NCBI GenBank assembly: GCA_017640615.1
Contig: JAEPQK010000005.1
Location: 62,001-126,000, forward strand
DNA from: Rhizobiaceae bacterium
Lineage (GTDB): Bacteria > Pseudomonadota > Alphaproteobacteria > Rhizobiales > Rhizobiaceae
Direction: 5' to 3'
Length of the DNA: 64,000 bases
Numbering within the stretch: the stretch's first letter is position 1; the number at the start of each line of letters is the position of its first letter. The notes beneath the pieces are model-generated. The model ran no database searches. It saw only the letters and a program-made list of their open reading frames with translations, and was not told where the DNA came from. This document shows, one piece after another, positions 1 through 64,000 of the stretch. A program made the position numbers and the translations under genes.

Positions 1-154
1 CGGCAAGATCGACCGCTTTGAGCGCGTCATCTCAGTCGACGGCGATGTTCCGGACGACCTCCAGGACAAACTTCTGGAGATAGCCGACAAATGCCCCGTT
101 CACCGAACGCTGGAGGCTGGCGCCAAGGTCAAATCCTCGGTGCGCACCTCATAG
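1..154 (+). CDS. OsmC family protein (3' fragment)
   Basis: Only the last 50 codons are in the window (frame starting at base 2, TAG stop at 152-154). The fragment ends with ADKCPVHRTLE followed by a short tail. The Cys-Pro-Val-His context is the C-terminal peroxidatic cysteine motif of OsmC/YhfA-type thiol peroxidases, which reduce organic hydroperoxides in the cytoplasm. The N-terminal cysteine and the start lie outside the window. It is convergent with the TRAP permease gene, whose stop is only 3 bp away, so the two genes share no regulatory DNA here. Confidence 0.75.
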   Translation, partial: GKIDRFERVISVDGDVPDDLQDKLLEIADKCPVHRTLEAGAKVKSSVRTS

Positions 155-157
155 GCA

Positions 158-1705
158 TCAGGGAAACAGCACCGACGGCAGATAGGTCGGAATGGCCGGC
201 AGGAACCAGATAATCGCTACGCCCACAATCTGCAGCACAATGAAGGGCGCCACGCCGGCATAGATCTGACCGGTGGTGATTTCGGGCGGTGCTGCTCCGC
301 GCAGATAGAACAGCGAAAAACCGAAGGGCGGCGTCAGGAACGAGGTCTGCAGGTTGATCGCAATCAGGATCGAGAGCCACACCGGGTCGTGCCCCATCAG
401 GATGAGCAGTGGCGCAACCAGCGGCAGCACGATCACGGTGATCTCGACGAAGTCGAGGAAAAATCCGAGCACGAAGATCAGCAGCATGCAGAAGATCAGT
501 GCACCTGTCGGGCCGCCGGGCATTGCGGTCAGAAGCTCCTCGATGCGTTCCTCGCCGCCAAGGCCGATAAACACCAGCGAAAAGATGCTGGCAGCGATGA
601 TGGTGGCAAAGATCATCGACGTGACCGTCATGGTCGATTTCAGCGCCGGCACCAGCAGCCCGCTGCCATGCGCGCGCAGCAGCGCGACGATCAGCGCGGC
701 AAGCCCCGCCAGCGCCAGCAGAGCGTAGACGCCGCCCTGCAGCCAACCGACAATCGTCACATCGCTGCGTTGCAACCGCACCGGCGCAACACCCGCAGCG
801 ACGGCTAGAATGAGAAGAGCAACGGCGCCCCATACCACGAGCCATCTGGGCGCTCCGAGGCGATGGCCGGCAAGCAGAACTGTGCCGACCGCGCCCACCG
901 AAGCGGCCTCTGTAGGCGTCGCCACACCGCCAAGGATCGCGCCAAGCACGGCAACAATGAGAATAATTGGCGGCAGTATCGCGCCCGCCACTTCGCGCGT
1001 GGAGGGACGTTCGTCGAGCTGCGAGGCGGCGGGTGCATCGTCAGGGATAAGCCAGGCGCGGCCGAGAATGTAGAGGATGTAAAGCACGACGAGCGTCAGC
1101 CCGGGCAGCAATGCGCCGGCAAAGATTTCGCCAACCGATATCGTCTCGATCGAGAATTTGCCCTGCTCGAACTGCGCCTGCTGATAGGCATTCGACATCA
1201 CATCGGAGAGGATGATCAGCAGCGTCGATGGCGGGATGATTTGGCCGAGCGTGCCGGCTGTGCACACCGTGCCTGAGGCGAGCTTCGGGTCGTAGCCGTT
1301 GCGCAGCATGGTTGGCAACGCAATCATGCCCATGGCGATCACGGTCGCGCCGACAATGCCGGTGGATGCCGCCAGCAGCGTTCCGACGAGAACAACCGAC
1401 ACGCCAAGCCCGCCGCGCAAGCCGCCAAAGAGCCGGCCCATCGTTTCCAGAAGCTCTTCCGCGATGCGGCTTTTTTCGAGCACGACGCCCATCAGCACAA
1501 AAAGCGGAATGGCGATCAATACGTCATTGGTGAGCACGCCGAACACGCGTTGGCCGAGCGCGCCGAGCAGCGAAATGTCCATCATGCCGGTCGCCCATCC
1601 TGCAAAAGCGAACAGCGTCGCCACGCCGGCAATTGAAAAGGCAACCGGGAAGCCGAGCAGGATGAAGGCGATCAGCGCCGCGAACATGATGAGATCGAGC
1701 GGCAT
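158..1705 (-). CDS. dctM: TRAP transporter large permease (DctM type)
   Basis: This 515-residue protein is almost entirely hydrophobic. Its N-terminus (MPLDLIMFAALIAFILLG) and repeated glycine-rich membrane segments are typical of DctM, the 12-14 helix permease of tripartite ATP-independent periplasmic transporters. It is longer than the classic 425-residue DctM, because of an extra stretch around residues 200-300, which places it in the larger DctM subfamily. The ATG at 1705 was chosen over an upstream in-frame extension because that extension would run well into dctQ; the dctQ stop lies at 1708-1710, directly upstream. It is the last gene of the hutIHGU-dctPQM run, so the imported substrate is probably connected with histidine or urocanate. 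That link is inferred from position only. Confidence 0.88.
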   Translation of the reverse strand: MPLDLIMFAALIAFILLGFPVAFSIAGVATLFAFAGWATGMMDISLLGALGQRVFGVLTNDVLIAIPLFVLMGVVLEKSRIAEELLETMGRLFGGLRGGLGVSVVLVGTLLAASTGIVGATVIAMGMIALPTMLRNGYDPKLASGTVCTAGTLGQIIPPSTLLIILSDVMSNAYQQAQFEQGKFSIETISVGEIFAGALLPGLTLVVLYILYILGRAWLIPDDAPAASQLDERPSTREVAGAILPPIILIVAVLGAILGGVATPTEAASVGAVGTVLLAGHRLGAPRWLVVWGAVALLILAVAAGVAPVRLQRSDVTIVGWLQGGVYALLALAGLAALIVALLRAHGSGLLVPALKSTMTVTSMIFATIIAASIFSLVFIGLGGEERIEELLTAMPGGPTGALIFCMLLIFVLGFFLDFVEITVIVLPLVAPLLILMGHDPVWLSILIAINLQTSFLTPPFGFSLFYLRGAAPPEITTGQIYAGVAPFIVLQIVGVAIIWFLPAIPTYLPSVLFP

Positions 1706-1707
1706 CG

Positions 1708-2208
1708 TTATGCATTCTCTCTGAGGCGGGCGATGTCGCGCAGCAGGCCGGATACCGACTGCACGATCAAGAGAACGCAGAACGCCGGAATAAGCGATTT
1801 CAGAAGAAATGATGCGGGAATGCCGCCGACCGAGATCGGCCCTTCCAGGATCGCCCACGAGTTTCGCACCGAAGGCCATGTCCAGTAGATGAGCACGATC
1901 ATTGAGGGCAAGAGCAGCGTCAGATGCCCGAACAGATCGATCGCCGATTGACGCCTGCGGCTCGCCTTGGCGTAGAAAATGTCGACCCGCACATGCCCGT
2001 TCATCAGCAGCGTGTAGCCTGCGCCGAGCATGAACAGGGTGGAATGGAGGTAAAGCACGCTCTCATCGAGCGCGATCGAGCTGACCCCGAACACATAGCG
2101 CAACAGCACGACGATGAACTGCAAAAGCATCATCGCCAGTGCGCACCAGCAGACTACGCCGCCGACCGTTCGGTTCACCCGGTCGAGCGCATCGGCAAGC
2201 GATGTCAT
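1708..2208 (-). CDS. dctQ: TRAP transporter small permease (DctQ type)
   Basis: A 166-residue protein with about four hydrophobic helices, beginning MTSLADALDRVNRTVGG and containing the long first helix VVCWCALAMMLLQFIVVLL typical of DctQ. DctQ partners DctM in the inner membrane. The ATG at 2208 is preceded by a GGGGAG Shine-Dalgarno at good spacing; an in-frame codon nine residues upstream has no better signal. Its stop abuts the dctM start. It is separated from dctP by a strong 12-bp stem-loop, which probably reduces its expression relative to the binding protein. Confidence 0.85.
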   Translation of the reverse strand: MTSLADALDRVNRTVGGVVCWCALAMMLLQFIVVLLRYVFGVSSIALDESVLYLHSTLFMLGAGYTLLMNGHVRVDIFYAKASRRRQSAIDLFGHLTLLLPSMIVLIYWTWPSVRNSWAILEGPISVGGIPASFLLKSLIPAFCVLLIVQSVSGLLRDIARLRENA

Positions 2209-2231
2209 CCAACTCCCCCCAACGAGAAGGC

Positions 2232-2258
2232 GCACCGGCGCGGTGGCCGCGCCGGTGC
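2232..2258 (-). promoter_or_regulatory. intercistronic stem-loop between dctP and dctQ
   Basis: A perfect 12-bp inverted repeat (GCACCGGCGCGG, 3-nt loop, then its complement) sits between the dctP stop and the dctQ start. No U-run follows, so it is more likely an mRNA-stabilising or partial-termination hairpin, as seen after other abundant periplasmic binding-protein genes, than a full terminator. Confidence 0.6.
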
Positions 2259-2268
2259 ATGGTCTACC

Positions 2269-3354
2269 CTAGTACTTGTAGTCCATGGCGCGGGCGTTCA
2301 TCTGCCCATTATCGGCATAGACCATATAGCCGGCCACCGACTCGCGATAGGCGAGGAAGCTTTCGGTGATACGCTGCACCAGTTCGTCGCTGTCGTTGCG
2401 CAGATCGGCGATCACCTCGCCGGCAGCGTTGCCCATGGCGACAATCACGTCATCAGGCAGCTTCTTCACCTGTACGCCTTCTTCCGCGACCAGCTTGGCC
2501 AGAGCCAGCGCATGCTTGGTCGTGTATTCCGTCCAGACCGGATTGTAGAGGCTCTCGCAGGCCAGCGAGACAACCTGCTTCAGATCATCCGGCAGGTCGG
2601 CATAGGCCTGCGCGTTGACCACGCATTCCTCGGCCGAGGACGGTTCGCCGACACCGGGCCAGTAGTAGTTCTTGGCAACCTGGTTGAAACCGAGTGCGCT
2701 GTCGGTCCACGGACCGATGAACTCGCCTGCGTCCAGCGCGCCGGATTGCAGCGCCTGGAACATGTCGCGGCCACCCATCGCCTGAACGGCCATGCCGATC
2801 TTGGCGCACATTTCGGACGCGAGGCCCGTGGTGCGGAACTTGAGGCCCTTGAGGTCGTCGACGGAAGTGATTTCCTCGCGGAACCAGCCGGCCCATTGCG
2901 GGCCGGAATTGCCGCACAAGAACGGCTTGAGGCCGAAGCGCCCGTAGATTTCATCATAGAGCGCCTGGCCGCCGCCATGCGTCAGCCAGCCCACCTGCTC
3001 GTCTGCGCGCAGGCCGAAGGGCTGCGAGCCGAACAGGAGAATGCCCTTCGACTTGGAGCCCCAATAGGCCGGCACCGCGTGGTAAAGCTCGGCCGTGCCT
3101 TCCGACACAGCGTCGAAGACGCCGTTGCCCGGCACCAGTTCGCCCGCGGCGAACAGCTTCACTTCGATGCGCCCGCCCGAAAGCGTAGTGATGCGGTCGG
3201 CCAGAAGCTGCGCCGCAACACCGGGACCGGGCAGGTTTTTCGGCCATGCGGTGACCATTTTCCACTCGCGCCGATCCTGCGCGATCGCCGGCGTGGCGAG
3301 CGTTGCAGCACCCGCGCCTATCGCCGCTGTTTTCAGAAATTCGCGTCTTTTCAT
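2269..3354 (-). CDS. dctP: TRAP transporter substrate-binding protein (DctP type), Tat-exported
   Basis: A 361-residue periplasmic solute receptor. Residues 1-26 (MKRREFLKTAAIGAGAATLA then TPAIAQ) form a twin-arginine signal peptide with an RRxFLK motif, so export of a folded protein is expected. The mature part has the DctP pattern: WKMVTAWPKNLPG near the start, LSGGRIEVKLFAAGELVPG, then WAGWFREEITSVDDLKGLKFRTTG with the conserved arginine that usually binds a substrate carboxylate. It starts 30 bp after hutU, inside the hut transcription unit, which suggests the ligand is urocanate, histidine or a related carboxylate. Two tandem copies of GGGAGACAA lie just before the ATG; the nearer one provides the ribosome-binding site. 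Confidence 0.9.
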   Translation of the reverse strand: MKRREFLKTAAIGAGAATLATPAIAQDRREWKMVTAWPKNLPGPGVAAQLLADRITTLSGGRIEVKLFAAGELVPGNGVFDAVSEGTAELYHAVPAYWGSKSKGILLFGSQPFGLRADEQVGWLTHGGGQALYDEIYGRFGLKPFLCGNSGPQWAGWFREEITSVDDLKGLKFRTTGLASEMCAKIGMAVQAMGGRDMFQALQSGALDAGEFIGPWTDSALGFNQVAKNYYWPGVGEPSSAEECVVNAQAYADLPDDLKQVVSLACESLYNPVWTEYTTKHALALAKLVAEEGVQVKKLPDDVIVAMGNAAGEVIADLRNDSDELVQRITESFLAYRESVAGYMVYADNGQMNARAMDYKY

Positions 3355-3384
3355 GATTGTCTCCCTTGTCTCCCTGCTTGCTGC

Positions 3385-5061
3385 TCAGTTGCCCAGGATG
3401 GCGGGCAGCCTGAGCCCTTTTTCGCGCGCACAATCGAGCGCGATCTCGTAGCCGGCATCGGCGTGCCGCATGACGCCGGTTGCCGGGTCGTTCCACAAAA
3501 CCCGTTCCAGACGACGCGCCGCATCGTCTGTGCCGTCGGCGCAGATCACCATGCCGGAATGTTGCGAAAAGCCCATGCCGACACCGCCACCATGATGCAG
3601 CGACACCCAGGTCGCGCCGGATGCGCAGTTGAGCAGGGCGTTGAGAAGCGGCCAGTCGGACACGGCATCCGAGCCGTCCTTCATCGCCTCAGTCTCGCGG
3701 TTGGGCGAGGCGACGGAGCCGGAATCGAGATGGTCGCGGCCGATCACCACCGGTGCCGAAAGCTCCCCTTTCGCTACCATTTCGTTGAAGGCGAGGCCGA
3801 GCCGGTGCCGGTCGCCCAGACCCACCCAACAGATGCGCGCCGGCAGGCCCTGGAAGGAGATGCGCTCGCGTGCCATGTCGAGCCAGCGGTGCAGGTGCTC
3901 ATTGTCGGGCAACAGCTCCTTCACCTTGGCGTCGGTCTTGTGGATGTCTTCCGGGTCGCCCGAAAGCGCGGCCCAGCGGAATGGCCCGACGCCACGGCAG
4001 AAAAGAGGCCGGATGTAAGCCGGCACAAATCCCGGAAACGCGAAAGCGTTCTCGAAACCCTCATCCTTCGCCACCTGGCGGATATTGTTGCCGTAGTCGA
4101 GCGTCGGCACGCCGTCATTCCAGTAGGCCACCATCGCCTCGACATGCTCGCGCATGGAGGCGCGCGCAGCCTTCTCAACTGCCTTTGGGTCGCTCTCACG
4201 CTTCTCGCGCCACTCGCCCATCGTCCAGCCCTTGGGCAAGTAGCCGTTGACCGGGTCGTGTGCGGAAGTCTGGTCGGTGAGCATATCCGGCCGCACGCCA
4301 CGTTTGCGCAGTTCGGGGAGGATTTCGGCAGCGTTGCCGAGCAGGCCGACCGACTTTGCTTCGCCGACTTTCGTCCAGCGCTCGATCATCGCCAGCGCTT
4401 CGTCGATCGTCTCCGCCTTCTCGTCGAGATAGCGGGTGCGCAGCCTGAAATCGATGGAATCGGGATTGCACTCGATGGCGAGGCAGCAGGCGCCGGCCAT
4501 CACAGCCGCCAGCGGCTGCGCGCCGCCCATGCCGCCGAGGCCGGCGGTCAGGATCCACTTGCCTGTGAGGTCGCCATCATAGTGCTGACGGCCGGCCTCC
4601 ACGAAGGTTTCGTAAGTGCCCTGAACGATGCCCTGCGTGCCGATGTAAATCCAGGAGCCGGCCGTCATCTGGCCGTACATCATCAGACCTTTGCGATCGA
4701 GCTCGTTGAAATGATCCCAGTCGGCCCAGTGCGGCACGATGTTCGAGTTGGCGATCAGCACGCGCGGCGCGTCGGCATGGGTCTTGAACACACCGACCGG
4801 CTTGCCTGACTGCACCATCAGCGTTTCGTCGGCTTCCAGCGTGCGCAGCGAGGCTGCGATACGGTCGAAATCGTCCCAGGTGCGTGCCGCGCGTCCAATG
4901 CCGCCGTAAACGACCAGTTCATGCGGGTTCTCCGCAACGTCCGGGTCGAGATTGTTCATCAACATCCTCAGCGGCGCCTCGGTCACCCAGCTTTTGGCGC
5001 TGATCTCGGGGCCGCGCGGTGAGCGTACGTCGCGGATGTTGTGGCGTGGATTGTTCATCAT
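3385..5061 (-). CDS. hutU: urocanate hydratase
   Basis: 558 residues, the normal length of urocanase, which converts urocanate to 4-imidazolone-5-propionate using tightly bound NAD+. The N-terminus has the typical arginine-rich start followed by [20 protein letters not shown]. The glycine-rich [14 protein letters not shown] (around residues 170-185) is the NAD-binding signature, and the catalytic-loop cysteine lies in the conserved [16 protein letters not shown] context. The start codon overlaps the hutG stop in an ATGA arrangement, indicating translational coupling. It is the second step of the histidine degradation pathway encoded at this locus. Confidence 0.97.
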
Positions 5062-5867
5062 CTGGCTCCGGGTGTGATGACGAGCGCGATATCGGCAAGC
5101 CGGCTGAGGATTGCACGCAGATGCACGCGCAGCCGCTCCGCTTTCTGCTCGTCATAATCGAATGGTGGTTCTTCCGTCTTGAGATGGCTTGCCTGCGACA
5201 GTTCCATCTGGATCGCGTGCACCGACTTCACGGGCGCCCCGTAGTGCCGTGTAGTCCAGCCGCCTTTGAAGCGGCCGTTGACGACGTGATCGTAGCCCTC
5301 GGCGGCCGAACAGATATCGGCCACGGCGAGTTCCAGCGCTGGGGCACATGTCGCGCCCTCATTGGTGCCGATGTTAAAGTCGGGCAGCCGACCTTCGAAC
5401 AGGAAGGGGCAGTGCGAACGGATGGAGTGGCAATCGTAGAGGATCGCGATTTCGTGCTCGGCTAGCACGCGGTCGATCTCGGCTTGAAGCGCTGCGTGAT
5501 AGGGCGCGTGAAAATCGGCGATCCGCTGCTCGATGTCGGGTGCGGTAGGCTCTGCGCCATCCTTCCAGATCGGCTGGTTGTCGAAGTCGGTCAGCGGCAC
5601 CAGGCTGGTTGTGTTCTGCCCGGGATAAAGGCTCTGTCCGCCCGGATCGCGATTGGCGTCGATCACGTATCGATGGAATGTCGCGCGCACTGTCGTCGCG
5701 CCCGGCAGCAGACCGTCATAGAGCGTGTGCACATGCCAGTCGGTGTCACGCAGCTTGCGCCCTTCGTCGTTGAGGCGGTCCCAGATGTCCGTCGGCACAT
5801 GCGCGCCGGTATGGGGGAGCCCGAGAATGACAGGCGAGGAGCCGCGGGTGACTTCAACGGGGTTCAT
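5058..5867 (-). CDS. hutG: N-formylglutamate deformylase
   Basis: 269 residues of the N-formylglutamate amidohydrolase family. It hydrolyses N-formyl-L-glutamate to glutamate and formate, the last step of the five-step Hut route. Visible family motifs are [11 protein letters not shown] near the N-terminus, [28 protein letters not shown] and [10 protein letters not shown], which carry metal-ligand and substrate residues. The ATG at 5867 overlaps the hutH stop (ATGA) and the gene overlaps hutU in the same way. The reading frame stays open upstream for over 1 kb, but that part is antisense to conserved hutH and was excluded. Its pairing with hutF shows that this organism uses the formylglutamate branch rather than formiminoglutamase (HutG of the other type). 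Confidence 0.95.
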
Positions 5868-7399
5868 GCCTTCAACTCCGGCAGAATGCCCGGACTCACG
5901 CTCGCATTGAGCGCGCCGGATGCGACGAGCTCGTGAGCCGCCGCCAGATCGCCAGCCATGAAGCGGTCTTCGGCGAGTGCGGGCACAGCCGCGCGGATCG
6001 CGTGATGAGCCTTGGTCAGTTCGGCGCTGGTCTTCAGCGGCGCACGCAGATCGATACTCTGCGCGGCGGTGAGCGCCTCGATGCCGATGATGCCGGCAAG
6101 ATTGTCGGTCATTTGCTTCAGGCGTCGCGCGCCATGGCAGGCCATCGAGACGTGGTCTTCCTGATTGGCCGAAGTCGGTGTGGAGTCGACCGAGGCCGGA
6201 TGCGACATCTGTTTGTTTTCGGCCATCAGCGCGGCGGAGGTAACCTCCGCGATCATCAGACCGGAATTGAGCCCTGGTTTCGGCGCCAGAAACGCCGGCA
6301 GACCGAAGGAAAGCGCGGGATCGACCAGAAGCGCGATGCGCCGTTGGGCGATGGCTCCGATCTCGCAGATCGCAATCGCGATCTGGTCGGCTGCGAACGC
6401 CACCGGCTCGGCATGGAAGTTGCCGCCCGAAACGACCGAGCCGTCCGACAGCACAAGCGGATTGTCGGTCACCGCATTGGCTTCCGTCGCCAGCGTGCGC
6501 GCCGCCTGACGCAACAAGTCGAGGCAGGCGCCGTCCACCTGCGGCTGGCAACGGATGCAGTAGGGGTCCTGCACCCGCTCGTCGCCCTCGCGATGGCTTT
6601 CGCGAATTTCGGAACCTTCGAGCAGCGACCAGAGTGCGGCCGCCGTATCGATCTGGCCCTGATGGCCGCGCAGCGTGTGGATTTCGGGGTGGAAGGGGGC
6701 GGACGATCCCATCGCGGCATCGGTGGACAGCGCGCCTGTAATCAGAGCCGAGCGCGCGATACGGTGCGCGGCGAAGAGACCGGAAAGAGCCAGCGCGGTC
6801 GAGACCTGCGTTCCGTTGATGAGCGCCAGCCCCTCCTTCGCCGCGAGCACGACAGGCTCGAGCCCGGCTTTTGTCAGGGCTGCGCGGGCCGGCATGCGCT
6901 CGCCCCCGAAGGTGGCCTCGCCTTCGCCCATCATGGCGGCCGCCATATGCGCCAGTGGCGCAAGGTCGCCCGACGCCCCGACCGATCCTTGCCCCGGAAT
7001 GACCGGCAGCACACCGCGTTCCAGCATCGCTGCGATCAGCTGAGCGGTGCCGGTGCGAACGCCGGACGAGCCACGCCCTAGCGAGATCAGCTTGAGCGCC
7101 ATGATCAGGCGCACCACCGCCTCGTCGAGCGGGGCGCCCACGCCGCAGCAATGCGACAGGATGAGGTTGCGCTGCAGCGTCGCCACATCGTTGGGCGGGA
7201 TACGCACGCTGGCGAGTTTCCCGAAGCCGGTGTTGATGCCGTAGACCGCTTCGCGGCCGGCTGCGATCTCGGCGATGCGGGCAGCGCTCGCTTCCATGGC
7301 CGGCAGAAAGCTCGTGTCGAGCCTGACCGACGCGTCGCCGCGATAGACGGTTTCGAGATCGCTCAGCGGCACATTGCCCGGTTTGAGGGTGACCGTCAT
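5864..7399 (-). CDS. hutH: histidine ammonia-lyase
   Basis: 511 residues. The enzyme deaminates L-histidine to trans-urocanate. The MIO prosthetic group forms from the Ala-Ser-Gly triad seen in [14 protein letters not shown] (about residue 143). Other family stretches are [11 protein letters not shown] near residue 50 and [15 protein letters not shown] in the middle. The ATG at 7399 follows the hutI stop after one base; a TTG three codons upstream would overlap hutI and is less likely. It overlaps hutG by four bases. The tight overlaps show that hutI, hutH, hutG and hutU are one transcription unit. Confidence 0.97.
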
Positions 7400-7400
7400 G

Positions 7401-8606
7401 TCAGACAAGGTCTCCGAAGATGCGTTGGTGGAGTGGATTGAAGCCGATGCGGTAGGCGAGCTCGGCCGGCTCGGTCACGTTCCAGATGGCGAGTTCGGCA
7501 GCCTTGCCTTCCTCGATCGTGCCTGCCTGCCGTCCGATGCCCAGCGCCCGCGCAGCGTTGCGCGTCACGCCGGCCAGTGCCTCTTCGGGCGTCATACGGA
7601 AGAGCGTGCAGGCCATGTTCATGGTGAGCAGCAGCGAGGCGAGCGGTGAAGAGCCGGGGTTGCAGTCGGTGGCGATAGCGATCGGCACGCCGGCATCGCG
7701 CAAAAGCTGTACCGGCGGCGCTTGCGTCTCGCGCAGCGTATAAAACGCGCCGGGGAGCAGAACAGCGACGGTGCCATGCTTCGCCATCGCATCCACGCCG
7801 TCCGCGTCGAGATATTCCAGATGATCGGCTGACATCGCCTGATGCTGGGCCGCAAGTGCTGCGCCGCCAAGAATTGATAGCTGCTCGGCATGCAATTTCA
7901 CCGGCAGGCCAAGCTTGCGGGCGTGCTCGAACACCCGCTCGATCTGCTCGGGCGAAAACGCGATACCTTCGCAGAAGCCGTCGACGGCGTCGGCCAGACC
8001 GTCGGCTTTCGCCTGCGTCATGCCCGGCAGCACGACCTCGCTGATGTAGTCGTCGGCCCGGCCCTTGAACTCCGGCGGCAGCGCATGCGCGGCCAGCCAT
8101 GACGTGACCACGCGAACCGGCCGCATCTCGCCCAGCCGGCGCGCTGCGCGCAGCATTTTAAGCTCGTGTTCGATGGAAAGCCCGTATCCGGATTTGATCT
8201 CGATCGTCGCAACACCCTCGGCGATCATCGCATCGAGCCGGGGCAGGGCTGCTTCCACCAACGCGTCTTCGCTGGCTTCCCGCGTGGCAGACATTGTCGA
8301 GACAATGCCACCGCCGGCCCGCGCGATCTCTTCATAGCCGGCGCCTTCGAGCCGCATTTCGAATTCACGCGCCCGGTTGCCGCCAAAAACGATATGCGTG
8401 TGGCAGTCGATCAGCGCCGGCGTCACGAGCCGCCCGCCGAGGTCTTCGCGCGCCGCATCGTTCCAGCTTGAGGGAACTTCGCTCTCGGGACCGACAAAGC
8501 CGATGTGACCGTCGTCGATTCCCACGGCGTGGTCCTCCAGCAATCCGTAGGGATTGCCTTCGCACATCGTCGCAAGCCGCATATTGACGAGCAGTTTTGT
8601 GGGCAT
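7401..8606 (-). CDS. hutI: imidazolonepropionase
   Basis: 401 residues of the amidohydrolase superfamily. It opens the imidazolone ring to give N-formimino-L-glutamate, the third step of histidine breakdown. Metal-binding HxH is seen in [12 protein letters not shown] (about residues 68-79), with later metal or catalytic histidines in KLHAEQLS and the aspartate in [10 protein letters not shown]. It is the first gene of the leftward hut unit and is transcribed from the intergenic region holding the HutC operator. No strong Shine-Dalgarno precedes the ATG. Confidence 0.96.
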
Positions 8607-8643
8607 AGGTGGGTTTTCGGTTTCAATAAGCAGAGTTTCAAGC

Positions 8644-8663
8644 TATTATGTCTATACATAATA
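8644..8663. promoter_or_regulatory. HutC operator between hutI and hutF
   Basis: A 20-bp near-perfect palindrome, TATTATG-TCTATA-CATAATA, has exact 7-bp arms and a TGTCTATACA core. The core closely matches the TGTA-N2-TACA type sites known for HutC of the GntR family in pseudomonads. It lies in the only divergent intergenic space of the locus, so one HutC dimer site could repress both the hutIHGU-dctPQM and the hutF-hutC transcripts, with urocanate as the usual inducer. Confidence 0.75.
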
Positions 8664-8683
8664 AGTCAAATGGAATCCGCTTC

Positions 8684-10048
8684 ATGCAATCCGTATTCGC
8701 CGAATCCGCCCTTCTGCCTGATGGTTGGGCCAACGACGTTTTGGTCAAAATCGGCGACGATGGCCGCATTTCAGCGGTTACGCCCAATGCCTCGCCCGAC
8801 CCGGCCGCGACCCCTGCGCCGGTGCTGCTGCCCGCGGTTTCCAACTTGCACAGCCACACGTTCCAGCGTGCGATGGCAGGTCTTGCAGAGCGGCGCGGCC
8901 CGCATGAGCGCGACAGTTTCTGGACCTGGCGCGAGGTGATGTACCGGTTTCTGGAGATCCTGACGCCGGACGACATTGAGGCCGTGGCGGCACAGGCTTT
9001 CATGGAGATGCTGGAGGGCGGCTTTTCTGCTGTCGCGGAGTTCCACTATCTGCACAATCAGCCGGGCGGCGCGCATTACGACGATCAGGGCGAGCTCGCT
9101 GCGCGCATCGCGGCGGCTGTCGGCGACACCGGCATCGGCCTCACGCTTCTGCCGGTTTATTACACCCAGGGCGGCGTCGATGGCCGGCCGCTTGCGGGCG
9201 GGCAGCTGCGTTTTCAAAACGACCTCGCGAGCTTCGCCAGCCTTCTCGAGCGGAGCGAGCAGGTGGTGAATTCGATGCCGGCCGACACAGGCCTCGGCAT
9301 CGCGCCGCATTCGCTTCGCGCAGTGCCGAAGTCCGATCTGGCTGAGCTCGCTGGCTGGCGGCCGGATGCGCCGTTCCACATTCATGCCGCCGAGCAGGAA
9401 GCCGAAATCGAGGAGGTGCTTGCCGTCTTCGGCTGCCGCTCGATGGAATTTCTGCTCGACCATCACGAGGTTGGGCCGCGCTGGTGCTTCATCCACGCAA
9501 CGCACATGACGGCCGACGAGACGGCGCGGCTCGCCGCCACCGGCGCGGTGGCTGGCCTCTGCCCCGAAACCGAGGCCAATCTCGGCGACGGCATCTTCAA
9601 CGGTTCCGACTATCTCGCTGCCGCGGGCCGCATTGGCGTCGGCACGGACTCCAACGTTCGCATCGGCGTGGCGACCGAACTGCGTCAGCTCGAATATTCG
9701 CAGCGCCTGCGCGATCGCTTGCGCGTTGTGCTTGGCGGGCGCGACCGCTCCACCGGCCGCCGCCTCTATGATGCCGCGCTTGCCGGTGGTGCGCAGGCGC
9801 TGGGCCGTGACGCGGGCGCAATCGCCGTCGGCAAATGGGCGGACCTCGTGGCACTTGATCGCGGCGACCTGACCGCTTTTGGCGAAGGCGATCTTGCGCT
9901 CGATGATTGGGTGTTTGCTGTCGGCCGCAGGATCAACGATGTCTGGTCGGCGGGCCGGCATATGGTAAGCGACGGCAGACATGTCGCCGCGGACATAATA
10001 CGCACCCGCTACCGCAAAGTTCTCGAAAGGCTCGGAAGCAGCTTGTGA
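8684..10048 (+). CDS. hutF: formimidoylglutamate deiminase
   Basis: 454 residues from the ATG at 8684. It belongs to the amidohydrolase superfamily and converts N-formimino-L-glutamate to N-formylglutamate plus ammonia, feeding HutG. Metal ligands appear as NLHSHTFQRAM (HxH), FHIHAAEQ, and the histidine in WCFIHATHM; the catalytic aspartate is in VGTDSNVRIG, and the phrase is typical of HutF. An in-frame ATG at 8648 would place the start inside the HutC operator, so the start at 8684, preceded by GGAA, is preferred. hutC follows with a GTGA overlap. Confidence 0.93.
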   Translation: MQSVFAESALLPDGWANDVLVKIGDDGRISAVTPNASPDPAATPAPVLLPAVSNLHSHTFQRAMAGLAERRGPHERDSFWTWREVMYRFLEILTPDDIEAVAAQAFMEMLEGGFSAVAEFHYLHNQPGGAHYDDQGELAARIAAAVGDTGIGLTLLPVYYTQGGVDGRPLAGGQLRFQNDLASFASLLERSEQVVNSMPADTGLGIAPHSLRAVPKSDLAELAGWRPDAPFHIHAAEQEAEIEEVLAVFGCRSMEFLLDHHEVGPRWCFIHATHMTADETARLAATGAVAGLCPETEANLGDGIFNGSDYLAAAGRIGVGTDSNVRIGVATELRQLEYSQRLRDRLRVVLGGRDRSTGRRLYDAALAGGAQALGRDAGAIAVGKWADLVALDRGDLTAFGEGDLALDDWVFAVGRRINDVWSAGRHMVSDGRHVAADIIRTRYRKVLERLGSSL

Positions 10049-10737
10049 ACCGCACCTCCTGGAAAGACATCAGGGAAGAACTCGAGCGCCGCATCGCGGT
10101 GCGCGAATGGGCGCCGGGCGCAACATTGCCTGGCGAGGAGACGCTGGCGGTCGAGTTCGGTGCTTCGCGCGCAACGGTCAACCGCGCCATGCAGGACCTT
10201 GCTGCCCGCGGCCTGATCGAACGCAAGCGCAAGGCCGGCAGCAAGGTTTCGGCCAACCCGGTGCGCGAGGCGCGTTTCGTCATTCCGCTGGTGAAACAGG
10301 AGGTGGAAGCCTCAGGCGCCCGCTACGATTACAGCCTTCTGTCCAGCGAATTCGCCGAGGCGCCCGAACTGGTATCCGCGCGGCTGCAGATCGGCCCCGG
10401 TGCGCGCTTCATCCATGTCCGCTGCCTGCACCTCGCCGACCGCGCGCCTTACCAATATGAGGATCGCTGGATACACATCGCCGCCGTGCCGGAGGTCGAG
10501 CTGGTCGATTTCCGCACGATCGGCCCGAACGAATGGCTGGTCGCCAACGCGCCGTTTTCCACCGCCGAATACGCATTCTTCGCCGCCGGCGCCTCGGCGG
10601 ACGAAGCCTCCGCGCTTGGGGTAGAGCCAGGATCGCCGGTCTTTGTCGGCGAACGTCTGACATGGCTGGCGCGCCGCCCGATTACGCTGGTGCGCATGAC
10701 GCACCCGCCAACGCACCGCGTCATCACACGTCTCTGA
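10045..10737 (+). CDS. hutC: histidine utilization repressor (GntR/HutC family)
   Basis: 230 residues starting at a GTG that overlaps the hutF stop by four bases. Residues 1-75 form a GntR winged helix (LPGEETLAVEFGASRATVNRAM is cut by the wing that follows), and the remaining part is a UTRA/HutC ligand domain with IGPGARFIHVRCLHLAD and PYQYEDRWI, which bind urocanate in the family. Located in the hutF transcript downstream of its own probable operator, so autoregulation is expected. Its length is normal for HutC. Confidence 0.93.
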   Translation: MNRTSWKDIREELERRIAVREWAPGATLPGEETLAVEFGASRATVNRAMQDLAARGLIERKRKAGSKVSANPVREARFVIPLVKQEVEASGARYDYSLLSSEFAEAPELVSARLQIGPGARFIHVRCLHLADRAPYQYEDRWIHIAAVPEVELVDFRTIGPNEWLVANAPFSTAEYAFFAAGASADEASALGVEPGSPVFVGERLTWLARRPITLVRMTHPPTHRVITRL

Positions 10738-10741
10738 ACAT

Positions 10742-10767
10742 GAAAAAGGCGGCGCGATGCGCCGCCT
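10742..10767 (-). terminator. Rho-independent terminator of the trypsin-like gene
   Basis: A perfect 9-bp inverted repeat (AGGCGGCGC-GAT-GCGCCGCCT) at 10747-10767 is preceded on the + strand by AAAAA, which is a U-run after the stem on the minus strand. It terminates the leftward serine protease gene and, as a hairpin, may also stop the converging hutC transcript. Confidence 0.75.
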
Positions 10768-10790
10768 CCTGAACTCGGGTATTTGCCGGC

Positions 10791-11813
10791 TTATTGCATC
10801 TTGCCGGCGATCCAGTCGCTGTAGTTTGCGAGCCGCGTATAGATGCCGAATGCGTTCGCGTGGCCACAGGCGGCATTGGCGTCGATCGGGCCTTCGCCCC
10901 ATGACACGATGCCGACCTGGACCGGCTTGCCGTCAACCATGGTGAAGAGCGGTCCGCCGCTGTCGCCATTGCAGGCGTCGCGCGCGCCATCGGCTTCGCC
11001 CGCGCACAGCATGTTGCCTGTCAGCGGGTCGCCCATCGTTGCGGCCATGGTCTGGACCGCATCGTCGATAGCGTTTTCGCTGTAGCGCATGCGCCATGCA
11101 TAGTCGCGCAGAATGAGGCCGATATCGCGGGCGTAGATTTCCTTGATGCCGCTATTGCAGGCCGAGTTGGGGAACAGCTTGATGCTGGCTTCCATCAGAT
11201 TGTTGGGGAAGCTGCCATCGTCCATCATGCCCCAGCCGATCACGGTGGCGTCGCCGCTTTCCATGTCGTCCGAGGTCATGGCGATCACCGGCGCCGTCGC
11301 CTCGTCGGCAAGCCGCAGCAGGCCGATATCATTGTCGAGTGTGGCCGGATCGTAGCCTTCATGAACGATGACCTCGGTCACCTTGAGCCGCTTGCCTTCG
11401 GCAAGATTGGTCGCTTCGGAAAGCACGGTCACGGTCTCGGCCGGGATCGCTTCGCCGAAATCATAAAGGCAGTGCGCTGCCGTCAGCACCCAGTTGGGCG
11501 CGATCAGGCTGCCGCCGCAAAACTGTGCGTTGGTCTGCGATTCAGGGGTGTCGTCCAGCCAGTCGGTGGTCAGAAGCGCGACCTGGAACGGCCATGCGCC
11601 TTTGTCGGCTTCCTTGCCGCCGAACACCCGGTCTTCGGAGCCGCCCGCTGCTTTCGAGCGTAGCTCTGGCACGCGGCTGGCCGGCGAGGTTTCTGGCCGC
11701 GCATCCTGCGCAACCGACTGCGCGGCCATGGGCAGCGACAGAATAAGCGCCGCACATGATGCCGCTGCGAATTTCGTTCCTTTGAAGAAGCTCAAATTGT
11801 CCTCCTGAGACAT
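10791..11813 (-). CDS. secreted trypsin-like serine protease (S1 family)
   Basis: 340 residues from the ATG at 11813; a GTG 13 codons upstream (11852) is an alternative. An N-terminal signal peptide is visible (FAAASCAALILSLPMAA, cleavage near SVA-QD). The protease domain begins at RVFGGKEADKGAWPFQVAL, the usual activation-site pattern. The catalytic triad is present: His in LTAAHCLYD, Asp in DNDIGLLRL, Ser in CNGDSGGPLF. Cysteines near the triad suggest disulfides. The insert YAWRMRYSENAIDDAV before the active serine is unusual. Exported to the periplasm or medium; substrate unknown. Confidence 0.85.
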   Translation of the reverse strand: MSQEDNLSFFKGTKFAAASCAALILSLPMAAQSVAQDARPETSPASRVPELRSKAAGGSEDRVFGGKEADKGAWPFQVALLTTDWLDDTPESQTNAQFCGGSLIAPNWVLTAAHCLYDFGEAIPAETVTVLSEATNLAEGKRLKVTEVIVHEGYDPATLDNDIGLLRLADEATAPVIAMTSDDMESGDATVIGWGMMDDGSFPNNLMEASIKLFPNSACNSGIKEIYARDIGLILRDYAWRMRYSENAIDDAVQTMAATMGDPLTGNMLCAGEADGARDACNGDSGGPLFTMVDGKPVQVGIVSWGEGPIDANAACGHANAFGIYTRLANYSDWIAGKMQ

Positions 11814-12058
11814 GATGCACGCGCCTGATCCCATGATCGGGCACTGAGCCACCTAAAGCCCGTAGGTGACGGTACGTAAACACTATGCGACATCAAAGGT
11901 GGAATAAATGGGGCGCGGCGCAGTCAGGTATCGCGGAAGCCCGCGTCTGCATGGCTTGTCATCCCCGCTTTGCCGGGCTTCGATAGGCAAGGCGCTGCAT
12001 CATCATATCGACATGATTGTCGATTGAGTTCACGCCCGTCTCAGGCATCTGGAGTTTT

Positions 12059-13111
12059 ATGGCAATGAAATATCCTGACAAAGCGATGTTCGCGTCGGCG
12101 CTTGCCGCCTTCGCTCTTCTCGCGGTTCCAGTCACGGCGGCGGAAGTGTCGCCGGGCAATGAAGGAAACGGCGAAGCTTCGCGTTCGGCGCCGGGGGGCG
12201 CCCGTATCTCGGAGCGTGGCGTGCCGGTGGAGCAGCTGAAGCTTGACGAAGAGGGCGTGACGCGCGCGCTCGAACTCGACCCGGAAAAAATCGAGCGCGA
12301 TCTGGGCACCATCGTGCGCAAGAAGGACGGCTCTGAAAGCCGCCAGCCGGCCACCGACGCCATGAAGCGCGCGCTGAAGGGCGCGATGCGCGATGGCATG
12401 GATCCGACCTTTGCCGAAGAAGACTCGCGTCAGGTCTTCGGCGATGACGATCGCATCCAGGTGACCGATTCCAGCGGATATCCCTTTCGGACGTTCGGTT
12501 TGATTCAGGGCGAAGGCCCGGATGGCGGCATCTTCAATTGTTCGGCGACTTTGATCGGGCCGCGCACACTGCTGACCGCTGCGCACTGCCTCTACAACCA
12601 TGACACTGGCTGGCTCGACAATTTCGTATTCGCACCGGGCCTGCTCTCCATGCAGGAAGCGCCCTTCGGCATCTACGAATACGAAACGGCTTACATTTTC
12701 GAAGGCTACCTGTCGAATTACCAGGGATATTACGGCTCGGTCGTGCCGTGGGATATCGCGGTCGTCATCCTGCAGGAGCCGGCGGGCGAGAACCTCGGTT
12801 GGATGAGCTACGGATACGATCCCAATCTCGGAAACTTCGTTGCCAACATCGTCGGCTATCCCGGCGATATGCCGCCCGGAACCATGTGGGCGGTGAGTTG
12901 CGATGTTTCGTCCGCCAATATGGGCGACAACTGGTTCCAGTATCTGTGCGACACCTATCCGGGTTCGAGCGGCAGCTCAGTGTACCAGTACAATGGCTCA
13001 ACCAACGAACGTGTCATCTACGGTGTCAACGTAGCCGAAAACCCCTCCGCCAATACGGCAGTGCGCATCAACCGCACCTATTTCGAGTGGCTGCGCGGAC
13101 TGGTTAAGTAG
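12059..13111 (+). CDS. secreted V8/glutamyl-endopeptidase-like serine protease
   Basis: 350 residues. The ATG at 12059 has GGAG five bases upstream. Residues 1-25 are a signal peptide (MFASALAAFALLAVPVTAAE), followed by a charged pro-region of about 110 residues. The protease core has His in LLTAAHCLYN, Asp in PWDIAVVIL and Ser in YPGSSGSSVY, the GSSGS form found in V8-like proteases (MEROPS S1B) instead of GDSGGP. A secreted enzyme, divergent from and unlike the neighbouring trypsin-like protease in the serine motif. An intrinsic terminator follows 24 bp downstream. Confidence 0.8.
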   Translation: MAMKYPDKAMFASALAAFALLAVPVTAAEVSPGNEGNGEASRSAPGGARISERGVPVEQLKLDEEGVTRALELDPEKIERDLGTIVRKKDGSESRQPATDAMKRALKGAMRDGMDPTFAEEDSRQVFGDDDRIQVTDSSGYPFRTFGLIQGEGPDGGIFNCSATLIGPRTLLTAAHCLYNHDTGWLDNFVFAPGLLSMQEAPFGIYEYETAYIFEGYLSNYQGYYGSVVPWDIAVVILQEPAGENLGWMSYGYDPNLGNFVANIVGYPGDMPPGTMWAVSCDVSSANMGDNWFQYLCDTYPGSSGSSVYQYNGSTNERVIYGVNVAENPSANTAVRINRTYFEWLRGLVK

Positions 13112-13135
13112 CTCGTTTCAAAGCTCAGGCAGCAG

Positions 13136-13169
13136 GGAGCCCGCGTCGCAAGCCGCGGGCTCCTTTTTT
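13136..13169 (+). terminator. Rho-independent terminator after the V8-like protease gene
   Basis: A 10-bp perfect stem (GGAGCCCGCG with its complement, 8-nt loop) is followed by TTTTTT at 13164-13169. It lies just before the stop of the converging nitronate monooxygenase gene. Confidence 0.88.
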
Positions 13170-13173
13170 GCTT

Positions 13174-14127
13174 CTACGCTGCGAAGCGCTGTTTCGCCGT
13201 TTCATATTCCGTGGCCAGTCGATCCACCAGCTGCGCTACGGGCACGACCTCGTCTACCGCGCCGATGCCTTGACCGCAGCCCCATATATCCTTCCAGGCC
13301 TTGGTTGCGCCGGAGGAGAAATCCATCTTCGAAGGGTCCGATTCGGGCAGGTCGTTGGGGTCCAGCCCCTGTGCCGCGACCGACCCCTTCAGATAATTGC
13401 CATGAATGCCGGTGAAGAGGTTGGAGTAGACGATGTCGGCTGCCTTTGAGTCCACGATCATCTGTTTGTAGCCGTCCACGGCCCGGGCTTCCTCGGTCGC
13501 GATAAAGGGCGAGCCGATATAGGCAAGGTCGGCGCCCATGGCCTGTGCCGCCAGAACCGCACCGCCATTGGCGATTGCGCCCGAAAGCAGCAGCGGCCCA
13601 TCGAACCATTGGCGGATTTCCTGGATCAGCGCGAAGGGTGACAGCGTTCCCGCATGACCACCTGCGCCACTGGCAACAGCGATCAGTCCGTCCGCGCCTT
13701 TCTCGATTGCCTTGCGCGCATGCCGGTCGTGGATGATGTCGTGCAACACGATGCCGCCATAGGAATGCACCGCTTCGTTTACCTCCGGCACTGCGCCCAG
13801 CGAGGTGATCACGATCGGCACCTTGTATTTGACGCAGCTGGCAAGGTCCTGCTCGAGCCGGCCATTCGACTTGTGAACGATCTGATTGACCGCGAAGGGA
13901 GCTGCCGGCCGGTCGGGATTTTCTGCGTCATACGCGGCGAGTGTTTCGGTAATCTCCGCCAGCCAATCGTCAAGCTGCTCCTGCGGCCGTGCATTAAGCG
14001 CTGGAAACGAGCCCACAATGCCAGCCTTGCACTGCGCCATCACCAGCGGCGGATGCGAAATGATGAACAGCGGCGCGCCAACCACCGGAATGCGCAATTT
14101 CTGCTTCAGGACATCGGGCAGCGCCAT
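13174..14127 (-). CDS. nitronate monooxygenase family protein
   Basis: 317 residues of the NMO / 2-nitropropane dioxygenase family, FMN-dependent TIM-barrel enzymes that oxidise nitronates; some relatives have other flavin functions. Visible motifs are PVVGAPLFIISHPPLVMAQ at the N-terminus, the FMN-binding GADGLIAVASGAGGHAG, LLLSGAIANGGAVLAA and GADLAYIGSPFIATEE. The start at 14127 has GGAGAA upstream. A palindrome matching the operator in front of the fatty-acid operon at 28.5 kb lies 22 bp upstream, so the gene is probably co-regulated with acyl-CoA degradation. Confidence 0.88.
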   Translation of the reverse strand: MALPDVLKQKLRIPVVGAPLFIISHPPLVMAQCKAGIVGSFPALNARPQEQLDDWLAEITETLAAYDAENPDRPAAPFAVNQIVHKSNGRLEQDLASCVKYKVPIVITSLGAVPEVNEAVHSYGGIVLHDIIHDRHARKAIEKGADGLIAVASGAGGHAGTLSPFALIQEIRQWFDGPLLLSGAIANGGAVLAAQAMGADLAYIGSPFIATEEARAVDGYKQMIVDSKAADIVYSNLFTGIHGNYLKGSVAAQGLDPNDLPESDPSKMDFSSGATKAWKDIWGCGQGIGAVDEVVPVAQLVDRLATEYETAKQRFAA

Positions 14128-14149
14128 TCATATTCTCCGCGTATCGTAA

Positions 14150-14171
14150 TTGACGTTTGCGTAAACGTAAG
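14150..14171. promoter_or_regulatory. MerR/LiuR-like operator upstream of nitronate monooxygenase
   Basis: The site reads TTGACGTTT-GCGT-AAACGTAAG. Its 16-bp core is the exact reverse complement of ACGTTTACGCAAACGT in the palindrome at 28493-28524 beside a MerR-family gene. Such sites resemble LiuR-type motifs known in proteobacteria; regulation by the MerR protein of this window is inferred. Confidence 0.65.
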
Positions 14172-14320
14172 CCGTTCTAGCAGATCGTTCGCTGCGGGCA
14201 ATCCATGATTTGCGCCGTTCCGGGCGCCACGCCATGGTCCCATTCGGGCCGCGCGATTGATTGGCGAGCGGGTGCGGTTTAACCATTGCAGATGGGGACG
14301 CGGAACGAGGGCGGCGCAGC

Positions 14321-15346
14321 GTGGATTCGATAGAACGGGCAATCAGGAACGCGCTCGCCAAGGGCGATGCGCGCGACAAGTCGTTTCGCGAGCGGGTCTA
14401 CAGGTCCGTGCTCGCCGCGCTCGAACGTGCAAACGCTGCCAATCCCGACCTGCCGCCCGAGGCAATCGAGCAACGCAGAGCCGCGTTGAAAACGCATATC
14501 ACCACCATTGAGCGCGAGTTTGTCGTGCCGGCCCCGGCGCCCGCACCTGCCGCTCCGTCGGTAAAGCCGCCTGAGCGACCCGCAAACGAGCCGGCGCCGC
14601 AACCAACCCCTAAAGTCGAGGCGGCTGTCCGCGACGAACCGGCGGAGGCTGGCTATGCGGACGAAGGCTCGTTCGGCGTTGCCGCTGACGACCGTTTGTC
14701 ACCTGGGCACGACCGCCCCCGCCGCCGACGCCCGATTGCGATGATGTTCATCGCTGCAATCCTGCTCGCCGCAATAGCAATCGGCGGCTGGTGGGCCGTT
14801 CAGGTCGGTTTGCTCTCGAACTCCGAACCTGCCGAACCGGCCGCCGCGCCCGAGGCCGAAAGCGAGAGCTTCACGCCCGAGCCTGAGTCCGGCGCGGAGG
14901 CTTCCGGGCCGCGCGACTGGGTGACCATCTTCGACATGTCGGACACGTCGGGCGTCGTTGCGCCGGCTGGCGCCACGATCGAAGCGGTGGAAGACGAGGA
15001 CGGCACCTATCTCGCCATCCGTTCCGGCGCCCAGGGCGAGGCAATACTCTTCAATGTGCCTGAGGCGCTATTGCGAGAGCTGGCAGGCAACATAGTGGTG
15101 TTCGACATTGAGGCGCGCTCTGAGGAAGGCCGGGAAACGCAGATTTCGATAAGCTGTAATTTTGGCGAACTCGGAGACTGCGGCCGCAAGCGCTATCTCG
15201 TAGGCTATGAGCGCTCCGACTATCTTTTCGATGTTGAAATGCCAGCCGGCGCCCCGGGCGCGGACGGTGCGATCGCTATCGTTTCCGACGTCGAAAACGA
15301 AGGCAAAGCGTTGCACATCTTCGAGATCAGAGCGGGCCGGCGCTAA
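14321..15346 (+). CDS. conserved rhizobial single-span membrane protein, function unknown
   Basis: 341 residues from the GTG at 14321; an ATG at 14261 is an alternative start. The first 68 residues are a helical, charged domain (DSIERAIRNALAKGDARDKS). Residues 70-110 are Pro/Ala rich. A basic stretch RPRRRR precedes one transmembrane helix at about residues 139-161, and the C-terminal 170 residues look extracytoplasmic and beta-rich, with two cysteines (ISCNFGELGDC). The topology suggests a cytoplasmic N-domain tethered to a periplasmic sensor-like domain. I do not recognise a characterised family. It converges on the ligase gene with a 4-bp overlap. Confidence 0.7.
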   Translation: MDSIERAIRNALAKGDARDKSFRERVYRSVLAALERANAANPDLPPEAIEQRRAALKTHITTIEREFVVPAPAPAPAAPSVKPPERPANEPAPQPTPKVEAAVRDEPAEAGYADEGSFGVAADDRLSPGHDRPRRRRPIAMMFIAAILLAAIAIGGWWAVQVGLLSNSEPAEPAAAPEAESESFTPEPESGAEASGPRDWVTIFDMSDTSGVVAPAGATIEAVEDEDGTYLAIRSGAQGEAILFNVPEALLRELAGNIVVFDIEARSEEGRETQISISCNFGELGDCGRKRYLVGYERSDYLFDVEMPAGAPGADGAIAIVSDVENEGKALHIFEIRAGRR

Positions 15347-16938
15347 TCCAGCATTGCCGCCAGTGTCTCCAGCCGGTCTGCCTCTCCGGCGGGCTTGTCC
15401 CATCTCAGCCGCGAGACGCGGGGAAAGCGCATCGCCACCCCCGATTTGTGCCGCGTCGAGCGATTGAGCCCCTCGAACGCGACTTCCAGCACCAGTCCGT
15501 GGCCGGGTTCCGCACGCACCGAGCGCACCGGCCCGAAACGTTCGACCGTGTTGTCGCGCACATATTTGTCGATCAGTTTCAGCTCTTCGTCGGTGAAGCC
15601 GAAATAGGCCTTGCCGACCGGCACCAGCTCCGGTGCGTCGTCCGGCCCGGTCCACACGCCAAACGTATAGTCGGAATAGAAGCTTGAGCGTTTGCCGTGC
15701 CCGCGCTGGGCGTACATCAGCACCGCGTCGATAAGAAACGGATCGCGCTTCCATTTGAACCATGGGCCTTTCGGCCGGCCCGCCGCATAGCTGGAATCCC
15801 AGCGCTTCAGCATGAGACCCTCGATCACTGGATGCGGCGGCGACTGCCTCAATGCCTCCAATTCACCGAAAGTCTCGAATGTCACGAGTGGGGAAAGATC
15901 GAAGCGTCTGGCATCGAGATCGGCAACGAAATCGGTCAGCTTTGCGCGTCTTTCGCGGAAGGGGAGCGTCCTCAGATCGTCTTCGCCCGCCCGCAGCAGA
16001 TCGTAGCAACGCACGAAGGCCGGGTAACGCGCCTGCATCTTTGCCGAAACAGTTTTGCGGTTGAGGCGCTGCTGCAGGTCGGAGAAGCTGCCGGTCTCGT
16101 CCGGTGGCGTGCCGACCAGCAATTCGCCGTCGATCGTGCCATCGAAGGTGATCGCCCCGACCAGATCCGGGAAAGCGCCCGACACCTCGTCGCCGGTGCG
16201 TGAATAGATGCGGCGCGTGCCGCTTTCGCCCGAGACCTGAACGCGAATGCCGTCCCACTTCCACTCCGCCGCATAATCGGCAGGATCGAGCTTTTCGCGG
16301 TCATTGTCGCCAAGCGGGTGGGCGAGCATCACCGGGCGGAACAGCGCCGCCGCCCGTCCCTCGGGTTTCTCGCCTTTGCCTTCCAGCCAGGCGAACAGGT
16401 CTTCGTAAGGCGGCTCGATGCCGTGCCAGATTTCCTCGATCTCGCTCACATCCACGTCGCCAAGAGCTGACAGCGCCTGCTTGGCCAGTCGCGCCGAAAC
16501 GCCGATCCGCAGGCCGCCCGTGACAAGCTTGATGATCGCAAATCGCGCCGGAATATCCAGCTCGTCGAGCAAACCGGCGAGAATACCCGGTGCGTCGGAG
16601 CGGCTGGCATTGGCGAGGGTGTCGACCACCTGCGCCAGCGGCGGGCCGTCGCCGCTGCTCTCTTCGCCGCCCGGCCACACCAGCGACAGCGTTTCCGCGA
16701 GGTCGCCGACATAGTCGTAGGAATAGGCGAAGAGCACTGGATCGATGCGTTCCGCGCCGAGCGCCCGCAACACGCCCGGCTTCACGCCTGCGAATGAGAG
16801 ATCGCCCGTTATGGCGGCAAGCGCATAGCCACGGTCAGGGTCGGGCGTCGAACGGAAATAATCCGTCATCAGCTTGAGTTTGGCGTTGCGGCTTCCCGTC
16901 AGCACCAGCCTGTCGAGCAGTTCGGCAAAGCGTTTCAT
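15343..16938 (-). CDS. ATP-dependent DNA ligase (bacterial LigB/'cisplatin damage response' type)
   Basis: 531 residues. It contains the nucleotidyltransferase motif I in AAEWKWDGIRVQV, where Lys227 is the expected adenylation site; later motifs include IYSRTGDEV (motif Ia/III region), IDGELL, EGLMLKRWDSSY (motif IV) and WFKWKRDP (motif V). An N-terminal DNA-binding domain occupies about the first 190 residues and an OB-fold the C-terminal 150. It matches the ligase that is genetically tied to the exonuclease, Lhr-type helicase and PdeM found next door. The GGGGAGGG arm of an intergenic palindrome lies just upstream and may supply its ribosome-binding site. Confidence 0.92.
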   Translation of the reverse strand: MKRFAELLDRLVLTGSRNAKLKLMTDYFRSTPDPDRGYALAAITGDLSFAGVKPGVLRALGAERIDPVLFAYSYDYVGDLAETLSLVWPGGEESSGDGPPLAQVVDTLANASRSDAPGILAGLLDELDIPARFAIIKLVTGGLRIGVSARLAKQALSALGDVDVSEIEEIWHGIEPPYEDLFAWLEGKGEKPEGRAAALFRPVMLAHPLGDNDREKLDPADYAAEWKWDGIRVQVSGESGTRRIYSRTGDEVSGAFPDLVGAITFDGTIDGELLVGTPPDETGSFSDLQQRLNRKTVSAKMQARYPAFVRCYDLLRAGEDDLRTLPFRERRAKLTDFVADLDARRFDLSPLVTFETFGELEALRQSPPHPVIEGLMLKRWDSSYAAGRPKGPWFKWKRDPFLIDAVLMYAQRGHGKRSSFYSDYTFGVWTGPDDAPELVPVGKAYFGFTDEELKLIDKYVRDNTVERFGPVRSVRAEPGHGLVLEVAFEGLNRSTRHKSGVAMRFPRVSRLRWDKPAGEADRLETLAAMLD

Positions 16939-16949
16939 GGCGCTATTTT

Positions 16950-17069
16950 CCCTCCCCGCCCCGGGGAGGGTGGGCAAGCGCCGGAGGCGTTTGCTCGGGT
17001 GGGGCTTGCGAACTGATTGTCACCCCACCAGCCTCGCTTTGATAGGCGCACTCCTCTTGCAAGGGAGGG
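16950..17069. repeat. RIME-like intergenic palindromic element
   Basis: The 148-bp space between the ligase and exonuclease genes holds CCCTCCCC-GCCCC-GGGGAGGG, then GCCGGAGGCG and GGGTGGGG/CACCCCACC complementary stretches, and ends with CTCCTCTTGCAAGGGAGGG. This nested palindromic layout resembles the RIME-type mosaic elements that are common between rhizobial genes. A related but not identical element lies at 36842-36982. Confidence 0.6.
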
Positions 17070-17086
17070 AACGGCTGCCTCTCTCA

Positions 17087-18097
17087 TCAGTCCCCCTCAT
17101 CCTCGTAGCCGACGAGGTTCAGCGGCCGGGCGGCGATGCCGTTGATTTCGCACCAACGCACCAGCGCTTCCTCGCGACCGTGCGTGACCCACACTTCCCC
17201 GGCACGCGTTTCGGTGATCGTGCGGGTCAGCTCGTCCCAGTCGCCATGGTCGGAGATGATGAGTGGAAGCTCCACGCCGCGCTGCTTTGCGCGCTGACGA
17301 ATACGCATCCAGCCTGACGCGAAGGCTGAAACCGGGTCGGCGAAGCGCCTTGCCCAGCGGTCGGCGAAGGCCGATGGCGGCCCGACAACGATCTCGCCGG
17401 CGAAGTCGCCGCTGTCCGCATTGTCCAGCGTGGCGGGTTCCAGCGGACCGAGATCGATGCCTTCGCTCTGATAGTAGGCGCACAGCTTCTCCAGTGCCCC
17501 GTGAATGAAGATCGGCCGGTCGTAGCCGGCCTCGCGCAAAAGCCGGATAACGCGCTGCGCTTTGCCGAGCGCGTAAGCGCCAACAAGATGCGTGCGTTCC
17601 GGAAAGGCGGCGACCGAGCCGAGCAGCCGCCTGATCTCGCCCGCGGCATCAGGGTGCTTGAACACAGGCAGGCCGAAGGTCGCTTCGGTGATGAAGACGT
17701 CGCAGGGCACGACTTCGAACTCGGCCGAGGTCGCGTCTTTCTGGCGCTTGTAGTCGCCAGACGCCACAATCCTGATGCCGCCGGCCTCAACCGCGATTTG
17801 CGCCGAGCCGAATACGTGCCCCGCCGGGTGAAATGATACTTTCGCACCTCCCACCGCGATCTGCTGGCCGCAGTCAATCGCCTGGCTCGCGCCGGCAAAG
17901 TCATCGCCATAGCGCAGCTTCATGATCGCCAGCGTTTCGCGTGTCGCAAGCACACTCTTGTGTCCCGCGCGCGCATGGTCGGAATGACCATGCGTGATCA
18001 GCGCCCGCTCCACCGGCCGCACCGGGTCAATGAAAAAATCACCCGCCGGGCAATATAGACCTTCTGGCCGCGTGTGGAGGAGCTGTTCGGGACGCAT
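17087..18097 (-). CDS. ligase-associated DNA exonuclease (metallo-beta-lactamase fold)
   Basis: 336 residues of the beta-CASP-like metallo-beta-lactamase group (often labelled mRNA 3'-end processing factor). Metal ligands are in ALITHGHSDHARAGH (about residues 33-47), with further conserved motifs FHPAGHVFGSAQ and VASGDYK. The C-terminus LIISDHGDWDEL and VWVTHGREEALV completes the family pattern. In Pseudomonas putida the homologous cluster (Lhr-Core helicase, MPE nuclease, LigB ligase, Exo) has been characterised as nucleic-acid repair enzymes. It lies upstream of the ligase on the same strand. Confidence 0.88.
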   Translation of the reverse strand: MRPEQLLHTRPEGLYCPAGDFFIDPVRPVERALITHGHSDHARAGHKSVLATRETLAIMKLRYGDDFAGASQAIDCGQQIAVGGAKVSFHPAGHVFGSAQIAVEAGGIRIVASGDYKRQKDATSAEFEVVPCDVFITEATFGLPVFKHPDAAGEIRRLLGSVAAFPERTHLVGAYALGKAQRVIRLLREAGYDRPIFIHGALEKLCAYYQSEGIDLGPLEPATLDNADSGDFAGEIVVGPPSAFADRWARRFADPVSAFASGWMRIRQRAKQRGVELPLIISDHGDWDELTRTITETRAGEVWVTHGREEALVRWCEINGIAARPLNLVGYEDEGD

Positions 18098-18235
18098 CGC
18101 CTGAAGATAGCGGTTTCAAGCGGGCGGGGAAGGGTTTGGAAACGCGCTCCTGCCATCGGTGAAACAACCCGGATCGATCACGGTTTGTTCGCATTTCCGC
18201 TTGGCGCATCCTCGGACGGGCGCTAACGTTCGCGC

Positions 18236-20752
18236 GTGACCGCGAAACCCGACCTCACCGGCGCCGCCGCAGGCCCATATCTGCCTGAACCTTTCCTGCG
18301 CTGGTTTGCGGAGCGGGGATGGTCGCCGCGCCCGCATCAGCTGGAACTGCTGGGCAAGGCTCAGGCGGGTGCGTCGGTGCTGCTCATCGCGCCGACCGGG
18401 GCGGGCAAAACGCTGGCCGGTTTTCTGCCCTCGCTGGTCGATTTGGCCGAGCGCCCGAAGCGCAAACCTGGCGAACCGTTTCGCGGTATCCACACGCTCT
18501 ATATCTCGCCGCTCAAAGCGCTGGCCGTCGACATCGAGCGTAATCTCGGCAAGCCGGTGGCCGAGATCGGTCTCAACCTCTCGATGGAAACGCGCACCGG
18601 CGACACGCCGTCCCACAAGCGCCAGCGGCAAAAATATGCGCCACCCGACATCTTGCTCACCACGCCCGAGCAGCTTGCTCTGCTGATCGCTTCGCGCGAG
18701 GCGGATCGCCTCTTTTCCGGCCTGCGCTACGTCGTGCTCGACGAACTGCATTCGCTCGTCACCTCCAAGCGCGGTCATCTCCTGTCACTGGGGCTGGCGC
18801 GCTTGCGCCGATTTCAGCCGCAGCTTCAGGCAGTTGGACTGTCGGCCACGGTCGCCGACCCTGACGCCCTGCGGCGGTGGCTTGTGGCTCAAAGCCCGCC
18901 GGGCGGCATGTCCGAACTCATCACCGTCAAGGGCGGCGCGAAGCCGGAGATCACCATCCTGGATTCACGGGAGCGTGTGCCGTGGTCCGGGCATTCCGCG
19001 CGCTATGCCATCCCGGAAGTTTATGAGGCGATCAGGCGTCACAAGACGACGCTTCTCTTCGTCAACACACGCAGCCAGGCCGAAATGCTGTTTCAGGAGC
19101 TTTGGCGCATCAACGATGAATCGCTGCCGATCGCGCTGCATCACGGTTCGCTGGATGTCGGCCAGCGGCGCAGGGTCGAAAAAGCGATGGAGGATGGCAG
19201 TCTGCGCGCCATCGTCGCCACCTCCACGCTCGATCTCGGCATCGACTGGGGCGATGTCGATCTGGTCGTTCATGTCGGCGCGCCGAAGGGCGCGAGCCGG
19301 CTTGCCCAGCGCATCGGCCGCGCCAACCACCGGCTGGATGAGCCGAGCCGCGCCATTCTCGTGCCGGCGAACCGCTTCGAGGTGCTGGAATGCAAGGCCG
19401 CGGTCGAAGCCAATTATCTTGGCGCGCAGGACACGCCGCCGCTTCTGGCGGGCGCGCTCGATGTGCTGGCGCAGCACGTGCTGGGTTCGGCCTGCGGCGA
19501 TCCCTTCGATGCCGAGGAGCTTTTTGCCGAGGTCCGGTCCGCCGCGCCCTATGCCGCGCTCGACCGCAAGACCTTTGACGAGGTGGTCGCCTTTGTGGCC
19601 ACCGGCGGTTATGCGCTGAAGAGCTATGAGCGCTACGCCCGCATAAGGCAGATGAAGGATGGCCGCTGGCGCGTCGCCAATCCGCGCATTGCCCAGCAGT
19701 ACCGCCTGAACGTCGGCACCATCGTTGAAATGCCAATGCTCAATGTGCGCTACGTGCGCGCAGGCCGTGGAGCGGCCGCGCGTGGCGGGCCGGTACTTGG
19801 CAAGATCGAGGAATATTTCATCGAGGCGCTGGCGCCGGGCGACACCTTCTTATTCGCTGGAAAGACTCTGCGGCTGGAGGGCATCCGCGAGAACGAGTGT
19901 TTCGTGTCGAACGCCGCCGGCGAGGATGCCAAGGTGCCGTCTTATGCTGGCGGCAAGTTTCCGCTCTCCACCTATCTCGCCGATCAGGTGCGCGCGATCA
20001 TGTCGGACACCGCGCGCTGGAAATCGCTGCCGCCGCAGGTGGCCGAGTGGCTGCAGGTGCAGAAGTACAAATCCGTACTGCCGGGCCGCGATGGTCTGCT
20101 CATCGAGACATTCCCGCGCGGCGAGCGGCATTACATGGTCGCCTACGCATTCGAAGGGCGCTTGGCCCACCAGACGCTCGGAATGCTGTTGACCCGCAGG
20201 CTGGAGCGTGTCGGTGCCCGCCCGCTGGGTTTTGTCGCCACCGATTATTCGCTCGCCGTCTGGGCGCTGGAAGACCTCGGAGCGATGTTCCAGTCGCGCT
20301 ACCCGCTCGGCGAACTTTTCGACGAAGACATGCTGGGCGACGATCTGGACGCATGGCTGGCCGAAAGCTGGATGCTGAAGCGCACCTTCCGAAATTGCGC
20401 CGTCATTGCGGGCCTGGTGGAGCAGCGCCATCCCGGCCAGGAAAAGTCGGGCCGCCAGATCACGGTCTCCGCCGATCTGATTTACGATGTGCTCAGAACT
20501 CACGAGCCCGACCACATATTGCTGCGCGCAACCCACGCCGATGCCGCGGCCGGGCTGCTCGATGTCAGCAGGCTTGGCGACATGCTCTCGCGCATTCGCG
20601 GGCGAATCATGCATAAAAGGCTAGACCGGATTTCGCCGCTGGCCGTGCCGATCATGCTGGAAATCGGCAAAGAGCCTGTCGGCAAGGACGCCAGCGAGAG
20701 CCTGCTGCGCGAGGCGGCCGACGATCTGATCGCCGACGCGATGGAGATGTGA
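18236..20752 (+). CDS. ligase-associated DEXH-box helicase (Lhr-Core type)
   Basis: 838 residues from a GTG start. Superfamily 2 helicase motifs: Walker A APTGAGKT (Lys58), DEXH box VVLDELHSL near residue 170, motif III LSATVADP, motif IV region LLFVNTRSQAE, motif V STLDLGIDWGDVD and motif VI QRIGRANHR. The C-terminal half contains the Lhr winged-helix and beta-barrel region. The length fits Lhr-Core, without the long C-terminal extension of full-length Lhr. Divergent from the exonuclease-ligase pair and followed after 7 bp by pdeM. Confidence 0.92.
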   Translation: MTAKPDLTGAAAGPYLPEPFLRWFAERGWSPRPHQLELLGKAQAGASVLLIAPTGAGKTLAGFLPSLVDLAERPKRKPGEPFRGIHTLYISPLKALAVDIERNLGKPVAEIGLNLSMETRTGDTPSHKRQRQKYAPPDILLTTPEQLALLIASREADRLFSGLRYVVLDELHSLVTSKRGHLLSLGLARLRRFQPQLQAVGLSATVADPDALRRWLVAQSPPGGMSELITVKGGAKPEITILDSRERVPWSGHSARYAIPEVYEAIRRHKTTLLFVNTRSQAEMLFQELWRINDESLPIALHHGSLDVGQRRRVEKAMEDGSLRAIVATSTLDLGIDWGDVDLVVHVGAPKGASRLAQRIGRANHRLDEPSRAILVPANRFEVLECKAAVEANYLGAQDTPPLLAGALDVLAQHVLGSACGDPFDAEELFAEVRSAAPYAALDRKTFDEVVAFVATGGYALKSYERYARIRQMKDGRWRVANPRIAQQYRLNVGTIVEMPMLNVRYVRAGRGAAARGGPVLGKIEEYFIEALAPGDTFLFAGKTLRLEGIRENECFVSNAAGEDAKVPSYAGGKFPLSTYLADQVRAIMSDTARWKSLPPQVAEWLQVQKYKSVLPGRDGLLIETFPRGERHYMVAYAFEGRLAHQTLGMLLTRRLERVGARPLGFVATDYSLAVWALEDLGAMFQSRYPLGELFDEDMLGDDLDAWLAESWMLKRTFRNCAVIAGLVEQRHPGQEKSGRQITVSADLIYDVLRTHEPDHILLRATHADAAAGLLDVSRLGDMLSRIRGRIMHKRLDRISPLAVPIMLEIGKEPVGKDASESLLREAADDLIADAMEM

Positions 20753-20759
20753 GACGGGA

Positions 20760-21476
20760 ATGAACGTAGCCGCAGCATTGGCAGAGCCCGAGATCGAGAC
20801 CGCCACGCTCGAAGTTGCGGGCGCGGCCGCGACTTGCGATCCGCGCGGCGCACTCTTTTTTGCCGACGATCGCCTGCTCGTCGTGTCGGATTTGCATCTG
20901 GAAAAGGGCTCCTCGCTCGCACGCCGCGGCATCTTCGCACCGCCTTACGACACCGGCTCCACGCTCTCGGTGTTGGCGGACGTCATCGCACACTACCGGC
21001 CGGCGGCCGTCATCAGCCTCGGCGACAGTTTTCACGATGCGGAGGGTGCAGCGCGCCTGCCCGTGGTTTACCGGGAGGCTCTGCTTGAGATGATGGCAGG
21101 GCGCGACTGGTTCTGGATCGCGGGCAATCACGACCCCGACGCGCCGCATGATCTACCGGGCGAATGCGTGCGCGAGCTGGCGCTGGGCGATCTGATCTTC
21201 CGGCACGAGCCCTCAAACGGCGCAGCGCCCGGCGAGATCGCAGGTCATCTCCATCCCGGCGCGCGCATCGTGCGGCGGGGCCGTTCCGTGCGGCGCGCCT
21301 GCTTCGCCTGCGATGGCGACCGCCTCATCATGCCTGCCTTCGGCGCTTATACGGGTTCGCTGAATATCAGAGACCGCGCCTATGCCGGTCTTTTCGCAGC
21401 CGAGCGGCTCATGGCCTATATGCTTGGCCGCAACAGCGTTTACCCGATTGCGGGCACTGCCCTCAGGGCAGGTTAA
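20760..21476 (+). CDS. pdeM: ligase-associated DNA damage response endonuclease PdeM
   Basis: 238 residues of the calcineurin-like metallophosphoesterase superfamily. The dinuclear-metal motifs are VVSDLHLEKGSS (DxH), SLGDSFHD (GDxxxD-like), WIAGNHDPD (GNHD) and the late GHLHPG (GHxH). Members act as Mn-dependent DNA nucleases or phosphodiesterases in the Lhr-ligase-exonuclease repair cluster. The gene starts 7 bp after the helicase, so the two are almost certainly co-transcribed. Its stop overlaps the converging DUF3429 gene. Confidence 0.9.
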   Translation: MNVAAALAEPEIETATLEVAGAAATCDPRGALFFADDRLLVVSDLHLEKGSSLARRGIFAPPYDTGSTLSVLADVIAHYRPAAVISLGDSFHDAEGAARLPVVYREALLEMMAGRDWFWIAGNHDPDAPHDLPGECVRELALGDLIFRHEPSNGAAPGEIAGHLHPGARIVRRGRSVRRACFACDGDRLIMPAFGAYTGSLNIRDRAYAGLFAAERLMAYMLGRNSVYPIAGTALRAG

Positions 21477-21955
21477 GCTGTCGCCGCAAAGGCGATGATC
21501 ATTGTCACAACGATGCCGGCGGTAAGTTGCATGCGCAGCCGCGCGAACCAGTCGGGCATGTTGCCGCGCTGCGCCGACAGCGAATCCCAAGCGCCATGAG
21601 CGGCGAATGCGACAGCCAGAAGTACGAATGAGTAGGGTGGCGGAATGAAATAGGCCACCCACCCACCGAGTGCCGGAAGTACCGAAATGGCGAAAAGATT
21701 GGCCGTATCGTCATTCGTCTCCGACATCGCGTAACCCCAGCGAATGCCGCCGAGAAACGAAAGCACCACCGCCGCATAGCTTGTCAGCAGTGCGATCGTG
21801 GTTGCCCGCCACAGATGATCGTCGGGAATGCCGTAGAGCCAGAGCGACAACACCACGGCAGGCGCCAGCCCCGCATAACCGAGCCGCAGCGCGATCGTCT
21901 GCGGTGACGCGCCCTTTTCGGGCTGGGTTTCGTTGGTGTCTTGCGCGTCGGTCAA
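21473..21955 (-). CDS. DUF3429 domain membrane protein
   Basis: 160 residues with four to five predicted transmembrane helices and the DUF3429 pattern: RLGYAGLAPAVVLSLWLYG, SYAAVVLSFLGGIRWGYAM and WVAYFIPPPYSFVLLAVAF. The FLGGIRWG motif is diagnostic for the family. The function is unknown; homologues are inner-membrane proteins. A short charged N-terminus (MTDAQDTNETQPEKGAS) is cytoplasmic or periplasmic. It lies 4 bp downstream of the TIGR02186 gene on the same strand and could be the last gene of that transcript. Confidence 0.85.
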   Translation of the reverse strand: MTDAQDTNETQPEKGASPQTIALRLGYAGLAPAVVLSLWLYGIPDDHLWRATTIALLTSYAAVVLSFLGGIRWGYAMSETNDDTANLFAISVLPALGGWVAYFIPPPYSFVLLAVAFAAHGAWDSLSAQRGNMPDWFARLRMQLTAGIVVTMIIAFAATA

Positions 21956-21959
21956 TTGT

Positions 21960-22742
21960 TTACTCCCTGCGGAAGAGCACGCTGCCTGCCCACCCGGTCA
22001 GCATCGCAAGTGCGACCGCGAGCAGGCCGTAAAGCAGGCTGTAGTCGTGGGCGGTGCGGAAAATGGTCTGCTCGAAACCGGCTTTGTAGATCACCAGCGG
22101 CACGGAGGTTTCGCGCAGGAAGGCGCTGTTTTTGAACAGGAAAGCGCGCGCGCGATGCGTACCCACCGGCACGTTCGGCGACAGCGACACGGTGGCGCGG
22201 AAAAGGTTTTGCGACAGAAACTCAACGCCACCTATGCGCTCGCTGTAGAGCCCGGTCGCGCGCTTGCGTTCGCGCAACGCGGCGGTGAATTCCTCGACCG
22301 TCTTTGGCGACCCGTCGCCATTGATCGCCTCGAGATAGATATTGTCCGCGCCCAGCGAGAGCTGCCGGTAGCTCTCCACATTGGTGATGTCCTGAAATGC
22401 CCGGGTGGTCGCTGCGGCGTAGGAACTTGGCACGCTGCGGAAGGTCTGCGACTGCGTGTTGATCCACATGCCGAGCACGCGACTCTTCTTCCACACGACG
22501 ATGGGGCGCGGCGGTCCTTCGAGCACCACGATCACGTCATAGCGGCCCTGGCGGCTGACAAGCGGATCGACTCTTTCCAGGGCCCCGAAGATCGTCAGTT
22601 CGGCGCCGCCGAAATCGGATGTGATTGAGAACCGGTCGGTGGATAGACCGATCTGGATGTTTTCGGGGTTTTCGAACTCCTGCGCTTGTGCGGCAATTGC
22701 AAAAGCGATGAAGGCTGCGATCGTTGCCATTACCCTCAGCAT
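21960..22742 (-). CDS. TIGR02186 family alphaproteobacterial membrane-anchored protein
   Basis: 260 residues. The ATG at 22742 follows the TauE/SafE stop after one base and has AGGAGG at the right distance. An N-terminal signal sequence (ATIAAFIAFAIAAQAQ) leads into a mostly periplasmic beta-rich domain with VVVLEGPPRPIVVWKKSRVLGMW, and the protein ends with one C-terminal transmembrane helix (LLYGLLAVALAMLTGWAGSV). This signal-plus-C-terminal-anchor layout and sequence match TIGR02186, a family found almost only beside TauE/SafE genes, as here. It probably supports the exporter; the exact role is unknown. Confidence 0.85.
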   Translation of the reverse strand: MLRVMATIAAFIAFAIAAQAQEFENPENIQIGLSTDRFSITSDFGGAELTIFGALERVDPLVSRQGRYDVIVVLEGPPRPIVVWKKSRVLGMWINTQSQTFRSVPSSYAAATTRAFQDITNVESYRQLSLGADNIYLEAINGDGSPKTVEEFTAALRERKRATGLYSERIGGVEFLSQNLFRATVSLSPNVPVGTHRARAFLFKNSAFLRETSVPLVIYKAGFEQTIFRTAHDYSLLYGLLAVALAMLTGWAGSVLFRRE

Positions 22743-22743
22743 C

Positions 22744-23667
22744 TCACGCACCTCCTATCGGGGTAAGCGTGTAGATGCTCGACGGGCGCACGAAGAGATC
22801 GAAGCCCAGCCGCAGCGCAACCGCGAGCACGAGCAGCGCCAGAAGCGCCCGCAACTGCTCGCCGCGCAGCCGCTGGCCGGCCTTGGCGCCATATTGAGCA
22901 CCCGCCACGCCACCGGCCATCAGCAAGAAGGCCAGCACGATATCGACTGTTTGGTTGGCGGTGGCATGCAGCACTGTAGTGAAGGCGGTTACGAAAATGA
23001 TCTGGAACAGCGAGGTGCCGATAACCACATTGGTCGGCACCTTGAGCAGGTAGATCAGCGCCGGCACCATGATGAAGCCGCCGCCCACGCCCATGATCGC
23101 GGCCAGAAAGCCGATGCCCGCTCCAAGCGCGACAACCGGTATCGCACTGACAAAAAGCTTGGAGGCGCGAAACCGCATCTTCAGCGGCAGTTTGTGGATC
23201 CAGTTATGCTGGCCGGGCTTGCGCAGCGTGGCCGCCCCGCCGCCACGTGAGCGCTGGATGGCGCGCACCGATTCCACCAGCATCAGCCCACCGACAATGC
23301 CGAGAAACGCGACATAGAGTAGCGAAATGAAGAGGTCGAGCTGCCCGAGACGCCGGAGCAGCGCGAAGACATAGGCGCCCACAGCCGAGCCGGCAAAGCC
23401 CCCAAGCAGCAGCACCGTGCCGAGCTTGATGTCGAGCGTGCCGCGTTTGAAGTGCGCAATCGCACCGGAAATCGACGAGCCGATAACTTGGTTCGCGCCA
23501 GTTGCCACCGCGATCGCCGGGGGAATGTTGTAGAAAATCAGAAGCGGTGTGATCAGGAAGCCGCCGCCGACGCCGAACATGCCTGAGAGGAACCCGACGG
23601 CAGCGCCCATTGAGAGCAGCACCAAAAGGTTCACTGACATTTCCGCTATCGGGAGGTAAATGCTCAC
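22744..23667 (-). CDS. TauE/SafE family anion exporter
   Basis: 307 residues with about eight to nine transmembrane helices in two halves. Each half carries a glycine-rich repeat: GFLSGMFGVGGGFLITPLL near residue 25 and GFLAAIMGVGGGFIMVPAL near residue 175, the duplicated hallmark of TauE/SafE transporters, which export sulfite, sulfoacetate or other small organic anions. Overlapping control with the TIGR02186 gene is implied by the TGA-G-ATG junction. The substrate cannot be read from the sequence. Confidence 0.88.
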   Translation of the reverse strand: MSIYLPIAEMSVNLLVLLSMGAAVGFLSGMFGVGGGFLITPLLIFYNIPPAIAVATGANQVIGSSISGAIAHFKRGTLDIKLGTVLLLGGFAGSAVGAYVFALLRRLGQLDLFISLLYVAFLGIVGGLMLVESVRAIQRSRGGGAATLRKPGQHNWIHKLPLKMRFRASKLFVSAIPVVALGAGIGFLAAIMGVGGGFIMVPALIYLLKVPTNVVIGTSLFQIIFVTAFTTVLHATANQTVDIVLAFLLMAGGVAGAQYGAKAGQRLRGEQLRALLALLVLAVALRLGFDLFVRPSSIYTLTPIGGA

Positions 23668-23819
23668 CCGTCCACCCGGTCTGCGCCGCGCCCTGCCGGG
23701 TACCCGTTCCCCGCCACAAGCCTAAGAAATAGAAGCCGGTTTTGCGCCCACACTGTGGCTAAGTCAAACCAATCTCACGCAAATGGCTAACGCGGCGGCG
23801 GGTGATCGCAGTATCGAGC

Positions 23820-23840
23820 GCCCGCCGCATCCCGGCGGGC
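23820..23840 (-). terminator. possible terminator hairpin after the PodJ-like gene
   Basis: A perfect 8-bp stem (GCCCGCCG-CATCC-CGGCGGGC) lies 10 bp beyond the stop of the PodJ-like gene. There is no U-run on the minus strand, so it may be a pausing or mRNA 3'-end hairpin. The rest of the 183-bp space before the TauE gene shows no other clear signal. Confidence 0.45.
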
Positions 23841-23850
23841 GTCAATCGTC

Positions 23851-26800
23851 TCAGTTAAGCGCCAGCAGGGCCTTCACCAGTTCATCGTCGACCTGGCCGT
23901 CGGCGACCATGCCGTTGGCGGCCTGGAACGCCTTGATGGCGGCCTGCGTCTTGGCGCCCATCACGCCGTCCGCGGGGCCTGCATCGTAGCCATTATTGTT
24001 GAGAATGGCCTGGATGTTGCGCACGGCCTTCTCGACGTCGACGCTGGCGGTCTGTGCAACGCCTTCGGTCCACTCTTCGGGAATGTCGGCGACATTTGCT
24101 TCAGGAAGCGCCTCGCGTGCTTTCCACAGTTCGACAGTCTGGCGCGCCTTTTCCAGCTGTTCGGGGCGCAGCGCCTTGGCGATTTCGTCGCGCTTGGCGG
24201 CGGCGTCGCGGTCGCCGGTCTTTGCCACCAGTGCGAACCATTTGTAGCTATCTTCAAGGCTCTGCGGCACGCCGGTGCCCTTCGCGGAGAGGATGCCGAG
24301 ATTGTACTGGCTGTCGGTGACGCCGAGTTCGGCGGCCTCCAGGAACCAGCGTGCGGCGCGGTCATTGTCGGGCGAGTTGTCGGCGCCGCCCATGGCGTAA
24401 AGCACCGCCAGATTATGCATCGCGCTGGCATTACCCTGCTTGGCCGACTTCTCGTACCAATCCATGGCAACGGCGATGTCGCGTTCGACACCCGAGCCGC
24501 GCTCGTAGAGATTGCCGAGGCGGTATTCGGCGGGCGCATAGCCGAGCTCGGCTGAGCGCTCATACCACTCGGCAGCGGCTGCCATGTCGGCGGCAACACC
24601 GCGCCCGTCGGCATAGCGATTGCCGATTTCGAACATCGCTTTCGCGTCGCCGGCGTCTGCCGCCTCGCGTAGCGCGACCGGCCCGGCTTCGACCGGAGCG
24701 AAAGATGCTTCTTCCAGAACCGGTGCTTCGTCCACCGCCTCGAAAGTCTGTGCGGGCGCCATCGGTTCGGCGCTGGCGATGCGCTCATCGATCTTGTCGC
24801 TACCGAAGGCGGGCAGTTCGATCGTGCGGTTTGCCGCCATGGGCTCGCCCGCATCGGCGGCTGCGACCTCGCTTTCGGCCACGCGCGGCTCTGCTGCCGT
24901 GTTTTCACTGACCATCTCCGCATTGAGCGGTGTCGACGCCTGTTCGGTGGTGTCGGGCTCAATCGCGGCGATGTCGATATGCTCGTTATCGGTAGCAAGG
25001 AACGCCGCGCCCAATTGCCAGGCGCCGACAACCACCACGATCGCCGTCGCAGCCATCAGCGCGGTCTTGCTGCGGCCCTTGAAGAGCCCGCCTACGCCGA
25101 GCTTGCGCCCGCCGCCGCTGCTTTCGCCGCCGCGTTTCATCGTTTCGGCCTCTGCCGCCGCCGCCTGTGCGGCGCGTCGCGCTGCCGCGATGAAGTCGGA
25201 TTTGGCGGCATCCATGCTGCTTGCAGGTCCTGCGCCGCCTTCCTCGCCCCGCACGCGCTTCATGATCGCGTCGAGGTTGGGTGCACCGGAACCCGGCTCC
25301 ATGGGCTGGTTCGCGAGTTTGGGATCAAGCGGCTCGTCGAGCTTCGGCTCTGCGGCAGCTGCGGCTTCCGCAGTTTCGGGCTCCGCGCCTTTTTTGTCCT
25401 TGCGGAAGGCGCGTGCCAGACCGCCAAGCATCGAGCGTTTGCCGGTGTCGGGCGCGTCCGCGCCGCCATCGTCGCCCAGCGCAAGTTTCGCTGCTGCGGC
25501 GGCCGCCTGAGCGGGCGACCGAATCTGCGGGGCTGCCTCGAAGTCGTTGCCGAAATCCGGGTCTTGGTCGAAGTCCGCCTCGATCGACGGCGTGTCTGCC
25601 GCCGCGAATTCCGGCTTGCGCTGCGGTGCGGCTGCGGGCGCAGTGACTGGCTCAGCGGCAGGCGCAGGTGCCGGGGCAGGCGTCGGGCCGCGCTGTTCCA
25701 GCGTGCCCAGCCGGTCCACGATCTTGAGAAGCGTATCGTGGATCGTCTCAAAGGTCTTGGCGTTGCGCTCGTCGGACTTGCGGGACAGCTCCTCGAACGC
25801 CTTCAACTCTGCCGAAAACGTGTTGAGGTTCTCATTGCCGGCGCCGGCGGGCATGCTGCTCACGGCATCTTGTGCGGCCTTGCGCGCAGCTTCCACCATG
25901 GCGTCGCGGCCCTGCGACAGCGACTGCTCGATATGGTCGAGGCGCGGCGTAATGTCTTCGAACTCGGGCAGTGGCTGACTGGGCTTCTGCAGATGTTCCG
26001 ACAATGCGGCAACCTGCGATTCCAGGCTGCGGATCACTTCGGGGTCGATGCCGGCGACTTCGTGCGCGGAACTGTCGAGCCGCCGCGAAATGTCGTCCAG
26101 CCGCTCTTCGAGACCGGCAAATTCGCGCGCGTCGGCGGGTGCTGCGCGGTGCGTTTCCAGATGCGACGCGAGCTCGGCAAAGCGGCGCTCCATGGCGTCC
26201 ACCAGATCCGCACTCGAAGCAGCGGCGCCACTGTCGCGCTGGTCGAGCTTGTCTGAAACCGTCTCAAGCCTCTGTTCCAGCTCACGGAAAAGCTGCCGTC
26301 CCTGTTCTATCGCATCGCCCTGTCGCTGCTCCAGCAGCGTAGAAATCTGTGCGAAGCGGTCTTCCATGCCCTGGAAGATCACGTCGGCATAATTGCGCGA
26401 GGGATCCTGCTCCAGCTTGCCGGCAATCGCGCTGATCTGGTCGGCGAGCACCTCGACAGCCGATTCGGGTACCTCGATCCGCTGCGCGATTTCTTCCACG
26501 CGGTGCGACAATGCATTGAGCCTGTCGATCACCTGTTCCGAGGTCTGGTCCTCGGCAAGCTCTTCGATCTGATGTGCGAGCGATGACACCCGTGCTTCGA
26601 TGCGTTCGAAGGGTTCTGGGTCGAAGTGCTGTTGCGAGGCATTTGCCGCCGAAGCGGCAATTGCTCGCGTGATTTCGTCAAGCCGCTGTTCGATAAGCGC
26701 AAATGCCTCCGGCATCTGCGCACCGTAATTGGCCGAGAACTGGTCGACCGTGCCGGCCAGCCCGCGCAGCTTGTCTTCAAGCGAACGCAGCGAAAGTGAT

Positions 26801-27546
26801 TCGGGCAGGCTGTCCACGGCCTTGCCGATCCGCTCCAATTGGCTGTTGAGCGCCTTCAGCGTCGGTTCAAACTGGGCGCGGTCGGGCGCCTGTTCGATCT
26901 TGCTTTCCAGGTTCGACCAACGGCGGTCGACCGAGCGCAGCGTTTCCTCGCGCGCCAGTTCGCCGAGTGCGCCCTTCACCTTTTCCAGCTCCAGCCGCAG
27001 CATATTGACGCTGCGGTCTTCGCCGCGCTCCGAAAGCGCCTTCACGGCATCGGAAAGTCGTTCGAACTCAGCGCCGATCTCGTTGGCGCTGGAGGAGGGA
27101 GCCATGGCGCCAAGCCGTTCGATGTCGCCGCGCAGTGTATCGAATTCCCTGCGCAAGCCCTGACCCATCTGCTGGCGCAGTTCCTCGCGGAGCGCCTGCA
27201 GTTCGGAGGCAACGCGCGTTACTGCGCCAAGGCTGTCTTCCTGCTGACGCGCGCGGCCCATGTCGCGGGCCAGCGCATCGAACGAGTCGCGCCGGGCGCC
27301 GCGCGGCGCCTCGTAGCGATCATATTGTTCCGGCTGCTGAAAATCGTCGTCGCGGTAGCGCTGGCGCTCCGCCCTGCGCGGAGTGGGATAGTCGTCCCTG
27401 AGGTCGCGCTGGCTATCACGCACACGCTCCACGCGGCCCTCGAGCTGGGCCAGTGTGCGGTCCATATCCTGGAAGGAGGGGTTTGGCCGCCTCCTGCGTC
27501 CGGCGTTGATGGAATCGAGATATGACCGTTTGTTCTTCATCGACAT
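23851..27546 (-). CDS. podJ: PodJ-like polarity/localisation factor (coiled coil, TM, Sel1 repeats, peptidoglycan-binding domain)
   Basis: 1231 residues from the ATG at 27546. Residues 1-120 are basic and rich in Arg/Asp. About 130-600 are long coiled coils with heptads. A low-complexity Ala/Pro/Glu linker follows. One transmembrane helix lies near 828-850 (MAATAIVVVVGAWQLGAAFLA). The periplasmic part has four to five Sel1/TPR-like repeats (about 965-1120; pattern AMFEIGNRYADGRGV, AEYRLGNLYERGSGV) and a C-terminal PG_binding_1 domain ending at residue 1231. This domain order is that of PodJ of Caulobacter and Agrobacterium, a cell-pole organising scaffold. The name is assigned on architecture; another rhizobial Sel1/PG-binding protein is possible. 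Confidence 0.72.
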   Translation of the reverse strand: MSMKNKRSYLDSINAGRRRRPNPSFQDMDRTLAQLEGRVERVRDSQRDLRDDYPTPRRAERQRYRDDDFQQPEQYDRYEAPRGARRDSFDALARDMGRARQQEDSLGAVTRVASELQALREELRQQMGQGLRREFDTLRGDIERLGAMAPSSSANEIGAEFERLSDAVKALSERGEDRSVNMLRLELEKVKGALGELAREETLRSVDRRWSNLESKIEQAPDRAQFEPTLKALNSQLERIGKAVDSLPESLSLRSLEDKLRGLAGTVDQFSANYGAQMPEAFALIEQRLDEITRAIAASAANASQQHFDPEPFERIEARVSSLAHQIEELAEDQTSEQVIDRLNALSHRVEEIAQRIEVPESAVEVLADQISAIAGKLEQDPSRNYADVIFQGMEDRFAQISTLLEQRQGDAIEQGRQLFRELEQRLETVSDKLDQRDSGAAASSADLVDAMERRFAELASHLETHRAAPADAREFAGLEERLDDISRRLDSSAHEVAGIDPEVIRSLESQVAALSEHLQKPSQPLPEFEDITPRLDHIEQSLSQGRDAMVEAARKAAQDAVSSMPAGAGNENLNTFSAELKAFEELSRKSDERNAKTFETIHDTLLKIVDRLGTLEQRGPTPAPAPAPAAEPVTAPAAAPQRKPEFAAADTPSIEADFDQDPDFGNDFEAAPQIRSPAQAAAAAAKLALGDDGGADAPDTGKRSMLGGLARAFRKDKKGAEPETAEAAAAAEPKLDEPLDPKLANQPMEPGSGAPNLDAIMKRVRGEEGGAGPASSMDAAKSDFIAAARRAAQAAAAEAETMKRGGESSGGGRKLGVGGLFKGRSKTALMAATAIVVVVGAWQLGAAFLATDNEHIDIAAIEPDTTEQASTPLNAEMVSENTAAEPRVAESEVAAADAGEPMAANRTIELPAFGSDKIDERIASAEPMAPAQTFEAVDEAPVLEEASFAPVEAGPVALREAADAGDAKAMFEIGNRYADGRGVAADMAAAAEWYERSAELGYAPAEYRLGNLYERGSGVERDIAVAMDWYEKSAKQGNASAMHNLAVLYAMGGADNSPDNDRAARWFLEAAELGVTDSQYNLGILSAKGTGVPQSLEDSYKWFALVAKTGDRDAAAKRDEIAKALRPEQLEKARQTVELWKAREALPEANVADIPEEWTEGVAQTASVDVEKAVRNIQAILNNNGYDAGPADGVMGAKTQAAIKAFQAANGMVADGQVDDELVKALLALN

Positions 27547-27970
27547 GCCTGTCCGCCGTCGCAACCGGCAGGGTGCCGGTAGCTTGTGAGGTCGGATCGA
27601 CTGCAAATTCGGCCTAGAACCGGTTTTCCGTGGCAGCGGTTACGTTGCGCCACCGAACGTTTCGAAAGGAAAACCGTGGCCAACGCGAGACAGGATATCC
27701 ACAGTACACCGACGCGCTCACCATTCCCCAAACGTGGTAAACAAGGCGTTAACCAAACTTACCGGGAACAAACTTACGTTGCGAAACTTGCCTGTGGCGT
27801 TTCTTCGCAGTTGCATTCGTCAACTAAACGCTTTATCTCCGCCGCCACTTGGTGGCTCGAACCGCTTGCATCGGGCTGTTGACTAGAAACCTGGAGCCTG
27901 TTCGCCCCCACAGGTTCTCATGTTTGGACATTCGTATGGCGATGTCCAAGGGGAAACTTGAGAGGACATA
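27547..27970. other. 424-bp intergenic region between divergent podJ-like and merR genes
   Basis: No coding potential is convincing here. It must contain the promoters of both divergent genes. The only clear structure is an 8-bp perfect inverted repeat TTGGACAT-N10-ATGTCCAA at 27924-27949, about 20 bp upstream of the merR start, which could be a leader hairpin or an operator. A GAGAGGA Shine-Dalgarno precedes merR. Confidence 0.5.
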
Positions 27971-28399
27971 ATGAACTTCACCTTAGCTGGGTTCGACCCG
28001 GCCGGTGACGGATTTTCGGATTCAAGCACCGAAAACCTCACGAGAATCGGCGATATGGCACGCGAGTTTGACGTTACACTCCGCGCCCTTCGCTTTTACG
28101 AAGACAAGGGGCTCATAAATCCGATCCGCAACGGCGCTACGAGGCTTTACCGGATTTCGGACAGGAAGCGGCTGCACTTTGTCTTGCTTGGCAGGCGCGT
28201 AGGCTTCTCGCTGCGCGATATCAAGCAGATGATCGACCTCTACGATCCGGTGGGCTCCAATGTTCGCCAGCTCAAGGTCATTCTAGAAAAGTCGGAGCGC
28301 CAGCGCGGCCGGCTTGAGAAGCAGCGTGAGGACCTCGACAAAGCATCGGTTGAGTTGGACGGCCTTATCGAAAGCGTACGTCTCAAACTTGCTGCATAG
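27971..28399 (+). CDS. MerR family transcriptional regulator (LiuR-like)
   Basis: 142 residues. After a 25-residue leader, the MerR winged helix reads RIGDMAREFDVTLRALRFYEDKGL, followed by PIRNGATRLYRISDRKRL and LLGRRVGFSLRDIKQMIDL. The C-terminal half is a coiled coil (KSEQR-type heptads) for dimerisation; there is no cysteine set for metal sensing, so a metabolite such as an acyl-CoA is the more likely effector. An intrinsic terminator and a large palindrome lie between it and the acyl-CoA dehydrogenase operon, which it most likely controls. Confidence 0.85.
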   Translation: MNFTLAGFDPAGDGFSDSSTENLTRIGDMAREFDVTLRALRFYEDKGLINPIRNGATRLYRISDRKRLHFVLLGRRVGFSLRDIKQMIDLYDPVGSNVRQLKVILEKSERQRGRLEKQREDLDKASVELDGLIESVRLKLAA

Positions 28400-28439
28400 G
28401 TCGGCCCGGCAATGTCCGGGACAGACTGATTACCATTTG

Positions 28440-28470
28440 ACGGCGGTAGCGAAAGCTGCCGCCGTTTTTC
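28440..28470 (+). terminator. Rho-independent terminator of merR
   Basis: An 11-bp stem (ACGGCGGTAGC / GCTGCCGCCGT, one G-U pair) closed by a GAAA tetraloop is followed by TTTTT. It ends 22 bp before the operator palindrome, separating merR from the fatty-acid operon. Confidence 0.88.
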
Positions 28471-28492
28471 TTTGTTTGCATGTCCCTGCGGC

Positions 28493-28524
28493 AAATTTTG
28501 ACGTTTACGCAAACGTCAAAATTT
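28493..28524. promoter_or_regulatory. 32-bp operator palindrome upstream of the acyl-CoA operon
   Basis: A perfect 14-bp inverted repeat (AAATTTTGACGTTT and its complement) surrounds an ACGC spacer. It lies 80 bp before the acyl-CoA dehydrogenase start and next to the MerR gene. The same 16-bp core occurs inverted at 14150-14171. This is the expected form of a LiuR/MerR-family operator for acyl-CoA metabolism. Confidence 0.75.
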
Positions 28525-28604
28525 GATAGGTCGCGTTCCGACTGATGATCTCAGCTTGCGCCTGTGCCCGCACAAGCGCAGATTTGTCATTTTCGGAGGA
28601 ACCC

Positions 28605-30401
28605 ATGCCGACCTACAAAGCGCCGGTCGAGGACACGCTTTTCGTGCTCAATGACGTTCTGGGCTACGAGCGTTATTCCAATCTTCCCGGCTTTTCCGAT
28701 GCCACTCCCGATGTTCTGGAAGCGATCCTCTCCGAGGGCGCGAAGCTGTCGGAGAACGTCTTGCAGCCGCTCAACCGCGTTGGAGACATGGAAGGCTGCG
28801 TCCGCAAGGATGACGGCTCGGTCACCACGCCCAAAGGCTTCAAGGATGCTTACGACCAGTATTGCCAGGGCGGCTGGCTCGGTCTGGCCGCGCCCGCGGA
28901 ATATGGCGGCCAGGGCCTGCCCTATTCGGTGCATTCCGCCGTCAGCGAGTACATGATCTCGGCCAACATGGCGCTGATGATGTATCCGGGCCTGACCCAG
29001 GGCGCGGTCGCAGCGATCGTCGAGCACGGCTCTGACGAGCAGAAGCAGACCTGGTTGCCCAAGATGATCGAAGGCACCTGGACCGGCACGATGAACCTGA
29101 CGGAGCCGCATTGCGGCACCGATCTGGGCATGCTGCGCACCAAGGCTGTGCCGCAGGATGACGGCTCCTACAAGATTTCCGGCCAGAAGATTTTCATCTC
29201 CGCCGGTGAACACGACATGGCGGACAACATCGTCCATCTGGTTCTGGCCCGCATCGAGGGTGCACCGGAGGGCGTGAAGGGTATTTCGCTCTTCATCGTT
29301 CCGAAATTCGTGCTCGACGAAAGCGGCCAGCCCGGCGAGCGCAACGGCGTCACCTGCGGCTCCATCGAAGAGAAGATGGGCATCCACGGCAATTCGACCT
29401 GCGTGCTCAACTACGATGACGCCACCGGCTATCTGATCGGCGGCGAGAATGCCGGTCTCAAGGCAATGTTCGTGATGATGAACGAGGCGCGCCTCGGTGT
29501 CGGCCTGCAGGGTCTCTCCATCGCGGAGGTCGCCTATCAGAACGCCGCCGACTATGCCCGCGAGCGTATCCAGGGCAGGGCGCTAACCGGCGCCAAAGAA
29601 CCGGAAAAGAAGGCCGACCCGATCATCGTACACCCGGATGTGCGCCGTTCGCTGATGACGATGCGCGCTTTCAACGAAGGTGGCCGCGCACTAATTCTTT
29701 GGACTGCCATCAAGTCGGATGTTGCGCACCGCTCGGGCGATGAGAAGGAAGTGCAGGAGGCCGATGACCTCCTCGGCCTGATGACGCCGATCATCAAGGG
29801 CGTGCTGACAGATAAGGGCTTCGACCACGCCGTGATGGCGCAGCAGCTCTTTGGCGGCCACGGCTATATTGAAGAACACGGCATGAGCCAGTTTGTGCGC
29901 GATGCTCGCATCGCTATGATCTATGAGGGCGCAAACGGCATTCAGGCGCTCGATCTTGTCGGCCGCAAGCTGCCTGCCAATGGCGGCCGCGCCATTCAGG
30001 CCTTCTTCAAGGAGGTCGGCGACTTCTGCGAGGCGCATCGCGAAGACGAGAATATGAAGCCATTCACCAAGGCGCTGAAGAAGGGTCTCAACGACCTCCA
30101 GGCGTCGACCATGTGGCTGATGCAGAACGCCATGGCCAAGCCTGACAATGCGGGCGCTGCCTCGACCGATTTCATGCACCTCTTCGGTCTGGTGGCGCTG
30201 GGCTATATGTGGGCGCAGATGGCGAAGAGCGCGCAGGATAAGCTGGCCGAGGGCGCAAATGGCTCTTCCGCTTTCCTCGACAACAAGCTCACCACCGCTA
30301 CCTTCTTCATGGAGCGTCTGCTGCCGGAAACCGCGACGCGGCTTGCCCGCATCTCGGCCGGTGCGGACTCCATGATGGCGCTGCCTGCGGAAGCGTTCTA
30401 G
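28605..30401 (+). CDS. acyl-CoA dehydrogenase, large (FadE/DmdC-like) type
   Basis: 598 residues, longer than the 380-residue short type because of the C-terminal extra domain. The ATG at 28605 follows GGAGG. The N-terminus [20 protein letters not shown] is typical of the group. FAD/substrate motifs include [19 protein letters not shown] and [13 protein letters not shown]; the catalytic glutamate is expected in [19 protein letters not shown] near residue 445. It introduces the alpha-beta double bond into acyl-CoA in the cytoplasm. First gene of a seven-gene degradation operon under the palindrome at 28493. Confidence 0.92.
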
Positions 30402-30412
30402 GCGCAAGCCTA

Positions 30413-30436
30413 TGCGGCGCCGCGACAGGCGCCGCA
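30413..30436 (+). promoter_or_regulatory. intercistronic hairpin between two acyl-CoA dehydrogenase genes
   Basis: A perfect 9-bp stem TGCGGCGCC / GGCGCCGCA with a 6-nt loop and no U-run. It is followed by the 14-bp palindrome GTTCAA-GT-TTGAAC at 30442-30455. Either could modulate read-through to the second dehydrogenase. Confidence 0.45.
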
Positions 30437-30500
30437 GCACTGTTCAAGTTTGAACTTATTTGATAGGCGGGTGCCGCGGCGTCCTATCAGGGAGGAAATG

Positions 30501-31673
30501 ATGGCAGTCAGCCCGGCCCAAATCCTGCAGCGACCCAAGCCGGAATGGGCGTCCGAAGACGTCGCCATGCTTTACGATATGGCGACGAAGTTCCTCGAAG
30601 CCGAAATCGCGCCGCGTTACGAGGAATTTGAAATAGCCGAGTCGTTCGACCGCGAAAGTTGGGAGAAGGCGGGCGCAAACGGGCTTCTCTGCGCATCCAT
30701 TCCAGAAGAGTATGGCGGCTCAGGTGGCACCTATGCGCATGAAAGCGCAATCACCATGGCGCTGGGGCATGTCGGTGTCGATGGTTTCGGCATCGCGCTG
30801 CACAATGCCATCGTAGCGCCCTACATCCTTCACTACGGCTCCGAGGAGCAGAGGAAGAAGTGGCTGCCAAAAATGGCGTCCGGCGAGCTGATCGGCGCCA
30901 TCGCCATGACCGAGCCTGGTGCCGGCTCAGACCTTCAGGGCGTCAAGACACGCGCTGAAAAGGATGGCAACCAGTATCGTATCAACGGTTCCAAGACCTT
31001 CATCACCAATGGCCAGCTGGCCAATCTGATTATTGTCGTGGCCAAAACAGACCCGGCGCAGGGTGCCAAAGGCACTTCGCTGATCGTTGTCGAAACCGAC
31101 GGCGCAGAAGGCTTCGAACGCGGACGCAACCTCGACAAGATCGGGCTGAAGGCCAACGACACGTCGGAGCTGTTCTTCAACGACCTGAAAGTGCCTACGT
31201 CCAATCTGCTCGGCCACGAGGAAGGCCAGGGCTTTGTCCAGCTGATGCAGCAGCTCCCTCAGGAGCGCCTTCTGATCGCCGGTCAGGCCGTCGGCATGAT
31301 CGAGCGTGCGCTCACCGTCACGATCGACTACGTGAAGGAACGCAAAGCTTTCGGCAAAGCCGTCATCGATTTTCAGAACACGCAGTTCAAGCTTGCGGAA
31401 CTGAAGACCGAAGCCACGATCGGCCGCGTCTTCTACAATGATTGTGTCGCGCGCCATCTCGAAGGCGGGCTCGATCCGGCAACAGCCTCGATGGCGAAAT
31501 ACTGGCTGACCGACCTGCAGTGCAAAATTGTCGATGAATGCCTGCAGCTCTTCGGCGGCTATGGCTACATGAATGAATACCCGATCGCGCGCATGTACCG
31601 AGATGCCCGCGTGCAGCGAATCTATGGCGGCACCAACGAGATCATGAAGCTTCTGATCGCGAGGAGCCTTTGA
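30501..31673 (+). CDS. acyl-CoA dehydrogenase (short/medium type)
   Basis: 390 residues. Two consecutive ATGs occur; the second (30501) is five bases from GGAGGAA and is preferred. Signatures: IGAIAMTEPGAGSDLQGVKT (FAD-binding ACYL_COA_DH_1 region), QQLPQERLLIAGQAVG, and QLFGGYGYMNEYPIARMYRDARVQRIYGGTNEIMK split between signature 2 and the catalytic-glutamate region (IYGGTNE). Homologues include isovaleryl- and long-chain acyl-CoA dehydrogenases; the exact chain specificity is not readable. Co-directional with the genes on both sides. Confidence 0.92.
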   Translation: MAVSPAQILQRPKPEWASEDVAMLYDMATKFLEAEIAPRYEEFEIAESFDRESWEKAGANGLLCASIPEEYGGSGGTYAHESAITMALGHVGVDGFGIALHNAIVAPYILHYGSEEQRKKWLPKMASGELIGAIAMTEPGAGSDLQGVKTRAEKDGNQYRINGSKTFITNGQLANLIIVVAKTDPAQGAKGTSLIVVETDGAEGFERGRNLDKIGLKANDTSELFFNDLKVPTSNLLGHEEGQGFVQLMQQLPQERLLIAGQAVGMIERALTVTIDYVKERKAFGKAVIDFQNTQFKLAELKTEATIGRVFYNDCVARHLEGGLDPATASMAKYWLTDLQCKIVDECLQLFGGYGYMNEYPIARMYRDARVQRIYGGTNEIMKLLIARSL

Positions 31674-31675
31674 AC

Positions 31676-32113
31676 GTGAACGCCGATCCGACAACCGCTT
31701 TCAGCATGGACAATGCACCGCCATCGGCCAGATGGCTTGGCATGGAGGTGCTTGGCTGGGATCGCGAGACAATGACCTTGCGGCTGGCGTTCAATCCGCC
31801 GCGCGATGTGATCAATTTCGGCGGTGTCGTTCAGGGCGGTTTCCTGATCGCGATGATGGACGACGCGATGGGCTTCAACTGCTTCATCAGCCTCGGCATG
31901 GCGAACCGGCAGGCTTCGATCGACGTCCACACGCATTTTCTGCGCGCCGTGCAGCACGGCCGTGTCGAGGTCGAGGCGCGCGTCGTGCGCGCCGGCCGTT
32001 CGGTCGCATTTCTGGAAGCCGAGCTTTACGGGCCCGATGGCGAACTTTCGGCGCGCGCTGTTTCCAGCATGAAGCTTACGGCGATCGCCGGTAACGAGAA
32101 GAAGGCGGGTTAG
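31676..32113 (+). CDS. PaaI-like hotdog-fold thioesterase
   Basis: 145 residues from the GTG at 31676, which is nine bases from GAGGAG; a TTG at 31670 overlapping the previous stop is the alternative. The hotdog motif is NFGGVVQGGFLIAMMDDAMGF (HGG-type region with Gln replacing the usual His), followed by SIDVHTHFLRAV. Enzymes of this group hydrolyse acyl- or aryl-CoA esters, releasing CoA when intermediates accumulate. Tight spacing to the dehydrogenase upstream and the GST gene downstream shows operon membership. Confidence 0.82.
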   Translation: MNADPTTAFSMDNAPPSARWLGMEVLGWDRETMTLRLAFNPPRDVINFGGVVQGGFLIAMMDDAMGFNCFISLGMANRQASIDVHTHFLRAVQHGRVEVEARVVRAGRSVAFLEAELYGPDGELSARAVSSMKLTAIAGNEKKAG

Positions 32114-32117
32114 CACA

Positions 32118-32750
32118 ATGAGCGAATTCGAACTTCACTCATTCTCCGAGAGCGGAAACTCCTACAAGGCCGCGCTCATGCTCCAACTGTGCGGCGCCGA
32201 CTGGAAGCCGCTCGGGATCGAGTTCTTCAAGGGCGCGACGCGCTCGCCAGAATATCGTGGGCTAAACGTGATGGGCGAAGCGCCGGTGCTCATTCACCAC
32301 CGCGATGACAGCGACTTAACGCTGAGCCAGTCGGGTGCGATCCTCATTTATCTGGCGCGCCATTTCGGCAAGTTTGGCCACGAAACTGAGGCCGAGGAGT
32401 TCGAAATCCTGCGCTGGATCTTGTTCGATAACCACAAGCTCACCAGCTACACGGCAACGGAGCGTTTCATGCGCCACTTCCGTGGCAAGAAGGGCGATCC
32501 AGCGGCGGAGTTCATCTATGGCCGGGCCCGCGAGGCCTGGAAGGTGCTCGACACCCATCTGACCGGCCGCGAATGGGTGGCCGCAAACCGCGCCACGATC
32601 GCTGACTTCTCGCTCTGCGGGTACCTGTTCTGGCCGGAGCAGGTGGATGCGGACTGGAACGAATTTCCGGCGATCGCCGCCTGGCTTGAACGTATTCGCG
32701 CGCTGCCCGGTTGGGCGGCACCTGAAGATCTGATGCCCTCGGGCATGTGA
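32118..32750 (+). CDS. glutathione S-transferase family protein
   Basis: 210 residues with an N-terminal thioredoxin-like domain (SESGNSYKAALMLQLCGADW, then NVMGEAPVLIH with the cis-proline, and LSQSGAILIYLARHF with the glutathione gamma-glutamyl site) and an all-helical C-terminal domain containing the N-capping ATIADFSLCGYLF. The first-helix serine SGNSYK is the probable catalytic position. It probably conjugates or isomerises a reactive intermediate of the operon. It lies 4 bp after the thioesterase. Confidence 0.85.
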   Translation: MSEFELHSFSESGNSYKAALMLQLCGADWKPLGIEFFKGATRSPEYRGLNVMGEAPVLIHHRDDSDLTLSQSGAILIYLARHFGKFGHETEAEEFEILRWILFDNHKLTSYTATERFMRHFRGKKGDPAAEFIYGRAREAWKVLDTHLTGREWVAANRATIADFSLCGYLFWPEQVDADWNEFPAIAAWLERIRALPGWAAPEDLMPSGM

Positions 32751-32800
32751 CGAAACACACCGGGCGCCGCCTTCGGCGTCCCTTTGCAAGGAGATGCAAG

Positions 32801-34009
32801 ATGGCAGATGCATTTGTATATGACGCCGTTCGCACGCCGCGTGGCCGCGGCAAGAAGGACGGCTCGCTGCACGAAGTCCCGGCCGTTCGCCTCGGCGCCA
32901 AGGTTCTGGAAGCCGTGCGTGATCGCAACGGCCTCGATACCTCCAAGGTCGATGACATCATCTTCGGCTGTGTCGATCCCGTCGGCGAGGCCGGTTCGGT
33001 CATCCCGCGCGCCTCGGCCTTTGAGGCACGCTATGCCACGGAAGCGCCGGGCATGCAGATTTCGCGCTTTTGCGCCTCTGGCCTCGACGCCATCAATTTC
33101 GGCGCTGCCAAGATCGCAGGCGGTTCGGACGACATCGTCATCGCAGGCGGTGTAGAATCGATGAGCCGCGTCGGCATGGGCATGTCCGGCGGCGCCTGGT
33201 TCATGGACCCCTCGGTCGGCTTGCCTTCCTATTTCATGCCACAGGGCGTGTCTGCCGATCTGATCGCCACCAAATACGGCTTTTCGCGCGACGACGTGGA
33301 CGCCTATGCAGTGGAGAGCCAGAAGCGCGCCGACGAAGCCTGGAAGGATGGCCGCTTCAAAAATTCCGTGGTCGCGATCAGGGACCAGAACGGCCTCAAT
33401 ATTCTCGATCATGACGAGCATATGCGGCCGGGCACCGACATGCAGTCGCTGGCCTCCCTCAACCCGTCTTTCGTGATGCCGGGCGAAATGGGTGGCTTCA
33501 ATGCCGTCGCCGTCCAGCGCTATCCCGAAATCGAAGGCGTGAACCATGTACACCACGCCGGCAACTCGTCGGGCATCGTCGATGGCGCGGCGGCCGTGCT
33601 GCTCGGCTCCAAGCGTGCCGGAAAGACGATGGGTCTCACGCCGCGCGCGAAAATCCGCGCTTTCACCAATATCGGTTCCGAGCCGGCGATCATGCTTACC
33701 GGCCCGGTCGACGTGACCGAGAAGCTGCTGAAGAAGGCCAAGATGACGCTCGACGACATCGACCTTTTCGAGCTCAACGAAGCCTTTGCCTCCGTCGTGC
33801 TGCGCTACATGCAGGCTTTTGACATCGACCATGACCGCATCAATGTGAATGGCGGTGCGATCGCTATGGGCCACCCGCTCGGCGCCACCGGCGCGATGAT
33901 CTTCGGCACCGTGCTCGATGAGCTGGAGCGCCGCGATCTGAACACTGCGCTTGTCACGCTGTGCATCGGCGCGGGCATGGGCACCGCAACGATCATCGAA
34001 CGGGTCTAG
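32801..34009 (+). CDS. acetyl-CoA C-acyltransferase (thiolase)
   Basis: 402 residues. The ATG at 32801 has AAGGAG seven bases upstream. Thiolase residues are all visible: the acyl-accepting cysteine in [14 protein letters not shown] (about residue 90), [19 protein letters not shown] with the histidine, and the second cysteine in [15 protein letters not shown]. It cleaves 3-ketoacyl-CoA into acetyl-CoA and a shortened acyl-CoA, or runs in reverse. Together with the multifunctional enzyme downstream it completes beta-oxidation. Confidence 0.93.
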
Positions 34010-34016
34010 ACCCGCC

Positions 34017-34598
34017 ATGCTTGTTGCAGGCCGAACCGCGCTGGTGCTGGTGGACGTCCAGAAAGGCTTTCTGGAGCGCGAAGCCAGTGGCGAGCGCCGT
34101 AATAATGCAGGCGCGGTTGCCAATATGGTTCGGCTGCTGGAGGCGTTTCGCGCCCGTGGCATGACGGTGATCCACATCAGGCACGCGTCCACCAATCCTG
34201 GTTCGGTGCTCAGGCCCGAACGGCCGGGCTTCGCATCCATGGATCACACACGCGAGATCGGCGACGAGCCGGTTCTCATCAAGTCGGTCAATTCCGGCTT
34301 CATCGGCACCGACCTGGAAGAGCGTTTGCGCAGCGCCGGCATTGCAACTGTGATTCTGGTTGGCGCGACAACAAATCACTGCGTTGAGACCACCGCCCGC
34401 ATGGCCGGCAATCTCGGCTATGACACGCGTCTGGTCGAAGACGCCTGCTACACGTTTGACCGCATCGGCCATGGCGGACGCCGCGAAAGCGCGGAAGACA
34501 TTCACGCGATGACGCTGTCGAACCTCGACGGCGAATTCGCCACCATCGAAACGACAGACAGCCTGCTGGCGGCGTTCGAAAACAGCGCTGCCGCCTAA
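34017..34598 (+). CDS. isochorismatase-family cysteine hydrolase
   Basis: 193 residues. The catalytic triad of this family is visible: Asp in LVLVDVQKGF, Lys in VLIKSVNSGF and Cys in TTNHCVETTARMAG, together with the cis-peptide VGATTNHC. Members hydrolyse amides or vinyl ethers such as isochorismate, N-carbamoyl compounds or nicotinamide. The substrate here is unknown. It sits between thiolase and the multifunctional beta-oxidation gene, an unusual place for this family, and is translated from an ATG 7 bp after the thiolase stop with no strong ribosome-binding site. Confidence 0.85.
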   Translation: MLVAGRTALVLVDVQKGFLEREASGERRNNAGAVANMVRLLEAFRARGMTVIHIRHASTNPGSVLRPERPGFASMDHTREIGDEPVLIKSVNSGFIGTDLEERLRSAGIATVILVGATTNHCVETTARMAGNLGYDTRLVEDACYTFDRIGHGGRRESAEDIHAMTLSNLDGEFATIETTDSLLAAFENSAAA

Positions 34599-34608
34599 GG
34601 AGGATCAG

Positions 34609-36828
34609 ATGAGCTACAACAATTTCAAGGTCGAAACCGACGCTGACGGCATTGCGCTCGTCACCTGGGATTCGCCCGGCCGGTCCATGAACGTTTTCAC
34701 CGAGGAGGTGATGAACGAGCTGGAGCAGATCAACGACAAGCTCGCCGCCGACGAGGCAATCAAGGGCGTGGTCATCACATCGGGCAAGGACAGCTTCTCC
34801 GGTGGTGCTGATCTCACCATGCTGCAGCGTATGCTGGGCGTCTTCCGCGATGAGAAGGCGCGCGATCCCGACAGCGCGATCAAGATGCTATTCGACGGCG
34901 CCGGCCGCATGAGCTGGCTGTGGCGCAAGATCGAGACCTCCGGCAAGCCGTGGGTTTCGGCCATCAACGGCACCTGCATGGGTGGAGCATTCGAGCTGTC
35001 GCTGGCTTGCCATGGCCGCGTCGCTGCCGACAGCGATAAGGTCAAGATGGCGCTTCCCGAAGTGAAGGTCGGCATCTTCCCGGGCGCGGGCGGCACACAA
35101 CGGGTGCCCCGGCTCGCCAATGCGCAGGAAGCGCTGCAGATGCTGACCACCGGCCAGAACCTCTCCGCCAAGAAGGCGAAGCAGATGGGTCTCGTCCACG
35201 AAGTTGTGGACCCGGCCAAGCTGGTCGACGCCGCCAAGGACATGATCAAAGCCGGTCTCAAGCCGGTCCAGCCCTGGGACGAAAAAGGCTTCAAGCTGCC
35301 GAGCGGCCCGGTCTATTCGGCGGCAGGCGCCAATCTTTGGCCGCCGGCAATCGCCATCCTGCGTCGCGAAACCTACGGCAACTACCCGGCCGCGACGGCT
35401 ATCCTGAAATGCGTCTATGAGGGACTGCTGGTGCCCTTCGACACCGCGCTCAGGATCGAGCAGCGCTATTTCACCGAAATTCTGCAGTCGACCGAAGCCG
35501 CCATGATGGTGCGCTCGCTGTTTGTTTCCCTGCAGGAGCTGAACAAGGGTGCTCGCCGGCCAGAGGGAGTGCCCGAAACCAAGTTCAAGAAGATCGGCGT
35601 GCTGGGCGCAGGTTTCATGGGCGCCGGCATTGCATACGTCACCGCGCAGGCGGGCATTCCGGTCGTGCTGCTCGACCGCGATATGCCGTCGGCCGAAAAG
35701 GGCAAGGCGCATTCCGCGGGCCTTATGGACGGACGCATCAAGAAGGGCCGCTCCACCGAGGCCGATAAGGAGAAGTTGCTCTCACTGATCACGCCGACCG
35801 ACGATTACGACCAGCTCGAAGGCTGCGACCTGATCGTGGAAGCGGTGTTCGAGGACAGCGAGATCAAGAAGGGCGTGACGGAAAAGACCGAGGCCGTCAT
35901 CTCCAAAAACACGACCTTCGCCTCCAACACGTCGACCATTCCGATCACCGGCCTGGCGAAGAACTCCAAGCGGCCGAAAAACTTCATCGGCATTCACTTC
36001 TTCTCGCCGGTCGACAAGATGATGCTGGTCGAGATCATCATGGGCAAGAAGACGGGCGATGCCGCGCTTGCCGTGGCGATCGACTATGTCCGCGCCATCC
36101 GCAAGACGCCCATCGTCGTCAACGATACGCGCGGCTTCTACGTCAATCGCTGCGTGCTGCGCTATATGGCCGAAGCCTTCCAGATGCTGATCGAGGGCGT
36201 GCCGCCGGCAATGATCGAGAACTCCGCCAAGATGGCCGGCATGCCGGTCGGCCCGCTCTCGCTCACTGACGAAACGGCAATCGACCTGGCGCAGAAGATC
36301 ATGAAACAGACAATGCGCGATCTGGGCGAGAAGGCGGTGCCTGCCGACCAGTTCGAATTGATCAACACCATGGTCGACAAGCATGGCCGTCATGGCCGCA
36401 AGAACGGCAAGGGCTTCTACGACTATCCGGCCAAGCCTGCGAAGAAGCATCTGTGGCCGGAGCTTAAGACGCTCTACCCGCAGCAGGACCCCGACAAGAT
36501 CGACGTCGAGGAACTGAAGCAGCGCTTCCTCGTCACCATCGCGATGGAAGCTGCGCGCGTCATGCAGGAAGGCATCGTCACCGACCCGCGCGAGGCGGAT
36601 GTTGGTTCGATCCTCGCCTTCGGCTTCGCGCCTTATACCGGCGGCGCGCTGTCCTACATCGACGGCATGGGCGTGGAAAACTTCCTCGCATTGTCGAAGA
36701 AGCTTCAGAAGAAATACGGCGCGCAGTTCAAAGCGCCGAAGCTGTTGGCCGACATGGCCGCCAAGGGCGAGACCTTCTACGACCGCTTCAATCCTTATCC
36801 CAAGGACGCCGAAAAGAAGGCGGCTTAG
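34609..36828 (+). CDS. multifunctional enoyl-CoA hydratase / 3-hydroxyacyl-CoA dehydrogenase (FadJ/FadB type)
   Basis: 739 residues. Residues 1-300 are crotonase-fold, with the oxyanion-hole segments SGGADLTML and NGTCMGGAFELSLACHGRV. Residues about 320-500 are the NAD-binding domain (IGVLGAGFMGAGIAYVTAQAG), followed by the dehydrogenase catalytic region GIHFFSPVDKMMLVEII with the active histidine, and two C-terminal helical domains ending in FAPYTGGALSYIDGMG. It hydrates enoyl-CoA and oxidises the 3-hydroxyacyl-CoA. The start has AAGGAGG. Last gene of the operon. Confidence 0.93.
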   Translation: MSYNNFKVETDADGIALVTWDSPGRSMNVFTEEVMNELEQINDKLAADEAIKGVVITSGKDSFSGGADLTMLQRMLGVFRDEKARDPDSAIKMLFDGAGRMSWLWRKIETSGKPWVSAINGTCMGGAFELSLACHGRVAADSDKVKMALPEVKVGIFPGAGGTQRVPRLANAQEALQMLTTGQNLSAKKAKQMGLVHEVVDPAKLVDAAKDMIKAGLKPVQPWDEKGFKLPSGPVYSAAGANLWPPAIAILRRETYGNYPAATAILKCVYEGLLVPFDTALRIEQRYFTEILQSTEAAMMVRSLFVSLQELNKGARRPEGVPETKFKKIGVLGAGFMGAGIAYVTAQAGIPVVLLDRDMPSAEKGKAHSAGLMDGRIKKGRSTEADKEKLLSLITPTDDYDQLEGCDLIVEAVFEDSEIKKGVTEKTEAVISKNTTFASNTSTIPITGLAKNSKRPKNFIGIHFFSPVDKMMLVEIIMGKKTGDAALAVAIDYVRAIRKTPIVVNDTRGFYVNRCVLRYMAEAFQMLIEGVPPAMIENSAKMAGMPVGPLSLTDETAIDLAQKIMKQTMRDLGEKAVPADQFELINTMVDKHGRHGRKNGKGFYDYPAKPAKKHLWPELKTLYPQQDPDKIDVEELKQRFLVTIAMEAARVMQEGIVTDPREADVGSILAFGFAPYTGGALSYIDGMGVENFLALSKKLQKKYGAQFKAPKLLADMAAKGETFYDRFNPYPKDAEKKAA

Positions 36829-36841
36829 CGCATCCAGCTTT

Positions 36842-36982
36842 CCTCTCCCCCACGGGGAGAGGTCGGTTTGCACCACGAGGCAAAGCCGAGTGGCCAAGCA
36901 AACCGGGTGAGGGGGCCGGTCATCATTCCCCCTCACCCGTCTCTGACTTCGTCCTCGCCACCCTCTCCCCGTCGGGGAGAGG
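36842..36982. repeat. RIME-like intergenic mosaic element
   Basis: 141 bp with three nested inverted repeats: CCTCTCCCC-CAC-GGGGAGAGG at 36842-36862, GGGTGAGGGGG (36905-36915) facing CCCCCTCACCC (36928-36938), and CCTCTCCCC-GTC-GGGGAGAGG at 36962-36982. The two terminal hairpins have identical arms. Such elements are scattered between genes in rhizobia. This one could end the beta-oxidation transcript and stands just before the ribosome-binding site of the next gene. Confidence 0.7.
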
Positions 36983-36997
36983 AAGAAGGAGCATTTC

Positions 36998-37543
36998 ATG
37001 TACGTCTGGGGTCGCATGCTGCGCATGGGTCTCACCGCGAAATCGCGCGGGCCTTATCGCATGGGCGACGAAAGCCGTCTGACCTTTCGCTGTCTGCCGT
37101 CCGACATCGATTCCAACATGCATCTCAACAATGCACGCTACATGATGCTGGCCGATATAGGCCGCATCGACATCTTCATTCGCGCCGGCCTGATCGGCCT
37201 TGCCCGAAAGCGCAAATGGGCGCCCATGATGGGCGGCCTGCAATCTGTCTATGTGCGCGAGATCAGGCTGTGGCGGAAGTTCGACGTGGTCTCCACCGTC
37301 GAGACCTGGGAGGACACGCAGGTCATCGGGCGTCACCGCTTCGAACTCGACAATGGCGAGACCGCTGCACTGGTGATGACTACTGCTGGCGTCTACGACT
37401 TTTCAGCCCGCCGTTTCGTGCCGATCGACGAGATGGTTCGCGAACTCGGCCATGAAATAAGGCCACGTCCGCCAAGTGCCGAAGAGCGCATTTTCATGGA
37501 TTCGCATGCCGGCTTGCGCAAACTCGCGAAAGTGAAGACCTGA
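36998..37543 (+). CDS. acyl-CoA thioesterase-like hotdog protein (THEM6/4-HBT type)
   Basis: 181 residues with the hotdog pattern CLPSDIDSNMHLNNARYMMLADIGR, where DxxxHxNNxxY is the 4-hydroxybenzoyl-CoA thioesterase-like catalytic region, and VYVREIRLWRKFDVVSTVETW. The family is common beside lipid and acyl-CoA genes. GAAGAAGGA lies upstream of the ATG, partly derived from the border of the repeat element. Not part of the same transcript as the operon upstream if the repeat terminates it. Confidence 0.8.
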   Translation: MYVWGRMLRMGLTAKSRGPYRMGDESRLTFRCLPSDIDSNMHLNNARYMMLADIGRIDIFIRAGLIGLARKRKWAPMMGGLQSVYVREIRLWRKFDVVSTVETWEDTQVIGRHRFELDNGETAALVMTTAGVYDFSARRFVPIDEMVRELGHEIRPRPPSAEERIFMDSHAGLRKLAKVKT

Positions 37544-37606
37544 CCGCTTGCCAGTCGCCGGCCACGCCATATGCTGCGCCGGAATTTGACCAAGGAGCAT
37601 TGCGCA

Positions 37607-38227
37607 ATGGCTGCAACCATCGACTATTTCGTCACCAGCGTTTCACCCTGGACCTATCTTGGCCACGACGCCGCGCGAGCGCTTGCCGCCAAGCACGGCG
37701 CGACGCTTGTGCCGCGTCCGGTCAATCTAGGTGAAATGTTCGGTGCCTCTGGACAGGTTGCACTTGGCGAGCGGCCGGCGGTGCGCCAGCGCTACCGCTT
37801 CATCGAACTGCAGCGCTATGCGGAAATGCGGGAGAAGAAGATGAACTTCAAACCGAAGCACTTTCCAACCAATCCTGCGCTTGCCGACCACACAATCTGC
37901 GCCATCGCAGCAGATGGCGGAGACCCGTTCGACTATATGGGTAGCGTGTTCGCCGCGGTCTGGGCCGACGAGCTGGACGTCGCGGACGAGGCGACGCTTC
38001 GCACACTGCTTTCCAAATCGGGCTTCGATGCAGATGCTGTCATCGCGCGCGCGAAAACAGACGAAATAGCCGCCATCAGGGCCAAGAACACCAAGGACGC
38101 GATCGCCGCCGACGCAACCGGCGTGCCATCCTTCGTGCTCAACGGGGAACCTTTCTGGGGACAGGACAAGCTTGACGCGCTCGACCATGCGCTGGCCAGC
38201 GGCCGCGGGCCTTACGGTCCGCTGTGA
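37607..38227 (+). CDS. DsbA-family 2-hydroxychromene-2-carboxylate isomerase-like protein
   Basis: 206 residues. The N-terminus IDYFVTSVSPWTYLGHDAARALA is the kappa-class GST/HCCA isomerase pattern with the serine (SVSPW) in place of a DsbA CXXC motif; the thioredoxin cis-proline segment is ATGVPSFVLNGEPFWGQDKLD near the C-terminus. It binds glutathione in characterised relatives and isomerises ring-cleavage products. The ATG at 37607 has CAAGGAG nine bases upstream. Followed after one base by the SnoaL-like gene. Confidence 0.85.
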   Translation: MAATIDYFVTSVSPWTYLGHDAARALAAKHGATLVPRPVNLGEMFGASGQVALGERPAVRQRYRFIELQRYAEMREKKMNFKPKHFPTNPALADHTICAIAADGGDPFDYMGSVFAAVWADELDVADEATLRTLLSKSGFDADAVIARAKTDEIAAIRAKNTKDAIAADATGVPSFVLNGEPFWGQDKLDALDHALASGRGPYGPL

Positions 38228-38228
38228 G

Positions 38229-38597
38229 ATGACGCCTGAGGAGACGATCGATATCTATGCCACCGCCTGGGGCGAAACCGACCCCGGGCGGCGGATGGCG
38301 ATACTGGAGCAGGTGCTTATGCCTTACTGCACCTATACCGATCCCCGCGTCCACGCCGCAAACCCGGCGGAGCTCTCCGATCATATCGGCCGCATCCTGC
38401 CATCGCGTCCGGGCGCAAAAGTGTTTCGCATCAGTGCCGTCGACATGCATCACGGCAAGGCACGCTTTGCCTGGCATATGGTCAATGCCGACGGCACTGC
38501 ATTGCCGGCCGGGCTCGATATCGTTGAGTTCGACGGGGCAACCGGCAAGCTCGCGATGATCCTCGGCTTTTTTGGCCCTCTGGCTGATCTCGAATAG
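38229..38597 (+). CDS. SnoaL/NTF2-like protein
   Basis: 122 residues with the start TGA-G-ATG arrangement against the previous gene, so translational coupling is likely. MTPEETIDIYATAWGETDPGRRMAIL and YTDPRVHAANPAELSDHI followed by FFGPLADL are the cone-shaped alpha+beta fold pattern of the NTF2/SnoaL superfamily. Many are small isomerases, cyclases or dehydratases; others only bind ligands. No catalytic residues can be assigned. Confidence 0.75.
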   Translation: MTPEETIDIYATAWGETDPGRRMAILEQVLMPYCTYTDPRVHAANPAELSDHIGRILPSRPGAKVFRISAVDMHHGKARFAWHMVNADGTALPAGLDIVEFDGATGKLAMILGFFGPLADLE

Positions 38598-38688
38598 CCG
38601 GTATCGGCAGCGAACTGGACAGCCGCGCTTACGCACCCTACAAGGGCGAAAGGTATTTTTTCCTGTTTCGCAAAGGGGCGGAGGAGCC

Positions 38689-39336
38689 ATGCTTTCGCAC
38701 GATCAGGTATGGGAGGCCATTGACCGGCTCGCCGAGCGTCATTCGCTTTCGGTGTCGGGTCTAGCCAAGCGCGCCGGCCTCGATTCCACGGCCTTCAACA
38801 AGTCGAAGCGCCGCTCCTCCGACGGCCGTCCACGCTGGCCTTCGACGGAATCGCTTGCCAAGATCATGCAGGCGACCGGGGAATCGCTTGACGATTTCAT
38901 GGCCCTGCTCGGCAGCGGCGTGCGACGCGGCGCGGCGCCCGTTGCGGCAGGCGCCGGCATCCCTCTGCTCGGCTTCGCGCAGGCGGGTGCGGGCGGCTAT
39001 TTCGACGACGCAGGTTTTCCGGCCGGCCATGGCTGGGACATGGTGGAGTTTCCGGCCTGCGTGGCCGAAGGCGCTTACGCGCTGAAGGTGCAGGGCGATT
39101 CCATGCTGCCGCTCTATCGCGATGGCGATGTGCTGATCGTGCGCCCGGACGCATCTGTGCGGCGCGGGGACCGTGTGGTGGTCAAAACCGCGGGCGGCGA
39201 GGTCATGGCGAAAATCCTCACGCGCCGCAATGCGCAGATCATCGAGCTAACCTCCGTCAATCCCGATCACCCGGACCGCAGCTTGCCTATGGCCGAGGTC
39301 GAATGGGTGGCCCGCATCGTCTGGGCCAGCCAGTAG
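38689..39336 (+). CDS. XRE-S24 (LexA/CI-like) transcriptional repressor
   Basis: 215 residues. Residues 1-70 form a helix-turn-helix (SVSGLAKRAGLDSTAFNKSKR); residues 90-215 are a peptidase S24 domain with the Ser in LKVQGDSMLPLYRDGDVLIV and the general-base Lys in DRVVVKTAGGEVMAKIL. The linker contains an Ala-Gly/Gly-Gly pair (AQAGAGGYFD) where self-cleavage could occur. Such proteins are common single regulators in Rhizobiales chromosomes. GGAGG is upstream. The SNase-like gene starts 3 bp after the stop, so the repressor probably heads a two-gene unit. Confidence 0.87.
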   Translation: MLSHDQVWEAIDRLAERHSLSVSGLAKRAGLDSTAFNKSKRRSSDGRPRWPSTESLAKIMQATGESLDDFMALLGSGVRRGAAPVAAGAGIPLLGFAQAGAGGYFDDAGFPAGHGWDMVEFPACVAEGAYALKVQGDSMLPLYRDGDVLIVRPDASVRRGDRVVVKTAGGEVMAKILTRRNAQIIELTSVNPDHPDRSLPMAEVEWVARIVWASQ

Positions 39337-39339
39337 ATC

Positions 39340-40068
39340 ATGCGCAAAGCGGCGTTGGCATTGGCGGTTGGCGGATTGGCTGTGCTTGCCGCCCTGATGC
39401 TCTTTGGCCGTGCGGCATGGCAGCCTCAACAGCCGGAGCAGACCGAGGTCGCTGAAGCGCTTTCCGACGAACCGGATGTCGCAGCTTCAGTTCCGATTGA
39501 GCAGCCTGCCGCACCGGTGAATGCGCGCCCTGTCGCGCCGGATGTGGTGGCAATCCCGGAGGTGGAGCCGGAGACGCTGGTGCGCGTTGCGCCGCGCGAG
39601 CCGCTCAGCCCCTTTGCCAAGCCGTTGCCGCCGCCCAAGCCCGATTACGGCAGAATACACCGGCCGCTGGCCGAGGCGGCGGGCCGTATTCTCGGACAAG
39701 GCCTGATGGTCGAAATCGCGGGCCTCGTCATTGTCGAACCCGACGAATTCTGCATCGATCCTGACGGTGTCGACTGGCCATGCGGCATGCACGCCAGAAC
39801 AGCCTTTCGCGGCTTGCTGCGCGGGCGTGCGGTCAGCTGCGATATCCCGTCTGATTTCGAGGGCAGCGAGGTCACTGCCGGTTGCACATTGGGCAAACTC
39901 GACCTCGGCCAATGGATCGTTGCCAATGGCTGGGCGCGGGCGGTGCCCGGCGGTCCTTATGAGGATGCCGAGAAGGCCGCGCGGGAAGCCGAAAAGGGCA
40001 TTTTCGGAACCGGCCCATTGCCGCTTCCGATCTTCACCGAAGTGCCGAATTTCATGGCCGAGCAGTAG
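39340..40068 (+). CDS. SNase-like (thermonuclease-fold) exported protein
   Basis: 242 residues. A signal anchor (ALALAVGGLAVLAALMLFG) is followed by a Pro/Val/Glu-rich linker of about 75 residues and a C-terminal SNase-like domain with WPCGMHARTAFRGLLRGRAVSC and LGKLDLGQWIVANGWARAVPGGPYEDAEKAAREAEKGIFG-type family sequence (broken here across segments). The usual arginine-rich nuclease active site is only partly conserved, so nuclease activity is doubtful. Two cysteine pairs suggest a periplasmic location. Co-transcribed with the S24 repressor. Confidence 0.75.
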   Translation: MRKAALALAVGGLAVLAALMLFGRAAWQPQQPEQTEVAEALSDEPDVAASVPIEQPAAPVNARPVAPDVVAIPEVEPETLVRVAPREPLSPFAKPLPPPKPDYGRIHRPLAEAAGRILGQGLMVEIAGLVIVEPDEFCIDPDGVDWPCGMHARTAFRGLLRGRAVSCDIPSDFEGSEVTAGCTLGKLDLGQWIVANGWARAVPGGPYEDAEKAAREAEKGIFGTGPLPLPIFTEVPNFMAEQ

Positions 40069-40082
40069 CGCGGCGGTCGAAG

Positions 40083-41726
40083 TCAGGCAGCGAGTTCGCC
40101 GGCCAGAGCCTTTGCGATCAGCGCGCGCGTCTCCGCGATACCGTAAAGCGCGGCAAACGACCCAAAGCGTGGCCCGCGCTCCTGCCCGATGAGCACCTGG
40201 TAGAGCATCTGGAAGAATGCACCGGAAACACCGGGCCCGCCGCCCGGGCTCTTGCGCTTGTGGTCCTGATAGCGCTCGATCTCGCGCGCCACGTCGAGGA
40301 TCGCATTCTGGATCGCTTCGCCGTCCGCGCCCGCGGGCAGTTCGCCCAGCTTGTCGGACAGTGCGGCCAGTGCCGCCGCCTCGGTTTCGTCCGGCGCACG
40401 GAAGGTCTTGGTCGGCCGTACGAAATCGTCGAAGTAGCGGATCGCGTAGCCGACCAGCCGGTCGAGTTCGGGATGCGTTTGCGCCGTCACACCCGGCGCG
40501 TGCCGCGAAATGAAACCCCACAGCACGGCATTGTCATGCGCATTCGACGCGCTCACCAGATTGAGCAGCAGAGCAAACGAAACCGGAAGCTTGATCGCCG
40601 GCGGTTCGCCGTCGTGAATGTGCCAGACCGGATTTCCGAGACGCTCCTTCCATTCCTGCCGCGGGTACGCGGAGAGGAAGGTATAATACTCGTCCACCGC
40701 GCGAGGAATGACGTCGAAATAAAGCTTCTTCGCCTGGCGCGGCCGCTGGAACATATAGAGCGCAAGGCTCTCGGTCGGCGCATAGGTCAGCCATTCGTCG
40801 ATGGTGAGCCCGTTGCCCTTCGACTTTGAAATCTTCTGGCCGTTCTCGTCGAGGAAGAGCTCGTAGACGAAGTGTTCTGGCGCCTTGCCACCGAGGATTT
40901 CGCAAATCTCGTCATAAATGACGGCGTTGGTCTGGTGGTCCTTGCCGAACATCTCGAAATCGACGCCAAGTGCCGCCCAGCGCATGCCGAAATCGGGCTT
41001 CCATTGCAGCTTCACCGCGCCGCCGGTCACCGGCAGCGTCGTCTCGGTGCCGTCCTCGTCGTCGAACGTGATCGTGCCGGCAGCGGCATCGACATTCTTC
41101 ATGGGCACATAGAGCACGCGCCCGGTCTTCGGCGAAATCGGCAGGAAGGGGCTGTATGTCGCCTGCCGCTCGGCTCCGAGCGTCGGCAGCATCACCGCCA
41201 TAATCTCGTCGTAGCGCGCCGCGGCCCGCAACAGAACCTCGTCGAACCGGCCGGCCTTGTAGTACTCGGTTGCGCTGGCAAATTCGTAATCGAAGCCGAA
41301 CGTGTCGAGAAAGCGCCGCAGCATCGCGTTGTTGTGGTGGCCGAAGCTCTCATAGTCGCCGCCGAACGGGTTCGGCACCGCGGTCAGCGGCTTGTGCAGA
41401 TGTGGCTCCAGCGCGGCGCGGTCCGGCACATTGTCCGGAATCTTGCGCATCCCGTCCATGTCGTCGGAAAAGCAGATCAGCCGCGTCGGCACCTTGTCGT
41501 CGGTCAGAACGCGGAAGGCGTGCCGCACCATCGTCGTGCGCGCCACTTCGCCGAATGTGCCGATATGCGGCAGGCCAGACGGCCCGTAGCCGGTCTCGAA
41601 CAGCACGGCCTCCGACCAGTCGCGGCCTTCATAACGCGCGATGATCTTGCGCGCTTCCTCGAAGGGCCAGGCATTGCTATCGGCTGCCGCGCCGATGATT
41701 TCGGGGCTAAGTGTGACGGGGTTCAT
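40083..41726 (-). CDS. lysK: lysine--tRNA ligase, class I
   Basis: 547 residues. This is the class I LysRS, found in archaea, alphaproteobacteria and spirochaetes instead of class II LysS. The HIGH-like motif is [16 protein letters not shown] (about residues 42-57) and the KMSKS motif is KISKSKGNG near residue 285. It charges tRNA-Lys. The ATG at 41726 was chosen; an in-frame ATG four codons upstream (41738) is equally possible since neither has a good Shine-Dalgarno. Convergent with the SNase-like gene. Confidence 0.95.
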
Positions 41727-41887
41727 GCCAGCCTGCATTGCTGAAAGGGTTGGGGCGCCGCGCGCCGCAAAATGCGGCTTGGTCCTATTCGCACCGCCAT
41801 ACTTCGTCAACAAAGACCGCGAAAATCGTTGCGCCGCACGGCCCCTGTCCGTAACAAGGCGCGGCACATTATTGAGCGGAGCAACCC

Positions 41888-42298
41888 ATGAAGCAGCCGA
41901 CCACGCAGGAAGCACTCATCTATCTAATGGTGATGGTTTCGGCATCCGACCGCGAGATGGGCGATCCGGAACTGTCGCGTATCGGCTTCGTCGTCGGCAA
42001 CCTGCCGGTGTTCGAAGGCTTCCAGGTCTCACGCACGCTCGATGTCGCACGTGAGTGCCAGGAATGGCTGCAGCGCGAAAATGGCTTCCAGGAGATTCTC
42101 GACGCGATAGTGGAGGCGGTGCCGGAGCGCTTGCGCGAAACCGCCTACCTGCTCGCCGTCGATGTCGCTGTCGTCGACCTACACGTCGAGCCGGAAGAGC
42201 TGCGCATGCTGCAGATCGCCCGCGAAAAGCTGGGTCTGGAGCGTGATGCCGTGTCGGCTATCCAGCGCGCGGCGAAGGCGCGGTTCAGGCGGCTCTGA
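41888..42298 (+). CDS. TerB family tellurite-resistance-like protein
   Basis: 136 residues, all helical, with the TerB pattern [27 protein letters not shown] in two parts and the acidic [28 protein letters not shown], whose aspartates and glutamates resemble the Ca-binding sites of TerB. The function of stand-alone TerB proteins in rhizobia is unknown; membrane stress is often suggested. It is divergent from lysK. Confidence 0.85.
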
Positions 42299-42366
42299 TC
42301 GCGGTCACCGCGAATTGACCGGGGCCGCCTTTTCACCGGCCATCCTTTGGCGCTAACGCAGTGCCT

Positions 42367-43203
42367 ATGGATATCGCAGGCAATTGGGAACTCATTTTGC
42401 GCATCGGCGCATTCGCGGCGATCTTCGGGTCGATGGCTGTGTTCGAGCTGTGGTCGCCGCGTCTGGAGCGCGCCGAGATGAGCGGTGCGCTCAAGTCCCG
42501 GCGCTGGTTCACCAATCTGTCGATGGTGATCCTGTCATCTGTGCTTCTGCGGCTGATTTTCCCGGCGGCCGCCGTTGGCACCGCCATCTGGGCTCAGACG
42601 CAGGGTTATGGCCTCTTTCCCGCGCTCGGCATCAACCCGTTCGTGGGCGGCTTGATCGCCTTCATCCTTCTGGACTTCGCCGTCTGGCTGGAACATGTCG
42701 CAAGCCACAAGATCCCGCTTTTGTGGCGCATCCACCGCATGCATCATGCAGACACCGGATTCGACGTCACCACGGCTTTGCGCTTCCACCCGCTGGAAAT
42801 CATTCTCTCCATGTTCTGGAAGGCGGCGATCATCATTGCGCTCGGCGCGCCGCCGCTCGCCGTGCTGCTGTTCGAGGTGGTGCTCAACGGAACCGCGATG
42901 TTCAACCACTCAAATATCGACCTGCCGCGCGCGATCGACCGGCAGCTGCGCAAGGTGCTCGTCACGCCCGATATGCACCGCGTCCACCATTCGGTGATCC
43001 GCCGAGAGACCGACTCCAATTACGGCTTCAACTTCCCGTTCTGGGACTGGATTTTCCGCACCTATCGAGACCAGCCCTCTGCGGGGCACGACGCCATGGA
43101 TATCGGCCTGCAATCGTGGCGCGATAGCCAGCCCGCGGGCTTGCTCTGGTCGCTGCTTCTTCCGTTTCGGTCGAACGATCAGAAGAAGCTGACGGGGAAA
43201 TAG
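42367..43203 (+). CDS. sterol desaturase / fatty acid hydroxylase superfamily protein
   Basis: 278 residues with four to five transmembrane helices and the eight-histidine di-iron signature: EHVASHKIPLLWRIHRMHHAD (HxxxH and HxxHH), NHSNIDLP and the late DMHRVHHS. The enzymes insert oxygen or double bonds into lipids at the inner membrane using O2. The ATG at 42367 was chosen; a GTG two codons upstream is an alternative. Its 3' end overlaps the converging solute-binding gene by 25 bp. Confidence 0.87.
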   Translation: MDIAGNWELILRIGAFAAIFGSMAVFELWSPRLERAEMSGALKSRRWFTNLSMVILSSVLLRLIFPAAAVGTAIWAQTQGYGLFPALGINPFVGGLIAFILLDFAVWLEHVASHKIPLLWRIHRMHHADTGFDVTTALRFHPLEIILSMFWKAAIIIALGAPPLAVLLFEVVLNGTAMFNHSNIDLPRAIDRQLRKVLVTPDMHRVHHSVIRRETDSNYGFNFPFWDWIFRTYRDQPSAGHDAMDIGLQSWRDSQPAGLLWSLLLPFRSNDQKKLTGK

Positions 43204-44018
43204 CGCAGGTAAAGTTCCTCGAACGCGCCGTTCATGTTGATTTCGCGCAGCGCGTAATCGAAGGCCTCGGCCAGGACGGCATCTCCCTGCCGAACCGCGA
43301 TGGCGAGGCCCGCGCCGAAATATTCCGGTGCAATGTAAGGTCCACCCGCAAACCGGCAGCAATTGGCCGAATCCGAACCAGCCAGCCAGAAGCTCAGCCG
43401 CAGCCCGTCGCCGAATGTCGCATCGGTTTCACCGGTGCGCATTCCGTCATAGAGCCAGTCCTCACGGCTGTAGAGCACGACCTTCGCTTCGGGAAAATAG
43501 TCGCGCAGCATCTTCTCGTGCTGCGAGCCAGCCAGCACGCCAACGCGGCGGCCGCTCACATTCCGGTATATGGGTTCTTCGAGCGTCGAGCCGCTGGCTA
43601 CAACGAAACGGGCCGGAAACCGCAGATAAGATCGCGTGAACGCATAGTTCAGCCGCCGCTCCGGCGTCAGCGCCAGCCCGGCGATCAGGGCATCGCCCTC
43701 GCCCCGAGCGATTGCGCCTTCAAGCTCTTCCCACGGCAACGCCTGAATCTGGCAGCGGTCCAGCACCTGGAGAACGTCGCAGACGGCGCGTGCCAGATCG
43801 ACATGGAAGCCAGAAATCAGGCCGTTGCCGTCAAGGAAGTTGAAGGGGGGGAAATCGACCGTAGTTAGAAAGCGGATGCGCGCGAAACGCGAGAGATCAG
43901 GCTCCGACAGCCGCTCCTTGGCGTCCCAGAATTGCGGAATATTGGGTTCCGCGGCATGGGCTGGCGAAACTGCAACCGTGAACGCCGCCACCAACAATCC
44001 GGACAACCAGCGGAACAT
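43179..44018 (-). CDS. family 3 extracellular solute-binding protein
   Basis: 279 residues. A signal peptide (FRWLSGLLVAAFTVAVSPAHAAEP) leads into a SBP_bac_3 domain: IRFLTTVDFPPFNFLDGNGLISGFHVDLARAV is the amino-acid-binding start, in two parts; EGAIARGEGDALIAGLALTPERR is the signature region. Normally these are ligand receptors of amino-acid ABC transporters, but no permease or ATPase gene is adjacent, so it may act as an orphan sensor or with a distant system. GGGAG lies upstream of the ATG. Confidence 0.85.
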   Translation of the reverse strand: MFRWLSGLLVAAFTVAVSPAHAAEPNIPQFWDAKERLSEPDLSRFARIRFLTTVDFPPFNFLDGNGLISGFHVDLARAVCDVLQVLDRCQIQALPWEELEGAIARGEGDALIAGLALTPERRLNYAFTRSYLRFPARFVVASGSTLEEPIYRNVSGRRVGVLAGSQHEKMLRDYFPEAKVVLYSREDWLYDGMRTGETDATFGDGLRLSFWLAGSDSANCCRFAGGPYIAPEYFGAGLAIAVRQGDAVLAEAFDYALREINMNGAFEELYLRYFPVSFF

Positions 44019-44152
44019 CGAAACTCCCGTATTTAGCCCCTGTCGAGTATTCCGCTGGGTACAATCATTCCGCGACTTTTGCAAAGCACAGCGGGCCTAG
44101 GTTGAATAAAACTCGAAGTGTCAATATTGTCGTACAAGGCGTGGGCATAAAG

Positions 44153-44902
44153 ATGGGGCTTAGTGATGCCATGACGCAATTTGATAAAACGCTAGAATAT
44201 ATCAATAAGATACAAGACGCGCACACCCCCGAGGAGGTGTGCAGAGCACTCGTAGACGTCACTTCCGAGTTCGGGCTGACAGCACTTTTGGCCGGGACTG
44301 TGCCGACGACTGGCACGCCGGGTGAGGAACAGCGCGGTCATGTTTTGCTGTGCGACTGGCCTATGGATTGGCTCGAACGCTACGTGACGCGCAACTATGT
44401 CGACCACGATCCGCTGGTTCAGTACATGCGCAAGAGCCCTTCCTATGTGAAGTGGAGCGATGCTGCGGCCGCCATCGATCTCGACCGCAAAGCCCGCGAG
44501 GTCTATTGCGACGCCGGTGCCTACAAATTGAACGACGGCTATGCCCTGCCGCTCGTCACGCTGGAGGGTGACATCGTCATGGTGTCGCTGGGTGGCGAGC
44601 GCGTCGACCTGGATGACCACGCGGTGCGTCTGATTTCGCTGGCGTCCACCTATGCGATTGGCCGTGCGATCCAGCTGGGTTCCGAAACGCCGATGATCGA
44701 CCACCGGCCAGAGCTCACCCCGCGCGAGAAAGAGTGCATGCGCTGGGCAGCGGCCGGCAAGTCGGAGTGGGAGATTTCGCAGATACTCGGCATATCCGAG
44801 CACACCTCCGAAAAGCATCTGCTGAACGCCAAGGCCAAGCTAGGCGCCGCTAATCGCGTACAGGCCATCGCCGAGGCCATTCGGCACGGCTACATCAGCT
44901 AG
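44153..44902 (+). CDS. LuxR family quorum-sensing transcriptional regulator
   Basis: 249 residues from the ATG at 44153; a TTG 17 codons upstream is an alternative. Residues 20-165 are an autoinducer-binding domain with WPMDWLERYVTRNYVDHDPL and VKWSD, carrying the Trp, Tyr, Asp-Pro and Trp positions that contact the acyl-homoserine lactone. Residues 185-245 form the GerE HTH (LTPREKECMRWAAAGKSEWE, then ISQILGISEHTSEKHLLNAKAKLG). The adjacent synthase gene makes this a complete LuxR/LuxI pair. It probably activates luxI through a site at 44973-44990. Confidence 0.92.
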   Translation: MGLSDAMTQFDKTLEYINKIQDAHTPEEVCRALVDVTSEFGLTALLAGTVPTTGTPGEEQRGHVLLCDWPMDWLERYVTRNYVDHDPLVQYMRKSPSYVKWSDAAAAIDLDRKAREVYCDAGAYKLNDGYALPLVTLEGDIVMVSLGGERVDLDDHAVRLISLASTYAIGRAIQLGSETPMIDHRPELTPREKECMRWAAAGKSEWEISQILGISEHTSEKHLLNAKAKLGAANRVQAIAEAIRHGYIS

Positions 44903-44972
44903 GCGTATCAGAAGCCGCTTGTCCGTCTGCGATACTGGCCATTGCAACTTGTGGTTTAGCGCCCGCGCAGCC

Positions 44973-44990
44973 ACTACGTGATCGCGTAAT
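44973..44990. promoter_or_regulatory. candidate lux-type box upstream of the AHL synthase
   Basis: ACTACGTGATCGCGTAAT is an imperfect 18-bp dyad (14 of 18 positions symmetric) centred about 62 bp before the luxI start, the usual place for a LuxR-type activator site near -40 of the promoter. It is the only clear dyad in the 141-bp luxR-luxI space. Confidence 0.4.
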
Positions 44991-45043
44991 TTCCGGTCCA
45001 CCGGCCCGCCGTACACTGGTCTTCCTCAACAAGGGAGACGGTT

Positions 45044-45682
45044 ATGTTATACGCATTTTCCACCAGCGAACTGATGGACCGCCCTGATCTTTGGCAGGCT
45101 GTTCATTCACTGCGCCACAGCATATTCGTGGATGAGATGGGGTGGGAGGATCTGCGTCGGACGGACGGGCTGGAAATTGACCAGTTCGACCACGACGAAG
45201 CCACGCACCATTTGGTCATCCGCAATGGCGAACTGGCCGGTTACCAGCGCATGCTGCCGACAACGCGGCCGCATCTGCTGACTGAAATACTCACCGACCT
45301 TTACGAAGGCACCCCGCCCTGCGGGCCCGATGTCTTCGAGTTGACACGATATGCCGTGGCCAAGCCCTACCGCGAAGGACGCTGGGGCGTGTCCAGCGTT
45401 GGCAGCGAGTTGATCGCCGGCTTCATCGAATGGGGCATGACGCGCGGTGTCGACAAGGTGATCATCGAGTTCGAGCCAATGTGGGTTCTGCGGGCCTTGC
45501 AGCTGCGCTTCCTCGCCCAGCCGCTCGGCTACCAGCGCACCTACGGAAGCCAACAGGTTGTCGCCACCCTGCTCACCTTCGACGAAACGACGCTTCGAAC
45601 AGTGCGCGAAAAGCGCAATTTCGATGCGCCTGTCCTCGCTCGTGGCGAGCCGGTGTTCGGCGGCTTCAAGAAGGCCTCGTAA
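45044..45682 (+). CDS. acyl-homoserine-lactone synthase (LuxI family)
   Basis: 212 residues. All invariant LuxI positions are present: Arg24, Phe28 and Trp34 in LRHSIFVDEMGW, Asp46 and Asp49 in EIDQFD, Arg69 in GYQRMLPT, Glu99 and Arg102 in FELTRYAV. It makes an N-acyl-homoserine lactone from S-adenosylmethionine and an acyl carrier (acyl-ACP or acyl-CoA). AAGGGAGA precedes the ATG. A crotonase gene follows after 53 bp in the same direction, so the acyl chain may be modified before or after transfer. Signal structure cannot be predicted. Confidence 0.95.
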   Translation: MLYAFSTSELMDRPDLWQAVHSLRHSIFVDEMGWEDLRRTDGLEIDQFDHDEATHHLVIRNGELAGYQRMLPTTRPHLLTEILTDLYEGTPPCGPDVFELTRYAVAKPYREGRWGVSSVGSELIAGFIEWGMTRGVDKVIIEFEPMWVLRALQLRFLAQPLGYQRTYGSQQVVATLLTFDETTLRTVREKRNFDAPVLARGEPVFGGFKKAS

Positions 45683-45735
45683 GCCAGCCTCGAAAACCTC
45701 GTACTTCACGGAAGCAGTCAAGAAGGGAACACGAC

Positions 45736-46485
45736 ATGGACTTCCGACCAGACTCTGAATTTCAAAACCATACGCTCACAATCACCGTTGCCTCGCGCGA
45801 CGGCCGGCCGATCCTCGACGGGCCAGCCTATCGCAGCCTTGCCGCAACGCTTCGCGAGGCCGCTGAGGATGAAGACACGCGTGTTGTCATCCTGCGCGGC
45901 CTGTCCGGCTGCTTCTGCCTCGGCGGTGATTTTTCCGAGTTCCTCGACAAGACCCGCCATCGCGATCTCATCGCCGCGGTGACAGATATGTTCCGGGTGC
46001 TCGCCACGTTTCCGAAGCCGCTGCTCGGTTGCGTAGACGGCGACGCGGTCGGGGTGGGATGCACCATCCTGTTTCACTGCGATCTTGTCGTCGCTTCACC
46101 GGAAAGCACGTTCCGCGTGCCCTTCGTCGATTTCGGCCTCGTACCCGATGCGGCGACCAGCATCCTTGCACCGGAAAAGCTAGGCTACACCGACGCCTTC
46201 AAGTTCTTCTGTCTCGGCGAAACGCTGAGCGCGGAACAGGCATTTGGCATGCGTCTGGTGTCGCACCTGGCACAGGAGGTCGATCCAGAGCAGCAGGCAT
46301 TGTCGATCGCACGCACACTGGCGAAGAAGCCGCCGAAGGCGCTTTCGCAGACCAAGACGCTGCTGCGCGGTGATGAGGGATTGCTCTGCGATCGCATCGA
46401 CCGGGAGATCAAGCTCTTCCACAACGCACTGCAGGACGATGTGACCATCCGGCGTCTCGCGCGCATTGCGCGCATGGCTGCCTGA
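45736..46485 (+). CDS. enoyl-CoA hydratase/isomerase (crotonase) family protein next to luxI
   Basis: 249 residues of crotonase fold. The oxyanion-hole segments are GCFCLGGDFSEFLD and GCVDGDAVGVGCTILFHCDLVV. The catalytic glutamate positions of classical hydratases (E144/E164) fall in VPFVDFGLVPDAATS, where neither is clearly a glutamate, so the chemistry may be isomerase or hydrolase-like. The frame is open upstream, but the ATG at 45736 after GAAGGGAACACG fits best. Some Mesorhizobium luxI genes are known to be accompanied by crotonase-type genes needed for unsaturated AHLs, which gives a plausible role here. Confidence 0.85.
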   Translation: MDFRPDSEFQNHTLTITVASRDGRPILDGPAYRSLAATLREAAEDEDTRVVILRGLSGCFCLGGDFSEFLDKTRHRDLIAAVTDMFRVLATFPKPLLGCVDGDAVGVGCTILFHCDLVVASPESTFRVPFVDFGLVPDAATSILAPEKLGYTDAFKFFCLGETLSAEQAFGMRLVSHLAQEVDPEQQALSIARTLAKKPPKALSQTKTLLRGDEGLLCDRIDREIKLFHNALQDDVTIRRLARIARMAA

Positions 46486-46494
46486 CGCCTGCTC

Positions 46495-48450
46495 GTGAGG
46501 GAGGAACCCTCAGGCTCGACTACATCGCACCCGGTCGCCAGGCGGTCGGGTGCGAGACTTACGCTCCGCCGCTTGGCACGGCCTGCCTCGGCCCGGCAGC
46601 CGCCGCCTGCGCCGGCGCAGGTATCGCCGGCGGAAACTGACCTCGCCTCGGAATTCGCGGTCTGGGAGCCAGTGTTGAGGGCGCTTCGCCTCTCAGATGA
46701 AATCATTGACGGCGTTGTCGGCCGCGCGCGTACCAACGGAACGTCGCTGCAGGCCGAATTGCTTGTTTCGAACCATTGCAGGGAGGTCGATTTCTTTCGC
46801 GCAGCCGCGGCGATTGCAGGCGTCCAGTTCGTGCCGGACATACGACCGAATTCGCTTGTGCTGCGAGAACTGGATGGTCTCGCCATCCTGCGCAGCGCAA
46901 AGGGACCGAGGCTGGTGCGCGCTCTTGGCGATGAGGGTGTCGGACTGGTTGTAGTTGCACCCGATGCCGCCAGCTTCCAGCGCATTCTTGCACGCAAGGC
47001 AAACGACCCTGCCGCTCTCGAGCGATTGCGCATAGCACCGCCTTCGGCACTGCGGGACGCTATCATCCAACGATGCGAACACCTAATCTGCGACCGCTCG
47101 AAAAGCCTGCTGCTGGACGCACTGCCTTATTGTTCGTCGCGCACGGTAATGACCGGTATTCAGGGCTTTGTTGCCGGCGGGTTGCTCGCCGCAACTGTCG
47201 CCGCGCTCGTGCTCGCCCCGAACTGGGCGATGTTCGGCCTGCATCTTTTTTTCACGCTCTTCTTCTGCGCCTGTATTTTCCTGCGTGTCGCGGCCGCAAG
47301 CCAGATCGACGCAGCCCGCCGCGTGGTTGCGCTCGGGCGCATCGATCCCGCGACATTGCCGCGCTACACGGTGCTGGTCGCGCTTCACCGCGAGGCTGAA
47401 ATCGTGCCGGAACTGCTGCGGGCGCTAAGCGCGCTGATGTGGCCGCGCAGCAAACTGGAAATCATGCTGGTTTGCGAGGCTGACGATAATGAAACGCTTG
47501 AGGCGCTTGCCGCTCACGATCTCAGGCCCTGGGTTGAAATCGTGCACGTGCCGCCCGGAAGACCGCGTACCAAGCCAAAGGCGCTGGCACACGCCCTACA
47601 GCTGGCGACCGGCGATTTCGTCGCGCTTTACGATGCCGAGGACAAACCGCACCCATTGCAGCTGATGGAGGCCTACCATCGTTTCCGTACGACGGATGAT
47701 GGCCTTGCCTGCGTTCAGGCTCCGCTTGAAATCTCCAACGGCGACCGCAGTCTCATCGCACGCCTCTTTGCCTTCGAATATTCAGCACTCTTTCGCGGCA
47801 TTCTGCCGTTTCTTTCCGACAACGGTCTGATCCTGCCACTTGGCGGTACCTCCAATCATTTCCGCAGAAACGCATTGGAGAAGATGGGCGGCTGGGACCC
47901 GTACAATGTCACAGAGGATGCAGACCTCGGCCTGCGTATGTGCCGCTTCGGCTACCGCACGGAGACCATCTGCTATCCGACCTATGAAGCCGCGCCCGAA
48001 AACTGGAAGGACTGGCGCAACCAGCGCACACGCTGGCTCAAGGGTTGGATCCAGACCTGGCTGGTGCATATGCGAAACCCAGGCCGGCTGGCCGGCGAAC
48101 TCGGCTGGCGCTCATTCGTGATCTCCCAAATCCTGTTCGCCGGAATGGTAATTTCCGCTCTCGTCCACCCGGTGCTTTTGGCGACGATTGCCTGGCTTGG
48201 CATCACCCTGATCGTCAATGGCAGCGGCTCGGTCCTGATGCCGGCGATTGTTGGCATCGACATGGCCAACATCCTGATGGGCTACGGTGCCTACATTCTG
48301 CTTGGCCGCACCACGCTGCCGCGCAGCAAGCGGCGCGGGCTCTGGATCGTTATTATGTGCACGCCGGCCTATTGGCTTATGCAGTCCTTCGCTGCCTGGC
48401 GCGCAATCTGGCAGCTCTGGCGCGATCCGCATTTATGCAGCATTATGTAG
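46495..48450 (+). CDS. membrane glycosyltransferase family 2 (cellulose-synthase-like), 3' end altered by transposon insertion
   Basis: 651 residues from a GTG start. Residues about 55-190 are a helical domain resembling the GspE/MshE N-terminal domain (LSDEIIDGVVGRARTNGTSLQ). Two transmembrane helices lie near 222-265, and the GT2 catalytic domain follows: D in LVCEADDNE, DxD-like LYDAEDKPH, TED in NVTEDADLGLRM and the processivity motif QRTRW. Several C-terminal helices follow. The gene runs into the left end of an IS1595-type element: the last codons HLCSIM-stop are partly transposon sequence. Without the insertion the frame would continue into LWEKTPHPATRR-stop (right remnant at 52325-52366). 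It probably makes an exopolysaccharide. Confidence 0.88.
   Translation: MREEPSGSTTSHPVARRSGARLTLRRLARPASARQPPPAPAQVSPAETDLASEFAVWEPVLRALRLSDEIIDGVVGRARTNGTSLQAELLVSNHCREVDFFRAAAAIAGVQFVPDIRPNSLVLRELDGLAILRSAKGPRLVRALGDEGVGLVVVAPDAASFQRILARKANDPAALERLRIAPPSALRDAIIQRCEHLICDRSKSLLLDALPYCSSRTVMTGIQGFVAGGLLAATVAALVLAPNWAMFGLHLFFTLFFCACIFLRVAAASQIDAARRVVALGRIDPATLPRYTVLVALHREAEIVPELLRALSALMWPRSKLEIMLVCEADDNETLEALAAHDLRPWVEIVHVPPGRPRTKPKALAHALQLATGDFVALYDAEDKPHPLQLMEAYHRFRTTDDGLACVQAPLEISNGDRSLIARLFAFEYSALFRGILPFLSDNGLILPLGGTSNHFRRNALEKMGGWDPYNVTEDADLGLRMCRFGYRTETICYPTYEAAPENWKDWRNQRTRWLKGWIQTWLVHMRNPGRLAGELGWRSFVISQILFAGMVISALVHPVLLATIAWLGITLIVNGSGSVLMPAIVGIDMANILMGYGAYILLGRTTLPRSKRRGLWIVIMCTPAYWLMQSFAAWRAIWQLWRDPHLCSIM
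48430..48437. repeat. left target-site duplication CATTTATG
   Basis: The 8 bp CATTTATG directly before the left inverted repeat is repeated exactly after the right inverted repeat at 52325-52332. Eight base pairs is the duplication length typical of IS1595-family insertions. Confidence 0.9.
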
Positions 48451-48462
48451 CAGTCACACCTA
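48438..48462 (+). repeat. left terminal inverted repeat
   Basis: Starts CAGCATTATGTAGCAGTCAC and is identical over 25 bp to the complement of 52300-52324. The stop codon of the interrupted glycosyltransferase (48448-48450) lies inside it. Confidence 0.92.
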
Positions 48463-48474
48463 AAATCATCTAGG

Positions 48475-48491
48475 CCAACGAATAGCGTTGG
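48475..48491. promoter_or_regulatory. operator copy 1 (CCAACG-N5-CGTTGG) before the cargo operon
   Basis: A perfect dyad CCAACG-AATAG-CGTTGG lies 14 bp upstream of the first cargo gene. Related dyads with the same spacing occur at 51148 and 51195 in the transposase/HTH promoter region, so the HTH protein of the element is the likely binder. Confidence 0.65.
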
Positions 48492-48505
48492 GGTAATTTG
48501 TCCCC

Positions 48506-48973
48506 ATGCCTCGCAAAGCCCACAACGTCAGCCGCCAGCGGACGCGCGGCAACGCAATCACCATCAACGGGCTTCTGACGTGGCGGGCGCGTCTGCTTCG
48601 CCGCCTGCGCAAGCGTGAGGGCGATACAGCATCTATAGAAGCCGATATTCAGGCCATAGACCGGGTGCTGGTGAACGTGATCGGCTTCACCGGCGACATA
48701 GAAACCCTCACCCGCGATTTCCGGCGCGAAGCCCTGTTCAAGCGCGGTGAGTTGCAGCGGCTAGTAATGGCCGTCCTTCGGGACGCAAACGAGCCGCTCA
48801 CCACGCGTCAAATCACCGAACGGGTTATGGACCGCAAGGGCGCGAGCATGACGCCGGGACGGGACAGCAAACAGCGCATTCACCGCGTCCGGGCGGTGTG
48901 CAAGCGGTTGGACGCTCAGGCAATGCTGAACGATGACGGGTTGCAATCTTGGGCTATGGACAATGCAACTTGA
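48506..48973 (+). CDS. transposon cargo protein with helical N-terminus and wHTH-like C-terminus
   Basis: 155 residues, not assignable to a named family. The first 25 residues are very basic (RKAHNVSRQRTRGNA). A charged helical segment with coiled-coil character follows (WRARLLRRLRKREGDTASIE). Residues 85-150 look like a winged helix: RGELQRLVMAVLRDANEPLT, then TRQITERVMDRK and RIHRVRAVCKRLDAQAML. The start ATG at 48506 lies just after a perfect operator dyad. The same domain order is seen in the protein at the other end of the element, which suggests a shared role in regulation or transposition. Confidence 0.7.
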   Translation: MPRKAHNVSRQRTRGNAITINGLLTWRARLLRRLRKREGDTASIEADIQAIDRVLVNVIGFTGDIETLTRDFRREALFKRGELQRLVMAVLRDANEPLTTRQITERVMDRKGASMTPGRDSKQRIHRVRAVCKRLDAQAMLNDDGLQSWAMDNAT

Positions 48974-49031
48974 CTTTTCGTGCGAATAACAAGAGAGGAG
49001 AGATGGGGAAACAGTAAAGCAGTCGCCAGCG

Positions 49032-50009
49032 ATGAATTTTGCCGATAGGCGAAAGCTCTATCAGAAGATAGAGGCGGAGCGGAATACCAAGTGTATTTCA
49101 TTCGTTACAGGTGAACGGGTCGGCCTACAAACTGTCATTGCCGGTGATGCGGTAGAGCCGTTTGTAAGCCTGCTGGACCAGATTGGCCCCGTCCCTAAGC
49201 TCTCACTTGTTCTCGATACGAACGGTGGCAGTACATCCGCGGCGTGGCGGCTGATCAACCTGTTTCGGTCATTTAGTGATGACTTCGAGGTGATAGTTCC
49301 CACGAAAGCGATGAGTGCTGGGACACTCATCGCGCTGGGGGCGAATCGAATTGTCATGACAAAGCAAGCCGCGCTTGGTCCGATTGATCCCAGCCTTTCG
49401 CAACATCCGTTGAACCCGTTCGTGGGCCCTCCAGTTGTACCGAGTGCACAAAGGGTTCCGGTGAGCGCCGAGGCTGTGCGGGGGTATTTAGAAGAGGTGC
49501 GGAAGCACATACAGGACCCCGCCGCGCTGGCAGCGGTTTGGACGCACCTTTCATCTCAGATTCATCCCATCGTACTTGGAGAGATTTTCCGGCTGGGTGA
49601 GCAGATTCGATCCATGGCCCGCACGCTCATTCAGGCGCAAGTTCAGGACGCCGATGCACAGGACAAGATAATCAACCTTCTGTGTTCCGATTCCGGCAGC
49701 CACGATTACACGATCAATCGTCGAAATGCCGCTGAAATTGGCCTGAACATCGAAAAGTGCTCCGCTGAACTTTACCCCACGTTAAGCGGCTTGATCAAAT
49801 CATACCACGGCGAGCTAAAGACGTTTGAGCCGTATTCCGCTTCGGATATCTTGGCAGGTCAGCCACAGGCAAGCTACACTTTGGTAAGAGGCCTGATCGA
49901 AGCTACTGACGCGGGGAGCTTCGGGTTCGTTTCAGAAGGCGAACTCATGGCCACGCAAGGGAACATTTCGGACAGCCGCAAGTTCGAGGGTTGGAGGAAA
50001 ATGCCATGA
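49032..50009 (+). CDS. SDH-family Clp-fold serine protease (transposon cargo)
   Basis: 325 residues of the SDH/SppA/ClpP-like crotonase-fold peptidase group (serine dehydrogenase proteinase family). Key features: LVLDTNGGSTSAAWRLINL (residues 59-77, oxyanion-type GG), TKAMSAGTLIALGANRIVM with the nucleophile Ser95 in the MSAGT motif, and AALGPIDPSL (113-122). No signal peptide or transmembrane helix is visible, unlike many SDH proteins, so it is probably cytosolic. The second half is helical and may bind a partner or substrate. A 70-codon ORF overlaps its stop (ATGA). Function in the element is unknown. Confidence 0.85.
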   Translation: MNFADRRKLYQKIEAERNTKCISFVTGERVGLQTVIAGDAVEPFVSLLDQIGPVPKLSLVLDTNGGSTSAAWRLINLFRSFSDDFEVIVPTKAMSAGTLIALGANRIVMTKQAALGPIDPSLSQHPLNPFVGPPVVPSAQRVPVSAEAVRGYLEEVRKHIQDPAALAAVWTHLSSQIHPIVLGEIFRLGEQIRSMARTLIQAQVQDADAQDKIINLLCSDSGSHDYTINRRNAAEIGLNIEKCSAELYPTLSGLIKSYHGELKTFEPYSASDILAGQPQASYTLVRGLIEATDAGSFGFVSEGELMATQGNISDSRKFEGWRKMP

Positions 50010-50218
50010 CGCATTCATCCGATGGAAGTGCGATCTACCGAGCAAGTTCTGCTGCGCCGCATGTGAGCACCGATAGGGCTGCGCCTGAGCGAGGCGTGGG
50101 CGAGAACACAAACCCATCGAATATCTTTCACGTGAACACTCGCTCCGCGGCAGCGCAGCCGACTGACTGGTTCCTTACTGGGCCGTCCTCTGCCAGTAAC
50201 CGGCCCACACGCGGCTGA
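50006..50218 (+). CDS. small ORF translationally coupled to the SDH protease
   Basis: 70 codons starting in an ATGA overlap with the protease stop. The product is Ser/Ala/Thr-rich (MTHSSDGSAIYRASSAAPHV at the start) with no recognisable domain, and its 3' third overlaps the converging transposase gene. The overlap is typical of real operon partners, but the composition is that of a possible chance ORF. Confidence 0.35.
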   Translation: MTHSSDGSAIYRASSAAPHVSTDRAAPERGVGENTNPSNIFHVNTRSAAAQPTDWFLTGPSSASNRPTRG

Positions 50219-51140
50219 CAGGATGATTGAGTGCGGCGTGGGTGGCAGTCAGGTATTGCTCACCATTGCTGCGGCGACGGTTGTCCTCGCGCCAAGCCAT
50301 TTCGGTCGCGTAAGCGGCAAGGTAGCGCCCGCTGATATGATGGTGCGTGCCGATCTCGGCGCGGCGCAATCTCGAGAAAAAGCTTTCCGCCATATTGGTT
50401 GACGCGCCGTCATGGGAATAGGCGTGCTGGTGATTGACGCGCTTGGTCAGGAACCGCATGTGCAGTTCATCCCAATGCGAGGCTTCATCCGCGTAGATCG
50501 TCGCGGAATGATCAACGCTGTTGGCGACGTGCGAAACCGACTGGCTCTCCGTTTTGAAAACGCCCGTTGACGTGCGGCCGCCACGTTCCCGCATGACGAC
50601 GACGACGCGCCGCTTGCCGGTCTGGTGGCGAGCAAGGCGACGGTCAACGCGGTTGGCCCTGTAGTTGGCGGGCCTGATGTGTCCACCGAAATAGGCGCCG
50701 TCCACCTCGACCTCGCCGGTCAGCCTTTCCTTGACCGTCTGCTCGGCTGCGATGGCCTCGCGGATTTTGTGGGCAAGGACGAAAGCGGTCTTGTACTGGC
50801 AGTCCAGGTCGCGGCTCAATTGAAGCGCGGCGTAGCCCTTCGCGCCATTCACGAAGATCGCGATAGCCAGCAGATAGTCCCTGACGGGCAATTTGCGATT
50901 GGCGAAAATCGTGCCCGAGGTAACGGAAAACTGCTTTTGGCAAGCCTTGCACTTGAAGATGCGGCGGGCCTTGAAAGTGTAGCAGGCGTCACGATCGCAG
51001 TAAGGACATACGGGCTTGCCGCCAGTCTCAGCCCAACGAATGGCCTGAAAGGCATTGTTAGCCTCTTCCTCGCTCATACGCGCAACCTTCGCCAGCGAGA
51101 GCGAGCGTGCTGCGGTTGAAAGGAGGAAATGCTGAGCCAT
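50175..51140 (-). CDS. IS1595 family transposase (ISXO2-like DDE domain)
   Basis: 321 residues from the ATG at 51140. An N-terminal zinc ribbon (Cys45, Cys48 in CPYCDRD; Cys64, Cys67 in FKCKACQKQF) is followed by an HTH-like segment and the DDE_Tnp_ISXO2 domain: Asp147 in EVEVDGAYFGG, Asp218 in IYADEASHWDEL and Glu252 in TNMAESFFSRLRR. The key residues are all present and the length is normal, so the enzyme is probably active. It is transcribed leftward from a promoter that overlaps two operator dyads. Confidence 0.93.
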   Translation of the reverse strand: MAQHFLLSTAARSLSLAKVARMSEEEANNAFQAIRWAETGGKPVCPYCDRDACYTFKARRIFKCKACQKQFSVTSGTIFANRKLPVRDYLLAIAIFVNGAKGYAALQLSRDLDCQYKTAFVLAHKIREAIAAEQTVKERLTGEVEVDGAYFGGHIRPANYRANRVDRRLARHQTGKRRVVVVMRERGGRTSTGVFKTESQSVSHVANSVDHSATIYADEASHWDELHMRFLTKRVNHQHAYSHDGASTNMAESFFSRLRRAEIGTHHHISGRYLAAYATEMAWREDNRRRSNGEQYLTATHAALNHPVSRVWAGYWQRTAQ

Positions 51141-51147
51141 CACCAAG

Positions 51148-51164
51148 CCAACGTTTATCGTTGA
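51148..51164. promoter_or_regulatory. operator copy 2 in the transposase/HTH promoter region
   Basis: CCAACG-TTTAT-CGTTGA, matching the perfect dyad at 48475 in 11 of 12 arm positions with the same 5-bp spacer. It lies 7 bp upstream of the transposase ATG, in its expected 5' untranslated region. Confidence 0.6.
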
Positions 51165-51169
51165 CCTCA

Positions 51170-51198
51170 GATATAATAGCTGAGATGGTTGGCGTCAA
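51170..51198 (-). promoter_or_regulatory. leftward transposase promoter
   Basis: On the minus strand TTGACG and TATATC are separated by exactly 17 bp. The -35 box overlaps operator copy 3 and the transcript would start near operator copy 2, an arrangement suited to repression. Confidence 0.55.
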
Positions 51199-51211
51199 CA
51201 CAAATCGTTGG
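51195..51211. promoter_or_regulatory. operator copy 3 between transposase and HTH genes
   Basis: TCAACA-CAAAT-CGTTGG keeps one perfect half-site and four of six bases of the other, with the same 5-bp spacing. It overlaps the leftward -35 box and ends 2 bp before the rightward TTGACA. Confidence 0.5.
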
Positions 51212-51213
51212 GA

Positions 51214-51242
51214 TTGACAAAAATAATTCAGACGACTATCGC
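51214..51242 (+). promoter_or_regulatory. rightward promoter of the HTH gene
   Basis: TTGACA followed after 17 bp by TATCGC, 7 bp before the HTH start codon. The -35 is consensus and the -10 is weak. The short distance would make the mRNA nearly leaderless, which fits the absence of a Shine-Dalgarno. Confidence 0.45.
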
Positions 51243-51249
51243 TCATTTC

Positions 51250-51462
51250 ATGACACCGGAACAATGTAGAGCCGCGCGCGGCTGGCTGGATAAATCGCAG
51301 ACGGAATTGGCCGAAGCGGCGAACGTGTCGCTATCGACGGTCCGCGATTTCGAAAAGCGCCGCCGCGTGCCTATCGGGAACAACTTAACCGCCATACGCG
51401 GGGCGCTTGAAAGAATGGGAATCGAGTTCACAGAAAACGGCATATCCGGGCCAGCCAAATAG
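51250..51462 (+). CDS. small HTH (XRE-type) transcriptional regulator of the transposon
   Basis: 70 residues, nearly all one helix-turn-helix domain: MTPEQCRAARGWLDKSQTEL, then AEAANVSLSTVRDFEKRRRVP. This short XRE family is common in Rhizobiales, often near mobile DNA. It is divergent from the transposase and shares a 110-bp region with two operator-like dyads, so it probably represses transposase, itself and the cargo operon at the left end. Confidence 0.87.
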   Translation: MTPEQCRAARGWLDKSQTELAEAANVSLSTVRDFEKRRRVPIGNNLTAIRGALERMGIEFTENGISGPAK

Positions 51463-51663
51463 GCCAGCCCGAATTGACGGAATCAGTCGATTCTGCTACG
51501 TAAAAGACTGGACCGACGGGGAGTCGGACCCCGCGCCCCCGGTGCAAACCCAAGGACGGAAACCACTTCCCGGCCCACAGGCGACCCGAGCGCCACTAAC
51601 GCCCGAGCCGCCATTCATGATGATGCTTTACCGTGTTGTCATGTACCACCTACCCGGACGGGC
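51463..51663. other. 201-bp non-coding segment of the transposon
   Basis: No credible gene is seen. On the minus strand it contains the tRNA-like fold listed separately at 51509-51576. The rest is GC-rich sequence with GCCC/GGGC runs and no ORF with a start signal. Confidence 0.5.
51509..51576 (-). ncRNA. tRNA-like fold, possible degenerate tRNA
   Basis: Read on the minus strand: GGGCCGG can pair with TCGGTCC as a 7-bp acceptor stem (two G-U pairs) followed by A; CGGGG-TCCGACT-CCCCG is a perfect T-arm with a 7-nt loop; CTTGG-GTTTGCA-CCGGG forms an anticodon-like arm with U33 and TTG at the anticodon place. The D-arm is short and irregular (68 nt overall instead of 73), so this is more likely a tRNA relic or mimic than a working tRNA. 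Confidence 0.35.
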
Positions 51664-52158
51664 TTAACCGCCTTGCGCTTCGGGACCAATGGCCGCTGAC
51701 TGATCCCGCACGGATAGCAAGTCAGTGGCCATATCTTTTTCGGGCAGCCGATATTCGGCCGAATCATCGTCCTTGATCAACTGCCCTCGTTTCCACATCC
51801 GCCAACAAATCGAGCTAACCGCTTCGCTGCGGACGTTCGGGTCCAGGTTGTCCTTAATGGAGTCCCTGATCTCCTTGGGCGTCAGCCCTCGCCGTCCAGT
51901 TCTATAAGACTGGCGCAGGGTGAAGCTTATCATGTCGGGGAGCGTGTAGCTCTTCTTGCTCTTTGAAGGCGTCTGCGCCGCCGGTTGGTTTGCCGAGCCA
52001 GCTTCCGGCCACTTTGCACCAGTCAGGCGCGCGACAACCCTTCCAGCCATATCAAGCTCGGCCAGCTCTTTATCGAGCTCCGCAAGCAGATCACGGGTCC
52101 GCGCAATCTCTTGCTCGACCTCGCGCCGCCGGGAAAGAATCAGATTCATCTCTTCCAT
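51664..52158 (-). CDS. transposon cargo protein with coiled coil and wHTH-like domain
   Basis: 164 residues from the ATG at 52158; a TTG 12 codons upstream is an alternative. Residues 1-45 form a strong coiled coil (ILSRRREVEQEIARTRDLLA). A low-complexity linker leads to a winged-helix-like region at about 85-150: MISFTLRQSYRTGRRGLTPK, EIRDSIKDNLDP, AVSSICWRMWKRGQLIKDDD and EYRLPEK, a layout used by DNA-binding plasmid and mobile-element proteins. Function unknown; similar in plan to the cargo protein at 48506. Confidence 0.65.
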   Translation of the reverse strand: MEEMNLILSRRREVEQEIARTRDLLAELDKELAELDMAGRVVARLTGAKWPEAGSANQPAAQTPSKSKKSYTLPDMISFTLRQSYRTGRRGLTPKEIRDSIKDNLDPNVRSEAVSSICWRMWKRGQLIKDDDSAEYRLPEKDMATDLLSVRDQSAAIGPEAQGG

Positions 52159-52299
52159 AACCCGCCTGTTAACCAAGCGGGACCGATTCCGCAAGCCCGA
52201 GAGATGGATTTCTTCACAGGCGCAATCACATCCCCGTGGGATGTTTCGGGAATCGAAACTTTCTGGTTTGTTCTCTCCCCGAGATTCACAGGCCGGGAC

Positions 52300-52324
52300 T
52301 AGGTGTGACTGCTACATAATGCTG
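52300..52324 (-). repeat. right terminal inverted repeat
   Basis: Exact complement of the left repeat over 25 bp; on the + strand it starts TAGGTGTGACTGCTACATAA and ends in GCTG at 52324. Confidence 0.92.
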
Positions 52325-52366
52325 CATTTATGGGAAAAGACCCCGCACCCCGCCACCCGCAGGTGA
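52325..52366 (+). pseudogene. severed 3' end of the glycosyltransferase gene with right target duplication
   Basis: CATTTATG (52325-52332) repeats the left target copy. Joined to the frame ending at 48437, the remaining 34 bp read GEKTPHPATRR-type codons (LWEKTPHPATRR after fusion) to a TGA at 52364-52366, 6 bp before the converging ppk2 stop. It is the original end of the gene at 46495. Confidence 0.85.
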
Positions 52367-52372
52367 CCGGCC

Positions 52373-53278
52373 TCACAGACTTGCAAGAAACGTCGGAGCA
52401 TCGCTGATGATCTTGTCGTCTTCCTTGCCGATCGCTTTTTCGTCGCGTCCATCGTAGGGAATCGAGAGCAGTATGTGGCGAATGACGGCGAGCCGCGCCC
52501 GCCGCTTGTCGTTGGCCCGCACCACATGCCAGGGCGCATGCGGCGTATGCGTGCGCTCCAGCATCAGGTCGCGCTTTTCGGTGTAATCGTCCCACTTCTC
52601 CATGCCTGCGACATCGATGGGCGAGAACTTCCAGTGCGTCAGATCGCTATGGCGGCGGTCGTGAAACCGCTCGAGCTGGGTTTCCTGACCGATATTCAGC
52701 CAGAATTTGAAGAACCGGATGCCTTCGTTGACAAGTGTGAGCTCGAAGCGCGGCGCATCGTCGAGAAATTTCTGATGCTGCTCGGGTGTGCAAAAGCCCA
52801 TGACAGGTTCCACCCCGGCGCGATTGTACCATGAGCGGTCGAAGGTAACGAACTCGCCGGCGGTCGGGAAATGCGCGATGTATCGCTGGAAATACCATTG
52901 GCCACGCTCTGCTTCGGTCGGCTTCGATAGAGCTACGACGTGTGCCGTGCGCGGGTTCATGTAGCGATGCATGCGGAAAATGGTGCCGCCTTTGCCGGCG
53001 GCGTCACGCCCCTCCATCAGCACCATCACGCGCTCGCCGGTGGCCTGCATCCATGATTGCAGCTTAACTAGTTCCTTCTGCAGCGCTTCGAGCTGGTCAT
53101 CGAATGCGCCTCGCTTCATGCGCTCTTCATATGGGTAGCCGGCCGCGGTCAGCTTGTTGCCGTCCACCCAGTCGGGGAGCTTCGGATCGTCAATGTCGAA
53201 CAGGCGTTCCTTGCCGCCGACCGTGATCTTGATCGGCTTGGCTTCCACAGCGCCCTTCTTCCGTTTGTCATTTTTCAT
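52373..53278 (-). CDS. ppk2: polyphosphate kinase 2
   Basis: 301 residues of the one-domain PPK2 family. Walker A is [20 protein letters not shown] (about residues 88-107), Walker B is [18 protein letters not shown], and the lid region has [14 protein letters not shown]. The N-terminus is lysine-rich ([17 protein letters not shown]). It transfers phosphate between polyphosphate and nucleotides, mostly making GTP or ATP from polyP. Near phoR-phoU, so it may belong to the phosphate-response functions of this region, although on the opposite strand. Confidence 0.94.
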
Positions 53279-53379
53279 GCGACGATCCTTCTAAGTTGAG
53301 GCCGTCATGCTATTGGGAGCCTTCACCGGCCTCAAGCCGCGCGCAGCGGAATTGTGTGCCGATTGTCCGGGATTGCCAG

Positions 53380-54657
53380 ATGAGCGAAGCCGACAGAAAT
53401 GCCAGTTCAGCCGGCCCGCTGGCGCCATACCTCGCCAGGTTGGGGGAGGCGCGCTGGGTGGTGGCAACCGCCGCCGTAGCGGTGTTTGCCGTGGCGTTTT
53501 TTTCGCCGGCCCCCTGGTGGCTGATCGCCGCCGCCGTGCTGGCGATTGTGGCCGTCGCCGCCCTGCTGCCGCGCCGCAGTCGCCAAAGCCGGCGGCGCGA
53601 AGCGCAGGCTCAGGCCATGCTTGGGCCGGTCGAACGCCTTTCGGCGGAGCGCCTGGCCGCTGCCGTGCCCGATCCGCTCATCCTGTTCGATCAGTCCGGC
53701 CGCATCGCGCATGCCAATCGCCCAGCGCAGACAGCCTTCGGCGCGGTGCAGGCCGGTGTCGATGTGCGGCTGCGGTTTCGTTCGCCTGAAATGCAGGAGC
53801 TGGTGCGCGCCCTGCTTGTGGGTAATGTGCGCCCCAGCGGCGTCGACTATGCCGAGCGTGTACCGGTCGAGCGGCACTATCATGTGAATGCGTCCTCTGT
53901 CGGCTCCGGCACCGGGCTCTTCGTGCTGGTCTTCAAGGATCAGAGCGAGTTGCGGCGCGTCGATCGCATGCGCGCCGACTTCATCGCCAATGCCAGCCAT
54001 GAGCTGCGCACGCCGCTGGCCTCTATCTCGGGCTTTGTTGAAACGCTGCGCGGCCCGGCGCGTGACGATCCGAAGGCGCGTGACCGCTTTCTCGATATCA
54101 TGAACGACCAGACGGCCCGCATGGCGCGGCTGATCGACGATCTTCTGTCGCTGTCGCGGCTGGAGATGAAATCCTTCATCGGTCCGGATGAGCGGGTCGA
54201 TATCTGTCTGCTCGTCAGGGGCGTCATCGACTCTCTCACGCAGCTCGCCCGCGAAGCTGGAGTCGAAATCGTGAGCGATATTCCCGAGGGCCCGATCGAG
54301 GTGCCGGGCAATCGCGACGAGCTGATCCAGGTGTTTGAGAACCTGCTGGAGAATGCCTGCAAATACGGCCAGTCCGGCAAGAAGGTCGAGATTGCCGTCA
54401 CGCGGGACGCCGACGACCAGAAGGGCGGCGCCGAGATCACCGTGCGCGATTTTGGTCCCGGCATCCCCGACGAACATATCCCGCGGATCACCGAACGCTT
54501 CTACCGGGTCGATGTTGAGGAGAGCCGCGCCCAGAAAGGCACCGGCCTCGGGCTGGCGATCGTGAAGCATATTCTGAGCCGGCATAATGCCCGGCTCACG
54601 ATCCGTTCAGTTGTCGGCGAGGGTGCTGCCTTCACCGTGCACCTGCCTGGGGTCTGA
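53380..54657 (+). CDS. phoR: PhoR-type sensor histidine kinase
   Basis: 425 residues from the ATG at 53380. Two membrane segments (WVVATAAVAVFAVAFF and WWLIAAAVLAIVAVAALL, residues 30-65) are followed by a PAS-like region (ERLAAAVPDPLILFDQSGRI), the HisKA domain with the phosphoacceptor His in FIANASHELRTPLASISG, and HATPase_c motifs: N box ENLLENACKYG, G1 VRDFGPGIP and G2 GTGLGLAIVKHIL. The short periplasmic loop is typical of PhoR. The partner gene phoB and the pst transport genes usually between phoR and phoU are absent here. Confidence 0.87.
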   Translation: MSEADRNASSAGPLAPYLARLGEARWVVATAAVAVFAVAFFSPAPWWLIAAAVLAIVAVAALLPRRSRQSRRREAQAQAMLGPVERLSAERLAAAVPDPLILFDQSGRIAHANRPAQTAFGAVQAGVDVRLRFRSPEMQELVRALLVGNVRPSGVDYAERVPVERHYHVNASSVGSGTGLFVLVFKDQSELRRVDRMRADFIANASHELRTPLASISGFVETLRGPARDDPKARDRFLDIMNDQTARMARLIDDLLSLSRLEMKSFIGPDERVDICLLVRGVIDSLTQLAREAGVEIVSDIPEGPIEVPGNRDELIQVFENLLENACKYGQSGKKVEIAVTRDADDQKGGAEITVRDFGPGIPDEHIPRITERFYRVDVEESRAQKGTGLGLAIVKHILSRHNARLTIRSVVGEGAAFTVHLPGV

Positions 54658-54790
54658 CGCGCGGGCAAGCGTCGCCATGGTCCGCACCGCTCGCACGATG
54701 CGTTCGACCTGAATTGCATGCTGCTTCTTTTTTCCTTCACGCGGCTGCCCTAGGTTGCAGACATATATCTGCCAAGCGAACGAGCCTTGA

Positions 54791-55498
54791 ATGCACATTG
54801 TCAGCGCCTATGACGAAGACCTGAAATACCTCGCCGGACGCGTTGCCGCGATGGGCGGCATGGCCGAACGCATGATCGAAAACTCGATTTCCGCGCTCGT
54901 TCACAACGATGTGCCCAAGGCGCAGAAGGTCATCGCCGACGACGAGGCGCTCGACGAGGCACAGCGCGAGATCGACGATCGCGCGCTCTCCGTTATTGCG
55001 CGGCGCCAGCCGCTGGCCGACGATCTGCGCGAGATCATCGGGTCGATCCGCATTTCCAGCGATCTCGAGCGCGTTGGCGACCTCGGCAAGAACATCGCCA
55101 AACGTGCCGTCGCGGTTGCCATGGCGCGCCAGCCGGTCAAGTTCTTCCGTGGTCTGCAGTCATTGTCAGAGCTGGCCGCCGCTCAGCTGAAGGACGTGCT
55201 CGATGTCTACGCCTCGCGCGATGTCGAGAGCCTCCGTTCGGTGCGGGACCGCGACTACGAGATCGACGCGGTCTACACCTCGCTCTTCCGCGAGTTGCTG
55301 ACCTACATGATGGAAGACCCGCGCAACATCACGCCGTGCACGCACCTTCTGTTTTGCGCGAAAAACATCGAACGCATGGGCGATCACGCCACCAACATCG
55401 CCGAGACGATCTATTACGTGGTGACCGCCGAACAGCTGCCGGCGGAACGGCCCAAGCAGGACCGCAGTCACGATGTGACGGTGGAAGCCGGCGACTGA
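54791..55498 (+). CDS. phoU: phosphate signalling protein PhoU
   Basis: 235 residues with two copies of the three-helix PhoU repeat: MAERMIENSISALVHNDVPK with DDEALDEAQREID in the first half, and LKDVLDVYASRDVESLRSVR with HLLFCAKNIERMGDHATNIAE in the second, where the E(R)xxDHxxNIAE metal-binding motif is clear. It links the Pst transporter to PhoR signalling at the inner membrane. It follows phoR by 133 bp without the usual pst genes. Confidence 0.95.
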   Translation: MHIVSAYDEDLKYLAGRVAAMGGMAERMIENSISALVHNDVPKAQKVIADDEALDEAQREIDDRALSVIARRQPLADDLREIIGSIRISSDLERVGDLGKNIAKRAVAVAMARQPVKFFRGLQSLSELAAAQLKDVLDVYASRDVESLRSVRDRDYEIDAVYTSLFRELLTYMMEDPRNITPCTHLLFCAKNIERMGDHATNIAETIYYVVTAEQLPAERPKQDRSHDVTVEAGD

Positions 55499-55522
55499 GG
55501 CTGAGTGCCAGTCAGTCCGGTC

Positions 55523-56023
55523 CTAGCGTGCGCGACGCCGCTCGGACGCCGGCTGGTAGGCAAGCCGCGAATGATAGGTGCAGTAAGGGCCAGATTCGCC
55601 GGCATCATTGCCGCAGAAGCTGAAATCCGGGCTCATCGGGTCGCCATTTGGCCATTTGCAGGTGTGCTCCGTCAGCTGCACGAGTTCCAGCTTGCGCGAG
55701 ATCGGCACCACGACATCCTCGATGGGCCGCAAATCCTGCTGAGCCACCGCTTCGACATCGAACTGCGCCTTGAGTGCCGTCGCGCCGATGGTCTGCGTGA
55801 CGGTACGGCTGGTGCGCGGTGCGCGGCTGCCGCCCGTCGCGGCCTTTTTCGGCCGTGGCGCTGACGAGCCCGACCGGCCACGGCCGGAAAGCTTGAGCCG
55901 ATGCACCTTGCCGATCACCGCATTGCGGCTCACACCGCCAAGCTGCGCCGCGATCTGGCTGGCGCTCAGGCCGTCGGCCCAGAGTTTCTTCAGCAATTCG
56001 ACCCGATCGTCTGTCCAATTCAT
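55523..56023 (-). CDS. gcrA: GcrA cell-cycle regulator
   Basis: 166 residues. N-terminal MNWTDDRVELLKKLWADGLS and GGVSRNAVIGKVHRLKLSGR form the DNA-binding domain; the central part is basic and Pro/Ser rich; the C-terminal sigma70-interacting domain ends with CKWPNGDPMSPDFSFCGND and YCTYHSRLAYQP, with the conserved cysteines and histidine. GcrA works with CcrM methylation at GANTC sites to control cell-cycle promoters. The start at 56023 has AAGGAGC nine bases upstream. Its own upstream DNA holds six GANTC sites in 148 bp. Confidence 0.94.
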   Translation of the reverse strand: MNWTDDRVELLKKLWADGLSASQIAAQLGGVSRNAVIGKVHRLKLSGRGRSGSSAPRPKKAATGGSRAPRTSRTVTQTIGATALKAQFDVEAVAQQDLRPIEDVVVPISRKLELVQLTEHTCKWPNGDPMSPDFSFCGNDAGESGPYCTYHSRLAYQPASERRRAR

Positions 56024-56051
56024 CTTATGCCGCTCCTTGGCGAAGCGTGCG

Positions 56052-56199
56052 GAATCGGAATCCTTCCCCGACCGGCCAGTGGCCGGCGTGACGCTACATT
56101 TACGCGAGATTAGAGTCCGCCGCACGAAATCTAGTTCGTTAAGAGCAAACTATCGCATCGCTTGACTCCGTGACAAGAGTCACCGCGACCCACAGAATC
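56052..56199. promoter_or_regulatory. cluster of six GANTC (CcrM) sites upstream of gcrA
   Basis: GAATC at 56052 and 56058, GAGTC at 56113, GACTC at 56164, GAGTC at 56177 and GAATC at 56195 all lie in the upstream region of gcrA. Six sites in 148 bp exceed the chance rate of about one per 256 bp. This suggests methylation-state control of gcrA or of the opposite transcript. Confidence 0.55.
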
Positions 56200-56292
56200 G
56201 CTTTTCCCGGTTTTCCCCAGTCTTGGCCTGAACAGTGGTGATTGCCATCACACTCCGTGGAGCCTGGCTCAGGGGCCAACCCCTGACATTCA

Positions 56293-56321
56293 TTGACTTT
56301 GCGGGCAAAAACCGGAATAGA
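56293..56321 (+). promoter_or_regulatory. promoter-like sequence upstream of the argD leader terminator
   Basis: TTGACT and AATAGA are separated by 17 bp. A transcript from it would begin about 10 bp before the terminator stem at 56337, giving a very short product unless the terminator is read through into argD. Confidence 0.4.
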
Positions 56322-56336
56322 CGACTGAGTTGGACA

Positions 56337-56362
56337 GCCGCCCGCTGCTGGGCGGCTTTTTT
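56337..56362 (+). terminator. intrinsic terminator/attenuator before argD
   Basis: A perfect 7-bp stem GCCGCCC-GCTGCT-GGGCGGC followed by TTTTTT lies 63 bp upstream of the argD start. No gene on this strand ends in front of it, so it terminates either a small RNA or an attenuated argD leader. Confidence 0.8.
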
Positions 56363-56425
56363 GATTTGCCGGTCCCGGAATTGCAGAATTTCAGGACAAG
56401 GCGGCAAGTTGCCCGGAGGATGGAG

Positions 56426-57619
56426 ATGAGTGGCTCGGCGCTTTTTAATACCTTTGCGCGCGCACCCCTGTCGTTTGATCACGGCGAGGGATCCTGGCTT
56501 GTAACGCCGGGCGGCCAGCGATTTCTCGACTTCGCGGGCGGCATCGCGGTCAACTCGCTGGGCCATGGCCACCCGCATCTGGTCGCCGCTCTCACCGAGC
56601 AGGCGGCGAAGCTGTGGCACGTCTCCAATCTTTATGAAGTGCCGGGGCAGTCGCGTCTGGCCGAGCGCCTCGCCGAGGCGAGCTTCGCTGACAAGGCATT
56701 CTTCACCAACTCGGGTGCCGAGGCGATCGAATGCGCCATCAAGACCGCGCGGCGCTATCATTTCGCCAAGGGTCATCCCGAGCGCTACCGCATCATCACC
56801 ATCGAAGGCGCCTTTCACGGACGCACGCTGGCGACGATCGCCGCCGGCGGCCAGCCGAAATATATCGAGGGTTTCGGCCCCAAGGTCGAAGGTTTCGACC
56901 AGATTGCCTATGCCGATCTCGACAAGATCGAGGAAATGGTCACGCCCGAAACCGCGGCCATCATGATGGAGCCGGTGCAGGGCGAGGGCGGCATTCGCCC
57001 GGTGCCCGCCGCCACGATGCGCAAGCTGCGCGAGATTTGCGACAGCCACAGCATGCTGCTCGTACTGGACGAGATTCAGTGCGGCATCGGCCGCACCGGC
57101 AAGCTGTTTGCGCATGAATGGTCGGGCATCAAGCCGGACATCATGGCGATCGCCAAGGGCATTGGCGGCGGCTTCCCGATGGGCGCCTGCCTGGCAACCG
57201 AGGAGGCCGCCGCCGGCATGGTGCCGGGCACCCACGGCACTACCTTCGGCGGCAATCCGCTGGCCATGGCAGTCGGCAACGCTGTGCTTGATGTCGTGCT
57301 TGAAGAAGGATTTCTGGACGAGGTGCAGCGCAAGGCGTTGCTTCTCAAGCAGGGTCTTGCCTCGGTTCTCGACGAATATTCGGCTGTCTTTGAAGAGGTG
57401 CGCGGCGAAGGCCTGATGCTTGGCCTCAAATGCCGGGTGCCGAACACGGCGGTCAATGCCGCGCTGCGCGATCAAAATCTGCTCACCGCCCCGGCCGGCG
57501 ACAATGTCGTGCGCCTGCTGCCGCCCCTCAATGTGAGCGACGATGACATCCGCGTCGCCATCGATGCTATTCGCGCCGCCGCCACCGGCCTGGCCGAAGA
57601 TGCCGCCGGCGCCGCCTGA
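56426..57619 (+). CDS. argD: acetylornithine aminotransferase
   Basis: 397 residues of class III PLP aminotransferases. The ATG at 56426 is six bases from GGAGG; an ATG two codons upstream overlaps that site and is less likely. [50 protein letters not shown] and [18 protein letters not shown] are family motifs; the PLP lysine is in [17 protein letters not shown] near residue 245. It makes N-acetylornithine in arginine synthesis and often also acts in lysine synthesis. Followed 9 bp later by argF. Confidence 0.95.
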
Positions 57620-57628
57620 GCATTCGTC

Positions 57629-58540
57629 ATGTCAGCAAAGCATTTCACCGACCTTTCCGATATGTCCGCGGAGGACTTGCGCTCCATCCTTGATGATGCG
57701 CGCCGCCGCAAGGAGCGGCTGAAAGCAGGCGAAGCCGACAGGCCGCTCGCCGGCAAGGCGCTGGCGATGATCTTCGAAAAGCCGTCGACCCGTACGCGTG
57801 TTTCGTTCGATGTCGGCATGCGCCAGCTCGGCGGCGAGACGATCATGCTCACCGGCACCGAGATGCAGCTCGGCCGGTCCGAAACGATTGCCGACACGGC
57901 CCGCGTTCTGTCGCGTTATGTCGACGCGATCCTGATCCGCACGACCTCGCATGACCGGCTGCGCGAACTGGCCGAGCATGCCACCGTGCCGGTGATCAAC
58001 GGCCTCACCGACGATACCCACCCCTGTCAGGCAATGGCAGACGTCATGACCTTCGAGGAGCACTCCGGCCCCGTGAGCGACCGGCTTTTCTCATGGGTCG
58101 GCGACGGCAACAACGTGCTGCACTCGCTGCTGGAAGCTTCGGCGCGTTTCGGTTTCCGCATGAACGTTGCTGTGCCGGAAGGCAACGAACCCGGCGAACA
58201 ATATGTCGACTGGGCGCGCGCCAATGGCGGTGCAGTCAACATCACCGCATCGCCCGAAAAGGCCGTGGAAGGCGCAGACTGCGTTGTCACCGACACGTGG
58301 GTGTCGATGGGGCAGGAGCACCGCGCGCGCGGGCACAACGTCTTCCGCCCCTATCAGGTCAATGCCGAGCTGATGAAACATGCCAGCCCCAAGGCTCTCT
58401 TCATGCATTGCCTGCCGGCGCATCGTGGCGAGGAAGTCACCGACGAGGTCATCGACGGGCCGCATTCGGTGGTTTTTGACGAGGCCGAAAACCGGCTCCA
58501 TGCGCAGAAGGCCGTGTTGGCCTGGTGCCTTGGCGCTTGA
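57629..58540 (+). CDS. argF: ornithine carbamoyltransferase
   Basis: 303 residues. The carbamoyl-phosphate site is [13 protein letters not shown] (about residues 49-61), the HPCQ motif is in [15 protein letters not shown], and the ornithine-binding [13 protein letters not shown] lies near the C-terminus. It converts ornithine and carbamoyl phosphate to citrulline. Co-transcribed with argD, sharing the leader described upstream. Confidence 0.96.
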
Positions 58541-58650
58541 AGCGCCGCAAGGGCCGACCTATCTGCGGGCGTCTGACCTCAATTTGAAACCGCCGCACCT
58601 TTCGCCGACGCCGCTTCGCCGGTAGCTTGGCGCGGGCCGAACAGGGAATT

Positions 58651-59664
58651 GTGAACGTGAACGAGCAGCAACCGACACTGGGCGATTTCGGTTTCGCCGG
58701 TGACGACAATGTCGTTCCATTCGACGTGGCCTCGCTCGACGTGCGCGGCCGCGCGGTGCAGCTCGGTCCGCTGCTCGATCAGGTGCTGAGCCGACACGAT
58801 TATCCCGAGCCGGTGGCGAACCTGCTGGCCGAGGCGATCGTGCTCACCGTGCTCCTCGGCACGTCGCTGAAATTCGACGGCAAGTTCATCCTGCAGACCC
58901 GCTCCGACGGACCCGTTGACATGCTGGTGGCCGACATCCGCACGCCCGGCTCCGTGCGCGCATATGCGCGCTTCGATGCCGAGCAGGTGGCCGCCGCGGT
59001 GGCTGAGGGCCGCGATGCGCCGGAAGAGCTTCTGGGCGACGGTGTGCTGGCGCTCACCGTCGATCAGGGCACGCATATGCAGCGTTATCAGGGCGTTGTG
59101 CAGCTCGACGGCACATCGCTAGAAGACATCGCCCGCGTTTATTTCCGCCAGTCGGAGCAGATACCGACCGAGGTGCGGCTTGGCGTGGCGCGGCAGCTCT
59201 TGCCGGGCGCAAACGGCGCAGAGGCCAACTGGCGCGCCGGCGGCGCGATCATGCAGTTCCTGCCGGAATCGCTGGATCGCATGCGCGCTCCGGACCTGCA
59301 TGGCGGTGACGGTGACGATTCCGACCCCGACCATGACGGCCCGGAGGACGATGCCTGGCAGACGGCGCGCGCCCTCTTCCTCACGCTCGAGCCCTCCGAG
59401 CTCGCCGACCCGACGGTCGGCACGGAGCGGCTTCTCTATCGGGTGTTTCACGAGCAGGGCGTGCGTGTCTATGACGGCACGCCGGTGCTCGACGATTGCT
59501 CATGCTCACGTGAGAAGATCCGCCAGATACTGGATGGCTTCACGGCCGAGGAGATCGCCGAAAGCACCGAGGATGGCGGCATTCGCGTCAATTGCGAGTT
59601 CTGCTCGACCGAATATGTCTTCGACCCGGACGAGTTCTCCGGCTCGGGCTCCTCCGTCAATTGA
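58651..59664 (+). CDS. hslO: Hsp33 redox-regulated chaperone
   Basis: 337 residues from the GTG at 58651; the GTG at 58657 is an alternative with better spacing from AGGGA. The N-terminal substrate-binding domain ([35 protein letters not shown]) is followed by a linker with an acidic insert ([16 protein letters not shown]) and the C-terminal zinc-binding switch with the four cysteines in [10 protein letters not shown] and NCEFCSTEY. Under oxidation it releases zinc and binds unfolding proteins. The acidic insert is longer than in E. coli Hsp33. Confidence 0.93.
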
Positions 59665-60049
59665 CGGAATAGGCCTGTCCCGGAACGTCCAGCGAGAAGG
59701 CCGGGATGTCTATCTCGAATGTCTCGCCGTCGGGCGATGTCATCGTGTAGGCGCCAACCATGAAACCCGAGGGCGTCGTCAGCGGGCAGCCGGACGTGTA
59801 CTGGTAGCTGTCGCCCGGCGCCAGTTCCGGCTGGTCGCCGACCACGCCTTCCCCCTGCACCTCGCGCACGCGGCCGAGCCCGTCTGTGATGCGCCAATGC
59901 CGCGACAAGAGCTTCACCGGCCGCCGCGAATTGTTGGCAATGGTGATACGGTAGGCCCAGAAATATTCGCCGTTATCGGGTTTGGACCGGTCTTCCAGGA
60001 AGAACGGTTCCGCCATCACCTCAATGTCGCGGGTGATCGCCTTGTACAT
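59657..60049 (-). CDS. apaG: ApaG protein
   Basis: 130 residues matching the ApaG/FN3-like domain: [60 protein letters not shown] and [14 protein letters not shown]. ApaG is a small Mg/Co-related protein of unclear biochemical role, conserved through proteobacteria. Its 3' end overlaps hslO by 8 bp on the opposite strand. The start at 60049 lies in a 110-bp space divergent from the phosphatidyltransferase gene. Confidence 0.94.
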
Positions 60050-60159
60050 GTGGGTTCACCTCTCGCTCCAGCCTTCCATGTGCCAGATAAAAACCTGCGT
60101 TGTAACCGGCAATGACACGAGTATGGTCCCACTCATGGCCAAACAACGGCAGGAACCGC

Positions 60160-60774
60160 ATGCTTGACGGCTGGGCACGAAGGCGCATCGATCCGGCGCT
60201 GAACGGTATCGCCCGGCAGCTGGTGCGGATCGGCGCAACACCGAACGCGATCACGATAGCATCCTGCCTGATCGGCCTTGCCGCGGCGGGCGCGATAGCC
60301 TCCGGCTATCTGATCGCCGGCCTTGTCCTGCTTCTCATCAGCCGGCTGGGCGACGGCCTCGACGGCGCGGTGGCGAAGATCACCGGCAGCACGGATTTCG
60401 GCGGCTTCCTCGATATCGTGCTCGATTTCGTCTTCTACGGTGCGATCCCGCTGGGCTTCGTCCTGCTCGACCCGGCGGCCAACTCGATCGCCGGCGTGGT
60501 GCTGATCTTCTCGTTTTACGTCAATGGCGCGAGCTTTCTCGCCTATGCCGTGATGGCCGAGAAGCGCGGCGAGACGACCGACGCGCGCGGCGCCAAATCG
60601 CTGTTTTTCACGACCGGCCTGGCGGAAGCGACGGAGACGATCCTGTTCTTTGTCGCTTTTTGCCTCTTCCCCGGCTGGTTCGCGGTGCTGGCCTATGCCT
60701 TCGCCGCTATCACGCTCTACACGGCGCTGTCGCGCATCGTGCTGGCGGCAATTACTTTTCGTGACAAGTCCTAG
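60160..60774 (+). CDS. CDP-alcohol phosphatidyltransferase family protein
   Basis: 204 residues with about six transmembrane helices. The CDP-alcohol signature DGxxARxxxxxxxxGxxxDxxxD appears as GDGLDGAVAKITGSTDFGGFLDIVLD-type sequence (spread over residues 60-85), with Lys in place of the usual Arg and an extra Asp-Gly pair. It would join CDP-diacylglycerol to a polar head group in the inner membrane; the acceptor is unknown. The ATG at 60160 has AGGAA four bases upstream. Its stop overlaps the converging metZ stop. Confidence 0.85.
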   Translation: MLDGWARRRIDPALNGIARQLVRIGATPNAITIASCLIGLAAAGAIASGYLIAGLVLLLISRLGDGLDGAVAKITGSTDFGGFLDIVLDFVFYGAIPLGFVLLDPAANSIAGVVLIFSFYVNGASFLAYAVMAEKRGETTDARGAKSLFFTTGLAEATETILFFVAFCLFPGWFAVLAYAFAAITLYTALSRIVLAAITFRDKS

Positions 60775-61964
60775 CCAGCGCGCTCCAGCGCCTGGTCGAG
60801 GTCCGCGATGAGATCGTCGGCGTCTTCAAGTCCCACCGAAAGGCGTACCGTGCCCGGATTGATGCCGAGTTCGGCCCGTGCCTCGTCGGTCAGGTTCTTG
60901 TGCGTCGTCGTCGCCGGATGGGTGATCAGGCTCTTGGCATCGCCGAGATTGTTGGAGATGCGAATGATCTCCAGCGCGTTCTGCGTGCCGAACGCAGCCT
61001 TTTTGCCGCCCTTTAGCTCGAAGCAGACCAGCGTCGATCCGCCCTTCATCTGCCGTGCGATAATGTCGGCCTGCGGGTGGTCGTTGCGGCCGGGATAGAT
61101 CACCCGCGCCACTTTCGGGTGGCAGGCGAGGTGTCCTGCGACGCGGCCGGCATTCTCCGTCTGCTGCTTCACGCGCAGGGGCAGCGTTTCCAGCCCCTTG
61201 AGCAATGTCCAGGCGTTGAATGGCGAAAGGCTCGGCCCGGTGTGGCGGAAATAGTCGTGCAGGTTTGTGTCGATCCACTCCTTGTCGGAAAGCACGACGC
61301 CTCCGAGACAGCGACCCTGCCCGTCAATGTGTTTTGTGGCCGAATAGACGACGATGTGAGCGCCAAGCTCGAGCGGCTTTTGCTGCAGCGGCGTGGCGAA
61401 CACATTGTCCACCACGACCCGCGCGCCGGCAGCGTTGGCGATTTCGGCCACTGCGGCAATGTCGATCACCTCCAGCGTCGGGTTGGTCGGGCTTTCCAGG
61501 AAGAAGAGCTTCGTGTTGGGCCGCACAGCGGCTTCCCACGCGCCAAGGTCGGTGCCGTCCACAAGCGTGGTTTCGACGCCGTATTTCGGCATCAGCGTTT
61601 CGATCACCCACCGGCAGGAGCCGAATAGCGCACGCGCTGCGATCACATGGTCGCCGGCCTTCACACTGCACAGCAGCGCCGCACTGACCGCAGCCATGCC
61701 GGACGCCGTTGCCCGCGCGTCTTCCGCGCCTTCCAGCTGGCACATGCGTTTTTCGAACATGTCGACAGTGGGGTTCGCGTAGCGCGAATAGATGAAGCCT
61801 GGCTCGTCGCCCTTGAAGCGCGCTTCCGCGGCTTCCGAGCTGTCATAGACGAAGCCCTGCGTCAGATAGAGCGCTTCGGACGTCTCACCGAAGGGCGAAC
61901 GCATCGTGCCGCCATGCACCAGTGCGGTTGCTGGTTTCAGTGCGGGCTTCGTCTGAGAAGTCAT
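60771..61964 (-). CDS. metZ: O-succinylhomoserine sulfhydrylase
   Basis: 397 residues of the Cys/Met metabolism PLP family. The N-terminus LVHGGTMRSPFGETSEALYLTQGFVYDS in parts is MetZ-like; FIYSRYANPTVDMFEKRM carries phosphate-binding residues, and the PLP lysine is in VVYSATKHIDGQGRCLGG near residue 210. It makes homocysteine directly from O-succinylhomoserine and sulfide, bypassing cystathionine. A SAM-II riboswitch and an intrinsic terminator in the leader control it by methionine/SAM status. Confidence 0.94.
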   Translation of the reverse strand: MTSQTKPALKPATALVHGGTMRSPFGETSEALYLTQGFVYDSSEAAEARFKGDEPGFIYSRYANPTVDMFEKRMCQLEGAEDARATASGMAAVSAALLCSVKAGDHVIAARALFGSCRWVIETLMPKYGVETTLVDGTDLGAWEAAVRPNTKLFFLESPTNPTLEVIDIAAVAEIANAAGARVVVDNVFATPLQQKPLELGAHIVVYSATKHIDGQGRCLGGVVLSDKEWIDTNLHDYFRHTGPSLSPFNAWTLLKGLETLPLRVKQQTENAGRVAGHLACHPKVARVIYPGRNDHPQADIIARQMKGGSTLVCFELKGGKKAAFGTQNALEIIRISNNLGDAKSLITHPATTTHKNLTDEARAELGINPGTVRLSVGLEDADDLIADLDQALERAG

Positions 61965-61980
61965 GGCAGTGCCTCAAAAC

Positions 61981-62010
61981 AAAAAAACCGGCCGCAAATC
62001 GCCGGCCGGT
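61981..62010 (-). terminator. expression-platform terminator of the metZ SAM-II riboswitch
   Basis: On the minus strand an 8-bp stem ACCGGCCG / CGGCCGGT with an 8-nt loop is followed by a run of seven Ts. It lies 17 bp upstream of the metZ ATG and 16 bp downstream of the aptamer, indicating transcription-termination control. Confidence 0.85.
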
Positions 62011-62025
62011 CCTCTCGGTTCGGTC

Positions 62026-62078
62026 CTTTAGCGACTTGTTTAACGTGGCTGCAAGCCGACCGGCCAAATCACCACGGG
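62026..62078 (-). ncRNA. SAM-II riboswitch aptamer upstream of metZ
   Basis: On the minus strand the sequence contains GTGGTGATTTGGCCG, GCTTGCAGCCACG, TTAAACAAG and TCGCTAAAG in order, the conserved SAM-II blocks, with CGTGG pairing to CCACG as P1 and the downstream part free to form the pseudoknot. SAM-II is known upstream of metA, metC/metZ-type genes in Rhizobiales. It binds S-adenosylmethionine and should reduce metZ expression. Confidence 0.93.
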
Positions 62079-62168
62079 ATAATTGTCGTTTAGACGGCGC
62101 CGATGCTTGCGTCAATCTCAGGGGCGCTTAAACCTCCGGCGAGGAGGCGCCAGGAAGCGAGGTTCCAA

Positions 62169-63275
62169 GTGGCCAAGGCAGGTATTCTCCCGGACAAGGA
62201 AATTGCTGCGCTCTTTGAAGCCGGCGCATTGAAATCCGACGCCGCTCTCGATGCCGATCAGGTGCAGCCGGCGAGCCTCGACCTGCGGCTGGGCTCGACA
62301 GCCTATCGTGTCCGCGCCAGCTTCTTGCCCGGTGCGCATCAGGTCGCCGACAAGCTCGCCGCGCTCAAACTTCATGAGATCGACCTGTCCGCTGGCGCGG
62401 TGCTGGAAACCGGCTGCGTTTACATCGTGCCGTTGATGGAAAGCCTGTCACTGCCCGACGACATTTCCGCTTCCGCCAATCCCAAAAGCTCGACCGGCCG
62501 GCTCGACATTTTTACCCGGGTGATGACGGACCGCGGCCGCGAGTTCGACAAGATCGGCGCCGGCTATTCAGGACCGCTCTATCTCGAAGTCAGTCCGCGC
62601 ACATTCCCGATCGTCGTGCGCGCCGGCTCGCGCCTGTCGCAGGTGCGGTTCCGCCGTGGCAGCCCGCTGCTCGATGCCGACGACCTGGCCAGCCTCCATT
62701 CACGCGATACGCTGGTCGCATCCGACGAGCCCAACATCTCCGGTGGCGGCATCGCTCTGTCCATTGACCTGCGCGGCGACCCCAACGGCCTCGTCGGCTA
62801 CCGCGCCAAGCATCACACGGCGGTCATCGATGTCGATGTGAAGGCCGCGCATGACGTGCTCGATTTCTGGGACCCGCTTTATGTGCGCGGCGCGGGCGAA
62901 CTGGTGCTCGACCCGGACGAGTTCTACATCCTCGCCTCGCGCGAAGCCGTGCATGTGCCGCCGGACTATGCTGCGGAGATGACGCCCTTCGACCCGCTGG
63001 TCGGTGAGTTCCGTGTCCATTATGCCGGCTTCTTCGACCCAGGCTTCGGCCATTCGGGTGCGGGCGGAACCGGCAGCCGCGCGGTGCTGGAAGTGCGCAG
63101 CCACGAAGTGCCGTTCATTCTGGAGCATGGCCAGACAGTGGGTCGGCTCGTCTATGAGCATATGCTCTCGCGGCCGAAGAAGCTCTACGGGTCGGCGCTG
63201 TCGTCGAACTATCAGGCGCAGGGCCTGAAGCTCTCCAAGCATTTCCGCGCAGGCGACGAGATCATCGCGCACTAG
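62169..63275 (+). CDS. dcd: 2'-deoxycytidine 5'-triphosphate deaminase (long form)
   Basis: 368 residues from the GTG at 62169, preceded by GCGAGG; an open frame continues upstream to an ATG at 62103. Dcd/DUT-like motifs occur twice: VQPASLDLRLGSTAYRV and SANPKSSTGRLDIFTRVM, DKIGAGYSGPLYLEV in the first half, and DFWDPLYVRGAGELVLDPDE, AGFFDPGFGHSGAGG and LEHGQTVGRLVYEHM in the second. This double-length alphaproteobacterial form deaminates dCTP to dUTP for thymidylate synthesis. Divergent from metZ. Confidence 0.93.
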   Translation: MAKAGILPDKEIAALFEAGALKSDAALDADQVQPASLDLRLGSTAYRVRASFLPGAHQVADKLAALKLHEIDLSAGAVLETGCVYIVPLMESLSLPDDISASANPKSSTGRLDIFTRVMTDRGREFDKIGAGYSGPLYLEVSPRTFPIVVRAGSRLSQVRFRRGSPLLDADDLASLHSRDTLVASDEPNISGGGIALSIDLRGDPNGLVGYRAKHHTAVIDVDVKAAHDVLDFWDPLYVRGAGELVLDPDEFYILASREAVHVPPDYAAEMTPFDPLVGEFRVHYAGFFDPGFGHSGAGGTGSRAVLEVRSHEVPFILEHGQTVGRLVYEHMLSRPKKLYGSALSSNYQAQGLKLSKHFRAGDEIIAH

Positions 63276-63349
63276 GCGCAGCAGGAAAGCGCTTGTTGCG
63301 TAGCTGGCGCGCCGCCTAGAATGACGCCTGTGGCGGCATAACCGGCGAA

Positions 63350-64000
63350 ATGCGCGTGAACATGGCCAGAAACGCAACTCTGAGAAATCCGCGTCTACAG
63401 GTCGCTGCTTTCCTCGTATTGGCGGTTGTGCTGGGCGCGGTGGCAATCTTCGGGGCAATGCGGCTTGCCGAGCGAAGCGCTGAGGCCGAGTTGCGCCGCA
63501 ACGCTGAATTCACGCTCGGCCTTCAGGTCGAGACGATCCTCAGCCATCTCGACAAATACCGTCATGTGCCCGCACTTACCGCGCGTCGACAGGACGTGCT
63601 GGCAATGGTCGCGGACGGGCTTTCCGATGCCGATGCCGACGAACTGCGGATCATCGCCTCCAATGTGCGCTCTCTCTCGGGCGCCATCGATACCGCCTTC
63701 GCGACGCCGGACGGCGCAACCATGACGGGTGCAACCGGCTATCTCAGCCCTGAGCTTATCGCCGGCACCGACTTAGTTGGTGCGGCTTTGCAGGGGCGGC
63801 TGGGCCGTGCTTCGCTTTCGGCCGAGATCACGCAACACACCTATGCCTTTTCGACAGGCGTCAGGCTCGGGCGCTATGTCCGCGCCATCATCATTGTTGC
63901 TGCGCCGCTCGATTCCATCGAGCAAACCTGGGCGCTCTCGCCCAACCCGATCGTCGCCTTCGACAGTCGGGGCCAGCTTGTCGCGGGCAATCGTATGGCG
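63350..64000 (+). CDS. DctB-like sensor histidine kinase (5' part, truncated by the window end)
   Basis: 217 codons are open to the window edge without a stop. An N-terminal signal anchor (VAAFLVLAVVLGAVAIFGAM) is followed by a periplasmic double-PDC sensor region with LRRNAEFTLGLQVETILSHLDKYRHVPALTARRQDVLA in segments; the ILSHLDKYRHVPAL pattern is typical of DctB. DctB kinases sense C4-dicarboxylates and pair with DctD to activate transporter genes. The kinase core is outside the window. An internal ATG four codons downstream could be the true start. Confidence 0.75.
   Translation, partial: MRVNMARNATLRNPRLQVAAFLVLAVVLGAVAIFGAMRLAERSAEAELRRNAEFTLGLQVETILSHLDKYRHVPALTARRQDVLAMVADGLSDADADELRIIASNVRSLSGAIDTAFATPDGATMTGATGYLSPELIAGTDLVGAALQGRLGRASLSAEITQHTYAFSTGVRLGRYVRAIIIVAAPLDSIEQTWALSPNPIVAFDSRGQLVAGNRMA

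Follow-up and report, generated by a model that had tools for sequence, protein, structure and literature searches.

Small IS elements are usually seen as carriers of a transposase only. An excerpt of PMC11891212, which cites Siguier 2009, names ISNha5 as an IS1595 tIS with a passenger transcription regulator. The IS1595-type mobilizable elements tISCpe8 and MTnSag1 are described in part of PMC5704250 as having 25-bp inverted repeats and 8-bp duplications, and a title in the reference list of that paper presents tISCpe8 as a lincomycin-resistance element. Tn7-like transposons carry diverse anti-MGE defence and toxin-antitoxin cargo, according to a section of PMC8649781. The element analyzed here lies in a 64,000-nucleotide stretch of a Rhizobiaceae bacterium contig (the window) and belongs to this known kind, tIS. 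Like ISNha5 as outlined in that excerpt, it combines an IS1595 transposase with passenger genes, and it has the repeat length of 25 bp and the duplication of 8 bp in common with tISCpe8 and MTnSag1 as partly described. Its clade differs from the excerpted account of ISNha5 in a core winged-helix (wHTH) gene present in every element compared, an exchangeable regulator, and swapped cargo that includes defence and tRNA genes, and from tISCpe8, as titled, in that no resistance gene was noticed in the cargo inspected. With the Tn7-like transposons of that section the clade shares the role of carrier for defence cargo, but its units have a single IS1595 transposase and span 2.5-8.1 kb.

The element occupies positions 48438-52324 and is a 3,887-bp IS1595-family transposon with exact ends. 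Its terminal inverted repeats (48438-48462, plus strand; 52300-52324, minus strand) are identical at 25 of 25 bases; on a rough uniform-base estimate, the chance of a perfect 25-bp inverted pair at most 5 kb apart in 64 kb is about 3e-7. The terminal repeat consensus across the clade is CGGnATTATGTAGCAAACGCACCAA. Exact copies of an 8-bp target duplication, CATTTATG, flank the element at 48430-48437 and 52325-52332. The insertion is clean: in a genome of the same genus, the element is absent and the glycosyltransferase gene (68.6% identity) adjoins PPK2 (88.4%), and joining the window flanks yields an LWEKTPHP C-terminus, as in that empty site. The window's own genome (10 contigs, 93% complete) contains one full copy.

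The transposase gene lies on the minus strand at 50175-51146, with relatives pointing to an ATG start near 51140. Its product matches Pfam DDE_Tnp_IS1595 (PF12762; 142.1 bits, cut-off 27), Zn_ribbon_IS1595 (PF12760; 43.5 bits, cut-off 25.4) and the NCBIfam model NF033547 (136.8 bits, cut-off 75). The DDE domain and zinc ribbon place it in the IS1595 family, as do the inverted repeats and 8-bp duplication, which are found in the window and at 32 of 42 relatives' genome loci. Alignment of the window transposase with 33 relatives revealed invariant D149, D220 and E254, which we assign as the putative DDE residues, and C47, C50, C66 and C69, each present in 33 of the 34 sequences, which we assign as the putative ribbon residues. 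The initial annotation had read perfect 25-bp repeats, an exact 8-bp duplication, a transposase with a zinc ribbon and intact DDE residues, and at least four non-transposase genes in this element; all of these hold, the four other genes being present as described.

We compared 34 elements: the window element, 32 relatives with both ends and an 8/8 duplication, and L083, whose inverted repeats lie at contig ends and which was used for gene counts. Ten of the 42 transposase genome loci (L056, L065, L072, L082, L083, L102, L103, L104, L111 and L113) were without complete ends and duplication. Because the genome loci were picked by high transposase similarity, this sample is biased toward the window's own kind. 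All 33 complete elements in it measure at least 2.5 kb, which hinted that bare copies do not exist; as a general statement this was rejected after six plasmid relatives had been inspected. Four of these are cargo-free (1,543-1,688 bp, transposase and wHTH gene only), one is a bare IS of 1,132 bp from Tritonibacter, and one is a cargo form of 4,803 bp from Methylobacterium aquaticum with a 7/8 duplication.

The cargo of the window element includes an apparently active 325-aa serine protease of the SDH type, with a ClpP/SppA fold (49032-50009, plus strand). It belongs to the SDH family by its match to Pfam SDH_protease (PF01972; 64.7 bits, cut-off 31.3) and falls below the cut-off of the NCBIfam equivalog Clp_like_SDH (NF047768; 84.4 bits, cut-off 250). 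A structure model (pLDDT 89.7) superposes on the 1510-N protease with a Z-score of 13.5 (rmsd 3.5-3.7 over 180-182 residues) and on ClpP with 13.2 (rmsd 3.3 over 173 residues), a tie by the rule of the comparison tool. Ser95, invariant along with other residues in all 40 aligned sequences (the window and 39 of 80 relatives), corresponds in the alignment to the serine in SAGT of the stomatin-specific protease 1510-N; we infer this serine to be the Ser97 mutated in 6m4b. The window protease is 14-17% identical to 1510-N and ClpP, and differs from them in an additional C-terminal beta-rich part and a neighbouring small ORF.

A scan of 84,980 species genomes gave 107 stretches matching the protease, of which 80 were kept for locus inspection, and relatives occur in 47 of 5,426 E. 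coli genomes. In a phage-like E. coli record the gene lies between antiterminator Q and holin. An alignment search recovered 60 viral loci; a viral scan with the single window sequence returned no relative. The protease is absent from all 33 transposon relatives, so its tie to the transposon is a single case, and only one of the 80 protease genome loci (L194) has an IS1595-like transposase within the stretch inspected, at 27% identity. Judged by these distributions, the transposon is not required for the protease to occur. The protease itself matched none of the defence models of PADLOC-DB 2.0 at E-values up to 1. At 1e-20 its neighbours matched 207 families (82 proteins, of which at least three matched) versus 4 for transposon flanks (81 proteins), a control from other taxa than most protease loci; the neighbour set comprised 82 of 140 neighbouring ORFs, from 45 of the 80 loci.

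Directly after the protease lies a 70-aa ORF (50006-50218, plus strand), a putative partner; its start and the stop of the protease overlap in an ATGA. The initial annotation did not name this ORF. A partner profile, built from hand-picked seeds that were aligned together with four sequences later left out of training, gave 42 matches below an E-value of 0.01 among the 6,206 ORFs of 82 protease loci; all 42, including 20 unseen in training, lie at the protease 3' end. Among viruses (4,192 ORFs), the profile matched at 27 of the 60 loci, in 27 of 27 cases at the protease 3' end, and was unmatched at the other 33. The window ORF is the best-scoring ORF of its locus, although its E-value of 2.2 is not significant; by eye it has a start motif in common with L115 and L225. 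The gene next to the protease is Panacea-type in 16 of 80 genome loci (Pfam-checked in one), which leaves 24 of the 82 loci, those of the window and of the E. coli record included, with neither arrangement. This next gene and the Panacea genes carried by the sibling elements L058 and L074 recall PanAT systems. The window differs from PanAT in that its small ORF (50006-50215) has no Pfam match and hence no Panacea domain. By eye, the Panacea leader resembles the small partner. Our literature search found no paper describing the protease with its small ORF as a module, and term searches for 'SDH' in the main text of PMC8832971 and in that of PMC10440598 gave zero occurrences.

Protease and small ORF together are a better module candidate than the four-gene set of the initial annotation, and their likely role would be a toxin-antitoxin-like or anti-phage one. 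The reading we lean towards is a self-regulated IS1595 cargo transposon, a tIS, in which the two would act as a toxin-antitoxin- or abortive-infection-like device. In this reading the effector, toxic or phage-triggered, would be the protease, which the small Ser/Thr-rich protein would neutralize or regulate as a pseudo-substrate; since these would be the parts of effector and neutralizer, the pair would resemble toxin-antitoxin or abortive-infection systems and would favour the transposon and the host lineage. A broader version, which we put forward tentatively, makes the protease and its overlapping partner a protease-based toxin-antitoxin or anti-phage immune system that spans phyla and is so far undescribed; IS1595 cargo transposons would be one of its vehicles, as part of a general means of moving small defence modules and recoded tRNAs. 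The roles might also be reversed: as in immune systems that a protease activates, the small ORF would then be the effector, in the form of a pro-toxin or substrate, and would have the protease as activator or antitoxin. The overlapping two-gene layout is silent on which partner would be the toxin; this reversal is nevertheless unlikely, as the small proteins appear polar and Ser/Thr-rich by eye, a Pfam scan of two of them returned no match for either, and the antitoxin-type Panacea gene takes the next position in those 16 loci.

The small regulator of the window element is of the XRE type (51250-51462, plus strand; 70 aa from ATG, or 84 aa from a TTG at 51208) and matches Pfam HTH_3 (26.5 bits, cut-off 23). 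An operator-like palindrome, CCAACG-N5-CGTTGG, occurs without mismatch 5' of the left wHTH gene (48475-48491), with one mismatch in the transposase/XRE intergenic region (51148-51164), and with two mismatches 47 bp from this second copy (51195-51211). The 47-bp spacing recurs in L058 and L059, so that three of five XRE-type elements contain the pair, and two of the five have a perfect left-end copy. L060 has a sole copy, with three mismatches, in the gap, and the operator is absent from L057. A promoter scan gave nothing above chance. The regulator would bind the palindrome at the promoter it shares with the transposase and at the wHTH promoter, and once bound would repress transposition. Self-regulation, which the initial annotation had named, is plausible because putative palindromic operators are found in three of five XRE-type elements. 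It could be imagined that the protease induces the transposon, cleaving the XRE or wHTH regulator when stress sets in and so freeing transposition, much as ImmA cleaves ImmR (PMC10440598, in part); two sibling elements do carry ImmA/IrrE-type peptidases (Peptidase_M78). We regard this as improbable, given the lone IS1595-like transposase among the protease loci and the absence of the protease from elements with the same regulator type.

Cargo varies widely within the clade. Any shared cargo ORF was found in 17 of 561 element pairs, and in 6 of the 91 whose transposases are at least 65% identical; identical ends with differing cargo are the rule. A Pfam scan of hand-picked ORFs from 19 elements revealed restriction-modification, dCTP deaminase, Panacea, ImmA/IrrE, Fic or PDC matches in nine, only KilA-N, Bro-N, AAA, DUF or sub-threshold RelE matches in five, and no cargo match of note in five; cargo was judged by eye in L057, L063, L066, L068, L073 and nine class-level elements. 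For the clade's cargo these matches bear out the regulatory, defensive or addictive flavour initially suggested. The cargo also includes tRNA genes, presumably linked to allo-tRNAs. A search for a readthrough gene to accompany the L068 tRNA found none. In the window, a degenerate tRNA-like cloverleaf with no proper D-arm (51510-51576, minus strand) was not called by ARAGORN at default settings, only at a lowered threshold, and its fold is no more stable than that of shuffles (z -0.69); that it is decayed cargo is possible but doubtful. The initial annotation did not name this sequence either. An accessory second coiled-coil/wHTH-like protein (51664-52194, minus strand; 164 aa from ATG 52158) has a related ORF only in L063 and L079 among the relatives. 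The passengers sit inside the IS ends and appear dispensable for transposition, as in a tIS: the protease ORF is missing from 33 relatives that share the core, and cargo-free forms exist. The passenger-carrying IS1595 transposon of the initial annotation is supported. Fast cargo turnover and the single copy would fit a neutral hitch-hiker without selected function, but the intact ORF, the invariance of Ser95 and other residues, and the recurrence of the small partner beside the protease make this very unlikely.

The left wHTH gene and the small regulator are transposon core and not cargo. In profile searches, all 34 elements contained the left wHTH gene, which encodes a 155-aa coiled-coil and winged-helix protein (48506-48973, plus strand), and 33 of the 34 contained a small regulator; the profiles were trained partly on elements later scanned (11 for wHTH, 15 and 4 for regulators). 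The four cargo-free plasmid elements retain the wHTH gene. Across 121 genomes, 13 nearly full-length wHTH matches were found, 12 inside delimited elements and one beside a transposase relative. In L060, L061, L076 and L079 the gene lies directly 3' of the transposase in the same direction. We take the small regulator to be DUF6471; a literature search for this name found no paper. These sequence comparisons show a core of transposase, divergent small regulator and coiled-coil/winged-helix protein at the other end. They also show two slots for exchangeable cargo, one flanked by the wHTH gene and the transposase, the other by the regulator and the right end. The wHTH protein would aid the transposase at the ends or tune it. 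The initial proposal of a single functional cargo module made up of protease, HTH regulator and the two wHTH proteins is barely credible and was rejected: all four genes do sit inside one element, but the set fails under the refuting condition that the initial annotation had named, cargo genes missing from most copies; the first wHTH gene and the regulator are present in nearly all elements regardless of cargo, and the 80 protease loci yielded no relative of wHTH1, XRE or wHTH2.

With a dedicated core and two slots of changing defence, toxin-antitoxin and tRNA genes, the clade offers a compact and readily bounded setting in which to search for new systems. One concrete candidate is the protease together with its small partner, with 107 genome stretches, 60 viral loci and one recurrent layout.

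The transposon is complete and spans 3,887 bp (48438-52324). Its two ends match at 25 of 25 bases, and CATTTATG flanks it on both sides. It interrupts a glycosyltransferase gene (46495-48450), which has lost its last residues, and joining the flanks in silico regains the C-terminus LWEKTPHPATRR. In a same-genus genome LWEKTPHP occurs near the glycosyltransferase end and is followed directly by a PPK2 gene, with no element between. The matching ends, the duplicated CATTTATG and this empty site bear out the bounded IS1595 unit proposed in the initial annotation. The G+C content is 57.3% inside the element and 62.7% outside, and one full copy was found in the organism's own assembly. From left to right the element encodes a coiled-coil/winged-helix protein, wHTH1 (48506-48973, +), an SDH protease (49032-50009, +), a small ORF absent from the initial annotation (50006-50218, +), the IS1595 transposase (50175-51146, -), a small XRE regulator (51250-51462, +) and a second coiled-coil/wHTH-like protein (51664-52194, -).

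Of 297 genomes from the order, 24 (the organism's own included) have transposase relatives at E ≤1e-60; of 385 from the class, judged by plasmid hits to be Alphaproteobacteria, 16 have them at E ≤1e-80, and 3 of these 16 were already in the order-level count. All 42 further loci from these searches were retrieved for end-finding, and both ends with an 8/8 target duplication were located in 32 of them. Together with the window this gives 33 delimited elements of 2.5 to 8.1 kb, with the terminal repeat consensus CGGnATTATGTAGCAAACGCACCAA across the clade. L083, a relative whose repeats lie at contig ends, was included for gene counts only (n = 34). The comparison of gene content between whole-unit relatives, which the initial annotation had suggested, reveals a mobile unit with a kept core and swapped cargo. 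One relative, the 3,259-bp L081 element (G006:C44), has intact ends and a transposase broken into two ORFs of 234 and 155 aa, and may therefore be immobile.

The wHTH1 profile matches all 34 elements, although the L079 copy is a 75-aa ORF only. In 28 of the 34 the gene lies less than 100 bp from the left end and points inward; in L060, L061, L076 and L079 it follows the transposase directly and has the same orientation. A search of 121 genomes returned 21 wHTH1 matches across 17 genomes. Twelve of the 13 nearly full-length matches are inside delimited elements, and the thirteenth (genome G057) adjoins a transposase relative for which no ends were located; the remaining 8 matches are partial. 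Among six plasmid relatives with named hosts, transposase and wHTH1 occur without cargo in Rhodovastum RHOApc (1,596 bp), Skermanella (1,688 bp), Limimaricola (1,543 bp) and Rhodovastum RHOApa (1,594 bp). Tritonibacter carries the transposase alone (1,132 bp), and Methylobacterium aquaticum a form with cargo (4,803 bp, 7/8 duplication). The cargo-free and bare forms are loci L299, L300, L301, L303 and L304. The plasmid forms could represent a series from IS to cargo transposon. Given its distribution over elements and genomes and its retention in cargo-free forms, wHTH1 belongs to the transposon itself and is not the passenger it had been taken for.

The second core gene is a small regulator. 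In 28 of the 34 elements it belongs to what we take to be a DUF6471-like family, and in five (the window and L057-L060) it is of the XRE type; L114 is the sole element with neither. A sixth XRE match, in L070, is part of a separate RelE-like pair. Between the left end and wHTH1, both the window and L059 contain a perfect copy of the palindrome CCAACG-N5-CGTTGG. The window, L058 and L059 also have two copies (0 to 3 mismatches) spaced 47 bp apart in the gap that separates the transposase and XRE genes. L060 has a single copy in the gap with 3 mismatches, and no copy was found in L057. As the whole window holds 5 palindromes with ≤2 mismatches against 4.1 expected, loose matches by themselves prove nothing, and what speaks for operators is the perfect copy together with the positions and the conserved spacing. 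At the corresponding sites of elements with the DUF6471-like regulator no palindrome matched with ≤2 mismatches. The sequence pattern supports a model in which the XRE protein would control the promoters of its own gene, of the transposase and of wHTH1.

Cargo is rarely common to two elements. Counting any non-core ORF of at least 70 aa (BLASTP, 1e-6), 17 of 561 element pairs have a cargo ORF in common; the same holds for 6 of the 91 pairs whose transposases are ≥65% identical. Hand-picked cargo ORFs of 19 elements were scanned with Pfam and PADLOC, and nine elements had dCTP deaminase, methyltransferase/restriction-modification, Panacea, ImmA/IrrE or PDC-M59A + Fic matches: a dCTP deaminase in L060 (E 5e-159), a cytosine methyltransferase in L061, type III restriction-modification in L080 (Mod, E 3e-152), a methyltransferase with an Mrr-type domain in L079, Panacea in L058 and L074, an ImmA/IrrE peptidase in L059 and L076, and PDC-M59A + Fic in L062. 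Further matches were to KilA-N or Bro-N (L064, L078, L071), an AAA ATPase (L077), DUF6731 (L064) and a "putative phage structural protein" (L071); L070 has a sub-threshold RelE match next to an HTH gene. The same scans gave nothing notable for the hand-picked ORFs of L067, L069, L075, L081 and L083.

In L069, L073, L076, L077, L078, L108, L109 and L110 the right slot, from regulator to right end, encodes a protein of 280-370 aa that has, as judged by eye, a membrane segment and a RAYxxV...N-x-G-x-x-P-A-like pattern; two were scanned, with no Pfam match above cut-off. In the left slot, between wHTH1 and transposase, several elements carry tRNA genes. Those of L068 (L039:1065-1181, +) and L106 (L092:1268-1382, -) score 58.5 and 61.2 bits against Rfam tRNA (cut-off 29), and both have a long variable arm. 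Both genomes contain further short matches to them; where ARAGORN calls a tRNA at such a match (8 loci), it is tRNA-Ser in every case. By our reading, the anticodon loop CTTTAAA of L068 would present UUA and read the UAA stop, and TTCCTAA of L106 would present CCU (Arg AGG). ARAGORN called neither at default settings, and Leu(taa) and Arg(cct) with introns allowed. The left slots of L107 (639-714) and L108 (735-807, complement) hold a tRNA-Thr(UGU) gene and a tRNA gene with anticodon CGC. A review describes allo-tRNA-like genes as suspected companions of transposable elements or TA systems (PMC7609411).

The window protease scores 64.7 bits against Pfam SDH_protease, above the cut-off of 31.3, and 84.4 bits against the NCBIfam equivalog, below the required 250. 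Its AlphaFold model (pLDDT 89.7) superposes on the 1510-N stomatin-specific protease (Z 13.5) and ClpP (Z 13.2), a tie by the rule of the tool, with the C-terminal part barely covered. Ser95 is conserved in every one of the 40 aligned sequences, and its aligned counterpart in 1510-N is the SAGT serine. A scan of 84,980 species genomes gave 107 protease-matching stretches, 80 of which were kept. Identities are 40 to 66% in genomes and 38 to 66% with viral loci, mostly near full length. Record titles cover Proteobacteria, Firmicutes, Bacteroidota, Spirochaetes, Chloroflexi, archaeal bins and others. Many of these records are MAGs, and some placements may be binning errors, because L160 (Clostridia) and L161 (Methanobrevibacter) have an identical downstream ORF. 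A phage-like E. coli record, annotated as a plasmid, has a 43%-identical full-length relative (L024:7998-8993) between its antiterminator Q and holin genes, followed by a 59-aa ORF. The gene for this relative is present in 47 of 5,426 E. coli genomes. In viral contigs L227, L229, L230, L234 and L252 no more than about 520 bases separate the protease from the contig end, a position that may, by analogy, resemble that of accessory genes near prophage ends.

The loci compared for a downstream partner number 82 (80 genome loci, the window and the E. coli record). In 78 of them an ORF of at least 38 aa begins close to the stop codon of the protease, which carries little weight by itself. A partner profile trained on 22 sequences gave 42 matches at E <0.01 among the 6,206 ORFs of these loci, and all 20 outside the training set were at the protease gene 3' end, as was every unseen match in four random half-splits (28, 23, 25 and 25). 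A profile built from the 42 found 27 matches among 4,192 ORFs of 60 viral loci, some near-identical, and 27 of 27 were at the protease 3' end. The protease-partner layout is recurrent. By eye, partners have a polar Ser/Thr-rich start, a T-S-A-like motif and then roughly S-L-x2-I-I-K-N-x2-I-I. At 16 of the 80 genome loci, whose record titles are mostly of Firmicutes, the protease is followed instead by a gene for a 194-205-aa Panacea-type protein (checked by Pfam in L163, protease L163:6992-7932), with a further 104-130-aa ORF in 14 of the 16; protease, Panacea-type protein and third ORF possibly form a three-gene system. The Panacea leader resembles the small partner by eye, with no significant match. 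Neither type of neighbor was detected in 24 of 82 loci, the window among them. The window small ORF has a partner-profile E of 2.2 and a start, MEE..MTHSSDGSAIYRASSAAP, that by eye is common to it and the protease loci L115 and L225.

Taken from 45 of the 80 protease loci, 82 neighboring proteins hit 207 PADLOC families (E <1e-20), compared with four families, one member each, for 81 transposon-flanking proteins. The contrast is only indicative: the PADLOC families are not mutually exclusive, the counts are of families and not of matching proteins, and the taxa sampled are not the same in the two sets. Among the 25 families listed, type IIG has three members, and type II methyltransferase, type I specificity, HKD+SNF2 and mads_5 two each.

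We propose that the regulator would repress, that wHTH1 may assist or tune the transposase, and that the protease would be an effector, either toxic or triggered by phage, that its partner holds in check. Alternatively, the small partner could be the effector, with the protease as its activator or antitoxin, or the protease could be an inducer of the transposon. Passenger-carrying IS1595 elements are known as tIS, including ISNha5 with a transcription regulator (PMC11891212, citing Siguier and colleagues 2009), and defence cargo is described in Tn7-like transposons (PMC8649781). Our literature search, in which subscription papers were thinly covered, found no publication on the clade core or the protease-partner module. 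The protease and the small ORF that follows it are a candidate new module, carried as cargo by the window element.
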